Shown: in pieces, positions 1-64,000 of the stretch
Numbering within the stretch: the stretch's first letter is position 1
Layout of the letters: every line of letters starts with the position of its first letter
NCBI RefSeq assembly: GCF_017377775.1
Contig: NZ_JAFVLN010000017.1
Span: 62,001-126,000 of the forward strand
Length of the DNA: 64,000 nucleotides
Reading direction: 5' to 3'
DNA from: Streptomyces sp. VRA16 Mangrove soil
GTDB lineage: Bacteria > Actinomycetota > Actinomycetes > Streptomycetales > Streptomycetaceae
Program-made: the position numbers and the translations under genes
The notes under the pieces: model-generated
The model's database searches: none
Told to the model about the DNA's origin: nothing
Seen by the model: the letters and a program-made list of their open reading frames with translations, nothing else

Positions 1-1
1 C

Positions 2-298
2 GAGGACGGCGCGGAGCGCTTCGCGTTCACCGTGCGCGGCCCCGCCGTCGAGGACCGCAGGGGCGACGTCCCGGACGGACTGGCCCCGGAGCGGCTGGGG
101 TTCGGTGCGCCAGGACCGGCGGGGCACGTCCCCGCGGTGCTGCGCGCCCTCGACGCCCTCGCCGAACTCCACGGGATCGGCCTGCCGGACGCGGCGCTCA
201 CCCGGGGCCGTCTCCACTCCTTCGAGGCGACCCCCTGGATCCGCCCGCCGCGCCCCGACGAGCCGCACGCGACGCTCACCTTCATCCGCCACAGGTGA
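2..298 (+). CDS. 3' end of an unrecognised protein (truncated by window edge)
   Basis: The reading frame is open from the first bases of the window and ends in TGA at 296-298, so only about the last 98 codons are present. The visible part holds a predicted helix with a LRALDALAEL segment and ends in beta-like TLTFIRHR. I do not recognise the family. The codon bias is fully Streptomyces-like, so this is probably a real gene whose 5' end lies to the left. The next gene starts 84 nt downstream on the same strand. Confidence 0.55.
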   Translation, partial: EDGAERFAFTVRGPAVEDRRGDVPDGLAPERLGFGAPGPAGHVPAVLRALDALAELHGIGLPDAALTRGRLHSFEATPWIRPPRPDEPHATLTFIRHR

Positions 299-382
299 CG
301 GCGGGGCGGCCTGACGGCACCCTCGCCGAGCGGCGGGAGCCCGAGGCGGGACGCGGCCGTCGCCGCATGCCAGGATGAGCCC

Positions 383-3304
383 GTGGCACAGACATTCGGT
401 ACCCCGTTCATCGGCAGAGACGGCGAATTCTCCCAGCTCACCGGCGTGTTGGCACGAGCCGCGGCCGGTGACGCGCGGGCCGTCCTGCTGGCCGGTGACG
501 CCGGGGTCGGCAAGACCCGGATGCTGACGGAGGCCGCCGCTCACGCCACCGCCTCCGGCACCACCGTCCTCACCGGTCACTGCGTGGACCTCGGTGACGT
601 CGGCCTGCCGTACCTGCCGTTCACGGAGATCCTCGGCGCGGCGGCGGCCGACGAGCGGCTCGCCCCGGCGTTCGCGGCGCACCCCGCGGTGGACCGGCTG
701 CTCGGACCGGCCTCGCAGGCGACGCCGGACCCCGGCTCCCGGCTCCAGCTCTTCGAGGGTGTCGCGGGTCTCCTCGCGGACCTGGCGGGCCTGGCCCCGC
801 TGCTGCTGGTGATCGAGGACCTGCACTGGGCCGACCAGTCGTCGCGGGATCTGCTCCGCTTCCTGCTCAGCCGGGGCGGGCCCGGCCGCCGCCTCGCCGT
901 CTTCGCCTCGTACCGCACGGACGACCTGCACCGCCGCCACCCGCTGCGGCCGCTGCTCGCCGAGCTGGTCCGGCTGCCCGCGGTCGACCGGCTGGAGCTG
1001 CGCCCGATGGCCGACGCGGACGTGGCACGGCTCGTGCGGTCCCTGGGCACCGCGCCCGTCCCCGACAGCACGGTCCGCCGCATCGTCGACCGCGCGGAGG
1101 GAAACGCCTTCTACGCGGAGGAGCTGCTCGCCGCGCTGCCGACCGAGGGCACGGCCATGCCCACCGGCCTGGCGGACGTCCTCCTCATCCGCATCGAGCA
1201 GCTCACCGAGACCGCCCAGCAGGTGCTGCGCACGGCGGCCGTCGCGGGCCGCAGCGTCGGGCACGAGCTGCTGCGCGACGCCGTCCAACTGCCCGATGAA
1301 CAGCTGGAGTCGGCACTGCGCGAGGCCGTCGGGCACCAGCTCCTGGTGCCGGGCGACGCCGCGACGTACTCGTTCCGGCACGCCCTGACCCGTGAGGCCG
1401 TGTACGCGGATCTGCTGCCCGGCGAGCGGGTCCGGCTGCATGGTCTGTTCGCCGCGCTCCTCAAGGGCGAGAGCCGCTCGGCCGCGGAGCGCGCCCACCA
1501 CTCGCGCGAGAGCCACGACCTGGCCGACGCGCTGGCCGCCTCCCTGGAAGCCGCAGGGCACGCCCAGCGGGTCGGCGCGCCCGCCGAGGAGCTGCGCCAC
1601 CTGGAGACCGCGCTCGAACTGTGGGAGGCGGTGGACGCCGCCGCCCGCCCCGGCGCGGTCGACCCGGTCGGCCTCACCCTGCGCGCGTCGGCCGCCGCCG
1701 CCCACGCGGGCGACCCGCACCGCGCGGTCCAGCTCACCCGCTCCGCGCTGGCCCAGGCGGGCCCCGACGCCGACTCCGAGCTCGCCGCGCGGGTGCGCTA
1801 CACCCTCGCCGGGAACCTGATCGGCATCGACAACCTCCAGGCCGCGTTCACCTACAGCAGCGAGGCCCTGGCCCTGATACCCGCCGAGCCGCCCTCCCCG
1901 ACATGGGTGTGGGCGGCGGCGACGCATGTGATGGCGGCACGGCACGTGGGCCGCGACGAGGACGCCGAGCACATCGGGCTGCAGGCACTCGACATCGCGG
2001 AGCGGCTCGGTCTCCCGGACGCACAGGCCGACCTGACGGTCTCGATGGTCGGCCTGGAGGCGGACACCCGGCGCACCGCGAAGGGCCGCGAGCGACTGGA
2101 GCAGGCCCGCGCTCTCGCCCGCACCGCGGGAAACCTGCCGGTGGAGATGCGGGCGCTCTACAACCTGGCTCTCGGCTGTTACGAGTCCGGTGAACTGGAC
2201 ACCTCGCTGACCTGGATCGGGGAGGGCCTCGACCGCGCCCGCCGGTCCGGCCTGCTCTCCTCCGCGTACGGCCTGGCGCTGCGCTATCTGCAGTCCCTGC
2301 TGCTCTACACGCTGGGCCGCTGGGACGAGTGCGCGCGGGCGGCGGCCGCCGACGCCGAACTGCTCCCGGCCGCAGGCGGGTTCGCGACCGCGCCCGCCCT
2401 GTACGTCGCCCTGGCGCGCGGCGAGCAGGAGACGGCCGTCACCCGGGCCCGCGCACTGTTCGACGGCGAACCGGACTGGATGGCGACGCTCGTCGCGAGC
2501 ATCGTGCTGACCGACGCGGCGGCGCTGCGCGGTGACGCCGGGGAAGCCGTACGGCAGGTGCACGCCGCGCGCGAGGCCCTGGCCGGGCCGCCGGGCTCCG
2601 GCCCGCCGGATGTCGTGGTCCGGCTCGCCGCGCTGGCCCTGTCGGCGGTCGCGGACTCGGCCGAGGAGTCCCGGCTGTCCGGCGACACGGCGGGCGCCGG
2701 GCGCTGGGCGGGCACCGCCGCCGAGCTGGTGGAGCTGGCCCGCGCCACGGCGGCGCACGGCGAGGACGGCGCCGAGCAGGGCCCCGAGGGCCTGGCCTGG
2801 CTGGCCCGCGCCGAGGCGGAGGCGATACGCGGCGACACCGGGCCCGATGTCGCCGCCTGGGAGCGCGCGGTCGAGGCGTTCGGCTTCGGAGATCCGTACG
2901 AACTGGCGCGCTGCCAAAGCCGGTTGGCGCAGGCGCTGCTCACCGCCGACCGGCGCGAGGAGGCCGCCGTCCAGGCCCGCGCGGCCCGGGACACCGCCGT
3001 GCGGCTCGGCGCGGTGCCGCTGCGCGACGCCGTGGACGCGCTGGTGCGGCGGGGCCGCCTCTTCGACACGGCCGCCGCCGACGGGCCCATCGCGGCACTG
3101 ACCGCCCGGGAGAGCGACGTACTGCGGCTGCTCGGCCGCGGGCGCACCAACCGGCAGATCGGCGAGGAACTGTTCATCAGCGGCAAGACGGCGAGCGTCC
3201 ACGTCTCGAACATCCTCGCCAAGCTGGGCGCCGCGAGCCGCACCGAGGCCGTCGGCATCGCCTACCGCGAGGGCCTGATCGAGCCCGCGGACACCAACGG
3301 CTGA
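383..3304 (+). CDS. LAL-type LuxR family transcriptional regulator (AAA ATPase + C-terminal HTH)
   Basis: A 973-aa regulator of the LAL class (large ATP-binding regulators of the LuxR family), expected to act in the cytoplasm as an ATP-controlled activator. An N-terminal AAA/STAND ATPase has a Walker A motif (GDAGVGKTR, residues 38-46) and a Walker B region (LLLVIEDLHWAD, about 140-151). A long TPR-like helical middle follows. The C-terminal LuxR helix-turn-helix lies at about 905-965 (LTARESDVLRLL ... NRQIGEELFIS ... KTASVHVSNILAKLG). The start is GTG at 383. It is monocistronic and convergent with serA, separated by a strong hairpin. The target and ligand are not visible. A second LAL gene with a near-identical HTH lies at 15869-18922. 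Confidence 0.9.
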   Translation: MAQTFGTPFIGRDGEFSQLTGVLARAAAGDARAVLLAGDAGVGKTRMLTEAAAHATASGTTVLTGHCVDLGDVGLPYLPFTEILGAAAADERLAPAFAAHPAVDRLLGPASQATPDPGSRLQLFEGVAGLLADLAGLAPLLLVIEDLHWADQSSRDLLRFLLSRGGPGRRLAVFASYRTDDLHRRHPLRPLLAELVRLPAVDRLELRPMADADVARLVRSLGTAPVPDSTVRRIVDRAEGNAFYAEELLAALPTEGTAMPTGLADVLLIRIEQLTETAQQVLRTAAVAGRSVGHELLRDAVQLPDEQLESALREAVGHQLLVPGDAATYSFRHALTREAVYADLLPGERVRLHGLFAALLKGESRSAAERAHHSRESHDLADALAASLEAAGHAQRVGAPAEELRHLETALELWEAVDAAARPGAVDPVGLTLRASAAAAHAGDPHRAVQLTRSALAQAGPDADSELAARVRYTLAGNLIGIDNLQAAFTYSSEALALIPAEPPSPTWVWAAATHVMAARHVGRDEDAEHIGLQALDIAERLGLPDAQADLTVSMVGLEADTRRTAKGRERLEQARALARTAGNLPVEMRALYNLALGCYESGELDTSLTWIGEGLDRARRSGLLSSAYGLALRYLQSLLLYTLGRWDECARAAAADAELLPAAGGFATAPALYVALARGEQETAVTRARALFDGEPDWMATLVASIVLTDAAALRGDAGEAVRQVHAAREALAGPPGSGPPDVVVRLAALALSAVADSAEESRLSGDTAGAGRWAGTAAELVELARATAAHGEDGAEQGPEGLAWLARAEAEAIRGDTGPDVAAWERAVEAFGFGDPYELARCQSRLAQALLTADRREEAAVQARAARDTAVRLGAVPLRDAVDALVRRGRLFDTAAADGPIAALTARESDVLRLLGRGRTNRQIGEELFISGKTASVHVSNILAKLGAASRTEAVGIAYREGLIEPADTNG

Positions 3305-3337
3305 GGGCCGGACCACCGTGGGGTGGTCCGGCCCTCA
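3302..3337. terminator. Bidirectional terminator hairpin between the LAL gene and serA
   Basis: A perfect inverted repeat with 16-bp arms (TGAGGGCCGGACCACC at 3302-3317 and its complement at 3322-3337) encloses a GTGG loop. It begins inside the TGA stop codon of the LAL gene and lies 13 nt beyond the stop codon of convergent serA. There is no long U tract on either side, as is usual for Streptomyces terminators. The position between convergent genes suggests it serves both. Confidence 0.85.
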
Positions 3338-3349
3338 ACTGCCTTGTTC

Positions 3350-4951
3350 TCAGACGAGGTTGACCGAGCGGGCCGAGGCGGCACCGATCTCCGAGGCCAG
3401 CTCGTTCAGCACGTTCTGCGGGACGGTGTCGTCGACGGTGAGGACGGCGAGCGCCTCGCCGCCGACGTCGGCGCGCGCGACCTGCATGCCCGCGATGTTG
3501 ATCCCGGCCTCGCCGAGCACCCGGCCCACCGTGCCGACGACGCCCGGACGGTCCTCGTACCGCAGGACGACCATGTGGTCGGCGAGGGCGAGGTCCACGT
3601 CGTACTCGCCGACGGCGACGATCTTCTGCAGGTGCTTCGGGCCCGCGAGCGTGCCGGAGACCGAGACCTCCTGGCCGTCGCCGAGGGTGCCGCGCACGGT
3701 GACCACGTTGCGGTGGTCGGGCGACTCGGACGACGTCGTCAGGCGGACCTCGACGCCGCGCTCCTGCGCGAACAGCGGGGCGTTGACGTACGAGACGGTC
3801 TCGTCGACGACGTCCTCGAACACGCCCTTGAGCGCGGAGAGTTCGAGCACCTTGACGTCGTGCTGGGTGATCTCGCCGTAGACCTCGACGTCGAGGCGGA
3901 CCGCGACCTCACCGGCGAGCGCGGTGAAGATCCGGCCGAGGCGCTCGGCGAGCGGCAGGCCCGGCTTGACGTCCTCGGCGATGACGCCGCCCTGGACGTT
4001 CACGGCGTCGGGCACGAGCTCACCGGCGAGGGCGAGGCGCACCGACTTGGCGACGGCGATACCGGCCTTCTCCTGCGCCTCGTCCGTGGAGGCGCCGAGG
4101 TGCGGGGTGCAGACGACCTGGTCGAACTGGAACAGCGGGGAGTCCGTGCAGGGCTCCTTCGCGTACACGTCGAGGCCGGCACCGGCGACGCGGCCCTCCT
4201 TGAGCGCCGAGTACAGCGCCTCCTCGTCGACGATCCCGCCGCGCGCGGCGTTCACGATCCGCACCGACGGCTTGACCTTGTGCAGGGCCTCGTCGCCGAT
4301 GAGACCGATGGTCTCGGGGGTCTTGGGGAGGTGGACGGTGATGAAGTCCGAGACCTCGAGCAGCTCGTCGAGGGAGAGGACCTTCACGCCCATCTGCGCG
4401 GCGCGCGCGGGCTGCACGTACGGGTCGTACGCGACGACCTTCATGCCGAAGGCGCTCATGCGCTGCGCGACGAGGGCGCCGATGCGGCCGAGGCCGACGA
4501 CGCCGAGGGTCTTCTCGGCGAGCTCGACACCCGTGTACTTGCTGCGCTTCCACTCGCCGCCCTTGAGGGCCTGCGAGCCCTGCGGGATGTTGCGCGCGGT
4601 GGCGATGAGCAGGCCGCAGGCCAGCTCGGCGGCGGTCACGATGTTGGAGGTCGGGGCGTTCACGACCATCACGCCGGCCTTGGTGGCGGCGGACACGTCC
4701 ACGTTGTCGAGGCCGACGCCGGCTCGTGCGACGACCTTCAGCTTGTTCGCCGCGGCGATCGCCTCGGCGTCGACCTTGGTGGCCGAGCGGATCAGGATCG
4801 CGTCGACGTCGGCGATGGCGGGCAGCAGCTCGGCACGGTCCGCGCCGTTGCACTGGCGGATCTCGAAGTCCGGGCCCAGGGCGTCGACAGTCGCAGGCGA
4901 CAGCTCTTCAGCGATGAGTACGACGGGTTTGCCGTTGGCAGCAGTGCTCAC
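3350..4951 (-). CDS. serA: D-3-phosphoglycerate dehydrogenase (serine biosynthesis)
   Basis: Oxidises 3-phosphoglycerate to 3-phosphohydroxypyruvate with NAD+, the first step of serine synthesis. The frame is open further upstream, but I take GTG at 4951 (V-S-T-A-A-N-G-K) because GAGGA lies just before it and SerA homologues begin at KPVVLIAEELS. This gives 533 aa, the long actinobacterial form. The NAD-binding motif GLGRIG is at 153-158. The catalytic Arg/Glu/His are about R237 (NAARGG), E266 and H284 (TPHLGAS). An intervening ASB domain and a C-terminal ACT domain (about 455-530) suggest feedback control by serine. It is separate from ilvC by a terminator hairpin. A short GC hairpin (4979-4996) lies in its 5' region. 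Confidence 0.96.
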   Translation of the reverse strand: MSTAANGKPVVLIAEELSPATVDALGPDFEIRQCNGADRAELLPAIADVDAILIRSATKVDAEAIAAANKLKVVARAGVGLDNVDVSAATKAGVMVVNAPTSNIVTAAELACGLLIATARNIPQGSQALKGGEWKRSKYTGVELAEKTLGVVGLGRIGALVAQRMSAFGMKVVAYDPYVQPARAAQMGVKVLSLDELLEVSDFITVHLPKTPETIGLIGDEALHKVKPSVRIVNAARGGIVDEEALYSALKEGRVAGAGLDVYAKEPCTDSPLFQFDQVVCTPHLGASTDEAQEKAGIAVAKSVRLALAGELVPDAVNVQGGVIAEDVKPGLPLAERLGRIFTALAGEVAVRLDVEVYGEITQHDVKVLELSALKGVFEDVVDETVSYVNAPLFAQERGVEVRLTTSSESPDHRNVVTVRGTLGDGQEVSVSGTLAGPKHLQKIVAVGEYDVDLALADHMVVLRYEDRPGVVGTVGRVLGEAGINIAGMQVARADVGGEALAVLTVDDTVPQNVLNELASEIGAASARSVNLV

Positions 4952-5167
4952 GTGAGTCCTCACAAGTCCCAATGCGGACGGCCGTCCCGACGGCCGCAAG
5001 CGGTGGAGGTGATTTGCTTGCCGCGTGAAAAGCGCACGACGCTGTGGGCCCAACGCGAATTAGTTCAGCAGTGTAGTGGCGCGCGGGAGGTCGTCTTACG
5101 CCTCCCTGGAAGGATCACCCTTCCGTGGCTGGACGCCGTGGACAACGGCGTGCGCAGCCTATGGAGA

Positions 5168-5197
5168 ACGGGGCCGCGGCGTGTGCCGCGGCCCCGT
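5168..5197 (-). terminator. Terminator hairpin downstream of ilvC
   Basis: A perfect stem of 13 bp (ACGGGGCCGCGGC at 5168-5180, complement at 5185-5197) encloses a GTGT loop. It lies 12 nt beyond the ilvC stop codon on the minus strand and probably ends the ilvBNC transcript before serA. Confidence 0.75.
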
Positions 5198-5208
5198 CCT
5201 GTGAAGGC

Positions 5209-6324
<1,116 letters not shown>

Positions 6325-6849
6325 TCACGCGGTGCGGTCGAGCGCCCGCAGGCTCCGGTCGGTGATGGAGCGCGAGCCACGGCCCACGGCGATCGTCCCG
6401 GACTGGACGAGCTCCTTGATGCCGAACGGCTCCAGCATCTTGAGCATCGCCTCCAGCTTGTCGCTGCTGCCGGTGGCCTCGATGGTGACGGCCTCCGGGG
6501 AGACGTCCACGGTCTTGGCGCGGAACAGCTGGACGATCTCGACGATCTGCGAGCGCGTCTCGTTGTCGGCGCGGACCTTGGCGAGCACGAGCTCGCGCTG
6601 GACGGCGGCGCCGGGCTCGAGCTCGACGATCTTCAGGACGTTGACCAGCTTGTTGAGCTGCTTCGTGACCTGTTCGAGCGGGAGCGACTCGACATTCACC
6701 ACGATGGTGATGCGGGAGATGTCGGGATGTTCGGTGACGCCCACGGCGAGCGAGTCGATGTTGAAGCCGCGGCGCGAGAAGAGGGCGGTGATCCGGGCGA
6801 GGACACCGGGCTTGTTCTCCACCAGGACGGAGAGCGTGTGCTTGGACAT
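6325..6849 (-). CDS. ilvN: Acetolactate synthase small (regulatory) subunit
   Basis: A 174-aa regulatory subunit of acetohydroxyacid synthase, which confers valine sensitivity and full activity on IlvB. The N-terminal ACT domain is plain (TLSVLVENKPGVLARI, then RRGFNIDSLAVG). A second, ACT-like C-terminal half begins at about residue 80. The ATG start at 6849 lies 21 nt after the ilvB stop, consistent with cotranscription. Length and domain order are normal for the family (also called ilvH). Confidence 0.97.
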   Translation of the reverse strand: MSKHTLSVLVENKPGVLARITALFSRRGFNIDSLAVGVTEHPDISRITIVVNVESLPLEQVTKQLNKLVNVLKIVELEPGAAVQRELVLAKVRADNETRSQIVEIVQLFRAKTVDVSPEAVTIEATGSSDKLEAMLKMLEPFGIKELVQSGTIAVGRGSRSITDRSLRALDRTA

Positions 6850-6870
6850 GATCTTTTACGTCTCTCTCGC

Positions 6871-8721
6871 TCAGTCGTCTTCGCTGTCGCCGAAGTCGGG
6901 GCGGACGTCCCGGGCGGCCATGATCTCGTCGTTGGAGGTGCCGGCGGCGACCATCGGCCACACCATGGCGTCCTCGTGGACGATGAAGTCGATCACGACC
7001 GGGCGGTCGTTGATCGCGTTCGCCTCCTCGATGCACTTGTCGAGGTCCTCGGCCCGCTCACAGCGGATCGAGTAGCAGCCCATCGCCTCGGACAGCTTCA
7101 CGAAGTCCGGGACGCGCGTGCCGTTGTTGGGCGGGGTCTCGCCGTCCGGGCCCGCGTGCAGCACGGTGTTGGAGTAGCGCTGGTTGTAGAAGAGCGTCTG
7201 CCACTGCCGGACCATGCCCAGGGCGCCGTTGTTGATGATGGCGACCTTGATCGGGATGTTGTTCAGGGCGCAGGTGGTCAGCTCCTGATTGGTCATCTGG
7301 AAGCAGCCGTCGCCGTCGATCGCCCAGACGGTCTGGTCCGGGGCACCGGCCTTGGCACCCATCGCGGCGGGGACCGCGTAGCCCATGGTCCCGGCGCCGC
7401 CCGAGTTCAGCCAGGTCGCCGGCTTCTCGTACTGGATGTAGTGCGCGGCCCACATCTGGTGCTGGCCGACGCCCGCCGCGAAGATCGTGTCCGCGGGGGC
7501 GAGCTGCCCGATCCGCTCGATGACCTGCTGCGGGGAGAGCGAGCCGTCCGCCGGCTGGTCGTAGCCGAGCGGGTAGGTCTCGCGCCAGCGGTTGAGGTCG
7601 TTCCACCAGGCGCTGTAGTCGCCCTGGTGGCCCTCGCTGTGCTCCTTCTGCACGGCCTGGATCAGGTCGGCGATGACCTCGCGGGCGTCACCGACGATCG
7701 GCACGTCGGCGGCGCGGTTCTTGCCGATCTCCGCCGGGTCGATGTCCGCGTGGACGATCTTGGCGAACGGCGCGAAGCTGTCCAGGTTGCCGGTGACACG
7801 GTCGTCGAAGCGGGCGCCGAGGGCGACGATCAGGTCGGCCTTCTGCAGCGCGGTGACGGCGGTGACCGCACCGTGCATGCCCGGCATTCCCACGTGCAGC
7901 GGGTGGCTGTCGGGGAACGAACCGAGCGCCATCAGGGTGGTGGTGACGGGCGCTCCGGTGAGCTCGGCGAGGACCTTGAGCTCGGCGGTGGCCTGCGCCT
8001 TGATGACGCCGCCACCCACGTACAGGACGGGCCGCTTCGCACTTGTGATCAGCTTCGCGGCCTCGCGGATCTGCTTGGCGTGCGGCTTGGTCACCGGGCG
8101 GTAGCCGGGCAGGTCGTGCTGCGGCGGCCAGGAGAACGTCGTCTGCGCCTGGAGGATGTCCTTCGGGATGTCCACGAGGACCGGGCCGGGACGGCCGGTC
8201 GAGGCGATGTGGAACGCCTGGGCGATCGCCTGCGGAATGTCCTCGGCCTTGGTGACCAGGAAGCTGTGCTTGGTGATCGGCATGGTGATGCCGACGATGT
8301 CCGCCTCCTGGAAGGCGTCCGTGCCGATCGCCTTGGAGACGACCTGGCCGGTGATCGCGACGAGCGGCACCGAGTCCATCATCGCGTCGGCGATCGGCGT
8401 CACCAGGTTGGTCGCACCCGGACCGCTGGTGGCCATGCAGACACCGACCTTGCCGGTGGCCTGCGCGTAACCGGTGGCCGCGTGGCCCGCGCCCTGCTCG
8501 TGACGGACGAGCACGTGGCGCACCCGGCTCGAGTCCATCATCGGGTCGTAGGCGGGAAGGATCGTGCCGCCGGGGATGCCGAATACGGTGTCGGCCCCGA
8601 CCTCCTCAAGCGAGCGAATGAGGGACTTCGCACCCGTGACGTGCTCGACGGGGGCGGACTGCTGTCCTCCGGAACGGGGCCGCGGCTGCGGATGGTGGGC
8701 CCCGGTGGCCTGCTCGGTCAT
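6871..8721 (-). CDS. ilvB: Acetolactate synthase large (catalytic) subunit
   Basis: The ThDP- and FAD-dependent enzyme that condenses pyruvate with pyruvate or 2-oxobutyrate, the committed step of branched-chain amino acid synthesis. The 616 aa run in the order ThDP Pyr domain (catalytic Glu in [10 protein letters not shown]), central FAD-type domain, and PP domain with the GDG...NN ThDP motif (GDGCFQMT ... AIINN). The frame stays open far upstream, but the start is ATG at 8721, with GAAGAG about 7 nt before it. An ATG two codons earlier (8727) is possible but would touch the ribosome-binding site. A leader peptide and attenuator lie upstream. Confidence 0.97.
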
Positions 8722-8811
8722 CGGCATTCTCTTCTCGATGCTGAGGGTTTTTGCGAGGTTTGTGCAGGGTGTTGCGAGTTGTCTGGCGGGTGCGTCCTGT
8801 GCCCGTGCAAC

Positions 8812-8845
8812 AAAAAACCCCTCGTGCCGGGAGGCAAGCGAGGGG
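8812..8845 (-). promoter_or_regulatory. ilvB attenuator (intrinsic terminator in the leader)
   Basis: On the minus strand CCCCTCG (8839-8845) pairs with CGAGGGG (8818-8824), extended by TGCC/GGCA with a 2-nt bulge, and is followed directly by six T (8817-8812). This is a canonical intrinsic terminator, unusual in Streptomyces where U tracts are rare. It lies about 55 nt after the leader peptide stop and 90 nt before the ilvB start. With the leader peptide it forms a classical ribosome-mediated attenuation unit sensing Ile/Leu/Val-tRNA supply. Confidence 0.88.
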
Positions 8846-8899
8846 AGCGCGCCGGGTGCGGTCGCTGGGTTTCCGGTGTCAGGACCGGTCGTCCCAGCT

Positions 8900-8941
8900 T
8901 CAGCCGACGCGCTTTCCAAGTACGAGAATTCGGGTGCGCAT
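8900..8941 (-). CDS. ilvBNC leader peptide (13 aa)
   Basis: An ATG at 8941, preceded by GGGGGGAGGG, opens a 13-codon [16 protein letters not shown], then TGA. It has five branched-chain residues (I, L, V, L, V), four of them consecutive. As I recall, the same leader peptide is described upstream of ilvB in Streptomyces. Stalling on these codons would let an antiterminator form instead of the hairpin at 8818-8845. It overlaps no other gene. A TTGACA at 8973-8978 and a CATAAT at 8998-9003 (minus strand) lie upstream, but I cannot assign a promoter with confidence. Confidence 0.88.
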
Positions 8942-8974
8942 GGCACTGACCCTCCCCCCGGCGCCCATGCACTG

Positions 8975-11833
8975 TCAAGTGGGTGGGACGGGAGTCTCAT
9001 TATGTGAGCGGAGCCCGGGTGCGCCCGCGAACACCGGCTCGGCGGGACCGGTCGGCACCGGGTACTCCCCGGAGGCCAGCGCGCGCCGCAGCCGGTACTC
9101 GTCGAGCGGTCCCGAGAACGCCATGCCCTGCCCGTGCGTGCACCCCATCGCCCGCAGCGCGACCACCTGTTCCGGCAGGTCCACGCCGTCGGCGACGGAG
9201 GTGAGCCCGAGGTCCCCGGCGATCCTGAGCAGCCCGCTGGTGATCTTGTGCAGCCGCGCGGACTCGACGACACCCTCGACGAGCGACCTGTCCAGTTTCA
9301 GTACGTCGACGGGGAGGCGGCGCAGCGCCGTGATGGCCGCATAGCCGCTGCCGAATCCGTCCAGCGCGATCCGGACACCGAGCCTCCGCAAGGCGGTCAG
9401 ACGTCGTTCCAGCTCGTCCAGCGGGACCCTGGGGTCGCTGTCGGCCAGCTCGATGATGAGCGCGCCCGACGGCAGCCCGTGCCGGGTCAGCAGCGCCTCG
9501 ATCGAGCCGAGCGGCATCGCCCGGTCGAGCAGTCTGCGGGCCGTGATCCGGACCGCGACGGGCGTCGCATGGCCGCTGTGCCCGCGCTCGGCGGCCTGCT
9601 CGACGGCCTCCTCCAGCATCCAGCGCCCCAGCTCGGCGGTGCGCTCGCTGTCGTCGGCCACCCGCAGGAACTCGGCCGGCGTGAACAGGATGCCCTGCGA
9701 GGAGCGCCATCGGGCCTGGGCGGCGACCGCCGTGATCCGGCCGTCGTCGAGCGAGACGACCGGCTGGTGCAGCAGCGCGAACTCGCCGTCGTGCAGCGCC
9801 GTGCGCAGCCGGGTGGCCAGCTCGGCCTTCCGTACGACATCGGCCTGCATCTGGGGCGCGTACAGCTCTACTCGCCCTTTGCCGGCCGCCTTGGCCCGGT
9901 ACATCGCCAGGTCCGCGTTGCGCAGCAGCTCGCCCGCCGTGACCTCGGGTTCCGCGAACGCGACGCCGATGGAGGCGGCGACGCGCACGTTGTCGTTCCC
10001 GTCGATCGTGTACGGCTGGGAGAGCGCGATTCTCAGACGGTCGGCCAGCTCGTAGATGTGCTGTTCCCTGGCGGTGTGGTCGCGGCCTCCGTCGCCGACG
10101 ATCAGTGCCGCGAACTCGTCACCGCCGAGACGAGCCGCGGTGTCTCCGGAACGTACGGAGTCGGCCAGCCTTCTTGCCGCCTGCACGAGCAGTTCGTCGC
10201 CCGCCTGGTGGCCGATCGTGTCGTTGACCTGCTTGAAGCCGTCGAGGTCGATGAAGAGCACGGCGGTGCCCCGGTCGGTGGCCCGCCGCCCGGTCAGGGC
10301 CTGGCTGACCCGCTTGGTGAACAGGGCCCGGTTGGGCAGGTCGGTGAGCGGATCGTGCTCGGCGTTGTGCTGCAACTGCGCCTGGAGGCGCACTCGTTCC
10401 GTGACGTCTCTGCTGTTGAGGATCAGGCCGCCGTGGTGGCGGTTGATCGTCGACTCCACGTTCAGCCAGGCTCCGGTGCCGGACCGGAAGCGGCACTCGA
10501 TACGGGTGGTGGGCTCCTCGATCTGGCTCGCGGCGAGGAACCTGCGGATCTCGTGCACCACGCGCCCGAGGTCCTCGGGGTGGATGAGCGAGGCGAGCTC
10601 AGAGCCGACGAGCTCCTCCGCCTCGCGTCCGTAGACCCCGGCGGCGGCCGGGCTGACGTACCTCAGGATCCCGTTCGGCGCGGCGATCATGATGACGTCG
10701 CTGGAACCCTGCACCAGGGACCGGAAGTGGTTCTCCTTCTGGGCCAGTTCCTGGGTCAGCGTGATGTTGTCGATCAGCATGATGCCCTGGCGCACGACCA
10801 GGGCGAGCACAACCGTGCAGGCCGTGAAGAGGACGATCCGGTCGACACTGTGCCCGTTCAGGACGTTGTAGAGAATCCCCAGCGTGCAGACGGCGGCGGC
10901 CAGATACGGCGTCAGCGCGGCCAGTGAGCCGGAGATGGGGCGGGTGTAGTTGACCTGGTAGCGCGGTGCCGGGCTCTCGGGGTGCTCCTCCGGGTGCCCG
11001 CTGCCTCTCGCCCCCACCCAGGGCGCGTACGCCAGCAGCAGGGAGCCGGCGAACCAGCCCGCGTCGAGGATCTCCCCCGAGCGGTACGTGGCGTGCAGCA
11101 GCGGCGAGGTGAACAGGGCGTCGCACATCACGGTCAGCGCGAGCGCGCCGATCGCCGTGTTCACCGCCGTGCGGTTGCCCGGCGAGCGGCGGAAGTGCAG
11201 GGCCAGGACCATGCTGACGAGCGCGATGTCGAGCAGCGGATAGGCGAGCGAGAGCGCCGTTCTGCTGACGCTCTGTCCCTCGAACTCGGCGGTGTGCGCG
11301 AGGGCGAGGCTCCAGGAGAGCGTGATCAGGGAGCCGGCGATCAGCCAGGCGTCGAGCGCGAGGCAGATCCAGCCGGCCTTCGTCATGGGCCGTTTGGCGA
11401 GGACGAGCAGGCCGATGATGGCGGGCGGCGCGAAGCAGAGGAAGAACAGGTCGGCCAGGCTCGGATCGGGCACGGGCTCATGGAGGATGACCTCGTACCA
11501 GCCCCACACCCCATTGCCGAGCGCGGCCATGAGGGAGGAGGCCGCGAACAGAAGCCAGGCGGGTCGAAAGCGGCTGCGCCGGCTGCGGGCGTACAGGAAG
11601 TTGGAGACGGCTGCGACGGCGGCGGCGAGGCTCAGGCCGAAGTCGCCCATGAAGAGGGCGATCCGGTCGGACCCCCAGCCCAGCGCGGAGCCGACGGCGT
11701 ACCCCGCGCACACCAGGACGAGCACCAGCTGCGGCCCCACGCCGGCGCCGCGCTCGGGGGCGCGGACGGGCATCGGCCCTCCCGCGCGCAAGGGCGCACC
11801 GAGCGCCGCGGTCGACGCCGCCTTGGCAGTCAC
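8975..11833 (-). CDS. Membrane PAS-GGDEF-EAL protein with intact GGDEF and degenerate EAL
   Basis: A 952-aa c-di-GMP signalling protein. About residues 35-360 are a multi-pass membrane sensor, then PAS (370-480), GGDEF (485-660) and EAL (670-940). The cyclase motif is intact (GGDEF 570-574), and an RxxD inhibitory site (RSGD, 561-564) sits exactly 5 residues before it. The EAL domain has lost its key residues: EAL reads AAQ (704-706), the DDFG motif reads LDGFG, AEGVE reads ADGVD. I infer a diguanylate cyclase with a non-catalytic EAL. I chose GTG at 11833. The open frame reaches ATG at 12031, but that 66-codon extension lacks the usual codon bias. Confidence 0.85.
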
Positions 11834-12286
11834 CGGGCCGCCTCGGTCCGTCGGGCCGCCCCCGTGTCCTGCCGGCCCTGCCTGGTGTGCGGTTGTTTCC
11901 TGCGGCCGCCGCGGGGTCCGCTCCGGTGCGTACGACTCCTGCGGCAGCCGGGACTTCGCCCGTGCGTGGGTGTGTGGGACACCAAACAAGACAGACGTCG
12001 GCGACCCCGCCGCGTCGGATCGTTCGCCCATAGGCCGTGCATCGCCCGTCGCCCCCCTCGCAGTCCGTCACTCGTCCCCGGCGCCGCATGGTGCTGAGCG
12101 GCGCTGCCCCAGTCGGGACGATACACCAGTCTCGTCACTCAGGGACATAGTTCCTCTACTCTCCGTGACGACCAGCGGCGATGACGGCACGGGGTGCAGC
12201 CGGCCGGGCGCGGAGCGTCAGCGCCCAACGGCGGGCGGCCGCACGACAGTTGTCCGTGGGGCCGCCGGGACTCGGGTCAACTGGCG
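11834..12286. other. 453-bp region upstream of the GGDEF-EAL gene
   Basis: This contains the probable 5' region of the c-di-GMP gene, whose alternative start at 12031 would use part of it. It also holds a possible 26-codon small ORF (12068-12148) with a good ribosome-binding site. I saw no clear terminator after the hydroxyacid dehydrogenase gene. No other gene was recognised. Confidence 0.5.
12068..12148 (-). CDS. Possible small ORF / leader peptide (26 aa)
   Basis: An ATG at 12148 preceded by AGAGGA at close to ideal spacing opens a 26-codon frame beginning MSLSDETGVSSRLGQRR and ending in TGA at 12068. It lies about 235 nt ahead of the GTG start chosen for the c-di-GMP gene, on the same strand. 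It resembles no family I know. It may be a regulatory upstream ORF or chance. The evidence is only the ribosome-binding site and position. Confidence 0.25.
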   Translation of the reverse strand: MSLSDETGVSSRLGQRRSAPCGAGDE

Positions 12287-13225
12287 TCAGCCGACGGTGA
12301 GTACGACGTTGTCGAGCTCCTCCCCCGCCGCGAACCGGCCCAGCTGGGCGGCGAGCAACCGCTTGGCGCGGGGCATGAACGCGGACGTGGGCCCGCCCAC
12401 ATGTGGCGAGATGAGCACCCCCGGAGCCTGCCACAACGGGTGCTCCTGGGGCAGCGGTTCGGGATCGGTGACATCGAGGGCGGCGAGAATGCGGCCGCTC
12501 TCCACCTCCGTGAGCAGCGCCTTGGTGTCGACGACGGGGCCCCGCCCGACGTTCACCAGGAGCGCGCCGTCCTTGAGCCGGGCCAGGAACTCCGCGCCGA
12601 CCAGACCCCGGGTGTCCTCGGTGAGCGGGGTGACGACGATGACGACATCGGCCTCGGGCAGCAGGGCGGGGAGGTCGCCGAGCGCGTGCACCGGGCCGCG
12701 CCCGGTCGTGCGGGCGGAGCGCGCGACGCGTACGACCCGCGCGACCTCGAAGGGCACGAGCCGGTCCTCGATGGCGCTGCCGATGGCCCCGTAGCCCACG
12801 ATGAGCACGGTCTTGTCGGCGAGCGCCGGGCGGAAGCCGGAGCGCCACTCCCCGCGGTCCTGGCCGCGCACGAAGTCGGGGATGCCGCGCAGGGAGGCGA
12901 GGATCAGGGTGAGCGCGAGCTCGGCGGTGCTCGCGTCGTGCACGCCGCGCGCGTTGCACAACTGGACGCCGGGGCGCAGGTACTTGAGGCCCTCCTGTAC
13001 GTGGTCCACGCCGGCGGAGAGGGTCTGCACCGCGCGCACCGAGGTCATCCGGGGCAGCGGGCGGATGCCGATCTCGGCGCTCTTCATGTAGGGGACGACG
13101 TAGAAGGCGCAGTCGGCCGGGTCCGCCGGAAAGTCGGGCTCACCGTTCCAGAAACGGTAGTTGAGCCCTTCCGGCAGCCCGGGAACCTCGGCTGCGGGGA
13201 ACGGGAGCCATACATCACCAGTCAT
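12287..13225 (-). CDS. D-2-hydroxyacid dehydrogenase family protein
   Basis: A 312-aa NAD(P)-dependent oxidoreductase that interconverts a D-2-hydroxyacid and its 2-oxoacid. The substrate cannot be read from the sequence. The Rossmann motif GYGAIG is at 144-149. The catalytic Arg (VNVGRGP, R228), Glu (DPEPLP, E256) and His (ISPHVGG, H275) are all present, so the enzyme should be active. It is divergent from the aldo/keto reductase gene across about 76 nt, which suggests a shared promoter region. It belongs to the same superfamily as serA but lacks the ASB and ACT domains. Confidence 0.9.
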   Translation of the reverse strand: MTGDVWLPFPAAEVPGLPEGLNYRFWNGEPDFPADPADCAFYVVPYMKSAEIGIRPLPRMTSVRAVQTLSAGVDHVQEGLKYLRPGVQLCNARGVHDASTAELALTLILASLRGIPDFVRGQDRGEWRSGFRPALADKTVLIVGYGAIGSAIEDRLVPFEVARVVRVARSARTTGRGPVHALGDLPALLPEADVVIVVTPLTEDTRGLVGAEFLARLKDGALLVNVGRGPVVDTKALLTEVESGRILAALDVTDPEPLPQEHPLWQAPGVLISPHVGGPTSAFMPRAKRLLAAQLGRFAAGEELDNVVLTVG

Positions 13226-13301
13226 GGTCAGGAGGCTATGTCAGAGCGGCGCGGGCGCAGAGGTTAGGTTGGTGGCCACGAAGAGGGAGGGTCACGGGCA
13301 C

Positions 13302-14315
13302 GTGAAGCCAGGTGGGGCGCGCAGGGCGATCGGCGCGGCGGCACTCGAAGTGGGCGCGGTCGGACTCGGCTGCATGCCGATGAGCTGGGCGTACACCGGA
13401 TCGCGCCGGCGCGGCGAGGAGTCCTTGCGGACGGTGCACGCGGCGCTCGACCAGGGGTGCACGCTGCTCGACACGGCGGACATGTACGGCCCGTTCACCA
13501 ATGAGCTGCTGCTCGGGCGGGTGCTCAAGGAGCGGCGCGCGGACGCGTTCGTGTCGACGAAGGTGGGGCTGCTCGTCGGCGAGCAGCACATCGTGGCTAA
13601 CGGGCGGCCCGGTTATGTGAAGCGGGCCTGCGACGCGTCGTTGCGCCGGTTGCAGACGGACACCATCGATCTGTACCAGCTGCACCGCGCCGACCCCGAG
13701 GTGCCCGTCGAGGAGACCTGGGGCGCGATGGCGGAGCTGGTGGGGGCGGGGAAGGTGCGCTCTCTCGGGCTGTGCGCGGTGGGCGCGCGGGCCGGGCGCC
13801 GGGCCGGGCGGGACGGGTTGCATGCCGGAACGATTCGGCAGCTGGAGCGGATCCAGCAGGTGTTCCCGGTGAGCTCGGTGATGGCGGAGTTGTCGGTGTG
13901 GTCGCCGGAGGCGCTCACGGCGCTGCTGCCGTGGTGCACGGCGCGCGGGGTGGGGTTCCTGGCGGCGATGCCGCTGGGCAACGGATTCCTGACCGGCACC
14001 CTGACGCCCGGCGAGGGCTTCGAGCCCGACGACGTACGGGCCAGGCACCCGCGGTTCACCGCGGAGATGACGGCCGCGAACCAGCCGATCGTGGCGGGCC
14101 TGCGCCGGGTCGCGGCGCGGCACGGGGACGACGTGACGCCCGCGCAGGTGGCGCTCGCCTGGGTCCTCGCCCAGGGGCGGAACGTGGTGCCGGTGCCGGG
14201 CGCGAAGCACGAGCGCTGGGCGCGGGAGAACGCGCGGGCGGCCGAACTGTGCCTGACCGAGGCCGATCTGGCGGACATCGCGCGGCTTCCGGCGGCGCAG
14301 GGCTCCTGGGACTGA
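13302..14315 (+). CDS. Aldo/keto reductase
   Basis: A 337-aa NADPH-dependent AKR, (beta/alpha)8 barrel, reducing carbonyl substrates. The catalytic tetrad is visible as D57 and Y62 (LLDTADMYG), K87 (VSTKVG) and H128 (YQLHRADPE). The C-terminal NADPH site includes VPVPGAKHERWARENARAAE. I chose GTG at 13302 because GGAGG lies 11 nt upstream and the length then fits the family. In-frame GTG at 13272 is an alternative. It is divergent from the hydroxyacid dehydrogenase gene and precedes a sugar dehydrogenase by about 80 nt. Confidence 0.9.
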   Translation: MKPGGARRAIGAAALEVGAVGLGCMPMSWAYTGSRRRGEESLRTVHAALDQGCTLLDTADMYGPFTNELLLGRVLKERRADAFVSTKVGLLVGEQHIVANGRPGYVKRACDASLRRLQTDTIDLYQLHRADPEVPVEETWGAMAELVGAGKVRSLGLCAVGARAGRRAGRDGLHAGTIRQLERIQQVFPVSSVMAELSVWSPEALTALLPWCTARGVGFLAAMPLGNGFLTGTLTPGEGFEPDDVRARHPRFTAEMTAANQPIVAGLRRVAARHGDDVTPAQVALAWVLAQGRNVVPVPGAKHERWARENARAAELCLTEADLADIARLPAAQGSWD

Positions 14316-14397
14316 CGCGAAGACGGGGAACCCCGGAGCGGGTGCGCGGTGTATGAACAGGAGGACCTCGTGTACCCGCCGTCGAAGGGACCCGATC

Positions 14398-15567
14398 GTG
14401 CACCATCCATCTGCTCGGCCCGCGTTGGCCGTGGCCGCCTGCGCCGCGCTCCTGCTCACGGCCGGGTGTTCCTCCGGGGACGGCGGGGATCCCGACAAGG
14501 GCGGCACCTCGGCGTCGGCGTCGGACACGCCGGGCGCGAGCGCCTCCGGGTCGTCGGACGCGGTGCCCCCGGCCGAGGGCTCGGTGACCGTCGTCCGCAC
14601 GGTCACCGAGAACCTGAAGTCGCCGTGGGGAGTGGCCCCGCTGCCGGACGGCGGGCTGCTGGTCTCCTCCCGCGACGAGGGGACGATCACCCGCGTCGAC
14701 ACCGACACGGGCAGGAAGACGGAGCTCGGCCGGGTGCCCGGGGTGGCCGCGGCAGGCGAGGGCGGGCTGCTCGGTCTCGCGCTCTCCCCCGACTACGCCT
14801 CCGACCACATGGTCTACGCGTACTTCACGACGGCGTCGGACAACCGCGTCGCGCGCATGATCTACGACGAGAAGAAGCCGGCCGGTGAGCAGCTGGGCGC
14901 CCCGGACACGGTCTTCAAGGGCATCCCGAAGGGCATGAACCACAACGGCGGCCGGATCGCGTTCGGCCCCGACAAGATGCTCTACGCGGGTACCGGCGAG
15001 ACGTACCACACCGAACTGGCGCAGAACAAAGAGTCGTGGGGCGGCAAGATCCTGCGGCTGACCCCGGAGGGCGAGCCGGCGCCGGGCAACCCGTTCAAGG
15101 ACTCCCCGGTGTACTCGTTCGGCCATCGCAATGTGCAGGGCCTCGCCTGGGACGCGGACAAGGGTCTGTGGGCCTCCGAGTTCGGTCAGGACACCTGGGA
15201 CGAGCTGAACGACATCGTGGCGGGCGACAACTACGGCTGGCCGGACGCCGAGGGGAAGAGCGGCGATCCGAAGTACCACGACCCGATCGCCCAGTGGCAC
15301 ACCTCCGAGGCGTCGCCGAGCGGCATCGCGTACGCGAAGGGTTCGATCTGGATGGCGGGGCTGCGCGGCGAGCGGCTGTGGCGGATCCCGCTGGACGGGA
15401 CGAAGGCGGCGCACGCTCCGCAGGCGTTCCTGAAGGGGAAGTACGGGCGGCTGCGCACGGTGGTCGCGGCGGGCGGCGACAGGCTGTGGCTGGTGACGAG
15501 CGAGACGGACACGCGCGGGACACCGGGCAAGGGCGACGACCGGATCCTGGAGCTGAAGGTCAGCTGA
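14398..15567 (+). CDS. PQQ-dependent sugar dehydrogenase-like lipoprotein (GSDH beta-propeller)
   Basis: A 389-aa exported protein. The signal peptide ends in a lipobox (LLTAGC, Cys24), followed by a Ser/Gly/Ala-rich linker to about residue 60, then a six-bladed glucose/sorbosone dehydrogenase propeller. Typical blocks are GLLGLALSPDY, NHNGGRIAFGPD and YSFGHRNVQGLAWD. It is expected on the outer face of the membrane, oxidising aldose-type sugars or acting as a pyrroloquinoline-quinone-like binder. The substrate is unknown. GTG at 14398 has AAGGGA 8 nt upstream. The 3' end overlaps the convergent DUF6191 gene by 8 nt. Confidence 0.9.
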   Translation: MHHPSARPALAVAACAALLLTAGCSSGDGGDPDKGGTSASASDTPGASASGSSDAVPPAEGSVTVVRTVTENLKSPWGVAPLPDGGLLVSSRDEGTITRVDTDTGRKTELGRVPGVAAAGEGGLLGLALSPDYASDHMVYAYFTTASDNRVARMIYDEKKPAGEQLGAPDTVFKGIPKGMNHNGGRIAFGPDKMLYAGTGETYHTELAQNKESWGGKILRLTPEGEPAPGNPFKDSPVYSFGHRNVQGLAWDADKGLWASEFGQDTWDELNDIVAGDNYGWPDAEGKSGDPKYHDPIAQWHTSEASPSGIAYAKGSIWMAGLRGERLWRIPLDGTKAAHAPQAFLKGKYGRLRTVVAAGGDRLWLVTSETDTRGTPGKGDDRILELKVS

Positions 15568-15802
15568 CCTCTTCGCCGTCCCCGGCGGCCGTGTCGCCCG
15601 CCGTGTCGTCGGCCGTGTCGTCGGCCGTGTCGTCGTCGGTCTGCTTCGGGAGACGGACGACGACCTTGCCCGAGGTGAGGTCTATCGGGCCGCGGCCGGG
15701 GTCCCCGTCGTTCAGGTCGACGCGGGTGAGCTCCAGGCGCCTGCGCTCGTCGTTGGTGTGCTTGCGGCCGGGCGAGAACAGTTCCTCGAACATGTTGAAC
15801 AC
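15560..15802 (-). CDS. DUF6191 family small protein
   Basis: An 80-aa protein starting MFNMFEELFSPGRKH, as I recall typical of the DUF6191 family of actinomycetes, whose function is unknown. The core is followed by an acidic repetitive tail in which a 4-residue DDTA-like unit is repeated. This tail is encoded by a 12-bp tandem repeat (15588-15635). The gene overlaps the end of the convergent sugar dehydrogenase by 8 nt, so the tail is the part most free to vary. Confidence 0.8.
   Translation of the reverse strand: MFNMFEELFSPGRKHTNDERRRLELTRVDLNDGDPGRGPIDLTSGKVVVRLPKQTDDDTADDTADDTAGDTAAGDGEEVS
15588..15635. repeat. 12-bp tandem repeat coding the DUF6191 acidic tail
   Basis: Three exact copies of GCCGTGTCGTCG (15600-15611, 15612-15623, 15624-15635) are preceded by one degenerate copy. 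The unit is a multiple of three, so copy-number change would only add or remove DDTA-type residues. Confidence 0.8.
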
Positions 15803-15830
15803 GGCGCCTCCCCTGGCTCGCGCGGCCGAG

Positions 15831-15855
15831 CCCTCCCGTCCAGCGTACGGGAGGG
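15831..15855 (-). terminator. Terminator hairpin downstream of the second LAL gene
   Basis: CCCTCCCGT (15831-15839) pairs with its complement (15847-15855) over a 7-nt loop. It lies 13 nt beyond the LAL stop codon on the minus strand and upstream of the DUF6191 gene. Confidence 0.65.
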
Positions 15856-15868
15856 TCCGGCAAAGGCC

Positions 15869-18800
15869 TCAGGTGCGGACGACCGGGAAAAGTCTCAGCC
15901 GGTGGGCGAGGGCGGCCGCCTCCCCGCGGCCCGCGACGCCCAGCTTGGCCAGGATGTTCGAGACGTGGACGCTGGCGGTCTTCGGGGAGATGAACAGCTC
16001 CTCGGCTATCTGCCGGTTGGAGCGGCCCGCGGTGACCAGGCGCAGCACGTCGCGCTCGCGGCTGGTCAGACCGAGCTCCTCCGCGGGGTCGGCCGGGGCG
16101 TCCCGGCGCGGCTCGTCGCGGGTGAGGCCGATGCGGGCGCGCTGGGCGAGCAGGGCGACGGTCTCGGCGAGCGGGCGGGCGCCCAGGTGCTCGGCGGTGG
16201 CCGCGGCGAGCCGGAGCAGTTCCGCGGCCCGGTCCCGGTCGTCGGCCGCGGCGCGGGCCAGCAGGGACTCGGCGAGGCGGTTGCGGGCGCGCGCCACGTC
16301 GTAGGGGCGGTCCGTGGGTTCGAGGGCGGTGAGCGTGACCTCCCAGTCCTCCGGGGTGTCACGGCCCTCGGCGCGCAGCAGCTCGGTGCGCACCCACTGC
16401 TCGTACGCCTGCCAGAGCGGGACCGGGGTGGCCTGCCGCTTGGCGGCGTCCCGGATGCGGGCGAGGGACTCGGCGCGGCCGGTGTCGGCGGCGGGCAGCC
16501 CACGGGCGTCGGCCTCGGCCTCGGCGGCGCTGAGCAGCAGCGGCCACAGGTAGCGCTGCATGGAGGGCGGAAGGCCGGGTTCCACGACCTTGACCAGCTC
16601 GGCGCGGGCGTCGAGGACGTGCCCCTGGGCAGCGGCGAGGGCGAGGGCGAGATGGGCGAGCGGCAGGTCGGCCTGCGGCTGCGGGTCGTGGGTGCCGTAG
16701 TGCTGGTGGGCGGCGGCGAGCTGGGTCTCCGCCTCCTGGAAGGCGCCGCGGGCGAGGGCGATGCCCGCGAGGACGGTGCAGGCCAGGGCGCGCGGCCTGC
16801 TGCTCAGGGCGGAGCGGCGGGTCCACTCGGCCGCCTCGGCCGCCTCGTCCCAGCGGCCGAGGGAGACGAGCGACTCCGCCTTGTTGCCCCGGATCCAGCT
16901 CTTGGTGTCGGTCAGGCCGTGGCGGCGGGCCATCTCGATGCCCTCGTCGCAGATGCGGACCGCCTCGGCGGAGCGGCCCGCGCACTCCAGATGGGAGGGC
17001 AGGTTCACGTGGACGTTGTTGATCCGGGAGATCAGGCCGAGCTCGACGGAGCGGTCGCGGACCACGTACATATCGGCGAAGCCGCGCTCGACGTCACCGG
17101 AGTCGACGAGGAGGCCGCCGAGGATGAGCCGGGCGTGCAGCTCGGTCTCCTCGTCGCCGACCATGCGCGCGTACTCGACGGCCCGCTCGGCCGAGGCCAG
17201 CGTCTCGGGCCCTGGACGGTGCAGCATGCCCCAGTTCGCGGCGTGCACGAGGACCTCGGCGTGCACGGCGGACGGCGGCAGGCCGCGCACCAGTTCCTGG
17301 GCGGTGGCGATCTCGTCCCAGCCGTCGCCGCGGCTGGTGTGGGCCACGATCCGGGAGCGCTGGATCCAGAACCAGGCGGCGAGCAGCGGGTCCGCCTCGT
17401 CGGTGCCGACGGCCTCGTCGAGGATGCGGACGGCGCGCTTGCACAGCTTCAGGGCGCGCTCGCGCTCGCCGCACAGGCGGCCCGCGTCGGCGGCCTCGGC
17501 CAGCAGGTCGAGATAGTTGAGCCGGGTCTCGGCGGGGTCGCAGCCGCAGCCGCGGTAGGACTGCGCGTAGTCGCCCATCCGCAGGGCGTCCCTGATCTCC
17601 AGGGGTGCGGCGTCCCACAGCTCCATCGCCCGCTCCAGGAGCCGGAGCTGCTCGGAGTAGGCGTGCCGGCGGCGGGCCTCCTGGGAGGCGTCGAGCACGG
17701 CCGGCAGGGCCTTGGCGGCGTCGTGGGCGTGGTACCAGTACGTGGCCAGGCGCATCACGCGCGCGTCGCCGGGGATCAGTGCCGGGTCGGCCTCCAGGGC
17801 TTCGGCGTAGCGGCGGTTGATGCGTGAGCGCTCGCCGGGCAGCAGGTCGTCGCTGACCGCCTCGCGGACCAGGGAGTGGCGGAAGCGGTAGCCGTCGCCG
17901 TCCGGTGACGCGAGCAGGATGTTGGCTCCGACGGCGGCGCGCAGGGCCTCGATGAGCTCGTCCTCGCCGAGCCCGGCGACGGCTGCGAGCAGCGGGTACT
18001 CGACGGTGGAGCCGCCCTCGGCGCAGATCCGGGCGACGCGCTGCGCGGACTCGGAGAGCGACTCGACGCGCACCAGCAGGACGTCGCGGAGCGAGTCGGT
18101 CAGGCCCGTGGCGCAGCCCTCGGCGGCGGAGACGGCGAGTTCCTCCACGAAGAAGGCGTTGCCGTCGGAGCGCCGGTAGATGTCGTTGACGAGCGCCTGC
18201 TCGGGTTCGGCGGCGATGATCCCGGCGACCTGGCGGGCCACCTCGCCGCGGGAGAGCCGGCCGAGCTCGATGCGGGTGACGGTGCGCAGCCGGTCGAGCT
18301 CGGCGAGCAGGGGGCGCAGCGGGTGGCGGCGGTGCACGTCGTCGGCGCGGTAGGTGGCGACGACGGTGAGGCGGCCGCTGCGCAGGGTGCGAAAGAGGTA
18401 GGAGAGCAGGTGACGGGTGGAGGCGTCGGCCCAGTGCAGGTCCTCGAGGACCACGACCACGGTGTGCTCCGCGGCGATCTGTTCGAGCAGGCGCGCGGTG
18501 AGTTCGAAGAGGCGGGCGGTGGCGCTCTCGTCGCCGCGCTCGTCCCGGCCCCGTACCTGGCCGTCGCCCAATTCAGGCAGGACGCGGGCGAGTTCGCTCT
18601 CGCGTCCGGCGGCCGCCTCGTCGAACTCGTGGGGCAGCTTGCGGCGCAGAGCGCGCAGGGCGGCGGAGAAGGGGGCGAACGGCAGTCCGTCGGCGCCGAT
18701 CTCGACGCAGCCGCCGGTGACGACGACGGCGTCGTGCCGGCACGCGGCCGCGGCGAACTCCTCGACGAGCCGCGTCTTGCCGACGCCCGCCTCGCCACCG

Positions 18801-18922
18801 AGCAGCAGGGCCTGCGGCTCGGCCTCGGCGGCACGCGCAAGGGCGTTGTTCAATATGCCCAGTTCGTCGGCGCGGCCGACGAACACCGGGCTGACTGACC
18901 TGGTCTCCACACCGGTGAGCAT
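15869..18922 (-). CDS. LAL-type LuxR family transcriptional regulator (second copy)
   Basis: A 1017-aa regulator with Walker A GGEAGVGKT at 42-50, Walker B VVVVLEDLHWAD, a long TPR-like helical middle, and a C-terminal LuxR HTH (LTSRERDVLRLVTAG ... NRQIAEELFIS, KTASVHVSNILAKLG). The open frame continues 39 codons upstream, but that stretch contains a strong terminator-like hairpin (18974-19003) belonging to the preceding gene. I therefore place the start at ATG 18922, just before ETRSVSPVFVGRADEL. Targets are unknown. Its HTH is close to that of the LAL at 383-3304, so the two may share recognition features or ancestry. Confidence 0.9.
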   Translation of the reverse strand: MLTGVETRSVSPVFVGRADELGILNNALARAAEAEPQALLLGGEAGVGKTRLVEEFAAAACRHDAVVVTGGCVEIGADGLPFAPFSAALRALRRKLPHEFDEAAAGRESELARVLPELGDGQVRGRDERGDESATARLFELTARLLEQIAAEHTVVVVLEDLHWADASTRHLLSYLFRTLRSGRLTVVATYRADDVHRRHPLRPLLAELDRLRTVTRIELGRLSRGEVARQVAGIIAAEPEQALVNDIYRRSDGNAFFVEELAVSAAEGCATGLTDSLRDVLLVRVESLSESAQRVARICAEGGSTVEYPLLAAVAGLGEDELIEALRAAVGANILLASPDGDGYRFRHSLVREAVSDDLLPGERSRINRRYAEALEADPALIPGDARVMRLATYWYHAHDAAKALPAVLDASQEARRRHAYSEQLRLLERAMELWDAAPLEIRDALRMGDYAQSYRGCGCDPAETRLNYLDLLAEAADAGRLCGERERALKLCKRAVRILDEAVGTDEADPLLAAWFWIQRSRIVAHTSRGDGWDEIATAQELVRGLPPSAVHAEVLVHAANWGMLHRPGPETLASAERAVEYARMVGDEETELHARLILGGLLVDSGDVERGFADMYVVRDRSVELGLISRINNVHVNLPSHLECAGRSAEAVRICDEGIEMARRHGLTDTKSWIRGNKAESLVSLGRWDEAAEAAEWTRRSALSSRPRALACTVLAGIALARGAFQEAETQLAAAHQHYGTHDPQPQADLPLAHLALALAAAQGHVLDARAELVKVVEPGLPPSMQRYLWPLLLSAAEAEADARGLPAADTGRAESLARIRDAAKRQATPVPLWQAYEQWVRTELLRAEGRDTPEDWEVTLTALEPTDRPYDVARARNRLAESLLARAAADDRDRAAELLRLAAATAEHLGARPLAETVALLAQRARIGLTRDEPRRDAPADPAEELGLTSRERDVLRLVTAGRSNRQIAEELFISPKTASVHVSNILAKLGVAGRGEAAALAHRLRLFPVVRT

Positions 18923-18973
18923 GGCACACAGGTCCGACAGCCCGGCACTGCTTTCTGCCCTGGGCAGCACGAA

Positions 18974-19003
18974 GGGGAGGGCAGCGGCTGCGCTGCCCTC
19001 CCC
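18974..19003 (-). terminator. Terminator hairpin between the small basic-protein gene and the LAL gene
   Basis: A perfect 13-bp stem (GGGGAGGGCAGCG at 18974-18986, complement at 18991-19003) has a 4-nt loop. It is 33 nt beyond the stop of the 63-aa gene and 52 nt ahead of the LAL start on the same strand. It argues against a longer LAL protein. Confidence 0.7.
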
Positions 19004-19035
19004 TGTCCGTGCTTCCCCGGGGCGGGGCGCCGCGC

Positions 19036-19227
19036 TCATGCCACGCGGGCGAAGCGCGAGCGGCGCGGACCGTGGGTACTCACCCGGCCCTCGGCGTCGT
19101 GGCCCTCTGAGGCCTGCTGGGCCTTGCGGGCCTTACGGGCCTCACGAGCGGCGCGGGCGAGGCGGAACGCGTCGGCCTGGCGGGTGAGTTCGGCGGCGCG
19201 GACCTGGTGCATCTCGTACTCGAACAT
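19036..19227 (-). CDS. Small basic Ala/Arg-rich protein of unknown function (63 aa)
   Basis: Starts MFEYEMHQVRAAEL at ATG 19227 with AGGGAGA upstream. The protein is a single predicted helix of repeated A-R-K-A units, ending in a basic tail (RRSRFARVA). No domain is recognised. Nucleic-acid or membrane-surface binding is possible from the charge, but that is a guess. It is followed by its own terminator hairpin. The frame extends upstream to 19332, but the ribosome-binding site favours 19227. Confidence 0.65.
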   Translation of the reverse strand: MFEYEMHQVRAAELTRQADAFRLARAAREARKARKAQQASEGHDAEGRVSTHGPRRSRFARVA

Positions 19228-19366
19228 CTCGTCTCCCTGGTGACGATCGGTGTGTCTTTCGCGGTTCCGTTCTCCGCGATGACTCAACTTTCGTCTCCCA
19301 GGGGGGTGCGGCACATCGGGAGAGTGCCGCATGTCCTGGAGGGGAGATGCCTTAGACGCCTCAGAG

Positions 19367-19385
19367 GGGGCCTTAGGCAGGCCCC
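19367..19385 (-). terminator. Hairpin downstream of the 186-aa membrane protein gene
   Basis: GGGGCC (19367-19372) pairs with GGCCCC (19380-19385) over a 7-nt loop, flanked by weaker CTC/GAG pairing. It lies 11 nt beyond the stop codon at 19396. The stem is short, so this is a tentative terminator. Confidence 0.4.
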
Positions 19386-19395
19386 GAGGAGGGCC

Positions 19396-19956
19396 TCAGC
19401 TGGTCTTGGGCAGGCCCAGGAGCAGGTCCGAGTACTTGGCCACGGCGAGCAGCAGACCCAGCACGCCCAGCGTGACACCGGCCCACGCGGTGGACTTGAC
19501 CCAGCTCGCCTGCGGCCGGCCGGGCGCCCCGAAGGCGGGCCTGACCAGGGCGAACGCGCCGATGAGCAGCGCGATCAGGGAGAAGACGCCGCCCACCAGC
19601 GCGGCGGCGTGCCAGGAGTCGCCGTAGACCTCGGAGACCTGCTTGGCGACGCTCGCGGACTGCGAGGTGTTGAGCTGGCCGATGAGGGACTCGCGGGCCG
19701 AGGCGATGGTGCCCAGCCAGCTGCCGCTCATGGCGACGACACCGAGGGCGACGGAGACGACGGCAGCGGCGCCCGCACCGACGCCGGACGGGCGGGCCGC
19801 CTCCTCGTTCTCCTTGGCGAGCTGCGCCGGTTCGGCCTCTTCGGCGGCCTCTTCGGCGGCCTCGGCCTCGGCCGCCTCGTCGGCCACGTCGTCGGTGACC
19901 TCGACGGCCTCGTCCTTGAGTTCGGCGTCGGCCTTGGGGTCGGTCTTGGTAGTCAT
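19396..19956 (-). CDS. Membrane protein of unknown function with acidic N-terminus
   Basis: 186 aa from ATG 19956. Residues 1-60 are very acidic and low in complexity (Glu/Ala/Asp). Three hydrophobic segments follow: around AAAVVSVALGVVAMSGSWLG, ALVGGVFSLIALLIGAFAL and WAGVTLGVLGLLLAVA. The loop between the first two holds about 35 residues with Ser/Gln. I do not recognise the family. No good ribosome-binding site precedes the start, so it may be translated leaderless. The GNAT gene ends 35 nt upstream on the same strand. Confidence 0.75.
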   Translation of the reverse strand: MTTKTDPKADAELKDEAVEVTDDVADEAAEAEAAEEAAEEAEPAQLAKENEEAARPSGVGAGAAAVVSVALGVVAMSGSWLGTIASARESLIGQLNTSQSASVAKQVSEVYGDSWHAAALVGGVFSLIALLIGAFALVRPAFGAPGRPQASWVKSTAWAGVTLGVLGLLLAVAKYSDLLLGLPKTS

Positions 19957-19991
19957 GCTGAGCACCGTACGGACGCTGTCTGAGAGGCCCC

Positions 19992-20561
19992 TTAACGAAG
20001 CCTGTGTCCGTCGCGTGCGCTGCGCCACTCCGGCGCGAGCAGCGACCAGACCTCCAGGTCGTGGCGCTTGCCGCGCCACTCGTGTGCTTCGCGTCGCACC
20101 CCGTCGCGGGTGAAGCCGAGGCGCCGGGCGACGTTCAGGCTCGCCGTGTTGCCGGCCGCGGCGACCCACTCCACGCGGTGGATGCCGCGCTCCTCGACGA
20201 TCCATTCGAGCAGGATCCGCATCGCGCGCGTGATCAGGCCGCGCCCGGTCGCGGCCGGCTCCAGCCAGCAGCCCACCTCCGCGTTGCCCGTCGCCGCGTC
20301 GAAGTTGAGGGTGAGCACGCCGCCGACGAGCTTCCCGTCGAGCCAGATGCCGTGGTACGAGCCGGTGTCCGCGGCCCGCATGTCCGTGTAGCGCTGCAGG
20401 GTCGAGCGCGCCGAGTCGACGTCGGTGACCTGCGATCCGAACGGGATGAACTGCCCGATGAACTCCCGTCCGCGCTCCAGGTTCGCGAGGAACTCCTCGG
20501 CGTGCCAGGTCTCCAGGGGGCGCAGTGCGGCGCCCTCCTCACCGAGCGGTATCGCGTACAT
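19992..20561 (-). CDS. GNAT family N-acetyltransferase (RimJ/RimL type)
   Basis: A 189-aa acetyl-CoA-dependent acyltransferase. The RimL-like layout is clear: N-terminal ALRPLETWHAEEF, a central VGGVLTLNF strand, the EVGCWLEPAATGRGLITRA acetyl-CoA loop, and a C-terminal ASLNVARRLGFTRDGVRRE block. The usual substrates are protein N-termini or small amines; here the substrate is unknown. ATG at 20561 has AAGGAG 6 nt upstream and lies inside the last codons of the MMPL transporter gene (23-nt overlap), so the two are translationally coupled. Confidence 0.88.
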   Translation of the reverse strand: MYAIPLGEEGAALRPLETWHAEEFLANLERGREFIGQFIPFGSQVTDVDSARSTLQRYTDMRAADTGSYHGIWLDGKLVGGVLTLNFDAATGNAEVGCWLEPAATGRGLITRAMRILLEWIVEERGIHRVEWVAAAGNTASLNVARRLGFTRDGVRREAHEWRGKRHDLEVWSLLAPEWRSARDGHRLR

Positions 20562-22770
20562 CGGACTCCTTCGCCTGCAGTTGTCGGGGAATGTTCAGCC
20601 TCTCATGGGCGGCGCGGCACTCCGGCGGCTCGATGCTGATGCGCGGCAGGAGCCGGCCGAGCCGTGCGGGCAGCCACCAGTTGGCGCCGCCGAGCAGATG
20701 CATCAGGGCCGGGACCAGCAACGTACGCAGGATGAAGGCGTCGACCGCGACGGCCACCGCAAGGGCGATGCCGAACATAGCGATCACCCGGTCCCCGCTG
20801 AGCACGAAGGCCAGGAAGACCGAGATCATGATCACCGCGGCCGAGTTGATCACGCGGCTGGTCTCGGTGAGCCCGACCCGGACGGCCCGCCGGTTGTCGC
20901 CGGTCTCCAGCCACTCCTCGTACATCCGGCTGACGAGGAACACCTGGTAGTCCATGGAGAGCCCGAACAGCACGGACACCATGATCACGGGGAGGAAGGG
21001 CTCGATGGGCCCGGACGCCCCGAGGCCGAGCAGCTCGCTGCCCCAGCCCCACTGGAAGATCGCGACGACGACTCCGAAGGCGGCGGCGACGGCGGCGACG
21101 TTCATGGCCGCCGCCTTCAGCGGGATGCCGATGGACCGGAAGGCGAGCAGCAGCAGGACGCAGCCGAGGCCGACCACGGCGCCCACGAACAGCGGCAGCT
21201 TGCCGATGATGACCTCGGCGAAGTCGTCGTAGCTCGCGGTCACACCGCCGACCTGGACGTCGAGTCCGGTGTCGGGGACCACGTCGGTGCGCAGCCGGTC
21301 GACGAGGTCGCTGGTCTGCTGCGACTGCGGCGCGGAGGTCGGTACGACGGTGAGGTACGCGGCCGAGTCGTCGGCGTCGTACGTGATCGGGGAGACGGAC
21401 GCGACGCCCTCGGTGGTGCCGAGGTCGTGGGCGAGTTCCTGGAGCGCGGCCTTGTCCTGGGCGCCGTCGATCCCGGTGACCAGGGTGAGCGGCCCGTTCA
21501 CACCGGGCCCGAAGCCGTCGGCGAGCAGGTCGTACGCCTGCCGGGTCGTGCTCGACCTCGCGTTGTTGCCCTGGTCGGAGGTGCCCAGGTGGAGGGAGAG
21601 CGTCGGCAGCGCGAGGACGGTGATGACGGCGAGCGCGATGCCGCCGAGCAGCTTGGGGTGGCGCTCGACGAACGCGGCCCAGCGCGCGGCGAGACCCGTG
21701 GGCAGCTCCGGCTCGGGCCCGCGCTCGGCGAGCCGGCGCCGCTCGCGCCGGGACAGGGCCCGCATGCCGAGGAACGACAGGAGGCTCGGCAGCAGGGTCA
21801 CGGACGCGGCGACGGTGAGCAGCACGGTGACGGAGGCGGCGATGGCGACGCCGTTGAGGAAGCTCAGGTTCAGCAGCAGCATGCCGAGCAGGGCGATGCA
21901 CACGGTCGCGCCGGCGAAGGCGACGGCCCGTCCGGTGGTGGCCACGGCCCGCTCGGCGGCGACCGCCACGGGCAGGCCGCGCTTCAGCCCCTTGCGGTGC
22001 CGGGTCACGATGAACAGCGCGTAGTCGATGCCGACGCCGAGCCCGACCAGCATGCCGAGCATCGGCGCGAAGTCGGCCACGGTCATCGCGTGCCCCAGCA
22101 GCACGATGCCCGCGTACGCCGTGCCGACACTGACCAGCGCGGTGGCGATGGGCAGGGCCGCGGCGGCGAGCGAGCCGAAGGCGAGGAAGAGGACGACGGC
22201 GGCGACCACGACGCCGATGATCTCCGACAGGTGTGCCGACGACGACTCGGTGAGCGCGACGGCGCTGCCGCCGAGCTCCACCTGAAGGCCGTCGGGGCCG
22301 TGGGTCTCGGCGTCCTTGGCGGTGTCGACGAGGGCCTGCGCCTGTGCGACGGGGATGTCGTCGGCCTGCTCGTCGAAGGTGACGGTGGCGTACGCGGTGT
22401 GCCCGTCGGCGCTGATCCGGCTGCTGTCGTCCTGAGCGCCCCGGCTCTCGTACGGCGAGGTGACGGAGGAGACGCCGGGCAGCCCCGCGATCTCGTCCAG
22501 GGTGTTGCTCATGGCCTTCTGGACGTCGGCGGCACGGACGGTCGAGCCCTCGATGTGCCAGACGACGGTGTCGGTGTCGCCGCCGAGCCCGGAGAAGTTC
22601 GCGTCGAGGAGCTGGGTCGCGCGGCCGGATTCGGTACCGGGTGCCTCGTAGTCGTTCGAGTACGCGGAACCGGCGACCGCGGCCGCGGCGCTGGTGCCGC
22701 CGAGCGCCAGCAACCACAGCAGAACGACGACGAGCCGCTGCCTGACACACCACCGCGCGAGTGCTGCCAC
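20539..22770 (-). CDS. MMPL family RND-type transporter
   Basis: A 743-aa integral membrane exporter of the MMPL family, related to proton-driven RND pumps that move lipids or drugs. One TM helix is followed by an extracellular domain, a block of TM helices with a sterol-sensing-like region (GLGVGIDYALFIVTRHRKG), then a second half with the same layout (GLSMDYQVFLVSRMYEEW). The paired DYxxF/V motifs mark the energy-coupling helices. The open frame is much longer, but GTG 22770 has GGGAG upstream and gives the family length. Two direct GAACAGCC copies (22808-22815, 22826-22833) lie in its 5' region. The cargo is unknown. Confidence 0.92.
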   Translation of the reverse strand: MAALARWCVRQRLVVVLLWLLALGGTSAAAAVAGSAYSNDYEAPGTESGRATQLLDANFSGLGGDTDTVVWHIEGSTVRAADVQKAMSNTLDEIAGLPGVSSVTSPYESRGAQDDSSRISADGHTAYATVTFDEQADDIPVAQAQALVDTAKDAETHGPDGLQVELGGSAVALTESSSAHLSEIIGVVVAAVVLFLAFGSLAAAALPIATALVSVGTAYAGIVLLGHAMTVADFAPMLGMLVGLGVGIDYALFIVTRHRKGLKRGLPVAVAAERAVATTGRAVAFAGATVCIALLGMLLLNLSFLNGVAIAASVTVLLTVAASVTLLPSLLSFLGMRALSRRERRRLAERGPEPELPTGLAARWAAFVERHPKLLGGIALAVITVLALPTLSLHLGTSDQGNNARSSTTRQAYDLLADGFGPGVNGPLTLVTGIDGAQDKAALQELAHDLGTTEGVASVSPITYDADDSAAYLTVVPTSAPQSQQTSDLVDRLRTDVVPDTGLDVQVGGVTASYDDFAEVIIGKLPLFVGAVVGLGCVLLLLAFRSIGIPLKAAAMNVAAVAAAFGVVVAIFQWGWGSELLGLGASGPIEPFLPVIMVSVLFGLSMDYQVFLVSRMYEEWLETGDNRRAVRVGLTETSRVINSAAVIMISVFLAFVLSGDRVIAMFGIALAVAVAVDAFILRTLLVPALMHLLGGANWWLPARLGRLLPRISIEPPECRAAHERLNIPRQLQAKESDVRDTAR

Positions 22771-22922
22771 GGACGTGCTCCCTGGTGATTCATGGATCTT
22801 TGACCGGGAACAGCCGTTTAAAGGCGAACAGCCCGCAAAGAACACTTGAGCAATGGCCAGCCACTCTTGCAGCCAGAAGTGATCCTTTGTCGCTTTCGTG
22901 GTTTTACTCACAGGGCTTGAAC

Positions 22923-24158
22923 TCAGCCGAGTACGAGCACTCCCGCCCAGAGCGCCACGGTGGATGCGAGCAGCCCCACGGGCACCGTCAGCAACCCGAG
23001 CCGGGTGAACTCCCCCAGCTCCGGTTCGACGCCGTGCGCGTGCACGATGCGCCGCCACAGCAGGGTGGCGAGCGAGCCCACGTACGTGAGGTTGGGGCCG
23101 ATGTTGACGCCGATCAGCGCGGCGAGCACCGGGCCAGGGCCTGCGGGGGCGACGACCGGCAGCAGGGCGAGGATCGCGGGGAGGTTGTTGATGACGTTCG
23201 ACAGCAGCGCGGCGACACCGGCCACCGCGAGCAGCGCGAGCAGCCCGGAGCCGTCCGGGAGCACGTGCCCGATGGCGTCGCCGAGGCCGTTGTCGACGAC
23301 CGCCTTGACGACGACGCCGAGAGCGAGCACGAAGAGGCAGAACGGCAGGTTCGCGGCCTTGACCAGTTCGCCGGGGGTGCTGTGGCGGCGGGCGAGGGCC
23401 CGGGCGCCGAGCACGACGGCGCCCGCGAGCGCGGCCCACAGCGGCTCGATCCCGGCGAACGACGTGACGGCGAACCCGACGAGGGTGAGCGCGAGCACGA
23501 CGAGCGTGAACACCGGGACGCCGGTCGGCTCCGCGTCGTCGGGCTCGTGCGCGAGGGCGGCCAGGTCGTCGGCGAAGTAGCGGCGGAACACCGCGTACTC
23601 GACGGCGATCGCGACCAGCCAGGGCAGCGCCATGAGGCCCGCGAAGCGGGTGAACGTCAGCCCGCTCGCGGTGAAGGCGAGCAGATTGGTGAGGTTGGAG
23701 ACCGGCAGCAGCAGGGACGCCGAGTTGGCCAGGTGGGCGCTGGCGTAGACGTGCGGGCGCGGTCGGGCGCCGATCCGGGCGGCCGTGGCGAAGACGACCG
23801 GGGTGAGCAGGACGACGGTGGCGTCCAGGCTCAGCACCGCGGTGATCCCGGCGGCGACCGCGAAGACCCCGCCGAGCATGCGGGTGGGACTGCCGTGACA
23901 GACCCGGGCCACGGCGTCGCCGGCGGCCTTGAACAGGCCCTCGTCGGCGCAGAGCTGGGCCAGCAGCAGGATCGCGGCGAGGAAGCCGACGACGGGGAGC
24001 AGGTCCTTGGTCTCGGACCAGGCGTGGGAGGGCGAGACGACGCCCACGGCCACGGCGATTCCGGCCGCGGGTACGGCGACGACGGCCTCCGGCCAGTTGC
24101 GGGGACGCAACACGGCGAAGGCCAGGGTGACGGCGAGGAGGGCGAGGGAGATCAGCAC
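22923..24158 (-). CDS. SLC13/ArsB-type ion transporter
   Basis: A 411-aa polytopic membrane protein of the ion transporter superfamily (ArsB/NhaD/CitT-like). It has about ten hydrophobic segments and conserved stretches such as LSLDATVVLLTPVVFATAARIGA and SNVINNLPAILALLPV, plus HLANSASLLLPVSNLTNLL. Members carry arsenite, carboxylates, sulfate or cations. No arsR, arsC or other hint lies alongside, so the substrate is open. The start is GTG 24158 with GGAGAGG upstream. It follows the gatB terminator and precedes the MMPL gene by 152 nt. Confidence 0.85.
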   Translation of the reverse strand: MLISLALLAVTLAFAVLRPRNWPEAVVAVPAAGIAVAVGVVSPSHAWSETKDLLPVVGFLAAILLLAQLCADEGLFKAAGDAVARVCHGSPTRMLGGVFAVAAGITAVLSLDATVVLLTPVVFATAARIGARPRPHVYASAHLANSASLLLPVSNLTNLLAFTASGLTFTRFAGLMALPWLVAIAVEYAVFRRYFADDLAALAHEPDDAEPTGVPVFTLVVLALTLVGFAVTSFAGIEPLWAALAGAVVLGARALARRHSTPGELVKAANLPFCLFVLALGVVVKAVVDNGLGDAIGHVLPDGSGLLALLAVAGVAALLSNVINNLPAILALLPVVAPAGPGPVLAALIGVNIGPNLTYVGSLATLLWRRIVHAHGVEPELGEFTRLGLLTVPVGLLASTVALWAGVLVLG

Positions 24159-24205
24159 ATTCGCGCCTCTCCGGCGGTTGGGGGGCGGGGTCCGGGGCGG
24201 AGCCC

Positions 24206-24239
24206 CGAGAGGGTGCGGACCGCGGCCCGCACCCTCTCG
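24206..24239 (-). terminator. Terminator hairpin downstream of gatB
   Basis: A 13-bp perfect stem (CGAGAGGGTGCGG at 24206-24218, complement at 24227-24239) with an 8-nt loop. It lies 26 nt beyond the gatB stop, closing the gatCAB operon before the SLC13-type gene. Confidence 0.7.
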
Positions 24240-24264
24240 TTCCGGTCAACCGACGAAGTGGACG

Positions 24265-25779
24265 TCAGCCCTCGCTGACGCCCAGCTTCTCCAGGATCAG
24301 TTCCTTGACGCGGGCCGCGTCGGCCTGACCCCGGGTCGCCTTCATGACGGCGCCCACGAGGGCACCGGCCGCCGCGACCTTGCCGGACTGGATCTTGGCG
24401 ACGATGCCGGCGTTGCCCGCGATCGCCTCGTCCACGGCGGTGTTGAGCGCGCCCTCGTCCGAAACGACCTTCAGGCCGCGCTTGTCGACGACCTCGTCCG
24501 GGGTGCCCTCGCCCTTGAGGACCCCGTCGATGACCTGGCGGGCCAGCTTGTCGTTGAGGTCACCCTTGGCGACCAGCTCGGACACGCGCGCCACCTGCTC
24601 GGGCGTGATCGGCAGCTCGCCGAGCTCGACACCCTGCTCGTTGGCGTTGCGCGCCAGCTCGCCCATCCACCACTTGCGGGCGGAGGCCGAGTCGGCACCG
24701 GCGTTGATCGTCGCGACGATCGGGCCGATGGCGCCGGCGTTGCGGATCGACTGCATGTCGTGGGCGGAGATCGCCCACTCCTCGATCAGCCGGTTGCGCT
24801 GGGCCAGCGGCAGCTCGGGGAGCTCGGCACGCAGCGCCTCGACCCACTCGCGGGACGGGGCGACCGGGACCAGGTCGGGCTCCGGGAAGTACCGGTAGTC
24901 CTCGGCGTTGTCCTTGATGCGGCCCGACGTGGTGGAGCCGTCCTCCTCGTGGAAGTGACGGGTCTCCTGCACGATCGTGCCGCCCGCGTTCAGCACCGCG
25001 GCGTGGCGCTGGATCTCGAAGCGGGCCGCGCGCTCGACCGAACGCAGCGAGTTCACGTTCTTCGTCTCGGAGCGCGTGCCGAACTTCTCGGTGCCGTGCG
25101 GACGCAGCGACAGGTTCACGTCGCAGCGCATCTGGCCCTTGTCCATGCGGGCCTCGGACACGTCCAGCGCCTTGATGACCTCGCGCAGCTCGGCGACGTA
25201 CGCCTTCGCGACCTCGGGGGCCCGCTCGCCCGCGCCCTCGATCGGCTTGGTGACGATCTCGATGAGCGGGATGCCGGCCCGGTTGTAGTCGAGCAGCGAG
25301 TGCGAGGCGCCCTGGATGCGGCCGGTGGCACCGCCGACGTGCGTCGACTTGCCGGTGTCCTCCTCCATGTGGGCGCGCTCGATCTCCACGCGGAAGACCT
25401 CGCCGTCCTCCAGCTGCACGTCGAGGTAGCCGTTGAAGGCGATCGGCTCGTCGTACTGGGAGGTCTGGAAGTTCTTCGGCATGTCCGGATAGAAGTAGTT
25501 CTTCCGGGCGAAGCGGCACCACTCGGCGATCTCGCAGTGCAGCGCGAGGCCGATCTTGATGGCCGACTCGACGCCGATCTCGTTGACGACCGGCAGCGCG
25601 CCGGGCAGGCCGAGACAGGTCGGGCAGGTCTGGCTGTTGGCGTCCTGCTTCAGCTCGGTGGAGCAGCCGCAGAACATCTTGGTCCTGGTGCCGAGCTCGA
25701 CATGGACTTCGAGGCCCATGACGGGGTCGTACGTCGCGAGGGCTTCCTCGTACGACACCAGGTCAGTCGTGGCAGTCAC
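24265..25779 (-). CDS. gatB: Asp-tRNA(Asn)/Glu-tRNA(Gln) amidotransferase subunit B
   Basis: A 504-aa subunit of GatCAB that phosphorylates and amidates mischarged Glu-tRNA(Gln) or Asp-tRNA(Asn) using ammonia from GatA. The GatB signature [20 protein letters not shown] and the CPTCLGLPG zinc-type Cys pair are present near the N-terminus. The C-terminal GatB/YqeY helical tRNA-binding domain ends [13 protein letters not shown]. The start is GTG 25779, 16 nt after the small ORF 25796-26038, with GAGAGGG upstream. It is the last gene of gatC-gatA-orf-gatB. Confidence 0.97.
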
Positions 25780-25795
25780 GGTGAAACTTTCCCTC

Positions 25796-26038
25796 TCAGC
25801 CCAGCAGGACGTCGTCGTCGCCCAGGCGCTTGAGCTCCCGGTAGAGGATCGCCAGGCCGGTAACGATGGCGGCGGCGGACACGGCGGCGTCGATCAGCCG
25901 CAGGGTGTCGTTGTCGTTCTTGGCCATCCGGGCCTGCTTCGCGACGCTGATCGCGCCGAAGGCGGTACTGGCGGCCGACACGTACACGCCGGTCTTGGAC
26001 TTCTTGAAGTTCTTGGCCTTCTTTGCCATGGCACTCAC
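25796..26038 (-). CDS. Small membrane-anchored protein embedded between gatA and gatB (80 aa)
   Basis: An 80-aa protein with a lysine-rich N-terminus ([10 protein letters not shown]), one hydrophobic helix ([16 protein letters not shown]) and an acidic end. GTG at 26038 overlaps the gatA stop in a GTGA junction, with GAGGAGG upstream inside gatA, so translation is coupled. ATG at 26029 is an alternative. No known domain. Its fixed position within an essential operon suggests either a partner role for GatCAB or simple hitchhiking; the sequence does not decide. Confidence 0.8.
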
Positions 26039-27540
26039 AGCGACGGAGCCTCCTCAAGCAGCGGGTGCCCCCACTTTTCCACGAAGGCGGCCTCGACGGC
26101 GGCGCCCACCTTGTACAGGCGGTCGTCCTTCATGGCGGGGGCGATGATCTGCAGCCCGACCGGCAGACCGTCCTCCGGCGCGAGACCGCAGGGCAGCGAC
26201 ATGGCGGAGTTGCCGGCCAGGTTGGTCGGGATCGTGCACAGGTCCGCGAGGTACATCGCCATCGGGTCGTCGGCGCGCTCGCCGATCGGGAAGGCGGTGG
26301 TCGGCGTGGTCGGCGACACGATGACGTCGACCTGCTCGAAAGCGGCCTCGAACTCGCGGGTGATCAGCGTCCGGACCTTCTGGGCGCTGCCGTAGTACGC
26401 GTCGTAGTAGCCGGAGCTCAGCGCGTACGTGCCCAGGATGATGCGGCGCTTGACCTCGTCGCCGAAGCCGGCCTCGCGGGTGAGCGCGGTGACCTCCTCG
26501 GCGGAGTGCGTGCCGTCGTCGCCGACCCGCAGGCCGTAGCGCATGGCGTCGAACCGGGCGAGGTTCGAGGAGCACTCGGACGGCGCGATCAGGTAGTACG
26601 CGGACAGCGCGAGGTCGAAGGTCGGGCAGTCCAGCTCGACGATCTCGGCACCGAGCGACTTGAGCAGCTCGACCGACTCGTTGAAGCGCTGGACGACACC
26701 GGCCTGGTAGCCCTCCCCGGCGAACTGCTTGACGACACCGACGCGCATGCCCTGCACCGAGCCGTTGCGCGCCGCCTCGACGACCGGCGGGACCGGGGCG
26801 TCGATGGACGTGGAGTCGAGCGGGTCGTGCCCGGCGATGGCCTCGTGCAGCAGCGCCGCGTCCAGGACCGTACGGGCACAGGGCCCACCCTGGTCGAGGC
26901 TGGAGCTGAACGCCACCATGCCGTAGCGGGAGACGCCGCCGTACGTGGGCTTCACGCCGACGGTGCCGGTGACGGCGGCGGGCTGGCGGATGGAACCGCC
27001 GGTGTCCGTGCCGATGGCGAGCGGGGCCTCGTACGCGGCGAGCGCGGCGGAGGAGCCACCGCCGGAGCCGCCCGGGATACGGGTGAGGTCCCAGGGGTTG
27101 CCGGTCGGGCCGTAGGCGCTGTTCTCCGTCGACGAGCCCATGGCGAACTCGTCCATGTTGGTCTTGCCGAGCACGACGACGTCGGCGGCCTTGAGCTTCT
27201 TGACCAGCGTCGCGTCGTACGGCGGGATCCAGCCCTCGAGGATCTTGGAACCGACCGTGGTCGGCACGCCCTCGGTGGTGAAGATGTCCTTCAGCGCGAG
27301 CGGGACACCGGCGAGCGGGCCGAGCTTCTCGCCCGCGGCGCGCTTGGCGTCGACGGCCGCGGCCTGCTTGAGGGCACCCGCACGGTCGACGTGCAGGAAG
27401 GCGTGCACCTTCTCGTCGACGGCCTCGATCCGGGCCAGGTGGGCCTCGGTGACCTCGACGGCGGTGAGCTCGCCGGACGCGATCTTCGACGCGATCTCGG
27501 CAGCGGTGAGCTTGATGATGTTGACGTTGATGTCCGTCAT
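26035..27540 (-). CDS. gatA: Asp-tRNA(Asn)/Glu-tRNA(Gln) amidotransferase subunit A
   Basis: A 501-aa amidase-signature enzyme releasing ammonia from glutamine for GatB. The Ser-cisSer-Lys triad is visible: K84 (LALKD), S159 in the Gly/Ser-rich loop [10 protein letters not shown], and the nucleophile S183 ([12 protein letters not shown]). The start is ATG 27540, 6 nt after gatC. Length is normal. It overlaps the small downstream ORF by 4 nt. Confidence 0.97.
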
Positions 27541-27546
27541 GACTGT

Positions 27547-27843
27547 TTAGTCCTCCCCCAGGATCTGCGGCACCTTGAAACGCTGCTGCTCCTGGGCCGG
27601 GGCGCCGGAAAGCGCCTGCTCGGGGGTGAGCGACGGACGGACCTCGTCCGCACGCATGACGTTCGTCAGCGGCAGCGGGTGGGAGGTCGGCGGTACGTCT
27701 TGGTCGGCGACCTCGCTGACGCGGGCGACCGCGCCGATGATGTCGTCGAGCTGGCCTGCGAAGTGGTCGAGCTCTTCGGGCTTCAGCTCCAGACGCGCCA
27801 GCCGGGCGAGGTGGGCGACCTCCTCGCGCGTGATGCCAGGCAT
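27547..27843 (-). CDS. gatC: Asp-tRNA(Asn)/Glu-tRNA(Gln) amidotransferase subunit C
   Basis: A 98-aa GatC, the small subunit that wraps around GatA-GatB and stabilises GatA. Typical start [20 protein letters not shown], with the conserved [15 protein letters not shown] stretch in the middle. ATG 27843 has GAGGA upstream. It is the first gene of the operon. The promoter should lie in 27844-27950, where I see no clear consensus. Confidence 0.96.
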
Positions 27844-27950
27844 GCAGCGATCCTCTGGGGTGAGTGTGTGTGGTTTGAGCCCAATCCTATGGGGCCCGGG
27901 GCAGTGACCAGTAAACGGTTTGCCGACCGGGCCCTCTCACTCCACTGCCC

Positions 27951-28442
27951 TCAGCGCCGCTTCTCCCACGTGGCGCTGCTCAGAAAGTGGTTGTCGTAGC
28001 GTTCCTGGACCTCCAGGAGCGACTCCGGAGTCAGCTCTCCCAGGGCCACACGCTGCAGATGGCGGAAGTATGCGAACCGCTCGACGCCCGGTGTGATCAC
28101 GATGAGCAGGTCGGCGTCGGCGCCCGGTACGGCGGCGAAGGCGTGCGGCATGTTCGGCGGGACCACGATCAGGTCCCCCTTCGATCCGGTGACGATCTCC
28201 TCGCCCGCCAGGAACTCGGCGGCGCCGTCGAGCACGTAGAACATCTCCGCGCTGCGCCTGTGGTGGTGCGGGGTCGCCCCGTTCGCACCGTCGCCGAGGG
28301 TGATGCGCTGGGCCGACAGGGCGCCTCCGGTGGCACTGCTGTCGGCGATCAGCCGCCCCGTCACCGGGCCACCCCCGATCACCTCGGCATCGGCGGCCCG
28401 CACCACCACCGCGTCGTCGAACCCAGGAACCATGAGCGTCAT
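27951..28442 (-). CDS. Cupin domain protein
   Basis: A 163-aa single-domain cupin. Motif 1 shows a His cluster (TPHHHRRSAEMFYVLDG, H59-H61 and E66) and motif 2 contributes H100 (PPNMPHAF), so a metal site is likely complete. The function may be a dioxygenase, isomerase or sugar/hormone-type binder; the sequence does not say. ATG 28442 has GGGGAG about 6 nt upstream. It is on the same strand as rmdB (about 160 nt away) and gatC, without overlap. Confidence 0.85.
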   Translation of the reverse strand: MTLMVPGFDDAVVVRAADAEVIGGGPVTGRLIADSSATGGALSAQRITLGDGANGATPHHHRRSAEMFYVLDGAAEFLAGEEIVTGSKGDLIVVPPNMPHAFAAVPGADADLLIVITPGVERFAYFRHLQRVALGELTPESLLEVQERYDNHFLSSATWEKRR

Positions 28443-28499
28443 CCGAATCTCCCCTGATCGGTTGCACTTCGCCTGCCGCGCCGCCTCGGGCGGTCTGCT

Positions 28500-28547
28500 G
28501 CCGTGGGCGGCAGGGTGGGCGAGGCGACACCCCGGCGCCGGGCAGGC
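28500..28547 (+). repeat. Dispersed intergenic repeat, copy 1
   Basis: A 48-nt stretch beginning GCCGTGGGCGGCAGGGTGGG matches the reverse complement of 61291-61338 at about 40 of 48 positions, the first 21 with one difference. Both copies lie in non-coding gaps, here between rmdB and the cupin gene. It may be one member of a genome-wide family. Confidence 0.6.
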
Positions 28548-28600
28548 GCTCCAGTGGGCCCCTCCGCCCGCCCACCGTCCCGGCGCTCAGGCCACCGGGA

Positions 28601-31186
28601 TCAGGCCCGCGGCTCGTCGCCCGGCACCGCGGGCAGCGCCGCGGCAGCCCGCTGCCACCCCCGGTCCCCCCGGGCCCGCAGCCACGCCGTCGTCTCGTCC
28701 GGCGGCATCGCGGCGGCGACGAGCCACCCCTGCACCGCGTCACATCCCAGATCCCGCAGCCGCTCCCACGTCTCGTCGTCCTCGACCCCCTCCGCGACGA
28801 CGAGCAGCCCCAGCGAGTGCGCCAGATCGACCGTGCACCGCACGATCTCCGCGTCCTCGTTGTCCACCGCGAGCCGGGCCACGAACGACCGGTCGATCTT
28901 CAGCTCGCTCACCGGGAGGCGTCGCAGGTGCACCAGCGACGAGTACCCGGTCCCGAAGTCGTCGAGCGACATCTTCACCCCGTGCCCGGTGAGACCCGCG
29001 AGCGTGTCCGCGGCCCGCTGCGGGTCCTCCAGCAGCACGTGCTCCGTTATCTCCAGCTGCAGCGACCCGGCCGGCACACCGTGCCGCGCGAGCCGCGCCG
29101 CGACCGCTCCCGCGAACCCGGGCGTGTGCACATCGCGCGGCGACACGTTCACCGCGACCGGCACGTGCAGTCCCTGCGCCCGCCAGCGCGCGACCTGCGC
29201 GAGCGCCGTCTCCAGGACGTACTCGGTCAGGTGCGGCATGAGTCCCGACGACTCGGCGATGGCGATGAACTCGTCCGGCGGAACCTTCCCTCGCTCGGGA
29301 TGCACCCACCGTACGAGCGCTTCGAGACCCGCCACCTGCCCGTCGAAGCGGACCTTCGGCTGGTAGTGCAGCTCGACGTCGCCGGCGTCGAGCGCGCGCC
29401 GCAGATCGCCCAACAGGCCGAGCCGGTCGGGGGTGTTGGAGTCCCGCTTCGACTCGTAGACCTCGACGCCCGTACGGTCCCGCTTCGCCTGGTACATCGC
29501 GACATCGGCCCGGCGCAGCAGTCCCTCCGCGTCGAGCGCGTGGTCGGGGAAGACGGCGAGCCCCGCGCTCGCCTCCAACACCAGCGTCAGCCCGTCGAGA
29601 TCGAGCGGTGAGCCGAGCGCCGCCACGAGATTGCGGGCCACCCGCGACGCGGACGTCGTGGAGTCGGCGACCGGGAGCAGCACGGCGAACTCGTCACCGC
29701 CGAGCCGCGCGGCCTCCGCCCCGCGCGGCAGCGCGGCTCTGAGTCGGTCCGCGATCTGCAACAGGAGCCGGTCACCGGCGAGATGGCCGAGTGTGTCGTT
29801 GACCGAACGGAACCGGTCCAGGTCGATCAGCATCAGCGCGCTGCGCGCCCCGATCCGCTCGGCGTCGTCGAGCGCGGTCCACGTCCGCTCCAGCAGCCAC
29901 TGCCGGTTGGGCAGTCCTGTCAGCGGGTCGCGCAGCTGCTCCTCGGCGCGGGCCCGCGCGATCCACAGCGTCGAGTCGAGCGCGATCAGCGGGATCGCGA
30001 ACAGCGGCAGCAGCACGGGCCGGGCGATCGCGACGACGCAGACCAGGGGCGCGATGCCGAGCAGCGCGACGCCGACCAGGCCCTGTCGCATCAGCGCGGT
30101 GCGGGCGACGGTCGGCAGTCCCGAGGTGCGCGGCGCGTGCACGTACCAGAGCAGGGTGCGGGTGACGAGCAGGTAAGCGGCCGCGACGAGCACGACCTCG
30201 GGCGCCGTGTAGAGGTCCCAGGTCTCCGGTTTCCACGGGGACTCGACGGACGGTACGAGGCCGAACGCGGCCAGGACGAGGGCGCCGGCCCCGATGCCGA
30301 GGATGTCGACCGCGCCGTGCAGCATGCCCTGGCGCCAGCGGTGTCTGCGGGCGGCGCCGACGAGCACGACGACGGTGAGGCTGACCATTCCGGCGGGCAC
30401 CCACCCGTACAGGAGCAGCACGGCGAGGGTGAGGGCGGCTCCGGAGCCGGTGCCGCCCCACCAGCGGTCGCGGCCGAGCGCGACGAGGTGGCCGACGATG
30501 ATGCCGGTCAGGATCGCGAGCGACCAGCCGGCGACGCCGGACGGGAAGAGCGCGTGGCCGGCGGTGAAGGCGCGGTAGAACCCGGCGCCCAGGACCACCG
30601 CGGCGAGCGCGACAACGGCGCCGGGCAGCAGCGGCAGCGCCGCGATCCGCGTGGTCTCGGGCGGTCCGCCTTGGTGGTTGCGTGCGGGGGTGGCCACGCC
30701 GACGCGGCCGCCGGTGGGCAGACCGGTGGGCGGAAGTGTCTGTTCCGCGCCCGCGGTCATGCCGGTGGTGACGGGACCCTGAGCCGTGGGGCCGCCGGAC
30801 TTCGCGCGGCCGTGCCGCAGGCCGCTGGACGCCCGTCCGGCCGGGGCGCTCTGGATGCCCCGGGCACCCCGGACGACCGAACTGCCGGGCGCCGCCGGGG
30901 CCGAGGCGCCGTGCGCGCCGTCGGCCGCACCGGGGGTGGCACCCGCGGCGCGGGGCTCCCCCTGTATCCGGTCCGCGCGGAGCCGGGCGATCCCCCGCCC
31001 GCTCTCGCGCCACCAATTGCGCCAGTTCACCACACCACCGCGCTCGTTCTCCCCGTGCTCCCCGTGACCGCTGTCGCCGTCCCCGGCGCCGCCCGTGCCG
31101 TCGTCGGCACGACGGGCCGTGGTGCGCCGCAGCCGTCGGCGCGGGCGCAGCGGTGAGTCCGGGGCGGCGCTCTCGGTCGGTTCCAT
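28601..31186 (-). CDS. rmdB: Membrane GGDEF-EAL c-di-GMP enzyme, RmdB-like
   Basis: An 861-aa protein placed, from memory, at the position of S. coelicolor RmdB (SCO5495, beside ligA), a c-di-GMP phosphodiesterase controlling development. Residues 1-180 are disordered and Gly/Ala/Arg-rich. About 183-410 hold several TM helices, then GGDEF (motif 496-500 intact) and EAL. The EAL motifs are complete: EALVRW (622-627), VNVSPRDV, LEITEH, DDFGTGYS, KIDRSFV, AEGVE. The RxxD inhibitory site reads RGAE, so product inhibition is probably lost. ATG 31186 has AGAGGGA upstream; the frame is open further but without support. Confidence 0.88.
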   Translation of the reverse strand: MEPTESAAPDSPLRPRRRLRRTTARRADDGTGGAGDGDSGHGEHGENERGGVVNWRNWWRESGRGIARLRADRIQGEPRAAGATPGAADGAHGASAPAAPGSSVVRGARGIQSAPAGRASSGLRHGRAKSGGPTAQGPVTTGMTAGAEQTLPPTGLPTGGRVGVATPARNHQGGPPETTRIAALPLLPGAVVALAAVVLGAGFYRAFTAGHALFPSGVAGWSLAILTGIIVGHLVALGRDRWWGGTGSGAALTLAVLLLYGWVPAGMVSLTVVVLVGAARRHRWRQGMLHGAVDILGIGAGALVLAAFGLVPSVESPWKPETWDLYTAPEVVLVAAAYLLVTRTLLWYVHAPRTSGLPTVARTALMRQGLVGVALLGIAPLVCVVAIARPVLLPLFAIPLIALDSTLWIARARAEEQLRDPLTGLPNRQWLLERTWTALDDAERIGARSALMLIDLDRFRSVNDTLGHLAGDRLLLQIADRLRAALPRGAEAARLGGDEFAVLLPVADSTTSASRVARNLVAALGSPLDLDGLTLVLEASAGLAVFPDHALDAEGLLRRADVAMYQAKRDRTGVEVYESKRDSNTPDRLGLLGDLRRALDAGDVELHYQPKVRFDGQVAGLEALVRWVHPERGKVPPDEFIAIAESSGLMPHLTEYVLETALAQVARWRAQGLHVPVAVNVSPRDVHTPGFAGAVAARLARHGVPAGSLQLEITEHVLLEDPQRAADTLAGLTGHGVKMSLDDFGTGYSSLVHLRRLPVSELKIDRSFVARLAVDNEDAEIVRCTVDLAHSLGLLVVAEGVEDDETWERLRDLGCDAVQGWLVAAAMPPDETTAWLRARGDRGWQRAAAALPAVPGDEPRA

Positions 31187-31366
31187 TCCCGTCCCTCTCA
31201 CAGCCGGCGGTGCCCACGTCCGCTGCCCGCTCCCCTGGCTTCTGTGGAGCAGGGGTTGCCCCATCCGCAGCAGGACACGGCAGGCGCACACCTCAACAGT
31301 AGGCCGCAGAAGGCTTCCACGGGCACCAGACGGACGCGCCCGACCGCGGTTGCCCGAATGCGGCCC

Positions 31367-31406
31367 GGCCACCCGTATGCATCTGGTATGCGCTGAACGG
31401 GTGGCC
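31367..31406 (-). terminator. Terminator hairpin downstream of ligA
   Basis: Arms of 10 bp (GGCCACCCGT at 31367-31376, complement at 31397-31406) enclose a smaller inner stem GCAT/ATGC. It starts 9 nt beyond the ligA stop on the minus strand. Confidence 0.65.
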
Positions 31407-31414
31407 TTCAACCG

Positions 31415-34677
<3,263 letters not shown>

Positions 34678-34720
34678 TCAGGAAGGGTACGTAACGGGGG
34701 CGGGGCCCCGCCCCGGGCCG

Positions 34721-35419
34721 TCAGCGTCCCGGCCGCACCGTCAGATCGTTGACCTCGGCGTCACGCGGCAGGTCGAGCGCCATGACGATGGTGGTGGCGA
34801 CGGACTCGGGGTCGATCCACCGGGACGCGTCGTACTCCTTGCCCTCCTGCTGGTGCACCTTGGCCTGCATGGGGCTCGCGGTGCGACCGGGGTACACGGA
34901 GGTGACGCGTACGCCGTTGCCGTGCTCCTCGTGGCGCAGCGAGTCGGCGAGCGCCTTCAGGCCGTGCTTGGAGGCGGCGTAGGCGGACCAGTCGGGGCCT
35001 GCGCTCAGCCCGGCACCGGAGTTCACGAAGATCACGTGCCCCTGGGCGACGCGGAGTTGGGGCAGGAAGTGGCGGGTCAGCTCGGCCGGGGCGATGAGAT
35101 TGACGTTCAGCTGGTGCCGCCACGCCTTCGGCGTCAGCTCCCCCACGGGACCGAGGTCGACGACGCCGGCGATGTGCAGCAGCGAGTCGACTCGGTCGGG
35201 CAGCGTCTGGTGCGAGAACGCCCACGACAGCTTGTCGGGGTCGGCGAGGTCACCGACGAGGGTGCGGGCGCCGGGGAACTCGGCGGCCAGCTCCTTGGCG
35301 CGGCCGGCGTCGCGCGCGTGGAGGTAGAGCTCGTCCCCGCGCGCGTGCAGTCGGCGGGCGACGGCGGCGCCGATTCCTGAACCGGCGCCGGTGATCACAT
35401 GGGTGGCTGTGCTCGTCAT
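34721..35419 (-). CDS. SDR family oxidoreductase
   Basis: A 232-aa classical short-chain dehydrogenase. The cofactor loop TGAGSGIG is at 10-17, the catalytic Ser at S134 (VNSGAG), and YxxxK at Y147-K151 (YAASK). Short and cytoplasmic. The Arg in the region after beta-2 (HARDAGR) suggests NADP(H). The substrate is unknown. It lies 43 nt upstream of the MetE-like gene on the same strand and 25 nt after the LOG-like gene, so the three may be one transcript. Confidence 0.9.
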   Translation of the reverse strand: MTSTATHVITGAGSGIGAAVARRLHARGDELYLHARDAGRAKELAAEFPGARTLVGDLADPDKLSWAFSHQTLPDRVDSLLHIAGVVDLGPVGELTPKAWRHQLNVNLIAPAELTRHFLPQLRVAQGHVIFVNSGAGLSAGPDWSAYAASKHGLKALADSLRHEEHGNGVRVTSVYPGRTASPMQAKVHQQEGKEYDASRWIDPESVATTIVMALDLPRDAEVNDLTVRPGR

Positions 35420-35444
35420 GCCGCCATGCTCGCACTACCGCTGC

Positions 35445-35990
35445 CTACTGCTGGCCGAGGGACTCCTCCAGGTAGGCCAGGGCGCCGACCGGCTCCTCGG
35501 CGAAGAACACGAGGTCGGTGAGGGGGATGGGCAGGAACCCCTCGTCCTCCATGCGCCGGAACTGCTCCTTCAGGCCGTCGTAGAACCCCGCGGAGTTGAG
35601 CAGCACGATGGGCTTGTCGGTCTTCCCGTGCTTCTTCAGTTCAAGGATCTCGGTGGCCTCGTCGAGCGTGCCGGTCCCGCCGACCATGACGACGACGGCG
35701 TCGGCCTTCTCCAGGAGCAGCCGCTTGCGCTCGGCGAGGTCGGCGGCGACGACCATCTCGTCCGGGGCGGTCACGGCACGCGCCTTGGCGGCGAGGAAGT
35801 CCACGGACACCCCGACCAGCCGTCCACCGGTCTCCGCCACGCCATCGGCGACGACCTTCATGAGCCCGCTCTCGCTGCCGCCCCACACGAGGGCGTGCCC
35901 GCCCTTGCCGAGCAGCTCGGCGAACTCACGGGCGGGGCGGGTGTAGCGGTCGTCGAGGTCGGCGGCGGAGAGGAAGACGCAGATGTTCAT
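35445..35990 (-). CDS. LOG/TIGR00730-type Rossmann-fold protein
   Basis: A 181-aa protein of the LOG family (cytokinin riboside 5'-monophosphate phosphoribohydrolases and nucleotide N-glycosidases). The start MNICVFLSAADLDDRY and an SESGLMKVVADG loop fit the family. The signature PGGxGTxxE reads VGGTGTLDE, with Val replacing Pro, so activity cannot be taken for granted. ATG 35990 is chosen because the upstream extension is made of tandem repeats. It is divergent from a DUF427 gene. Confidence 0.82.
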   Translation of the reverse strand: MNICVFLSAADLDDRYTRPAREFAELLGKGGHALVWGGSESGLMKVVADGVAETGGRLVGVSVDFLAAKARAVTAPDEMVVAADLAERKRLLLEKADAVVVMVGGTGTLDEATEILELKKHGKTDKPIVLLNSAGFYDGLKEQFRRMEDEGFLPIPLTDLVFFAEEPVGALAYLEESLGQQ

Positions 35991-36050
35991 GGCACCCACG
36001 GTACGGGCCGCCACCGACAGCCCTCGGACAGGGCGCATGAGGGCGTGCGG

Positions 36051-36110
36051 GAACCTGCGCGGACCTACGGGGACCTGCGGGGATCTACGGGGACCTGCGC
36101 GGACCTGCGG
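36051..36110. repeat. Six tandem 10-bp repeats between the LOG-like and DUF427 genes
   Basis: Six consecutive 10-mers close to GGACCTGCGG (36051-36060, 61-70, 71-80, 81-90, 91-100, 101-110), each differing at 0-2 positions, occupy most of the 137-bp divergent promoter region. The period is near one helical turn, so every copy faces the same side of the DNA. This would suit cooperative binding of a regulator, but the binder is unknown. Confidence 0.85.
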
Positions 36111-36127
36111 GGAAGAACCCGGCGACT

Positions 36128-36472
36128 GTGAGCGCTGACACACCTATGACTCAAGGACACACGATCACGATCGAGCAGGGTGCGCAGCGCGTGCGGGTCG
36201 TCCACGACGGGCAGGTGCTGGCGGAGAGCGGGCGGCCGCTGGTGCTGCACGAGACGGGCTGTCCCGCGCGGTACTACATCCCGAGCGAGGACGTCCGTAC
36301 GGAGCTGCTGGCGCCGTCGGACACGACGACGTACTGCCCCTTCAAGGGAACGGCGTCCTACTGGTCGCTGCCGGACGCTCCCGACCTGGTGTGGGCGTAC
36401 GAGGACCCGAAGGCCGAAGTGGCCGCCATCAAGGGGCACCTGTGCTTCTACGAAGTAGAAGTGGTGGGATAG
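36128..36472 (+). CDS. DUF427 domain protein
   Basis: A 114-aa (or 108-aa) small beta-rich protein of the DUF427 family. It shows the conserved RVRVVHDGQVLAES strand pair, ARYYIPSEDV and YCPFKGTASYWS motifs. The function is unknown. The start is GTG 36128 or ATG 36146; neither has an ideally spaced ribosome-binding site. It begins 18 nt after the 10-bp repeat array. Confidence 0.85.
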   Translation: MSADTPMTQGHTITIEQGAQRVRVVHDGQVLAESGRPLVLHETGCPARYYIPSEDVRTELLAPSDTTTYCPFKGTASYWSLPDAPDLVWAYEDPKAEVAAIKGHLCFYEVEVVG

Positions 36473-36513
36473 GGCTCGGCTCAGCGGGCGACACGAGACG
36501 GACGGGCGCAGGC

Positions 36514-36903
36514 ATGACACAGGGGTACGGCGAACCGGGCAATGCGGCGGGCGGGTTCGGGCCTCCGCCACCCACGTTCCAGCCGCCCCCTCCCCCGCCG
36601 GTACCGCCGTCGGTTCCGCCGCAGCCGGGACCTGAGTTCGTGGCCGCCGACGAGTACAACGGGCTGGTCGTCGACGGCGAGGGCGTCCACTTCGAACAGG
36701 GCCCGCACGCCATCGATCTGCCCTGGACGCATGTGCGGACGGTGCACTTCCAGCCGTTGCCGTCCGGGGTGTTCGTGACGGCGGCGATGACGGACGGCGC
36801 GGTGTACACCTGCCAGGTGCGGGCGCGGCGCAAGGCGCAGGCGAGTGCGTGGTGCGGGGAGCTGGGCGGGGTTCTTCAGCACTACTTGCAGGGCAGGGTC
36901 TGA
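36514..36903 (+). CDS. Proline-rich N-terminal hypothetical protein (129 aa)
   Basis: From ATG 36514, residues 1-45 are Gly/Pro-rich with runs of six and four prolines (PPPPPP, PPPP). A compact beta-type domain follows (EYNGLVVDGEGVHFEQ, DLPWTHVRTVHFQ), ending in a helix (WCGELGGVLQHYLQ). I do not recognise it, but the C-terminal domain looks PH- or YdjO-like. It follows the DUF427 gene by 41 nt on the same strand. The frame is open upstream to 36391, but that part overlaps DUF427. Confidence 0.7.
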   Translation: MTQGYGEPGNAAGGFGPPPPTFQPPPPPPVPPSVPPQPGPEFVAADEYNGLVVDGEGVHFEQGPHAIDLPWTHVRTVHFQPLPSGVFVTAAMTDGAVYTCQVRARRKAQASAWCGELGGVLQHYLQGRV

Positions 36904-37124
36904 CGGATCCTGCTCCCGCCGCGCGTCGCGTCAACCGCACGAGGAGCCTTCGCTACCGCTCCCAGGTGACGTGCGCCGCGGTTCTTTTGTGTGCCCAAAT
37001 GCTCGTCACCCCATAGGAGTCAACGTTTTTCCAGCCGCGCCGTGCCGCGCCGCTGACGCTCCACACCACGACGCACGCCCCGCTAATCTCCCGGATTCCC
37101 CCACCCCTTCTCCGAGGAGACCCC

Positions 37125-37448
37125 GTGCGCCCCGACCTGGACCTGACCGACGACCCCGTCCAGCAACGCCTGTTACGCAAAGCCCTGGAGGTCTTCCGGG
37201 AGGGCGGCCGCGGGCCCGTACTCCAGGAGATGGCCCGGGAGGTCCTTGCGGGCCGGGTCGGTCTGCGGGAGGCGACGCGGATCCCTGCGTATGCGGAGGC
37301 CGTGATCGAGCAGGGGCAGGAGTTCCGGCGCCGCTGGGAGTCGATGCCGGACTCCGAGCGGGCGGCGTTGGCCCGGGAGGGCGAGCGGCAGGTGGCCGAG
37401 GAGCGGGCTCTTATGGCGGCTGAGCGCGCGGAGCGGGGGCGGGTATGA
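37125..37448 (+). CDS. Small helical protein with a TTA leucine codon (bldA-type control)
   Basis: A 107-aa, highly charged, mostly helical protein starting at GTG 37125 with GAGGAGA upstream. Codon 17 is TTA (37173-37175). In Streptomyces this codon is read only by the bldA tRNA, which is abundant late in growth, so translation should be developmentally delayed. It ends in an ATGA junction with the WXG100-like gene, which makes that gene coupled and so also TTA-dependent. No domain recognised. It could be a chaperone- or adaptor-like partner. Confidence 0.75.
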   Translation: MRPDLDLTDDPVQQRLLRKALEVFREGGRGPVLQEMAREVLAGRVGLREATRIPAYAEAVIEQGQEFRRRWESMPDSERAALAREGERQVAEERALMAAERAERGRV

Positions 37449-38566
37449 CGCTGACTGTGCGGTCCGAAGACGTGGTCGGGTACGCAGGCCTGGTGCACAG
37501 GGCTGCCGAGGACTGCCGCAGCGCACGAGAGTATCTCGATCGCAGCACCGGCATCGACCGATCGGTGGCAGCGGACCTCTGGGATCGCGTGCTGCGGCAC
37601 CATGAAGAACACGTCCGCGATGCTCGCGGTGTCCTGAACCGATTCGACGCGATCCTCAATGCGTCGAGGAGCGAACTGAAGAAGACCGCCGCCTGGTACG
37701 ACGCCGTCGATCTCGATACGGCGCGGCGGCTGGACGCCACATACCCGTCCACTTCGACCTCTGTCCCTGTGCACAGAACCCGCCCTCAGGGCTCCGCCTC
37801 GTTCCGCGACGTACGCGACGCCCTCAGCCGCCTCAAGCCGCCCGGGGGCGCCGACGGGTGGCTTCAAGGGCATCTCGCGGAAATCGAGTTCGCCCCCACC
37901 AACAAGGCCGTCGGGACGCTGTTGGATTTCGCCAGCCCATCGGCCTTGGCCAACGAAGGACTCAAACTGGTCTTCGGGTGGGACATCCTCGGCTATTTCG
38001 CCAATCTCCTCGGAGGGGACTGGCAGAGTTACGCAGGGTGCGCGGACGCCTGGAAAGGCCTTGGGGACGCCTGCGCCGACATGGCCGAGAACATCAGGCA
38101 CGGCAACAGCACGCTGGGTATCACATGGCGCGGCAATGCGGCAGATGCCGCTTGGAAGTACTTCGACAACATCGCCAAAAAGCTCGATGGCACACGCGAT
38201 TCCCTCCACGACCTCTCCGACCTCTGCCGAAGAGTGGCCACGCTGGTCTATTCGCTCGCCGAAACAGCCAAGGGAATTCTGGCCGACATCTGCGACGATG
38301 CAATCCAGTTCGCCGTCGCGTCCGCGGCTTCCGCCGCCTTGCTGGCATCGGGGGTCGGATTCACCGGAGGGTTCGTCGGCGTGGCGTTCGCCGCGGAGCG
38401 CGCAGCATCCATGATCGCGAAGTACGAGAGTCTCGTGGGGCAGTACGACCACCTCATGCTGGCGGTCAACGCGGCCTTCGCCGCAGGCGGATTGCTCGGC
38501 TCCGTGAGCAAGGACCTACGGGACTTCCCCGTGGTCGGTAAGAGCTATGACAACGCGCTGGTCTGA
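37445..38566 (+). CDS. WXG100/ESX-like protein with two helical modules and a hydrophobic C-terminal region
   Basis: 373 aa. Residues 1-105 form a helical hairpin ending in a type VII-type secretion motif YxxxD (YDAVD, 85-89). A linker (105-120) is followed by a second helical module with a WxG turn (ITWRGNAADAAW, WRG at 228-230). Residues 287-318 are a long Ala/Gly/Val hydrophobic stretch. The protein stops soon after PVVGKSYDNALV, a point where I would expect a toxin domain in polymorphic relatives, but no such domain is present. ATG overlaps the previous gene by 4 nt. I infer a type VII-secreted or membrane-inserting protein; no ESX core genes lie in this window. Confidence 0.78.
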   Translation: MTLTVRSEDVVGYAGLVHRAAEDCRSAREYLDRSTGIDRSVAADLWDRVLRHHEEHVRDARGVLNRFDAILNASRSELKKTAAWYDAVDLDTARRLDATYPSTSTSVPVHRTRPQGSASFRDVRDALSRLKPPGGADGWLQGHLAEIEFAPTNKAVGTLLDFASPSALANEGLKLVFGWDILGYFANLLGGDWQSYAGCADAWKGLGDACADMAENIRHGNSTLGITWRGNAADAAWKYFDNIAKKLDGTRDSLHDLSDLCRRVATLVYSLAETAKGILADICDDAIQFAVASAASAALLASGVGFTGGFVGVAFAAERAASMIAKYESLVGQYDHLMLAVNAAFAAGGLLGSVSKDLRDFPVVGKSYDNALV

Positions 38567-38594
38567 TGCTCGATCAGCGGCACGAGGAAGCCCT

Positions 38595-38879
38595 ATGGAT
38601 CCAGGACATGAGCACGCCCGCAGGACCAAGGCAGTCAAGGTGCAGGAGCAGGTCGCCTTCATCGCGGTCATGCTGCCGGTGGTGGTGACAGCGCTGCTGG
38701 TGGCGGATTCCGTGAAAGGGAAATTCACGGCCACCTGGCTCGGCGCCGACCTCGTTCTGATCTGCAGCGGGTGTCTCGCGTACCGCGGCTGGCGGCAGAA
38801 GAGATTTCAGCTCACCACCGCCGCAGTCCTCGTCATGCTCGGGCTGGCAGGAGCAAGCCGCTTGCTCTCCTCAGCGTGA
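38595..38879 (+). CDS. Small membrane protein, first of a tandem paralogous pair (94 aa)
   Basis: ATG 38595, preceded by CACGAGGAAG. Hydrophobic segments include VAFIAVMLPVVVTALLVA, LGADLVLICSGCLAYRGW and AAVLVMLGLAGA. Its second half aligns by eye with the next gene (G-x-DLVL ... LAxRGW). Both proteins are 94 aa. It lies 28 nt after the WXG100-like gene and is likely in the same operon. Function is unknown; a protective or anchoring role for the WXG100-like protein is a guess from position. Confidence 0.75.
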   Translation: MDPGHEHARRTKAVKVQEQVAFIAVMLPVVVTALLVADSVKGKFTATWLGADLVLICSGCLAYRGWRQKRFQLTTAAVLVMLGLAGASRLLSSA

Positions 38880-38923
38880 CCCGCCAACACGAGCACTCGA
38901 TTCATTCCTGCACGAGGAACTAC

Positions 38924-39208
38924 ATGAAGATCGAACGCAAATCCCCCATCGAGGCGCAACTCGAGGGCGATCTCGGGTATATCAGTTTCCTGGTGGGGAC
39001 CTTGGCTGTCATCGGCACCATGGGAACAGTGGCCCATGTGCTGGGCGGCTCGGCCACACCGTCTCTGATCGGCCTCGACCTGGTCCTGCTCTACGGTTTC
39101 TACCTGGCAGTACGAGGCTGGCTTCGGGAAGAGCACATGGCGTCGTGTGCCGCGCTGCTGGTGGCCCCGGCCCTGCTCGTTGCCGCGTACATCGGGAAAC
39201 CCACCTGA
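38924..39208 (+). CDS. Small membrane protein, second of a tandem paralogous pair (94 aa)
   Basis: ATG 38924 with CACGAGGAAC upstream, almost the same leader as its neighbour, which supports tandem duplication. Segments are ISFLVGTLAVIGTMGTVAHVL, LIGLDLVLLYGFYLAVRGW and AALLVAPALLVAAYI. It ends 3 nt before the convergent mnmA stop. The frame is open upstream to 38771, but the ribosome-binding site and the paralogue length fix the start here. Confidence 0.75.
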   Translation: MKIERKSPIEAQLEGDLGYISFLVGTLAVIGTMGTVAHVLGGSATPSLIGLDLVLLYGFYLAVRGWLREEHMASCAALLVAPALLVAAYIGKPT

Positions 39209-39211
39209 GCC

Positions 39212-40363
39212 TCACACCCCGGCCGCAGCCGTCCGCTGAGTCGTGGCGATCGTTGCCGAGCCCACCACCCGGGTTCCGTCGTACAGCACGATCGCCTGGC
39301 CCGGGGCGACCCCGCGGACCGGCTCGGTGAACGTCACGGTGAGTTCGTTGTCGAGGAGGGCCGCCGTTACCTCGGTCTCGCCGCCGTGGGCGCGGAGCTG
39401 GGCCGTGTAGGTGCCGGGGCCCGTGGGAGGTGCGCCGCACCAGCGGGGCTTGATGGCGGTGAGGGACGTGACGTCCAGGGAGGCCGCCGGGCCCACCGTC
39501 ACCGTGTTGTTCACCGGGGAGATGTCCAGGACGTAGCGCGGCTTGCCGTCGGGGGCGGGGGTGCCGATGCGCAGGCCCTTGCGCTGGCCGATCGTGTAGC
39601 CGTACGCGCCCTCGTGGGTGCCCAGCTTGGCCCCCGACTCGTCGACGATGTCGCCCTCCGACTTGCCCAGGCGCGAGGCGAGGAAGCCCTGCGTGTCGCC
39701 GTCCGCGATGAAGCAGATGTCGTGGGAGTCGGGCTTCTTGGCGACGGCGAGGCCGCGGCGCTCCGCCTCGGCCCGGATCTCGTCCTTCGTCGTCTCCGTG
39801 TCACCCAGCGGGAACATCGCGTGGGCGAGCTGGCGGTCGTCCAGGACGCCGAGGACGTAGGACTGGTCCTTGGCCATGTCGGTGGCGCGGTGGAGTTCTC
39901 GGTCGCCGTTGTCGTTGACGATGACCTGGGCGTAGTGGCCGGTGCAGACCGCGTCGAAGCCGAGGGCCAGGGCCTTGTCGAGGAGCGCGGCGAACTTGAT
40001 CTTCTCGTTGCAGCGCAGGCACGGGTTCGGGGTACGGCCGGCCTCGTACTCCGCGATGAAGTCCTCCACGACGTCCTCGCGGAAGCGGTCCGCGAGGTCC
40101 CAGACGTAGAAGGGGATGCCGATGACGTCCGCCGCACGGCGCGCGTCACGGGAGTCCTCGATGGTGCAGCAGCCGCGGGCCCCGGTGCGGAAGGACTGGG
40201 GGTTCGCGGAGAGGGCCAGGTGGACGCCCGTCACGTCGTGGCCCGCTTCCGCGGCGCGGGCCGCTGCCACGGCGGAATCGACGCCGCCCGACATGGCGGC
40301 CAGGACACGGAGGGGGCGAGCCGCCTTCTCGGGCACGGGGCTCTGCGAAGTCTGCGAAGTCAT
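39212..40363 (-). CDS. mnmA: tRNA-specific 2-thiouridylase MnmA
   Basis: 383 aa. It thiolates U34 of Lys/Glu/Gln tRNAs using ATP and sulfur passed from a cysteine desulfurase; one lies at 41179-42348. The PP-loop SGGVDS is at 25-30 and the catalytic cysteines at C115 (NPCLRC) and C217 ([10 protein letters not shown]). The C-terminal beta-barrel ends around [19 protein letters not shown] take ATG 40363; the longer frame crosses the divergent amidase promoter. Confidence 0.95.
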
Positions 40364-40460
40364 AGCACTAACAGAGTACGGGGCCGGGGGAACCGAATCT
40401 TTCCGATATGCGTTTGAGCGGTGTGGGGCTGGAACCGAAGCGTGGGGGGCGGGGGATCGC

Positions 40461-41153
40461 GTGGGTGGCGAGAAGAGTGAGAAGACGGGGACGAGCGGGG
40501 ATCGGGATCGGGGGGTCAGTCGGCGGGCCCTGGTGATCGGTGGGGTTGCCGGCGCCGTGGGTGTGGGGGTGCTCGCGCGCGGTGATCTCGCCCGGATGTG
40601 GTGGCAGGTGCCGGGCGTCGACAAGCCGCGCAAGGCCGGCGCGGTGGACTTCAAGGGCGCGGAGTGGGTGGCCGCGGCAACGGCGAACTGGCGGCGGGCG
40701 GACCGGCCGGCCGACTATCCCATCGACCGGGTCGTCATCCATGTGACCCAGGGGAGCTACACAACCACCCTGCGGGTCTTCAAGGATCCCTGGCACGGGG
40801 CCGCCGCACACTACGTCGTCCGTCAGGACGGCCACATCGCGCAGATGATCCGGGAGCTGGACGTCGCGTTCCACGCGGGGAACAAGGACTACAACCAGCG
40901 CAGTGTCGGCATCGAGCACGAGGGGTTCGTGGACCGGCCGCAGGATTTCACCGATGCCATGTACGCGGCGTCCGCCCGGCTGACCGCCGGGATATGCAGG
41001 CGGTACGACATACCCGTCGACCGGACCCACATCATCGGGCACGTGGAGGTGCCGGGGACGGATCACACGGACCCCGGGCCCCACTGGGACTGGGACAAGT
41101 ACATGCGTCTGGTGCGGGCCGCCCACAAGAAGGGCGGCACCGCCACGGCCTAG
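40461..41153 (+). CDS. Tat-exported N-acetylmuramoyl-L-alanine amidase (Ami_2/PGRP type)
   Basis: A 230-aa zinc amidase cutting the lactyl-peptide bond of peptidoglycan outside the cell. A twin-arginine signal ([10 protein letters not shown]21-R22) precedes a hydrophobic stretch, with the catalytic domain at 85-215. Zinc ligands are H94 (VVIHVT), H194 and D204 ([19 protein letters not shown]). The start is GTG 40461 with GGGGGA upstream. It is divergent from mnmA across 97 bp. Confidence 0.9.
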
Positions 41154-41178
41154 GGCCGCCTGTCCCGGCTCCCTCGTC

Positions 41179-42348
41179 CTAGCTCAGACCCGCCGTCCTG
41201 GCCCGCTCCACCGCCGGGCCGATGGCCGCCGCCACCGCGTCGACGTCCGCCTTCGTCGACGTGTGGCCGAGCGAGAAGCGGAGCGTGCCGCGGGCCAGGT
41301 CGGGGTCGGTGCCGGTGGCGAGCAGGACGTGGCTGGGCTGGGCGATGCCCGCGGTGCAGGCCGAGCCCGTCGAGCACTCGATGCCCTGGGCGTCCAGGAG
41401 GAGGAGCAGGGAGTCGCCCTCGCAGCCGGGGAACGTGAAGTGGGCGTTGGCCGGGAGCCGGCCACCGGGTGCCGGGTCGCCGCCGAGGATCGCCGCGGGG
41501 ACGGCGGCGAGCACGGCGTCGACCAGTTCGTCGCGGAGCGCGCCGATCTCGTGGGCGAAGGCCTCGCGCCGCTCGTGCGCCAGACGGCCGGCCGTGGCGA
41601 AGGAGGCGATGGCGGGGACGTCGAGGGTGCCGGAGCGGACGTGCCGTTCCTGGCCGCCGCCGTGGAGGACGGGGACGGGGGTGTACTCGCGGCCGAGAAG
41701 GAGCGCCCCGATGCCGTAGGGGCCGCCGATCTTGTGGCCGGAGACGGTCATCGCGGCGAGGCCGGACGCCGCGAAGTCGACCGGGATCTGGCCGTACGCC
41801 TGGACCGCGTCGGCGTGCAGCGGGACGGCGAACTCGGCCGCCACGTCGGCCAGTTCACGGACCGGCATGATCGTGCCGATCTCGTTGTTGGCCCACATGA
41901 CCGTGGCCAGGGCGACATCGGCCGGGTTGCGCTCGATCGCTTCCCGGAGGGCCTGCGCGTGGACGCGGCCGTGGGGGTCGACCGGGAGGTATTCGACGGT
42001 GGCGCCCTCGTGCTCGGCGAGCCAGTGCACGGCGTCGAGGACGGCGTGGTGCTCGACGGGGCTGGCGAGGACGCGGGTACGGGCCGGGTCGGCGGCGCGG
42101 CGGGCCCAGTACAGGCCCTTGACCGCGAGGTTGTCGGCCTCGGTGCCGCCCGAGGTGAAGACGACCTCACTGGGGCGGGCGCCGAGCGACTCGGCGAGGG
42201 CCTCACGGGACTCCTCGACCGTGCGGCGGGCGCGGCGCCCCGCGGCGTGCAGGGACGAGGCGTTGCCGGTGACGGCGAGCTGGGCGGTCAGCACCTCGAC
42301 CGCCTCCGGGAGCATCGGGGTGGTCGCGGCGTGGTCGAGGTAAGCCAT
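41179..42348 (-). CDS. Cysteine desulfurase (NifS/IscS-like)
   Basis: A 389-aa PLP enzyme turning cysteine into alanine and a protein persulfide. [10 protein letters not shown] start, PLP Lys in [10 protein letters not shown] (K206), and the active Cys in STGSACTAG (C331), with the [10 protein letters not shown] loop before it. Its closeness to mnmA makes it the likely sulfur donor for tRNA thiolation; it may also serve Fe-S assembly. ATG 42348 is divergent from the ROK gene across 108 bp. Confidence 0.94.
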
Positions 42349-42456
42349 GGTGGGCTCGATTCTACGAGGACCGCCGCCCGGTCCCGCACCCGCCGCCACC
42401 TGGCTCCCGCGGCGCGGGCGCCGCCCTGCCCCGGCCCCGTTAGGCTCGACGCCACG

Positions 42457-43743
42457 ATGAAGAGCAATCTGGCACCACCGCAGGCCAAGGCCGACAAGGC
42501 CACCGTCCGGCGGCACAACCTGAGCCTCGTGCTGCGGGCCGTGCACGACGAGGGCGAGACGACGCGGGCCGCGGTCGCCGCCCGCTCGGGTCTGACCAGG
42601 GCCGCGGTGTCGTCCCTCGTCGAGCAGTTGCTGTCGAGCGGGTTTCTGACCGAGTCCGGCAAGACGTTCAGCGGGCACGCGGGGCGGCCCGGCACGGTGC
42701 TGAAGGTGGCGCGGACCGGGTTCGCCGGGGTCGGGGTCGAGATCAACATCGACTACATCACCGTGTGCGTCGTCGATCTGGCCGGGATGGACCGCGTACG
42801 GCTGACGGAGCACCTCGACAACCGGGGCACGCCGCCCGCCGATGTGCTGGCGCGGGCCGCGCGGATCACCTCGCAGGCGCTGGGGTCGGCGGCCGCGCAG
42901 GAGCTGGTGCCGGCCGGCGCACATCTGGCGCTGCCCGGGCTGATCTCCGGCGGCACGGTGCGCCAGGCTCCGAACCTGGGCTGGAGCCGGGTGGCGGCGG
43001 AGGGCATCTTCGCGCAGGCCCTGTCCACGCTGCGGCGCGGCGGGCGCGGCGGAACGGCGCACGCCCTGCCGGTGAGTTCCGGCAACGAGGCCGACGCGGC
43101 GGCGCTCGCCGAGCTGTGGTTCGGCGAGGCGGACGAGGCCCGCCGGCGCAGTTTCCTGTATCTGACGGGTGAGATCGGGGTCGGCGGCGCGCTGGTGCTC
43201 AACGGTGAACTGCTGCGCGGGGCGCACGGGTTCGCGGGTGAGATCGGGCATGTGGTCGTCGACGAGGGCGGGCCGCTGTGCCGGTGCGGGTCGCGCGGCT
43301 GCCTGGAGCAGTACGCGGGGCAGGCGGCGCTGCTGCGGACGGCCGGGATCGCCGAGGACGCGGGGCAGCCGGGGGTCGCGGAGCTGGAGCGGCGGGCGGT
43401 TCGGGGGGACGAGCGGGCCGTCGCCGCGATCGCGGAGGCCGGGCGGACGCTGGGGCTCGTGCTGTCCGGTGCGGTGAATCTGATCGATCCGGACGCGATC
43501 GTGCTCGGGGGGACGTATCGGCCGCTGCTGCCGTGGTTGGCCCGGCCCATCGACGAGTGTCTGGAGCGGCGGGTGGTGTCGGGGTTGTGGACGGCCGGGA
43601 GTGGGAAGTTGCGGGCGGCTTCGGCTGCCGGGGATGCGGCCCGGGGGTCGGCGGCGCAGGTGGTGCGGGATGTGATGGGTGATCCGCAGGCTTATGCGGA
43701 GCGGGTTTCGGATGCGGGGGGTGTGGGGGGTACCGGCGGCTGA
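42457..43743 (+). CDS. ROK family transcriptional regulator (NagC/XylR type)
   Basis: 428 aa. An N-terminal winged HTH (about 15-75, [20 protein letters not shown]) is fused to a ROK sugar-binding fold with the zinc motif [12 protein letters not shown] and an EIGH motif. ROK repressors usually bind a sugar or sugar phosphate. It borders the sugar island (xylA, xylB, alpha-xylosidase, ABC genes), so it is the best local candidate for the XylR-like regulator, though it is separated from it by the repeat-rich gap. Confidence 0.88.
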
Positions 43744-43798
43744 CGTCCGGTACTCGGCATGCCCGGCGCCGGGGTGCCCGCGGGGCCGTCGGCCGCTC

Positions 43799-43840
43799 TG
43801 TCCCGGGCGATCTGTCCCGGGCGATCTGTCCCGGGCGATC
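43799..43840. repeat. 14-bp tandem repeat, 3 exact copies
   Basis: TGTCCCGGGCGATC is repeated exactly at 43799-43812, 43813-43826 and 43827-43840. The last copy lies in the remnant ATPase frame, at NLEIARD, and the repeat seems to have grown from there by slippage. Confidence 0.92.
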
Positions 43841-43920
43841 TCCAGGTTCAGGTCCTTGACCGTGGGCGCCACGGCGTCCGGTCAGGTCAGCGATACGTGG
43901 TCGAAGGTGATGCCCGCCAT
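43828..43920 (-). pseudogene. Remnant of a sugar ABC transporter ATPase (MsmX/UgpC-like N-terminus)
   Basis: ATG 43920 opens MAGITFDHVSLT, then TGA (43882-43884) where relatives have Tyr. The same frame continues [16 protein letters not shown], matching the usual start of MalK/MsmX-type ATPases (VxFDxVSLTYPDG...AVKDLNLEI). It then dissolves into the 14-bp repeats before any Walker A motif. It sits at the 3' end of the sugar ABC operon, where an ATPase gene could have been. It is non-functional; the transporter must use an ATPase encoded elsewhere. Confidence 0.7.
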
Positions 43921-43993
43921 GGGGGTTCTCCGTTCCTTCTCACCGGCGGTACGTACCGGACGATCCGAGTGAGTGGACGGCAGGAGGGGTGGT

Positions 43994-44088
43994 GCGGTGG
44001 CCACGGAGTGGTGCGGTGGCCACGGAGTGGTGCGGTGGCCACGGAGTGGTGCGGTGGCCACGGAGTGGTGCGATGGCCACGGGGTGGT
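43994..44088. repeat. 19-bp tandem repeat, 5 copies
   Basis: The unit GCGGTGGCCACGGAGTGGT begins at 43994, 44013, 44032, 44051 and 44070. The first four copies are identical and the fifth has two changes. The unit contains GTGGCCAC, itself a palindrome. The array lies between the remnant ATPase and the end of the beta-glucosidase gene. Confidence 0.93.
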
Positions 44089-44125
44089 GCGGCGCTGCGG
44101 ACGCGCGCCACCCCGTACCGGCCGA

Positions 44126-44158
44126 CCGACCGACGGCCGACCGACGGCCGACCGACGG
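44126..44158. repeat. 11-bp tandem repeat, 3 exact copies
   Basis: CCGACCGACGG is repeated at 44126-44136, 44137-44147 and 44148-44158, ending 10 nt before the stop codon of the beta-glucosidase gene. Confidence 0.9.
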
Positions 44159-44168
44159 CCGGGCGGTG

Positions 44169-45557
44169 TTACGGCCGGTGCGCCTCGATCAGGCCCCGGT
44201 ACCAGTGGTAGCTGTCCTTGGGCGTGCGTTCCTGTGTCTCGTAGTCGACGCGGATGATGCCGAAGCGCTTGGCGTAGCCGAGCGCCCATTCGTAGTTGTC
44301 GAGCAGCGACCAGACGTAGTAGCCGCGCACGTCCACGCCGGCGTCCATCGCGGCGCGCAGCGCGCCGAGGTGGTCGGCGAGGTACTGGACGCGGTCGGTG
44401 TCGTGGATCTGCCCGTCGGCGGCGACGGTGTCGTGCTCGGCGGTGCCGTTCTCCGTGATGTGGACGGGCGGCAGCGCGTCGCCGTAGCGCTCCTTCATCG
44501 CGACGAGGAGCTGCGTGAACGTCTCGGGGACGACCGGCCAGTTCATCGCCGTGTGCCGTACGCCGGTGTAGGGGACTTCGGCGTAGCGGTTGTCGGAGGC
44601 GGTGCGCAGGGCCGGGTCGGGCTCGCGGTGCGGGGCCTCGGTGACCATCGTCGGGCGGTAGTAGTTGACGCCGACGAAGTCGAGCGGCTGCCCGATCAGT
44701 TCGAGGTCGCCGTCCTGGCGGAAGTCCTGGCGCTCGATGAGCTCGCCCCAGGTCTCCGTCTCCGTGGCCGGGTAGCGGCCGGCGAACAGCGGGTCCGTCC
44801 ACACCAGGTTGTGCTGGGTGTCGGCGCGCACGACGGCGGCGAGGTCGGCGTCGGAGTCGGTGGCGGGCACGTTCCAGTCGGGGTTGAGCGTGATGCCGAC
44901 CTCGCGCACCCCCTCGGCGCGCAGCGCGCTGACCGCGTGGCCGTGGCCGACCAGCAGGTGGTGGGCGGCGGCGAGCGCCGGGGTGCCCTGCTGGGCGCCG
45001 GGGGCGTGGCGCCCGACCGAGTAGCCGAGGAAGGCCGAGCACCAGGGCTCGTTGAGGGTGATCCAGCGCGGTACGCGGTCGCCGAGGCGGCGGGCCATGA
45101 TGCCGGAGTACTCGCCGAACAGTTCGGCGGTCTCGCGGATCCGCCAGCCGCCACGGTCCTCCAGGGACTGGGGCAGGTCCCAGTGGTAGAGGGTGACGGC
45201 GGGCTCGATGCCGGCGGCGAGGAGTTCGTCGACGAGCCGGTCGTAGAAGTCGAGTCCGGCCGGGTTGACCGGGCCCGAGCCGTCGGGCTGGATGCGCGGC
45301 CAGGCGATGGAGAACCGGTACGAGTCGACGCCGAGCTCCTTGAGGAGGCGGACGTCGTCGGCGTAGCGGTGGTAGTGGTCGCAGGCGATGTCGCCGGTGT
45401 GACCGCGGAAGGTGCGGCCGGGGGTGCGGCTGTAGACGTCCCAGATGGAGGGGCCGCGGCCGTCCTCGGTGGCGGCGCCCTCGATCTGGTACGCGGCCGT
45501 GGCGGCGCCGAAGACGAAGCCCTCGGGGAACGACGGGAAGGCGGGCTGGGTGCTCAT
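44169..45557 (-). CDS. GH1 family beta-glucosidase
   Basis: A 462-aa GH1 hydrolase without a signal peptide, so it should act in the cytoplasm on imported oligosaccharides. The acid/base Glu is E170 (TLNEPW) and the nucleophile E369 (HITENGT). Typical blocks are FVFGAATAAYQIEGA and RFSIAWPRI. ATG 45557 lies 8 nt after the permease stop; a GTG at 45569 overlapping the permease is an alternative. It is the last gene of the sugar ABC operon, as in ceb-type operons. Confidence 0.93.
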   Translation of the reverse strand: MSTQPAFPSFPEGFVFGAATAAYQIEGAATEDGRGPSIWDVYSRTPGRTFRGHTGDIACDHYHRYADDVRLLKELGVDSYRFSIAWPRIQPDGSGPVNPAGLDFYDRLVDELLAAGIEPAVTLYHWDLPQSLEDRGGWRIRETAELFGEYSGIMARRLGDRVPRWITLNEPWCSAFLGYSVGRHAPGAQQGTPALAAAHHLLVGHGHAVSALRAEGVREVGITLNPDWNVPATDSDADLAAVVRADTQHNLVWTDPLFAGRYPATETETWGELIERQDFRQDGDLELIGQPLDFVGVNYYRPTMVTEAPHREPDPALRTASDNRYAEVPYTGVRHTAMNWPVVPETFTQLLVAMKERYGDALPPVHITENGTAEHDTVAADGQIHDTDRVQYLADHLGALRAAMDAGVDVRGYYVWSLLDNYEWALGYAKRFGIIRVDYETQERTPKDSYHWYRGLIEAHRP

Positions 45558-45565
45558 GTGTGGGC

Positions 45566-46417
45566 TCACTTGACCGAGCCACCGGTGATGCCGGCGGCGA
45601 TGTACTTCTGGGCGAGGACGAGGAGGATCGCGGCGGGGATCGCCGACAGGACGGAGGCGGCCATCACGGAGCCCCAGTCGCCGACGTGGGCACCGATGTA
45701 CTGGTAGATACCGAGGGTGATCGGCTTGACGTGGTCGGTGGTGTTCAGGGTCAGGGCGAACATGAAGTCGCTCCAGGCGAACAGGAACGAGAACAGTCCG
45801 GCCGTGATGAGCGAGTTGCGGCTCATCGGCAGCACCACCTGGACGAAGGTGCGGATCCGGCCCGCGCCGTCGACCTCGGCGGCCTCGATGACCTCGCGCG
45901 GGATGGAGGCCATGAAGGCCCGCATCAGGATGATCGCGAAGGGGATGCCGAGCGAGGCGTCGGCGAGCATCAGGCCGAAGTAGGAGTTGACCAGGTTCAT
46001 CGACACGTACGCGCTGTAGAGGGCGTTGGCGACGACGATGCCCGGCACCATTTGCGTGATGAGCGTGCCGAAGACGATGGACTGGGCGCCTGGCAGCCGG
46101 AACTGGGCGAGCCCGTAGGCGGCGGGCGCGGCGATCAGCAGACAGATGATCACGGCGCCGAAGGCGACGAGCAGCGAGGTGAGCAGGTTGGTGCCCTGGT
46201 CGGTGAAGGCCTTGGTGAAGCCGGAGAAGTCCCAGGTGGTGGGGACCCAGCCGACCTGGACGAGGCTGGCCTTGGGCTGCAGGGCGGTGTTGAGCATCCA
46301 GTACAGCGGGAACAGCATGATCAGCAGGATGACGATCCCGGCGATCATCGAGCCCCAGCTGCGGTGCGGCTTGCGGGACTTGGCGACAGCGGGTGCTGCG
46401 GAAGACACGGTGGCCAT
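45566..46417 (-). CDS. Carbohydrate ABC transporter permease (MalG type)
   Basis: A 283-aa inner-membrane permease with six predicted TM helices and the EAA loop (EAAEVDGAGRIRTFVQVVLPM) that docks the ATPase. ATG 46417 has GAGGGGA about 10 nt upstream; GTG 46426, overlapping the previous stop, is possible. It pairs with the MalF-type permease upstream and the solute-binding lipoprotein. No intact ATPase gene follows. Confidence 0.93.
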   Translation of the reverse strand: MATVSSAAPAVAKSRKPHRSWGSMIAGIVILLIMLFPLYWMLNTALQPKASLVQVGWVPTTWDFSGFTKAFTDQGTNLLTSLLVAFGAVIICLLIAAPAAYGLAQFRLPGAQSIVFGTLITQMVPGIVVANALYSAYVSMNLVNSYFGLMLADASLGIPFAIILMRAFMASIPREVIEAAEVDGAGRIRTFVQVVLPMSRNSLITAGLFSFLFAWSDFMFALTLNTTDHVKPITLGIYQYIGAHVGDWGSVMAASVLSAIPAAILLVLAQKYIAAGITGGSVK

Positions 46418-46422
46418 GGTGG

Positions 46423-47370
46423 TCACTTCCCCTCGGCGCGGTTCGCCCGCAGGTAGAACACCGCGAACACCGCGGAGATGAGGATGAGTACGTTGCCGAC
46501 GACCGCGCCCGCGCCGAAGTCGAGCTGCACGAAGGAGTTCTGGTACGTCAGCGTGCCGAGCGTCTGCGTGGAGTCGGCGGGGCCGCCGTCGGTGAGGGCC
46601 AGGATCAGGTCGAGGATCTTGACGGTCGACATGAAGCCCAGGACGAGCACGACGGTGATGACGGGCTTGAGCATCGGCAGCGTGATCGAGCGGAAGGTCC
46701 GCCAGGCGGAGGCGCCGTCGAGGGACGCGGCCTCGTACAGCTCCTTGGGGATCTCCTGGAGTCCGCCGTAGAGGATCACCATGTTGAACGGGATCCCGAT
46801 CCAGATGTTCACGAGGATCACCGAGAACAGCGCGAGCGACGGGCTGGAGATCCACGGGGTGGAGTCGCCGAGGCCGAACAGGCCGAGGAAGGAGTTCAGG
46901 ACGCCCGTGTCCTGGTCGAGGATGCGGCGCCAGACCACACCCGAGACGACCATGGGGACGAGCCAGGGCAGCAGGATCAGGGAGCGCAGCACCCCGTTGA
47001 GTGGGAAGCGGCGGCGGAAGAAGACGGCGAGGGCCAGGCCGATGCAGAACTGGCCGAGCAGCGAGCCGACCGTGAAGACCAGGGTGTGGCCGAGGGCCGA
47101 GGAGAACAGGTCGTCGCCGAAGACGTTGCGCCAGTTCGTGAGGCCGTTGAAGGGCGCGTCACCGGTGAAGAAGGTCTTGGGCGAGTAGTCCTGGAAGCTC
47201 ATCACGACGTTGCGGACGAGCGGGTAGCCGAAGAACAGTGCCATGAAGGCGACGGCCGGGGCGATGAAGCCCCACTGCGCGAGCCTGGCGCTGCGCGGCT
47301 TGCGCGGGGCGGCGGCCTTCGGGACCGGCGTCGTGGCAGGGGCCGGCGCGGAAGCGGTGGTCGTAGACAT
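46423..47370 (-). CDS. Carbohydrate ABC transporter permease (MalF/UgpA type)
   Basis: A 315-aa permease. It has a short cytoplasmic Ala/Pro-rich N-terminus (1-28), about six TM helices, and the EAA loop EAASLDGASAWRTFRSITLPM. It starts at ATG 47370, 12 nt after the solute-binding protein gene. It forms the translocation channel with the downstream MalG-type permease. Confidence 0.93.
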   Translation of the reverse strand: MSTTTASAPAPATTPVPKAAAPRKPRSARLAQWGFIAPAVAFMALFFGYPLVRNVVMSFQDYSPKTFFTGDAPFNGLTNWRNVFGDDLFSSALGHTLVFTVGSLLGQFCIGLALAVFFRRRFPLNGVLRSLILLPWLVPMVVSGVVWRRILDQDTGVLNSFLGLFGLGDSTPWISSPSLALFSVILVNIWIGIPFNMVILYGGLQEIPKELYEAASLDGASAWRTFRSITLPMLKPVITVVLVLGFMSTVKILDLILALTDGGPADSTQTLGTLTYQNSFVQLDFGAGAVVGNVLILISAVFAVFYLRANRAEGK

Positions 47371-47382
47371 GGTGGTGGTGCC

Positions 47383-48651
47383 TCAGTTTCCGCTCGTCGC
47401 CCGCTGCTGGGCCTGGTTGAGGGCCGCTTCGGAGCTGGACTTGCCGGTCAGCGCCTGCTGGAAGGCGCTCTGCAGGGCGAGGGAGATGGTCGGCCAGCGG
47501 TCGCCGACCTTGCCGGTGCGGGAGCGGCCGGTCAGGATCTGCTCGGAGATCGCGGAGAGCTCGGGGAACTTCTCGCGCCAGGTCTTCGCGGCGTTCTCGT
47601 TGGCGGGAACCATGCCGGAGTTGATGGCGTAGGTCAGTTCCTGCTTCTCGCTGGTCATGCAATTGATGATCTTGGCGGCCGTCTTCTCGCGGGCGCTGTC
47701 GCCGGTGTTGGCGACGGTGAGCACGGCGCCGCCCATCGGGGCCACGGAGGTGTCGCCCGTCTTCGGCACCGGGATGGTCGCGATGCCGTAGTTCAGGCCC
47801 TTGTCCTTGTTCAGGGTCTCCAGCTGCCAGGGGCCGTTGACCATCATCGCGGCGTTGCCGGCCATGAACTGGTCGTTGACGTCGGCCTGCGTCCAGTTGA
47901 CCGTGGACTTCGACAGGGAGCCGTCGGAGAGCAGCGACTTCCAGTAGTCGAGCGCGCCGGCGACGTTCTCGGTGTCGAGCTTCTCCTCGTCGCCGCCGTT
48001 GGACCACATGAACGGCAGGAACTGGAAGACACCGTCCTCGGCGCCGCCCGCGCTGAGCGCGAGGCCGTACTGCTTGCCGGAGGTGAGCTTCTTCGCCGCG
48101 TCGCGCAGCTCGTCCCACGTGGTGGGGATCTGCACCCCGGCCTTGTCGAGGATGTCCTTGTTGTAGAAGAGCGCAAGGGTGTTCACGGAGCGTGCCGCGC
48201 CGTACCAGGTCCCCTTGTACGAGCCGAAGTCGACGATCGACTTCGAGACGTTCTCGGAGCTGACCCCGGCGTCCTTCAGCGGGATGAGCCCGCCGGCCTC
48301 GGCGAACTGCGGGACCTCCGAGGCGTCGAACTGGATGATGTCCGGCAGCGACTTGGAGGAGGCCATGCGCAGCGACTTGGTCATCACCTGCGAGGCGGGC
48401 ACGGACTGCTGCTCGATCTTGACGCCGAGCTGGGCGCTGCAGGTGGACAGGGTCGCCGCGTCCCAGCTGTGGAAGGACTCGTCGGTCGAGGAGTTCAACA
48501 CCGTGTAGACGTTCTCGTCGCGCTGCTGGGAGCAGCCGGAGAGGACGGCCGTGCCGACGAGCGCTCCGACGACGGCGAGCGAGACGGCGAACCTGCGGGT
48601 CGTGCGGCGGCGCCCATGTGGCGTGGCGACGCCGGAATGTGGTGCGGTCAC
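47383..48651 (-). CDS. Extracellular sugar-binding lipoprotein of the ABC transporter
   Basis: A 422-aa solute-binding protein of family 1. The basic n-region (RRRTTRR) and hydrophobic core end in the lipobox VLSGC (Cys40). Ligand-site-type aromatics include WDAATLSTC, GTWYGAA and VNGPWQLE. GTG 48651 has AAGGG about 11 nt upstream; the frame is open upstream but codes no recognisable protein. The ligand is probably an oligosaccharide with beta-glucosyl and alpha-xylosyl units, inferred from the neighbours. It is the first gene of the SBP-permease-permease-GH1 operon. Confidence 0.92.
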   Translation of the reverse strand: MTAPHSGVATPHGRRRTTRRFAVSLAVVGALVGTAVLSGCSQQRDENVYTVLNSSTDESFHSWDAATLSTCSAQLGVKIEQQSVPASQVMTKSLRMASSKSLPDIIQFDASEVPQFAEAGGLIPLKDAGVSSENVSKSIVDFGSYKGTWYGAARSVNTLALFYNKDILDKAGVQIPTTWDELRDAAKKLTSGKQYGLALSAGGAEDGVFQFLPFMWSNGGDEEKLDTENVAGALDYWKSLLSDGSLSKSTVNWTQADVNDQFMAGNAAMMVNGPWQLETLNKDKGLNYGIATIPVPKTGDTSVAPMGGAVLTVANTGDSAREKTAAKIINCMTSEKQELTYAINSGMVPANENAAKTWREKFPELSAISEQILTGRSRTGKVGDRWPTISLALQSAFQQALTGKSSSEAALNQAQQRATSGN

Positions 48652-48685
48652 GATGGTGGTGCCCTTGCGTGCGAAGGAGTGCCGG

Positions 48686-48713
48686 CCCGGCGGGACGTCG
48701 GTGTCCCGCCGGG
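48686..48713 (-). promoter_or_regulatory. Hairpin in the 5' region of the solute-binding protein gene
   Basis: CCCGGCGGGAC (48686-48696) pairs with its complement (48703-48713) over a 6-nt loop, 35 nt ahead of the SBP start. It could stabilise the mRNA or limit transcription. Role unknown. Confidence 0.45.
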
Positions 48714-48769
48714 TGGGTGTGGTGGGGCGGCGGCCTGGTTCCGGCGGTTCCGGTGCCGCGCGCAGCTCC

Positions 48770-48785
48770 GTGGGAGCGCTTCCAC
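48770..48785. promoter_or_regulatory. CebR/LacI-type operator upstream of the sugar ABC operon
   Basis: The 16-bp palindrome centred on AGCGCT (GTGG-G/A-AGCGCT-T/C-CCAC) contains TGGGAGCGCTTCCA at 48771-48784. This matches the published Streptomyces CebR box TGGGAGCGCTCCCA in 13 of 14 positions. It lies about 120 bp upstream of the solute-binding protein start and after the xylA terminator, where an operator would control the ABC operon. No LacI-family gene is in the window, so the repressor would act in trans. Confidence 0.7.
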
Positions 48786-48844
48786 CACGCGGCCGCGCAC
48801 CGCTGGGGGCGGTGCGGCGGCCCGGGGTGTCCAGGGGGCGTGCC

Positions 48845-48872
48845 CTGAGTCCTGTCCGCGGACAGGACTCAG
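48845..48872 (-). terminator. 28-bp perfect palindrome at the xylA stop codon
   Basis: CTGAGTCCTGTCCG (48845-48858) is followed directly by its complement (48859-48872). The xylA stop codon (48869-48871) lies inside the outer arm. It most likely terminates xylA transcription before the ABC operon promoter. Confidence 0.75.
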
Positions 48873-50041
48873 CGGGCGACGCCGAGCAGGTGCTCCATGG
48901 CCAGCTGGTCCAGGCGCTCGAAGGCCATCGAGCGCTCGGCGGCGGCCTGCACGTCGAAGTCCTCGTACGCACCCTTGTCGGCGAGCAGCGCGTCCAGGCC
49001 GTCGGCGGCGGTGGGCTGCGCCAGCTCGTCGAGGCGGGAGTCCTGCAGGGCCTGCTGCACGACGGGGTCGGCGCGGAAGGCGGCGGCACGGTCCTTGAGG
49101 ATCAGGTAGTTGCGCATGCAGTTCTTCGCGGACTCCCACACGCCGTCGAAGCCGTCGGTGCGCACCGGCTTGAAGTCGAAGTGGCGCGGGCCCTCGTAGC
49201 CGGCCGACTCCAGGAGGTCGACGAGCCAGAACGCCTGGCGCAGGTCGCCCGCGCCGAAGCGGAAGTCCTGGTCGTACTTGATGCCGGACTGGCCGTTGAG
49301 GTCGATGTGGTAGAGCTTGCCCGCCCACAGCGCCTGCGCGATGCCGTGCGGGAAGTTCAGGCCCGCCATCTGCTCGTGGCCGGTCTCCGGGTTCACGCCG
49401 ACCAGCTCGGGGCGCTCCAGGCGCTCGATGAAGGCGAGGGCGTGGCCGATGGTGGGCAGCAGGATGTCGCCGCGCGGCTCGTTCGGCTTCGGCTCGATGG
49501 CGAAGCGCAGGTCGTAGCCCTGGCGCGTGACGTACTCGCCGAGCAGGTCGAAGGCTTCCTTCATGCGGTCGAGGGCGACCCGCACGTCCTTGGCGGCGCC
49601 GGACTCGGCGCCCTCGCGGCCGCCCCAGGCGACGTAGGTGGTGGCGCCCAGCTCGACGGCGAGGTCGATGTTGCGGATGACCTTGCGCAGCGCGAAGCGG
49701 CGTACGTCGCGGTCGTTGGAGGTGAAGCCGCCGTCCTTGAAGACGGGGTGCGTGAACAGGTTCGTCGTCGCCATCGGCACCTTGAGGCCGGTCGCGTCGA
49801 GCGCGGCGCGGAACCGCTTGACGACGGCCTCGCGGTCGGCGTCCGAGGAGCCGAAGGGGATCAGGTCGTCGTCGTGGAAGGTGACTCCGTACGCACCCAG
49901 CTCCGCGAGCTTCTCCACGGACTCGACCGGGTCGAGGGCCGGACGGGTGGGCGTGCCGAACGGGTCGTTGCCCTGCCAGCCCACGGTCCACAGACCGAAC
50001 GTGAACTTGTCCCCGGGAGTCGGAATGAAGCGGTCCGTCAT
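48869..50041 (-). CDS. xylA: Xylose isomerase
   Basis: A 390-aa metal-dependent isomerase making D-xylulose from D-xylose (also glucose to fructose). The classical residues of the Streptomyces enzyme are present with an offset of two: H56 (TFHDDDL), E183 and K185 (IEPKPNEP), H222 (GHEQMAGLN). ATG 50041 has GAAGGGGC upstream. It is divergent from xylB. Being upstream of the ABC operon but closed by a palindrome, it is probably its own transcript. Confidence 0.97.
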
Positions 50042-50075
50042 GGTCGCCCCTTCGTCGCAGCGATTTGTTTTCTTA

Positions 50076-50152
50076 CATAACCAATACTGCATCCACCCCC
50101 TGTCACGCCAGAGTCTGCTGGATCACAGGGGCGCGTAACGTAATTTGTTATG
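50076..50152. promoter_or_regulatory. Inverted pair of CATAACNAAT elements in the xylA-xylB divergent promoter
   Basis: CATAACCAAT (50076-50085, plus strand) and CATAACAAAT (50143-50152, minus strand) face each other about 57 bp apart, each in an AT-rich patch within otherwise GC-rich DNA. The pairing suggests one operator per promoter, for xylA and xylB respectively. The nearby ROK regulator is the obvious candidate binder, but this is inference. Confidence 0.55.
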
Positions 50153-50208
50153 CGTACGATCAAAAGGTGCGCCGCACGATGCGGGCACGCAGAACCCGGA
50201 GGTACACG

Positions 50209-51660
50209 ATGAGCGTGGTCATCGGCGTGGACAGCTCCACCCAGTCCACCAAGGCCGCCTTCGTGGACGCCGCGAGCGGCGCCCTGCTCGGCGTCGGCCG
50301 GGCCCGGCACACGGTGACCGGCCAGGACGGCGCGCGCGAGACGGACCCCGAGGTCTGGTGGCGGGCGCTGGCCGAGGCCGTCGCCGACGGGCTGCGCGCG
50401 GCGGGCGTCCCGGCCTCCTCCGTCGGCGGCATCGCGGTGGCGGGCCAGCAGCACGGGCTCGTCGTCCTGGACGCGGACGGCCGCCCGCTGCGCGACGCGA
50501 TGCTGTGGAACGACACGCGCTCGGCGCCGCAGGCCCGCGCCCTCACCGAGGCGCTCGGCGAGGCGGAGTGGCTGGCGCGGGCCGGATCGCTGCCGGTGGC
50601 CTCGATGACGGCGACGAAGTGGCGCTGGCTCCTGGAGAACGAGCCGCACACAGCCGCGCGCGCCGCGGCCGTCCGGCTGCCGCACGACTTCCTCACCGAG
50701 CGGCTGTGCGGCGCGGGCGTCACCGACCCGGGCGACGCGTCGGGCACCCTGTGGTACTCCACGGCCGACGGCGCCTACGACCCCGTAGTGCTCGAACTCA
50801 CCGGCATGGACAAGGAGTTGCTGCCCCAGGTGACCCCGGGCGGCGGCACCCGCGCCGGTTCGCTGACCGCCGCGGCGGCCGAGGCGCTCGGGCTACCCGC
50901 GGGCATCCCGGTCGCGGCCGGCACCGGAGACAACATGGCCGCGGCGGTGGGCCTCGGGCTCGGCGGCTCGGGTCTGCTCGACCACCCGGTGATCAGCCTC
51001 GGCACCTCGGGCACCGTGTTCGCGGCGACCCGCACCCGGCCCGCCGACCCCGCGCTCGCCGGGTTCGCCGCGGCCGACGGCACGTACCTCCCGCTGGGCT
51101 GCACCCTGAACTGCACGCTCGCCGTCGACAAGGTCGCGGCCCTGCTCGGCCTCGGCCGGGAGGACGCCGAGCCCGGCACCGGGCTCGCCTTCCTGCCCTA
51201 CATGGACGGCGAGCGCACCCCCGATCTGCCGCACGCCACGGCCCTGCTGTCGGGGCTGCGGCACAGCACCACGCCGGGCCAGATCCTCGGCGCGGCCTAC
51301 GAGGGCGCCGTCTTCACGCTGCTGCGTGCCCTCGACGGACTGCTCACCTCCTGCGGCGCCGACCCCGCGGGGCAGCAGCCGCTGCGGGTGATCGGCGGCG
51401 GCGCCCAGGGACACACCTGGGTCGAGACGGTCCGCCGGCTCTCCGGGCGCCCGCTCGTGCTGCCCGAGGCCACCGAACTGGTCGCCCTCGGCGCCGCGGC
51501 GCTCGCCCAGGCGGCCGTGACCGACGAGGACCCGGTGGCGGTCGCGACGGCCTGGGACACCGGAAGCGGACGTGAACTCCCGCCGCTGGAGCGTGACCTG
51601 ACGACGTGGCAGCGGATCGACTCCGCCTTGACCGGAGCCACGGACACCCTCCTGACCTGA
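50209..51660 (+). CDS. xylB: Xylulokinase
   Basis: A 483-aa FGGY kinase phosphorylating D-xylulose for the pentose phosphate pathway. The N-terminal phosphate loop VDSSTQSTK (D8), the AGQQHGLV block that binds xylulose, and the catalytic base D241 (GTGDNMAAA) are all visible. ATG 50209 has GGAGG 8 nt upstream; the open frame begins earlier at 50065 but would cover the operator region. It is followed by the alpha-xylosidase gene on the same strand. Confidence 0.95.
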   Translation: MSVVIGVDSSTQSTKAAFVDAASGALLGVGRARHTVTGQDGARETDPEVWWRALAEAVADGLRAAGVPASSVGGIAVAGQQHGLVVLDADGRPLRDAMLWNDTRSAPQARALTEALGEAEWLARAGSLPVASMTATKWRWLLENEPHTAARAAAVRLPHDFLTERLCGAGVTDPGDASGTLWYSTADGAYDPVVLELTGMDKELLPQVTPGGGTRAGSLTAAAAEALGLPAGIPVAAGTGDNMAAAVGLGLGGSGLLDHPVISLGTSGTVFAATRTRPADPALAGFAAADGTYLPLGCTLNCTLAVDKVAALLGLGREDAEPGTGLAFLPYMDGERTPDLPHATALLSGLRHSTTPGQILGAAYEGAVFTLLRALDGLLTSCGADPAGQQPLRVIGGGAQGHTWVETVRRLSGRPLVLPEATELVALGAAALAQAAVTDEDPVAVATAWDTGSGRELPPLERDLTTWQRIDSALTGATDTLLT

Positions 51661-51743
51661 CCCCGACCCACCCGACCGAAGCACTCCCCGATCCCCGAAA
51701 AGCCCCCGATCGACCAGCACGCCCGTACCACCCAAGGACTCCC

Positions 51744-53975
51744 ATGAAGTTCACCGACGGCTTCTGGCTCATGCGCGACGGCGTCGACGCCTCCTACGCC
51801 ACCGAAATCCGCGACATCCGCAGTACCGACGAGCGCGTCACCGTGCACGCCGCCGTGAAGCGGGTCGAAAAGCGCGGCGACACCCTCAACTCCCCCTTGA
51901 TCACGGTGGAGTTGTTCTCCCCCGCCGAAGGTGTCGTGGGCGTGCGCGCCACGCACCACGCGGGCCGCCGCGACCCGGGACCGCACTTCGCGCTGCCCGG
52001 CGCGACCGGTGGCGCGGGTGTCGGCAAGGTCACCCAGGACGGCCCGGTCACCACGCTGACCACCGGCGGCCTGACGGTCCGCGTCGACCGGGACAAGCCC
52101 TGGCAGCTGGACTTCGTCGACGCCGAGGGCCGGGTGCTGACCTCCGCCCAGCGCAAGGGCACCGCCTTCGCGACGACCCCCGACGGCGCCCACCACATGA
52201 TCGGGCAGCTCGCGCTCGGCGTCGGCGAGCAGATCTACGGGCTCGGCGAGCGCTTCACGCCGTTCGTGAAGAACGGCCAGAGCGTCGACCTCTGGCAGGC
52301 CGACGGCGGCACCAGCAGCGAGCAGGCGTACAAGAACATCCCGTTCCACCTCTCCTCGCGCGGCTACGGCGTCTTCGTCAACCACCCGGGCAAGGTCAGC
52401 TACGAGATCGGCTCCGAGGCCGTCGGCCAGGTGCAGTTCAGCGTCGAGGACCAGGCCCTGGAGTACTACGTCGTCGCGGGCCCGACCCCCAAGGACGTAC
52501 TGGAGCGGTACACGGCACTGACCGGCCGCCCGGCGCTGCCGCCGGCGTGGTCGTTCGGTCTGTGGCTGACGACCTCGTTCACCACGTCGTACGACGAGGC
52601 GACGGTCAACTCCTTCGTCGACGGGATGGCCGAACGCGGTATCCCGCTCTCCGTCTTCCACTTCGACTGCTTCTGGATGCGCGAGTACCAGTGGACGGAC
52701 CTGGAGTGGGACCCCGAGACCTTCCCGGACCCGGCGGGCATGCTGGCGCGGCTGAAGGAGAAGGGGCTGCGGATCAGCGTCTGGATCAACTCCTACATCG
52801 CGCAGAAGTCGCAACTCTTCGAAGAGGGCGCCGAGTTGGGCTACCTCGTGCGCAAGCCGAACGGCGACATCTGGCAGTGGGACCTGTGGCAGGCCGGCAT
52901 GGCGCTCGTCGACTTCACGAACCCGGACGCGTACGCCTGGTTCCAGGAGAAGCTGAAGGTCCTGCTCGACCAGGGCGTGGACTGCTTCAAGACGGACTTC
53001 GGCGAGCGCATCCCGACCGATGTCGTCTGGCACGACGGCTCGGACCCCGAGCGGATGCACAACTACTACACGCAGCTGTACAACCAGTGCGTCTTCGAGG
53101 TCCTGGAGCGGGAGCGGGGCGCCGGTGAGGCGGTGCTGTTCGCGCGCTCGGCGACGGCCGGCGGGCAGCAGTTCCCGGTGCACTGGGGCGGCGACTGCTG
53201 GTCGTCGTTCGAGGCGATGGGCGAGTCGCTGCGCGGCGGCCTGTCCCTGTCCCTTTCGGGCTTCGGGTTCTGGTCGCACGACATCGGCGGCTTCGAGGGC
53301 ACGCCCGACCCGGCGGTCTTCAAGCGCTGGCTGGCCTTCGGCCTGCTCTCCTCGCACAGCCGGCTGCACGGCTCGTCGTCGTACCGCGTGCCGTGGGAGT
53401 TCGGCGACGAGGCGGTCGACGTGGCGCGCACGTTCACCAAGCTGAAGCACCGCCTGATGCCGTACCTGTACGGGGCCGCGGTGCGCGCCCACCGCACGGG
53501 TGTGCCGATGATGCGCCCGATGGTCCTGGAGTTCCCCGAGGACCCGACGTGCCGCACGCTGGACCGGCAGTACATGCTCGGCTCCGACCTGCTGGTGGCG
53601 CCGGTGTTCACGGCCGAGGGCGACGTCGAGGTCTACCTCCCGGCCGGCACCTGGACGCATCTGCTGACCGGCGAGCGCGTCGAGGGCGGGCGCTGGCGCG
53701 TCGAGCGGCACGGCTTCGACAGCCTTCCGCTGTACGTGCGCGAGGGCGCCGTACTGCCGTTGGGCGCGGACGAGTCGCGTCCCGACGGGGACTGGACCAC
53801 CGGTCTGACGCTGCTCGCGGCGCCCGGTGCCGCGGGCGAGACCGTGGTGACCGTCCCGGACCACTCGGGTGCGTCGGTGACCACGTACCGCGTGGTGCGC
53901 GAGGCCGACGGCTCGGTGCGGGCGACGGGCCCGGACGGTGCGCCGGTGGACGTGGTGGAGACGGCCGGTCCCTGA
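51744..53975 (+). CDS. yicI: GH31 alpha-xylosidase (YicI type)
   Basis: A 743-aa intracellular retaining glycosidase. The nucleophile D418 (CFKTDFGERIP) and acid/base D484 (HWGGDCW) match YicI D416 and D482. Residues that give YicI its xylose preference are kept: C309-F310 (HFDCFWMR) and K416. There is no signal peptide, so it acts on imported substrate, removing non-reducing alpha-xylosyl groups such as isoprimeverose units. It lies 83 nt after xylB and is probably co-transcribed. The product xylose would go to XylA/XylB. Confidence 0.94.
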   Translation: MKFTDGFWLMRDGVDASYATEIRDIRSTDERVTVHAAVKRVEKRGDTLNSPLITVELFSPAEGVVGVRATHHAGRRDPGPHFALPGATGGAGVGKVTQDGPVTTLTTGGLTVRVDRDKPWQLDFVDAEGRVLTSAQRKGTAFATTPDGAHHMIGQLALGVGEQIYGLGERFTPFVKNGQSVDLWQADGGTSSEQAYKNIPFHLSSRGYGVFVNHPGKVSYEIGSEAVGQVQFSVEDQALEYYVVAGPTPKDVLERYTALTGRPALPPAWSFGLWLTTSFTTSYDEATVNSFVDGMAERGIPLSVFHFDCFWMREYQWTDLEWDPETFPDPAGMLARLKEKGLRISVWINSYIAQKSQLFEEGAELGYLVRKPNGDIWQWDLWQAGMALVDFTNPDAYAWFQEKLKVLLDQGVDCFKTDFGERIPTDVVWHDGSDPERMHNYYTQLYNQCVFEVLERERGAGEAVLFARSATAGGQQFPVHWGGDCWSSFEAMGESLRGGLSLSLSGFGFWSHDIGGFEGTPDPAVFKRWLAFGLLSSHSRLHGSSSYRVPWEFGDEAVDVARTFTKLKHRLMPYLYGAAVRAHRTGVPMMRPMVLEFPEDPTCRTLDRQYMLGSDLLVAPVFTAEGDVEVYLPAGTWTHLLTGERVEGGRWRVERHGFDSLPLYVREGAVLPLGADESRPDGDWTTGLTLLAAPGAAGETVVTVPDHSGASVTTYRVVREADGSVRATGPDGAPVDVVETAGP

Positions 53976-53987
53976 CCCGGCCGCCGA

Positions 53988-54023
53988 GGGCTGATCCTTG
54001 GGGCCGCGGCCCCGGGTCAGCCC
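53988..54023. terminator. Bidirectional terminator between alpha-xylosidase and DUF4190 genes
   Basis: Outer arms GGGCTGA (53988-53994) and TCAGCCC (54017-54023) enclose an inner stem GGGGCC/GGCCCC (54000-54005 / 54008-54013). The right arm contains the DUF4190 stop codon. The convergent genes end on either side. Confidence 0.7.
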
Positions 54024-54346
54024 GCGATGCTCCAGGACAGCGTGCCGTCCGCCGCGACCAGGACGCCGAGCACGACGAGGTCGGCGATGCCGAGGCCGAG
54101 TCCCAGGAGGGCGCGGCCGCGGCGGGCGGTGCCGCGCCACAGGGCGAGGCCCGCGAGGACGATCGCGATGGGGCCGAGGAAGACGTTCATGACGAGCAGG
54201 CCGATGAGCCCGAGGACGAACGAGGCGACGGCCATCCCGTCGGTGTCCCGGCGTCCGACGGGGCGCTCCGGCTCCGGCCCGGCCTGGGCGGCCTGCGGCT
54301 CGGCGCGCTCGGTGGTGGTGGTGGTGGATTCCTTGGTGAGCTGCAT
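54017..54346 (-). CDS. DUF4190 domain membrane protein
   Basis: A 109-aa protein. The hydrophilic Thr/Glu/Pro-rich N-terminus (1-35) is followed by two TM helices separated by a short loop, the DUF4190 layout (MAVASFVLGLIGLL ... IAIVLAGLALWRG). It ends with a short exposed tail (ADGTLSWSIAG). Function unknown. It follows a small membrane protein gene by 26 nt and is likely controlled with it by the divergent TetR gene. Confidence 0.82.
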   Translation of the reverse strand: MQLTKESTTTTTERAEPQAAQAGPEPERPVGRRDTDGMAVASFVLGLIGLLVMNVFLGPIAIVLAGLALWRGTARRGRALLGLGLGIADLVVLGVLVAADGTLSWSIAG

Positions 54347-54372
54347 GGTGGGTACCCCCTTGATGGCTGCGG

Positions 54373-54531
54373 TCAGCTCTGGTGACGGCGGGCGCGGTGC
54401 TCGCGGACCGCGAAGACGGCCAGCCAGACGGCGATGACGGCGGCCGCCACGAGCGTGAAGGACAGCGGGGCGTGGGCCACGGTGCCGAGCGCGAAGCCCA
54501 GCAGCAGGAGGGCCGCTACGAGGAACAGCAC
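54373..54531 (-). CDS. Small two-TM membrane protein (52 aa)
   Basis: GTG 54531 with GAGAGG 6 nt upstream gives VLFLVAALLLLGFALGTVA, a short turn, then a second helix LVAAAVIAVWLAVFAVRE and a basic tail (HRARRHQS). The longer frame to 54594 would run through the operator region. Unknown function; first gene of a two-gene set with DUF4190. Confidence 0.65.
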   Translation of the reverse strand: MLFLVAALLLLGFALGTVAHAPLSFTLVAAAVIAVWLAVFAVREHRARRHQS

Positions 54532-54580
54532 GGAAAACCTCTCGAAGTCGAGTCGAGTTCCAGCAGGAGTCGAAGTTGGG

Positions 54581-54653
54581 TTACAACTGTTCACTGACTC
54601 CTGAGTCTAACGCCGCGCTCGACTTCCCCCCTACGGAGAACAGTTGTTAACTG
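54581..54653. promoter_or_regulatory. Probable TetR operators: inverted pair in the divergent promoter
   Basis: TTACAACTGTTC (54581-54592) and GAACAGTTGTTAA (54638-54650) are near-exact inverted copies 45 nt apart. The second also forms a local palindrome CAGTTGTTAACTG (54641-54653). They flank the divergent starts of the small membrane gene and the TetR gene, which suggests autoregulation and joint control. Confidence 0.6.
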
Positions 54654-54659
54654 GATGAC

Positions 54660-55307
54660 ATGAGTCACACCACCCTCGGCGTCCGGCAGGCGCAGAAGCA
54701 GAAGACCCGTCAGGCGCTCCTGGACGCGGCGCTCGGCCTGCTGGAGGAGCAGAGCCTCAGCAGCCTGGGCCTGCGCGAGGTCACCCGCGCCGTGGGCATG
54801 ACCCCGACCGCGTTCTACCGGCACTTCGACAGCACGGCCGACCTGGGTGTCGCCCTGGTCGAGGAGGCGCTCGGCAGCCTGCACGCGGTGATCCGCGAGG
54901 TGATGGCGGCGACCGGGGACAGCGACGAACGCATCGCGCGCGCCGTGGAGTTGATCGTCCGGCACGTCGACGCCTACCCCGCGCACGTCCGCTTCATCGC
55001 GCGCGAACGGCACGGTGGCGTGCAGCGGGTGCGCGAGGCGATCGGCGCGCAGCTCGGGCAGTTCGCCGACGAGGTACGGGACGCGCTCGCCCTGGACCCG
55101 CAGTCGGCCGGCTGGAACGACGACGATCTGCTGATGCTGGCCCGGCTCTACGTCGACCACATGGTGCTGACGGCGTCCGAGTTCCTGGCCACCACGGAGG
55201 GCGACGACCGGGCGCGGCTGCGGGATCTGATGGAGCGGCAGATGCGGCTGGTGAGTCTGGGGCGCAGACACTGGGACGCCGGAAACGCCGCGCCACCATC
55301 GTCATGA
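54660..55307 (+). CDS. TetR family transcriptional regulator
   Basis: 215 aa with an N-terminal TetR HTH (RQALLDAALGLLEEQ ... SLGLREVTRAVGMTPTAFYRHFDSTADL) and an all-helical ligand domain. ATG 54660 has a possible GGATG-type region upstream but no strong ribosome-binding site. It is divergent from two membrane genes and has inverted operator-like sequences in the intervening 128 bp. The ligand is unknown. The alpha/beta hydrolase gene follows 18 nt downstream. Confidence 0.9.
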   Translation: MSHTTLGVRQAQKQKTRQALLDAALGLLEEQSLSSLGLREVTRAVGMTPTAFYRHFDSTADLGVALVEEALGSLHAVIREVMAATGDSDERIARAVELIVRHVDAYPAHVRFIARERHGGVQRVREAIGAQLGQFADEVRDALALDPQSAGWNDDDLLMLARLYVDHMVLTASEFLATTEGDDRARLRDLMERQMRLVSLGRRHWDAGNAAPPSS

Positions 55308-55325
55308 GCAACTAGCCTTACGGTC

Positions 55326-56168
55326 ATGACAGTCGGCGACTGGAACCTCGACCGCAGCTTCACCGGCTCGTCCGGCGAGATCCGCTGGACCGCACTCGGC
55401 GCCGTGGACGCGCCGCCCGTCGTGCTCGTCCACGGCACCCCGTTCTCGTCGTACGTCTGGCGGGCCCCCGCGCGGGCGCTCGCCGGCCGGTTCCGTGTGT
55501 ACGTGTGGGACCTGCCGGGCTACGGCGCCTCGGAGATGCGCGCGGGGCAGCCCGTCGACCTCGACAGCCAGGCCCGCGCCCTCGCCGAACTCCTCGGCCA
55601 CTGGCGGCTCGAACGGCCGGCCGTCGTCGCCCACGACTTCGGCGGCGCCGTCAGCCTGCGCGCCCACCTGCTGCACGGCGCCGCGTACTCCCGGCTCGCG
55701 CTCGTCGATCCGGTGGCGCTCGCGCCGTGGGGCTCGCCCACGTACCGGTTGCTGGCCGAACACGCCGACGTCTTCCGGCAGTTGCCCGGCGACCTGCACG
55801 AGGCGCTGGTGCACCGCTACATCAGCTCGTGCAGTCACCCCGGGCTGCGCCCCGACACCCACGCACGGCTCGTCGCGCCGTGGCTGACCGCGGCCGGGCG
55901 GGACGCCTTCTACCGGCAGATCGAGCAGAACGTCCCGTGCGAGGCCACCGATGACATCCAGGGCCGGTACGGGGATCTCGACCTGCCCGTGCTGATCTGC
56001 TGGGGCGCCGAGGACACCTGGATCCCGGTCGCACGCGGCCATGAGCTGGCCCGGCTGATCCCCGGCGCGGAGCTGCGGATCATCGAGGGCGCGGGGCACC
56101 TCGTCCAGGAGGACGCGCCCGCCGAACTCACGCTCGCCCTCGGGGAGTTCCTGCGTACAGGCGCGTGA
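55326..56168 (+). CDS. Alpha/beta hydrolase with Asp nucleophile (epoxide hydrolase/haloalkane dehalogenase-like)
   Basis: 280 aa. The nucleophile elbow reads HDFGG (D104) instead of GxSxG, as in haloalkane dehalogenases and epoxide hydrolases. The oxyanion loop HGTPFSS, an acid candidate D230 (GAEDTWIP) and H258 (GAGHLVQED) complete the triad. It is not an esterase by sequence; C-halogen or epoxide substrates are possible. It starts 18 nt after the TetR gene, so the two may be one transcript. The 3' end overlaps the convergent WYL gene by 41 nt. Confidence 0.88.
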   Translation: MTVGDWNLDRSFTGSSGEIRWTALGAVDAPPVVLVHGTPFSSYVWRAPARALAGRFRVYVWDLPGYGASEMRAGQPVDLDSQARALAELLGHWRLERPAVVAHDFGGAVSLRAHLLHGAAYSRLALVDPVALAPWGSPTYRLLAEHADVFRQLPGDLHEALVHRYISSCSHPGLRPDTHARLVAPWLTAAGRDAFYRQIEQNVPCEATDDIQGRYGDLDLPVLICWGAEDTWIPVARGHELARLIPGAELRIIEGAGHLVQEDAPAELTLALGEFLRTGA

Positions 56169-57132
56169 TCTCGGCGGCGCAGCGGGCCAGTTCGGCGCGG
56201 ACCTCCGGCGGTTCGAGCACCTCCAGGTGCCCGGCGAAGGGCAGCAGGCTGCGGGTGGCACCGAGGACGCCGTAGCCGAGCCTGACCGTGATCCACTCGC
56301 CGCCGTCGCCGTCCGCGTCGTCCGCGGCCTTCGCGCCGTCCTCGGGGTGCTCGATCAAGGAGTTGCCGCACAGCCGCAGGAACAGGTCGTAGCGACTGCG
56401 GTGGACCCGCGCGGTGACGGCGATTCCGCCGGGCCGCTGCTCGACCTGGCGCTTCAACACGGCCCAGACGTCGGCGAGTTCGACGCCGTCGCGGCGCTGG
56501 ACCGGCGCGTCGGTGACCGTCACCGACTGGGTGCGGTCGGCCCGGAAGAGCCGGGGCACCCCGCGGCGGTCGGCGACCAGGTACCAGACGCCCGCCTTGG
56601 AGACGAGGCCGTACGGGTCGACGGTGTAGGTGCGCGGCGTCTCGGTGCCGCTGTGCCGGTACCGGATGCGCAGCCTGTGGTCGGTGAAGACGGCCTCCTG
56701 GAGATCGGTGACGTCGACCTCGCGGGGCGGCGGGCCCATCCAGCGGGACGCCTCGACCAGAATCCGACGGCTCGTCAACTCGGCGGCGGGTCGGTGCGGT
56801 TCGGGCAGCGCGACCATCACCTTGCGCAGCGCCGAGCCCAAGGCCTGGTCGAGGCCGAGGGCGGCGTGGGCGCCGCGGGCCGCGAGGATGAACAGGGCGC
56901 GGGCCTCGTCGGCGGTCAGCCCCGTGATGTCGGTGCGGTAGCCCGGCAGGAGCGCGATGCCGCCGTGGCGGCCGCGCTCGGCGTAGACCGGGACGCCCGC
57001 AGCGGACAGCGCGTCGACGTCCCGGTAGATGGTGCGGACCGAGACCTCCAGGCGGGTGGCCAGGTCGGGGGCCGGGACGCGGCCGTGGGTCTGGAGCAGC
57101 AGGATGATCGACAGGAGGCGGTCTGACTTCAC
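56128..57132 (-). CDS. WYL domain transcriptional regulator (YafY type)
   Basis: 334 aa with an N-terminal winged HTH (LLLQTHGRVPAPDLATRLEV ... TIYRDVDAL), then a WYL domain (RTYTVDPYGLVSKAGVWYLV) and a WCX-type C-terminal domain. I chose GTG 57132 (MKSDRLLS-type start usual for the family) over TTG 57159. It is divergent from the MDMPI-like gene, which it may control. WYL regulators sense small molecules or nucleic acids. Confidence 0.9.
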   Translation of the reverse strand: MKSDRLLSIILLLQTHGRVPAPDLATRLEVSVRTIYRDVDALSAAGVPVYAERGRHGGIALLPGYRTDITGLTADEARALFILAARGAHAALGLDQALGSALRKVMVALPEPHRPAAELTSRRILVEASRWMGPPPREVDVTDLQEAVFTDHRLRIRYRHSGTETPRTYTVDPYGLVSKAGVWYLVADRRGVPRLFRADRTQSVTVTDAPVQRRDGVELADVWAVLKRQVEQRPGGIAVTARVHRSRYDLFLRLCGNSLIEHPEDGAKAADDADGDGGEWITVRLGYGVLGATRSLLPFAGHLEVLEPPEVRAELARCAAEITRLYAGTPRGRA

Positions 57133-57263
57133 CGGGTCAGCGTCTCGCAGACTCGGCAAAAATGCTGACTGAAGCTGTCAGGTATCTGCGGCAAGGTGGA
57201 GGCCAAGAGCGGGGGCGCGTGCGGCTTCGCCGCGCCTCTCCCATCCGTACTTCAGGAGTCGAG

Positions 57264-57860
57264 ATGTCCCAGGTCCTCCCGTCCGACCCCCGCCCCCTCT
57301 TCGAGGAGGCCACCTCGCAAGTGGCCCGGCTCATCGCCTCGGTGCGGCCGGACCAGTACGAACTGTCCACTCCGTGCAGCGAGTTCGACGTGCGGCGGCT
57401 GGTGTCGCACTGTATCGGCGGGATGCGGCGGATCGCCGTCGTCGGGGAGGGCGGCGACGGGAACGCCGTCGTCTCCTTCGCCGACGAGGTCCCGGACGCC
57501 GGGCTGGCCGAGGCGTACGACGCCGCGCGGGCCGACGCGCTCAAGGCCTGGCAGGACGAGGCCGTGCTCGACCGGCAGGTGTCCGTCCCGTGGGGCAAGG
57601 TGCCGGGGCGCGGGGCGCTGTCCGGTTATGTGCTGGAGTCCTCGGCCCACGCCTGGGACCTGCGGGAGGCGCTGGGCCGGACGGACCCGCTGCCCCCGGA
57701 GCCGGCCGTGTTCGCGCTGGCCTTCGCCCGGCAGACGCTGCCCGCGGAGCGGCGCGGCGCCGATGTGCCGTTCGACGAGGTCGTGCCGGCGCCCGAAGGC
57801 GCGGACGCCCACGGGGAGCTGGCGGCCTGGCTGGGCCGCCGCCCCCTCGGCAGGCCGTAG
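57264..57860 (+). CDS. TIGR03086/MDMPI-type metal-binding protein
   Basis: 198 aa, DinB-like fold with three candidate metal ligands: H49 (LVSHC), E125 and H129 (LESSAHAWD), matching the mycothiol-dependent maleylpyruvate isomerase layout (E-x3-H). This suggests a mycothiol-linked transferase or isomerase. ATG 57264 has CAGGAG about 6 nt upstream. Divergent from the WYL regulator. Confidence 0.86.
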   Translation: MSQVLPSDPRPLFEEATSQVARLIASVRPDQYELSTPCSEFDVRRLVSHCIGGMRRIAVVGEGGDGNAVVSFADEVPDAGLAEAYDAARADALKAWQDEAVLDRQVSVPWGKVPGRGALSGYVLESSAHAWDLREALGRTDPLPPEPAVFALAFARQTLPAERRGADVPFDEVVPAPEGADAHGELAAWLGRRPLGRP

Positions 57861-57996
57861 CCGTCCGGTCCTAGGTGGATCGACCCGCAGGGTTGTTGAC
57901 GCGGCTGAACGGTGGGCGCTCTCGGCGTGCCGGGTGCAAGGCTGTGCCGATGACCCGGAGGTACTCCCGAGGCAGGAGGGAGATGGAGGACGCGCC
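57861..57996. other. Convergent 3' gap, no clear element
   Basis: 136 bp between the MDMPI-like and thioesterase genes. I looked for a bidirectional hairpin and saw no strong one; a short in-frame ATG (57982) leads to a stop within five codons. Confidence 0.5.
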
Positions 57997-58872
57997 CTAG
58001 CCGAGCCGGACCCGGGCCAGTTGGCGCGACTGGGCGACGAGGCGGTCACGGGAGTCCCAGACCTCGGCGTCCTCCTCCAGGAAGCCGCCCGCGAGGTTGC
58101 GGGTGGTGATGGAGACGCGCAGCGGGCCGGGGGCCGGGCGGCAGCGGACGTGGACGGTGAGTTCGACCGTCGGGACCCAGCCCTTGAGGCCCATCTCGAA
58201 CGCGGTGGGCGGCAGCGCGTCCACCGCGAGCAGCAGCGACAGCGGGTCGGCGTCCCGGCCGTCGGCGAGGCCGAACCAGGCCCGCATCTCGCCCTTGCCG
58301 GACGGCGCCCCGAGCGCCCAGCCCAGCGTCGACGGGTCGAGTTTCAGGGCGAGCCGGTCGGTGATCGCGGAGGAGCCGGGGACGGGCGGCGCGCCCTCGG
58401 GGGCGTCGCCCGCGCCGAAGCACTGGTCGATGGGCGGGAAGGCCGGCATCTCGGCGCTGGTGCGCACGTCGTCCGGGAGCGCGTCCAGGTCGCCGTACGA
58501 GGCGAGGACACGGATCCGCTCGACCTCGGTGCCGTCCTCCGCGTACTGGAACAGGGAGGCCTGCCCGGTGGAGAGGGTGCGGCCGGTGCGGACCACGTCC
58601 GTGCGGATCACCGCGGGGCCGGGGGCCGAGGCGGTGAGGTAGTGCGCGGAGATCGTGAACGGGTCGGAGTGCGGCAGCGCGTCCGACAGCGCGCGGCCGA
58701 GCACGGCGAGGAGATAGCCGCCGTTGACGGCATTGATGATCGTCCAGCCCGCCGAGAGGTCGATGTCGTAGACCCCGGGCTCGCCCGGGCGCCGGGTGAC
58801 GGCGGTGTCGCGGTCGAACTCGCTGTCGCCGATGCGCGCCGGGCGATCCTGCGTGGATACTGCGTCTGCCAT
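57997..58872 (-). CDS. Acyl-CoA thioesterase family protein (double hotdog)
   Basis: A 291-aa TesB-like protein. The N-terminal half has AGWTIINAVNGGYLLAVLGR, as in hotdog thioesterases, and the second hotdog copy includes LLLAVDALPPTAFEMG and VELTVHVRC. It is expected to hydrolyse acyl-CoA. ATG 58872; a GTG at 58890 is possible. The ribosome-binding site is weak. Followed upstream by a CCACRG hexamer array. Confidence 0.85.
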   Translation of the reverse strand: MADAVSTQDRPARIGDSEFDRDTAVTRRPGEPGVYDIDLSAGWTIINAVNGGYLLAVLGRALSDALPHSDPFTISAHYLTASAPGPAVIRTDVVRTGRTLSTGQASLFQYAEDGTEVERIRVLASYGDLDALPDDVRTSAEMPAFPPIDQCFGAGDAPEGAPPVPGSSAITDRLALKLDPSTLGWALGAPSGKGEMRAWFGLADGRDADPLSLLLAVDALPPTAFEMGLKGWVPTVELTVHVRCRPAPGPLRVSITTRNLAGGFLEEDAEVWDSRDRLVAQSRQLARVRLG

Positions 58873-58917
58873 ACCGGAAACGTACAACACGTGACTACTA
58901 AGCGGTAGCTTTTGTTG

Positions 58918-58971
58918 CCACGACCACAGCCACGGCCACGGCCACGTCCACAGCCACAGCCACAGCCACGG
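58918..58971. repeat. Nine tandem CCACRN hexamers
   Basis: Nine consecutive six-base units, mostly CCACAG or CCACGG, fill the gap between the thioesterase start and the end of the TRIC gene. On the minus strand it lies downstream of the TRIC gene and upstream of the thioesterase gene. Confidence 0.85.
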
Positions 58972-58986
58972 CCGGAGCCACCGCCG

Positions 58987-59658
58987 TCAAGGCGTCTCGT
59001 CCGTCACCTCGACCACCGTCGACCTGCGGTTCCAGGCGCGCGGCGCGCGCCAGTGGTAGCGCATCGCGAGCAGCCGCAGCACGAAGGCGGTCAGCACGGC
59101 GATGCCGCTGGTGAACCCGTCGAGGGCGTCGAAACGGATGCAGAGCACCACGATGACGGCACCGACGATCGCGGGAACGGCGTACAGGTCGCGGTCCCAG
59201 CGCACCAGGGACGGCACCTCGTTGGCGATGATGTCGCGCAGCACGCCGCCGCCGACCGCGGTGGCCAGGCCCAGGGCCGCGGAGGAGGTGAGGCCGAGCC
59301 CGTAGTCGTACGCCTTGGTCGTGCCGGTGACGCAGAACAGGCCGAGGCCCGCCGCGTCGAAGACGTTCACCGCGATCTGGGTGCGCTCGACCTCCGGATG
59401 CAGGAAGAAGACGAGCGCGGCGGCGAACAGCGGGGTGATGAAGTAGCCGAGGTCGGTGAAGGCGGCCGGTGGCACCGCCCCGATGACCAGGTCACGGAAG
59501 ACCCCTCCGCCCAGCGCGGTGACCTCGGCGAGCGCGGCGATCCCGAAGACGTCCCAGTTCTTGCGTACGGCCATCAACGCACCGGAGATGGCGAACACGA
59601 AGATGCCGATGAGGTCGAGCCAATGCTGGACGGAGGGGGTGAACAGTTCCTGGAGCAC
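58987..59658 (-). CDS. TRIC/UPF0126 family membrane channel
   Basis: A 223-aa seven-TM protein made of two similar halves, each with the glycine-rich GGGxxRD motif (GGGVFRDLVIG and GGGVLRDIIAN). The family includes bacterial TRIC cation channels and YadS/YicG. The N-terminus starts MLQELFTPSVQHWLDLIG. It likely passes K+ or similar ions, or glycine in some members. It begins 28 nt after the M1 peptidase stop. Confidence 0.9.
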   Translation of the reverse strand: MLQELFTPSVQHWLDLIGIFVFAISGALMAVRKNWDVFGIAALAEVTALGGGVFRDLVIGAVPPAAFTDLGYFITPLFAAALVFFLHPEVERTQIAVNVFDAAGLGLFCVTGTTKAYDYGLGLTSSAALGLATAVGGGVLRDIIANEVPSLVRWDRDLYAVPAIVGAVIVVLCIRFDALDGFTSGIAVLTAFVLRLLAMRYHWRAPRAWNRRSTVVEVTDETP

Positions 59659-59686
59659 CCGATATTTTTACCTATGGAACATGGGC

Positions 59687-61084
59687 CTACAGCGTCGGCT
59701 TGCCCGTCGTGAACAGCCAGGTGTCGAACAAGTCGTCCAACTGCTGCCCGGAGACCCGCTCGGCCAGCGCGATGAAGTCCTCGGTGGTGGCGTTCCCGTA
59801 CCGGTGCAGTCGCGTCCACTGCGGCAGCAGCTCGAAGAACGCCTTGTCACCGATGCGCTCGCGCAGCATCTGCAGCGTCATCGCGCCGCGCTGGTAGACG
59901 GCCGAGGCGAACATCGTGTCGCGCTGCGGGTCGCCGACCTTGATCTGCCAGAACGAGGAGTCGGCGGGTCGCGCGTCGTAGCCCGCCCGGAACGAGTCGT
60001 GGGCGGACCGGATGCCCTTGTGCTCGGACCACAGCCACTGGGCGTAGGTGGCGAAGCCCTCGTTGAGCCAGATGTTCTTCCACTGCTCCACGGAGACGGA
60101 GTCGCCGAACCACTGGTGGGCCAGTTCGTGCACGATCGTCGACTCGGAGCGGACGGCCGAGTAGCTGGGCTTGGACTGGGTCTCCAGGGAGAAGCCGGCC
60201 TCGGGCATGTCGTCGACGACGGCGCCGGTCTCCTCGAACGGGTACGGGCCGAAGACCTGCGACCAGTAGTCGGTGGCCTCCGCCGTCACCGCGTACACGT
60301 CGACGTTGTTGCTGTTGGCGAGGACCGGGTCGATGGCCACGTAGATGGGCGTGCCGGCCGGGGTCCTCCCGGTCTTCACGTCGAACTTGCCGATGCTGGC
60401 GGTCGCGAGATAGGTCGCCATCGGCTTGCTCTCGCGCCAGTGGTTGACGGTCCGGGTGCCCTTGTCGGTGTCGTACGTGTCGACGAGCCGGCCGTTCGAG
60501 ACGCCGGTCAGGCCCTTGGGGGCCTTGATGCGGATGTCGTACGTGGCCTTGTCGGCGGGGTGGTCGCTGGACGGGAACCAGGTGGAGGCGGCGTTCGGTT
60601 CGCAGGCCACGAAGACGCCGTCGGCGGTCTTCATCCAGCCGTAGTCGGAGCCGAAGACGATGGGGCCGCTGAGCGCCTCGGGGACGCCGCCGTAGGTGAC
60701 GCTGACGGTGAAGGTGTTGCCCTTGCGCAGCGGGGTGCGCGGGGTGATGACGATCTCGTCGCCGGTGCGCGTGAACTCGGCGTGTCTGCCGTTCACTTCG
60801 ATCCGGGTGACCGTGAGCTTCTGCAGGTCCAGGTCGAAGGAGGAGAGGTTCTGGGTGGCGCGCGCGGTGAGGGTCGTACGGCCGTCGAGGCGGTCGGTGT
60901 CGGGGTCGTACGCGACGTCGAGGGCGTAGTGACGGGCGTCGAAGCCGCCGTTGCCGAGCTCCGGGAAGTACGGGTCGCCGATGCCGGCGGAGCCGGGGGT
61001 GGGGGCGGGGGCCGCGGCGATCAGGGTGAAGGAGGCTGCCGCGACGGTGAGGGCGGCGAGGCGGGCCGAACGGGAGAGAGCCAT
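59687..61084 (-). CDS. Secreted M1-like metallopeptidase
   Basis: 465 aa. A Sec signal peptide (1-33) precedes the M1 N-terminal beta domain and the gluzincin zinc site HELAHQW (H319, E320, H323) plus E342 (WLNEGFATYAQW). The M1 GAMEN exopeptidase motif is replaced by GFSLE (297-301), so binding of a free peptide N-terminus may be altered. It lacks the long C-terminal helical domain of full aminopeptidases. ATG 61084 has AAGGGA upstream. A 11-bp inverted repeat lies just ahead. Confidence 0.9.
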   Translation of the reverse strand: MALSRSARLAALTVAAASFTLIAAAPAPTPGSAGIGDPYFPELGNGGFDARHYALDVAYDPDTDRLDGRTTLTARATQNLSSFDLDLQKLTVTRIEVNGRHAEFTRTGDEIVITPRTPLRKGNTFTVSVTYGGVPEALSGPIVFGSDYGWMKTADGVFVACEPNAASTWFPSSDHPADKATYDIRIKAPKGLTGVSNGRLVDTYDTDKGTRTVNHWRESKPMATYLATASIGKFDVKTGRTPAGTPIYVAIDPVLANSNNVDVYAVTAEATDYWSQVFGPYPFEETGAVVDDMPEAGFSLETQSKPSYSAVRSESTIVHELAHQWFGDSVSVEQWKNIWLNEGFATYAQWLWSEHKGIRSAHDSFRAGYDARPADSSFWQIKVGDPQRDTMFASAVYQRGAMTLQMLRERIGDKAFFELLPQWTRLHRYGNATTEDFIALAERVSGQQLDDLFDTWLFTTGKPTL

Positions 61085-61107
61085 GGGCGTGTGTCCCTTC
61101 GGGGCTG

Positions 61108-61142
61108 AGTCCTGCGTGCCGGTGTATCCGACACGCAGGACT
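61108..61142. promoter_or_regulatory. Inverted repeat ahead of the M1 peptidase start
   Basis: AGTCCTGCGTG (61108-61118) and its complement (61132-61142) are separated by 13 bp, 24 nt upstream of the start codon. It could be an operator or an mRNA stem in the leader. Confidence 0.5.
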
Positions 61143-61290
61143 CTGTCCGGAAAGGGTGCGACATGTACATGACCCATTTGGGCCATGTCGCTCCGCCGGC
61201 AGCGGCTCCGCCGCGCGGGCGCTGCCAGCCCCCACCGGGCGTGCACCCGGCAACCAAGCGGCCGGGACCGATCTGAACGCCGGCGGGAAC

Positions 61291-61338
61291 GCTCACCCCG
61301 CGCCGGGGCGCCGCCTTGCCCACCCTGCCGCCCATGGC
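61291..61338 (-). repeat. Dispersed intergenic repeat, copy 2
   Basis: The reverse complement of this 48-nt stretch matches 28500-28547 at about 40 positions. Both copies share TGGGCGGCAGGGTGGGC exactly. A second inner CCCCG/CGGGG pair could form a small hairpin. Confidence 0.6.
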
Positions 61339-61342
61339 GGCA

Positions 61343-61417
61343 GATTGCCCAAGGCGGGGGCGACCGGCGGCGATTGCCCAAGGCGGGTGCGGCAGGCGGC
61401 AGATTGCCCAAGGCGGG
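61343..61417. repeat. Three 16-bp direct repeats, 29-30 bp apart
   Basis: GATTGCCCAAGGCGGG occurs at 61343-61358, 61372-61387 and 61402-61417, each preceded by a GGCGG stretch. The spacing of 29-30 bp is near three helical turns. It ends 3 bp before the oppF stop codon. Confidence 0.9.
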
Positions 61418-61420
61418 GGG

Positions 61421-62560
61421 CTACTCGGCGGGGGCCGAGGGGGCCGGGACCGTGATGACGTCGATGGCTTCCTTGGCGACCTGGAGGAGCTTGGTGTCCT
61501 CCGGGGCCTGGTCGGGAGCGTTCTCCGGGTGATGGCAGGCCACCTGGTGCCCGGTGCCGAGCTGAAGGAGCGGCGGCTCCTTCGTGGCGCAGAGCTCCGT
61601 CGCCTTCCAGCACCGCGTGTGGAACCGGCACCCGGCGGGCGGATCGATCGGCGACGGCACGTCACCGCGCAGCAGGATCCGCTCGCTCTTGGCCCCGCGC
61701 CGCTTGGGGTCCGGCACCGGCACGGCCGAGAGCAGCGCCTTGGTGTACGGATGCATCGGCGTGGAGTAGAGATCGTCGCGGTCGGCCAGCTCCACGATCT
61801 TGCCGAGGTACATCACCGCGATCCGGTCCGAGACGTGCCGGATGACCGAGAGGTCGTGCGCGATGATCACGTACGTCAGGCCGAGCTCGTCCTGGAGGTC
61901 GTCCAGCAGGTTCACGACCTGCGCCTGGATCGAGACGTCCAGGGCCGAGACGGGCTCGTCCGCCACGACCAGCTTCGGGCGCAGCGCCAGCGCCCGCGCG
62001 ATACCGATGCGCTGGCGCTGACCGCCGGAGAACTCGTGCGGGTAGCGGTTGTAGTGCTCGGGGTTGAGCCCGACCCGCTCCAGGAGATCCTGGACCGCCT
62101 TCTTCACGCCGCCCTCGGGCTTGACGCCCTGCAGCTTGAAGGGGGCGCCGACGATCGTGCCGATGTTGTGGCGCGGGTTCAGCGACGAGTACGGGTCCTG
62201 GAAGATCATCTGCACGTCGCGGCGGAGCGGACGCATGCCGCCCGTGCCCAGGTGCGTGATGTCCTTGCCCTCGAACTCGACACGGCCACCGGTCGGTTCG
62301 AGCAGCCGCGTGATGAGCCGGCCCATCGTCGACTTGCCGCAGCCGGACTCGCCGACGACGCCGAGGGTCTCCCCCGCACGGACGTCGAAGGACAGCCCGT
62401 CGACGGCCTGCACGGCCGCGACCTGCCGCTTGAGCAGGCCCTTCTTGATCGGGAAGTGCTTGACCAGGTTCTCGACCTTGAGCAGCGGCTCACCGGGCGC
62501 CGCGTCCGCGGAAGTCGCGAGGGACTCGGGGGACTCGGCCGCCTGCGGGGGGATCGTCAT
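61421..62560 (-). CDS. Oligopeptide/dipeptide ABC transporter ATP-binding protein (OppF/DppF type)
   Basis: 379 aa with Walker [10 protein letters not shown], signature [14 protein letters not shown], Walker [13 protein letters not shown], and the oligopeptide C-terminal region with Cys-rich motif ([10 protein letters not shown]) seen in Opp/Dpp ATPases. ATG 62560 is chosen; GTG 62590 in a GTGA overlap with oppD is an alternative and would favour coupling. It is the last gene of the operon. Confidence 0.92.
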
Positions 62561-62586
62561 CTCGTTCTCGGGTCCTTTGGCGTCCG

Positions 62587-63681
62587 TCACAGCTTCGGCG
62601 CAATCTCTTCGGTCCAGATCCGCTCCCGCTCCTCGGCCGACATGTGGCAGGCGGAGAAGTGACCGGAGCCGACCTCGCGCAGTTCGGGGCGCTCGGTACG
62701 CGTGATGTTGTCCTTCGGGATGTCCGCGTACGGGCACCGCGGGTTGAAGGCGCAGCCGCTCGGCAGGTTGATCAGGCTGGGCGGGGAGCCCTTGACCGGG
62801 ATGAGCCGCTCGGTCTGCTCGCGGTCGATGCGCGGCATCGAGCCCAGCAGGCCCCAGGTGTAGGGGTGCTGGGGCTCCTCGAAGACCTCGGCGGCGGTGC
62901 CGCGCTCCACGCACCGGCCGCCGTACATGACGAGCAGTTCGTCGGCCATCTCCGCGACGACCCCGAGGTCGTGCGTGATCATGATGACGGCCGAGCCGAA
63001 CTCCTTCTGCAGATCACGGATCAGGTCCAGGATCTGCGCCTGCACGGTCACGTCGAGGGCCGTGGTCGGCTCGTCGGCGATCAGCAGCTCGGGGTTGTTC
63101 ACCAGCGCCATCGCGATCATGGCGCGCTGGCGCATACCGCCGGAGAACTCGTGCGGGTAGGAGTCGACGCGCTTGTCGGGCTGCGGGATGCCGACCCGGT
63201 CGAGCATCTCGATCGCCCGCTTGCGGGCGGTCTTCTTGTCGACGTCGTGGTGGACCCGGTACGCCTCCACGATCTGCTTGCCGATCGAGTAGTACGGGTG
63301 CAGCGCGGAGAGCGGGTCCTGGAAGATCATCGCCATGTCGCGGCCGCGCAGCCGGCGCACCTTGTCCTGGTCGCCGGAGAGCAGCTCCGTGCCGTCCAGC
63401 CAGATCTCACCGCTGATCTGCGCCTTGCGGCGGCCGTACTGGCCCGCGGTGTGCAGGCCCATGATGCCCAGCGACGTGACGGACTTGCCCGATCCGGACT
63501 CGCCGACGATGCCGAGGGTGCGCCCCTTCTCCAGGGTGAAGGAGAGCCCGTCGACGGACTTGACCAGGCCGTCGTCGGTCGGGAAGTGCACCTTGAGGTC
63601 GCGGACCTCGAGGAAGGCGCTGGGAGCGCCGGAGGCGGTGGGTTCGCCGACCGCGGCTCCGGTCTTGGACAGTTCGGTCAT
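62587..63681 (-). CDS. Oligopeptide/dipeptide ABC transporter ATP-binding protein (OppD/DppD type)
   Basis: 364 aa with Walker [10 protein letters not shown], signature [14 protein letters not shown], Walker [13 protein letters not shown], and the C-terminal oligopeptide extension including [15 protein letters not shown] 63681 overlaps the permease stop in an ATGA junction. It pairs with the OppF-type ATPase to power the importer. Confidence 0.93.
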
Positions 63682-64000
63682 CCCAGCCTCACTCGCGGGT
63701 CGATGACGGCGTACAGAAGGTCTACGACCAGGTTGGCGACGGCGATCGCGAGGGCCGCGAACAGCGTCACACCGAGGATCACCGGCAGGTCCTTGTTGCT
63801 GATGGCCTGGACCGCCTCCAGGCCGAGGCCCGGGAGGTTGAAGGTGGACTCGGTGAGCACGGCGCCGCCGAGCAGGACGCCGAGGTCGAGTCCGAAGACC
63901 GTGAGGATCGGCGTCATCGCGGAGCGCAGCGCGTGCCGGGTGATGACCGCGGACTCGCCCAGCCCCTTGGCGCGGGCCGTGCGGATGTAGTCCTCGCCCA
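63678..64000 (-). CDS. Peptide ABC transporter permease (OppB/DppB type), C-terminal part
   Basis: Open to the window edge, about 107 codons. The EAA-type loop YIRTARAKGLGESAV, then TVFGLDLGVLLGGAVLTE and the usual end [11 protein letters not shown] identify the C-terminal half of a DppB-type permease. The remaining permease and peptide-binding protein genes should lie to the right. Confidence 0.9.
   Translation of the reverse strand, partial: GEDYIRTARAKGLGESAVITRHALRSAMTPILTVFGLDLGVLLGGAVLTESTFNLPGLGLEAVQAISNKDLPVILGVTLFAALAIAVANLVVDLLYAVIDPRVRLG

Follow-up and report, generated by a model that had tools for sequence, protein, structure and literature searches.

The gene at 8975-11833 on the minus strand of the 64,000-nucleotide window, the whole stretch of Streptomyces sp. 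VRA16 Mangrove soil DNA that was analysed, is cdgC, a member of the SCO5511 / SVEN_5187 / SSFG_02181 group, and lies directly upstream of ilvB. Its product is most probably (probability about 0.85) a membrane-bound diguanylate cyclase with an I-site, joined to an EAL domain that has lost metal binding and catalysis in steps and has been kept as a folded, non-catalytic and most likely regulatory part. The identity of the gene, the loss of the catalytic residues, the predicted intact fold and continued selection on the domain are supported by the results given below, from which we infer the regulatory role.

Cyclase activity, an I-site and a degenerate EAL domain are already in print for CdgC orthologues (PMC6205966, PMC7374567), and because these papers report the same features the observation itself is known. 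The Streptomyces venezuelae CdgC protein (SVEN_5187 / vnz25635) is described as a membrane-bound protein with the architecture 10TM-PAS-PAC-GGDEF-degEAL that synthesizes c-di-GMP in vitro and whose GGDEF domain is required in vivo; deletion of cdgC causes early sporulation, and CdgC was among two cyclases whose deletion altered development under the conditions tested (PMC6205966). The authors proposed that the degenerate EAL domain may bind a ligand or a partner, and left its role open (PMC6205966). In S. ghanaensis, SSFG_02181 (CdgC) is reported as an active cyclase with an RxxD I-site and with an EAL motif altered from E to Cys and from L to Gln, in addition to an N-to-Arg change (PMC7374567). 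The window protein has the TM-PAS-GGDEF-degenerate EAL order in common with both orthologues, and with SSFG_02181 it further shares the I-site and the replacement of E, L and N in the EAL domain, although position 704 is Ala here and Cys there. Control by BldD has been published for cdgC orthologues (PMC7374567); a loose BldD-box pattern gave no match upstream of the window cdgC and single matches in 2 of 14 genes examined.

The features of the locus are as follows.

8975..11833, minus strand: cdgC as first bounded, with a GTG start and 952 amino acids plus stop (translation, Pfam, orthologue papers)
11834..12031, minus strand: probable extension of the N terminus by 66 codons, starting from an ATG in frame at 12031 (conserved DNA)
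11009..11746, minus strand: N-terminal membrane region, residues 30-275, assigned by homology and not by prediction of transmembrane helices
10388..10741, minus strand: PAS domain, residues 365-482 (Pfam PAS families)
9869..10366, minus strand: GGDEF cyclase domain, residues 490-655 (Pfam 2.5e-40, residues 491-653)
10142-10153, minus strand: I-site R561xxD564, read from the sequence
10112-10126, minus strand: GGDEF motif, residues 570-574, read from the sequence
9098..9820, minus strand: degenerate EAL domain, residues 672-912 (Pfam 3.4e-54, residues 675-909)
8973..8999, minus strand: conserved ilvB control block over the cdgC stop, in which lie the 15-mer TCCCACCCACTTGAC (8974-8988) and a TTGACA hexamer containing the cdgC TGA
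8900..8941, minus strand: ilvB leader peptide of 13 codons, present in most orthologue loci listed
6871..8712, minus strand: ilvB, acetolactate synthase large subunit (Pfam TPP_enzyme N/M/C; start codon not fixed)
28601..30742, minus strand: rmdB, with a GGDEF lacking RxxD and an intact EAL (start codon not fixed)

The assignment as cdgC follows from the direct neighbor: SCO5511 is given as the cdgC orthologue and ilvB is SCO5512 (PMC4340878), so that by locus number the two stand side by side in S. coelicolor as they do in the window. By Pfam, cdgC is followed by ilvB, the acetolactate synthase small subunit and ketol-acid reductoisomerase, and ilvB adjoins cdgC in all 23 of the 23 named orthologue loci (Streptomyces, Streptantibioticus and Kitasatospora). 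The remaining hallmarks of the CdgC orthologue group are also present, namely the TM-PAS-GGDEF-EAL order (with the membrane region placed by homology only) and a degenerate EAL domain together with an intact GGDEF domain. The membrane region has been published as 9 or 10 transmembrane helices in orthologues (PMC6205966, PMC7374567).

The cdgC start is probably ATG 12031 and not GTG 11833, which would give a protein of 1018 amino acids. A stop lies 13 codons ahead of ATG 12031 in the window. A strict pattern recovered the same DNA block, with a start codon at this position, from 42 of 104 orthologue ORFs (TTG replaces ATG in one) and left the remaining 62 unmatched. The DNA around ATG 12031 (11834-12060, minus strand) is strongly conserved and probably represents the true start and leader.

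The GGDEF domain retains the features of an active enzyme. Both the GGDEF motif and the RxxD sequence are intact, as the initial annotation had stated, with R561-S-G-D564 ending five residues ahead of the motif, and the GTP- and metal-binding residues D529, N537, D538 and D546 are present. The motif is found in 110 of 110 orthologue rows, and the I-site R and D in 109, the odd row (L080) being one that starts within the GGDEF domain. These residues, together with the in vitro assays of orthologous cyclases (PMC6205966, PMC7374567), support the prediction that the window GGDEF domain is an active cyclase bearing an I-site.

In the EAL domain, by comparison, the loss of catalytic residues goes further than first described. 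The initial annotation had listed the E of EAL, the DDFG aspartate and the AEGVE glutamate as lost. The first is indeed gone, with A704-A705-Q706 standing where active EALs read E-A-L, and the third likewise, since residues 881-885 read ADGVD and both Glu residues have become Asp. For DDFG the claim holds for the second Asp (D826 to G, within LDGFG at 824-828), whereas the first, D825, is retained. A metal-ligand Asn overlooked at that stage is also lost (N762R). The RocR ligands E175, N233, E265, D295, D296 and E352, with roles as given in PMC7911125, correspond to A704, R762, E795, D825, G826 and D885; of the six RocR-type metal ligands, E795 and D825 thus remain, and the other four are lost through E704A, N762R, D826G and E885D. 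The RocR match starts at model residue 311, equivalent to RocR 141, with an offset of 529 in protein numbering; the pairs A704/E175, R708/R179 and R762/N233 assume no intervening gap and agree with the motif order, and the ligands after R762 were paired by motif. The RocR substrate residues Q161 and R179 are both retained as Q690 and R708, as are K846, D848 and Q902. The domain is accordingly not expected to act as a phosphodiesterase, as was first proposed from the letters of the sequence, and a degenerate EAL is stated for its orthologues too (PMC6205966, PMC7374567). It may bind c-di-GMP instead of cutting it, which would fit the retention of Q690, R708, D848 and Q902.

A predicted model of residues 360-930, built on an alignment of 78 sequences (mean pLDDT 91.5, pTM 0.67), keeps the EAL fold and superposes on solved EAL structures, confirming that the motifs are lost and not shifted. 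The EAL part matches PdeA (3u2e; Z 31.6, 2.1 Å over 255 residues), MorA (4rni; Z 30.7, 2.0 Å) and RocR (3sy8; Z 29.9, 2.0 Å over 251 residues); taken over two or three domains together the rmsd is 7-28 Å, so the interdomain arrangement is not readable from the model. The same GGDEF-EAL order is seen in MorA (4rnh), PA0575 (5m3c) and PA0861 (5xgb), at 28-37% identity to CdgC, and unlike CdgC the first two of these have intact EAL motifs. FimX chains (Z about 27-28) and LapD are also found among the fold matches. The GGDEF domains of FimX and LapD are catalytically dead, whereas the GGDEF motif of CdgC is intact. What these two proteins share with CdgC is an EAL fold without catalysis (PMC3989770).

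The loss of ligands can be followed across orthologues. These comprised 36 same-genus genomes, 45 additional rows, 38 of which represent other genera of the family (Streptomycetaceae, as the named loci show), the 23 named loci, a sister family (f2, one genome, G037) and another family of the order (f3, four genomes, L045-L048). The family search covered 200 genomes, 198 of them with a match at E 1e-110, and residue-level counts were taken from the 110-row orthologue table. A degenerate EAL domain is present in 102 of the 110 rows, of which a few are truncated where the fetched sequence ends (L072 and L073 stop there, and L080 begins mid-GGDEF); three pairs have identical EAL sequences, leaving 99 distinct. 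The count of 102 leaves out the four f3 rows without an EAL, L067, L062 and L028 (a frameshift with a run of N), with G037 counted apart.

G037 has the full ligand set ENEDDE beside ilvB and is the only row of 110 with all six. In the 5 rows of genera g15 and g18 the EAL glutamate and the second Asp are retained, and the Asn has given way to Ser or Gly. Apart from these and g1, there are 14 genera: in ten the E persists throughout or in the majority of rows, in g16, g17, g29 and g30 it does not, and across the 14 Arg for Asn, Gly for Asp826 and Asp for Glu885 predominate. In Streptomyces proper (g1) the E is kept in 1 of 43 rows and Arg762 is found in 43 of 43. Over all 102 degenerate rows, position 704 is A in 35, E in 31, S in 21, T in 5, C in 4, Q in 3, H in 2 and V in 1, while R stands at 762 in 92 rows, G at 826 in 92 and D at 885 in 94. 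In a tree built from the other domains, with f3 as the root, f2 branches off first, followed by g15/g18, by g28 and finally by all remaining rows, and the stepwise order of ligand loss fits this branching. At support 1.0 the CdgC EALs cluster with that of G037 to the exclusion of 55 other EALs; the degenerate CdgC EALs without G037 group at support 0.62.

The f3 orthologues, which also lie beside ilvB, end after the GGDEF domain and have no EAL. Because cdgC adjoins ilvB in f2 and f3 as well, intact, degenerate and absent EAL domains occur at one syntenic locus. At the level of passages, the CdgC literature searched did not yield a comparative series running from intact through decayed and dead to absent, which does not establish its absence from print. 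Within the family, L067 (G117, a single-contig genome) is missing the EAL core with the gene end still there, and L062 (G242) has a frameshift inside the EAL; with the four f3 genomes, these show that some lineages do without the domain. L067 and L062 constitute a natural test of the need for an EAL. Micromonosporaceae-type TM-PAS-GGDEF-EAL proteins (L130, L131, L133) were set aside as possible outgroup orthologues at this locus: their EAL motifs are intact, but no ilvB lies in the fetched flanks. Outside the order, the membrane/sensor region alone reached only 28-38% identity among the matches listed from 246 genomes of the class. Two same-genus genomes carry copies of the TM-PAS-GGDEF or PAS-GGDEF type without an EAL (L049, L050, L051), 39-48% identical, and no ilvB was found near them in the fetched stretches.

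Selection on the EAL domain was compared with that on RmdB, the second GGDEF-EAL protein of the window, in 25 genomes (24 of g1 and one of g20). Mean pairwise identity in CdgC is 0.77 for the TM region, 0.87 for PAS, 0.81 for GGDEF and 0.78 for EAL; the RmdB values are 0.72 for TM, 0.90 for GGDEF and 0.94 for EAL. By a plain Nei-Gojobori count with no codon-bias correction, over 300 pairs that are not independent because they are drawn from 25 genomes, median dN/dS is 0.24 for the CdgC EAL and 0.30 for its GGDEF, as against 0.07 and 0.14 for the EAL and GGDEF of RmdB; the CdgC EAL value is 3.5 times that of the live RmdB EAL. A second set of 314 pairs reversed the order within CdgC (EAL 0.185, GGDEF 0.156). 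Because the two pair sets give opposite orders, the two domains are read as about equal, and on this safe reading the dead EAL is constrained about equally to its own GGDEF and much less than the live EAL of RmdB.

At the level of single residues, 73 positions are conserved in at least 75% of the 55 other EALs; in 92 degenerate rows 41 of these are retained, 11 carry one new residue and 21 vary. This comparison dropped 11 of the 110 rows and used the 92 degenerate rows, 6 early-branching rows, G037 and the 55 other EALs. The uniform replacements are Y689H, L706Q, I723L, W750R, N762R, Q767R, D826G, Y836A, F851L, L871I and E885D. Changes were counted for 98 rows on a tree of 102 of the 110. No change was found at Q690, one at R750 and two at R708, with five at site 826 and six each at 762 and 885, against an EAL median of 10 and a GGDEF median of 4; several EAL positions show no change at all among the 98 rows. 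Site 704, that of the catalytic Glu, changed 25 times, and K846 (14) and D825 (10) are not slow sites. Because the rows share ancestry, residues counted as kept are partly just inherited, and the free variation at 704 on the same tree serves as an internal control for this effect.

Conservation at the extreme end of the gene has a different origin. A DNA block, TGAGACTCCCGTCCCACCCACTTGACA, overlaps the last cdgC codons in 64 of 74 orthologue rows by pattern, 34 of them with the exact 15-mer, and is missing from ten (L055, L056, L059, L064, L065, L069, L077, L078, L095 and L096); CTTGACA is kept in 73 of the 74 rows with the gene end fetched. Ten of the 64 block-bearing rows have no peptide tail, the frame differing or ending earlier (for example L011, L042, L057 and L091). 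Because the block persists where the tail is absent, conservation of the last CdgC residues is attributed to the control region of ilvB and not to CdgC function. A conserved C-terminal peptide motif, xH/NxETxVPPT/A, seen even in the orthologue without the EAL core, was therefore rejected, the conserved thing being DNA. When the genome from which the window comes was searched for DNA that would encode a tail of this kind, 2 places were found, one of which is cdgC. The sequence TCCCACCCACTTGAC is identical to the motif under the NdgR ChIP-seq peak 6002862-6002876 of S. coelicolor (PMC4340878, Table 1), where ilvB is listed as an NdgR target (PMC4340878); the peak is paired with ilvB by position and order. 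Leader peptides of ilvB of the kind found downstream have been predicted, and in a cited S. coelicolor test codon changes were without effect (PMC1262725). An Rfam scan of the window at the gathering threshold gave 0 matches, and a sigma-70 consensus scan of 8700-9100 gave no promoter-like site; a putative -35 element at the cdgC end is suggested by the TTGACA and its position.

RmdB, which like CdgC is a GGDEF-EAL protein and has been published as membrane-bound (PMC6205966), shows the opposite state, as the initial annotation had noted. Its gene lies 16.8 kb from cdgC, its GGDEF is present with no RxxD at the place of the I-site (the register reads P-R-G-A, position -9 being P and position -6 being A), and its EAL is intact. 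RxxD was found in 0 of 25 RmdB rows and in two of three outer rows (G037 and G064). In Streptomyces, RmdB is thus missing the I-site present in outer relatives, just as CdgC is missing the EAL site present in G037. RmdB thus mirrors CdgC: its slowest domain is the intact EAL and it has no RxxD, whereas CdgC keeps the I-site and has lost the EAL site.

The proposed mechanism can be set out against these data. The GGDEF domain of membrane-bound CdgC would make c-di-GMP, an activity assayed in orthologues and predicted here, and would be inhibited through the I-site. The EAL domain would descend from a phosphodiesterase-type EAL whose metal binding and catalysis were lost in successive steps during the history of the family, and would have been retained after its inactivation as a folded part that regulates the feedback-inhibited cyclase. 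This regulation could proceed, at about equal odds, through nucleotide binding in the former active-site pocket or through the holding of a partner or dimer. Against a retained regulatory domain stand its much faster evolution than that of the RmdB EAL (mean identity 0.78 vs 0.94), its absence or damage in G117, G242 and the four f3 genomes, and the replacement of R708 on two occasions, by Cys in g18 and by His in L089 and L127, which have identical sequence.

One tentative version makes the dead EAL a metal-free receptor for c-di-GMP (or pGpG/GTP) that would add a second feedback loop beside the I-site, with Arg762 in the former metal site and Gln690, Arg708, Asp848 and Gln902 holding the nucleotide. 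Consistent with such a pocket, Q690 is kept in 102 of the 102 degenerate rows, R708 in 98 and Q902 in 92 while E704 drifts, and N762R, D826G, E885D and W750R were replaced and then kept. The degenerate EALs of FimX and LapD can bind c-di-GMP (PMC3989770), and the same type of binding is putative in CdgC given its retained substrate-contact residues. However, L706 of the EAL motif became Q and Y689 became H, and the R762 side chain is placed in the metal site by presumption; the arginine could equally close the pocket. That a resident arginine (N762R, beside D826G and E885D) replaced the EAL metal and so created a metal-free nucleotide receptor controlling the live cyclase of the same chain is a more speculative proposal, and a rather doubtful one.

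Alternatively, and also only as a possibility, the domain may be kept as a protein-protein surface, for homodimerization or for docking of RmdB, with the pocket as a remnant. Bacterial two-hybrid assays are reported to detect both CdgC self-interaction and a CdgC-RmdB interaction (PMC13232838), though RmdB may contact another part of CdgC. In 26 of 29 genomes the two genes share a contig, with no more than about 35 kb between them; the exceptions are the drafts G017 and G032, in which their contigs differ, and G012, in which about 4.5 Mb separates them. This linkage, however, may reflect shared history only. The newly conserved R675, R710, E721, R811 and R870 of CdgC would, if exposed, suit a surface, whereas the presence of the pocket-motif residues Q690, R708, G828 and G903 among the slowest sites is unlike a pure surface role.

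It is unlikely that the EAL is merely decaying and serves nothing but the stability of the protein. It does evolve faster than an active EAL, several of its catalytic positions vary freely, and 6 of 110 rows have it damaged or lack it, while a seventh (L028) contains a run of N; against this, the degenerate domain persists in 102 rows, its dN/dS of 0.24 is near that of its own GGDEF, and several positions are unchanged among the 98 rows. Weak residual phosphodiesterase activity is highly improbable, since E795, D825, K846 and Q902 are still present but 4 of 6 metal ligands of RocR, among them the equivalents of E175 and N233 (PMC7911125), have been lost, and orthologues made c-di-GMP in vitro (PMC6205966, PMC7374567).

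For a cyclase with a folded, catalytically dead and most likely regulatory EAL domain, the present finding confirms the published CdgC annotation apart from the comparative series. That series, running from intact through partly decayed and dead to absent beside ilvB, provides natural variants on the loss of catalysis and on the role that remains. Should the arginine-for-metal reading prove true, the enzyme, its intermediates and its absence would all be at hand at a single locus, and the conversion would be replayable step by step.
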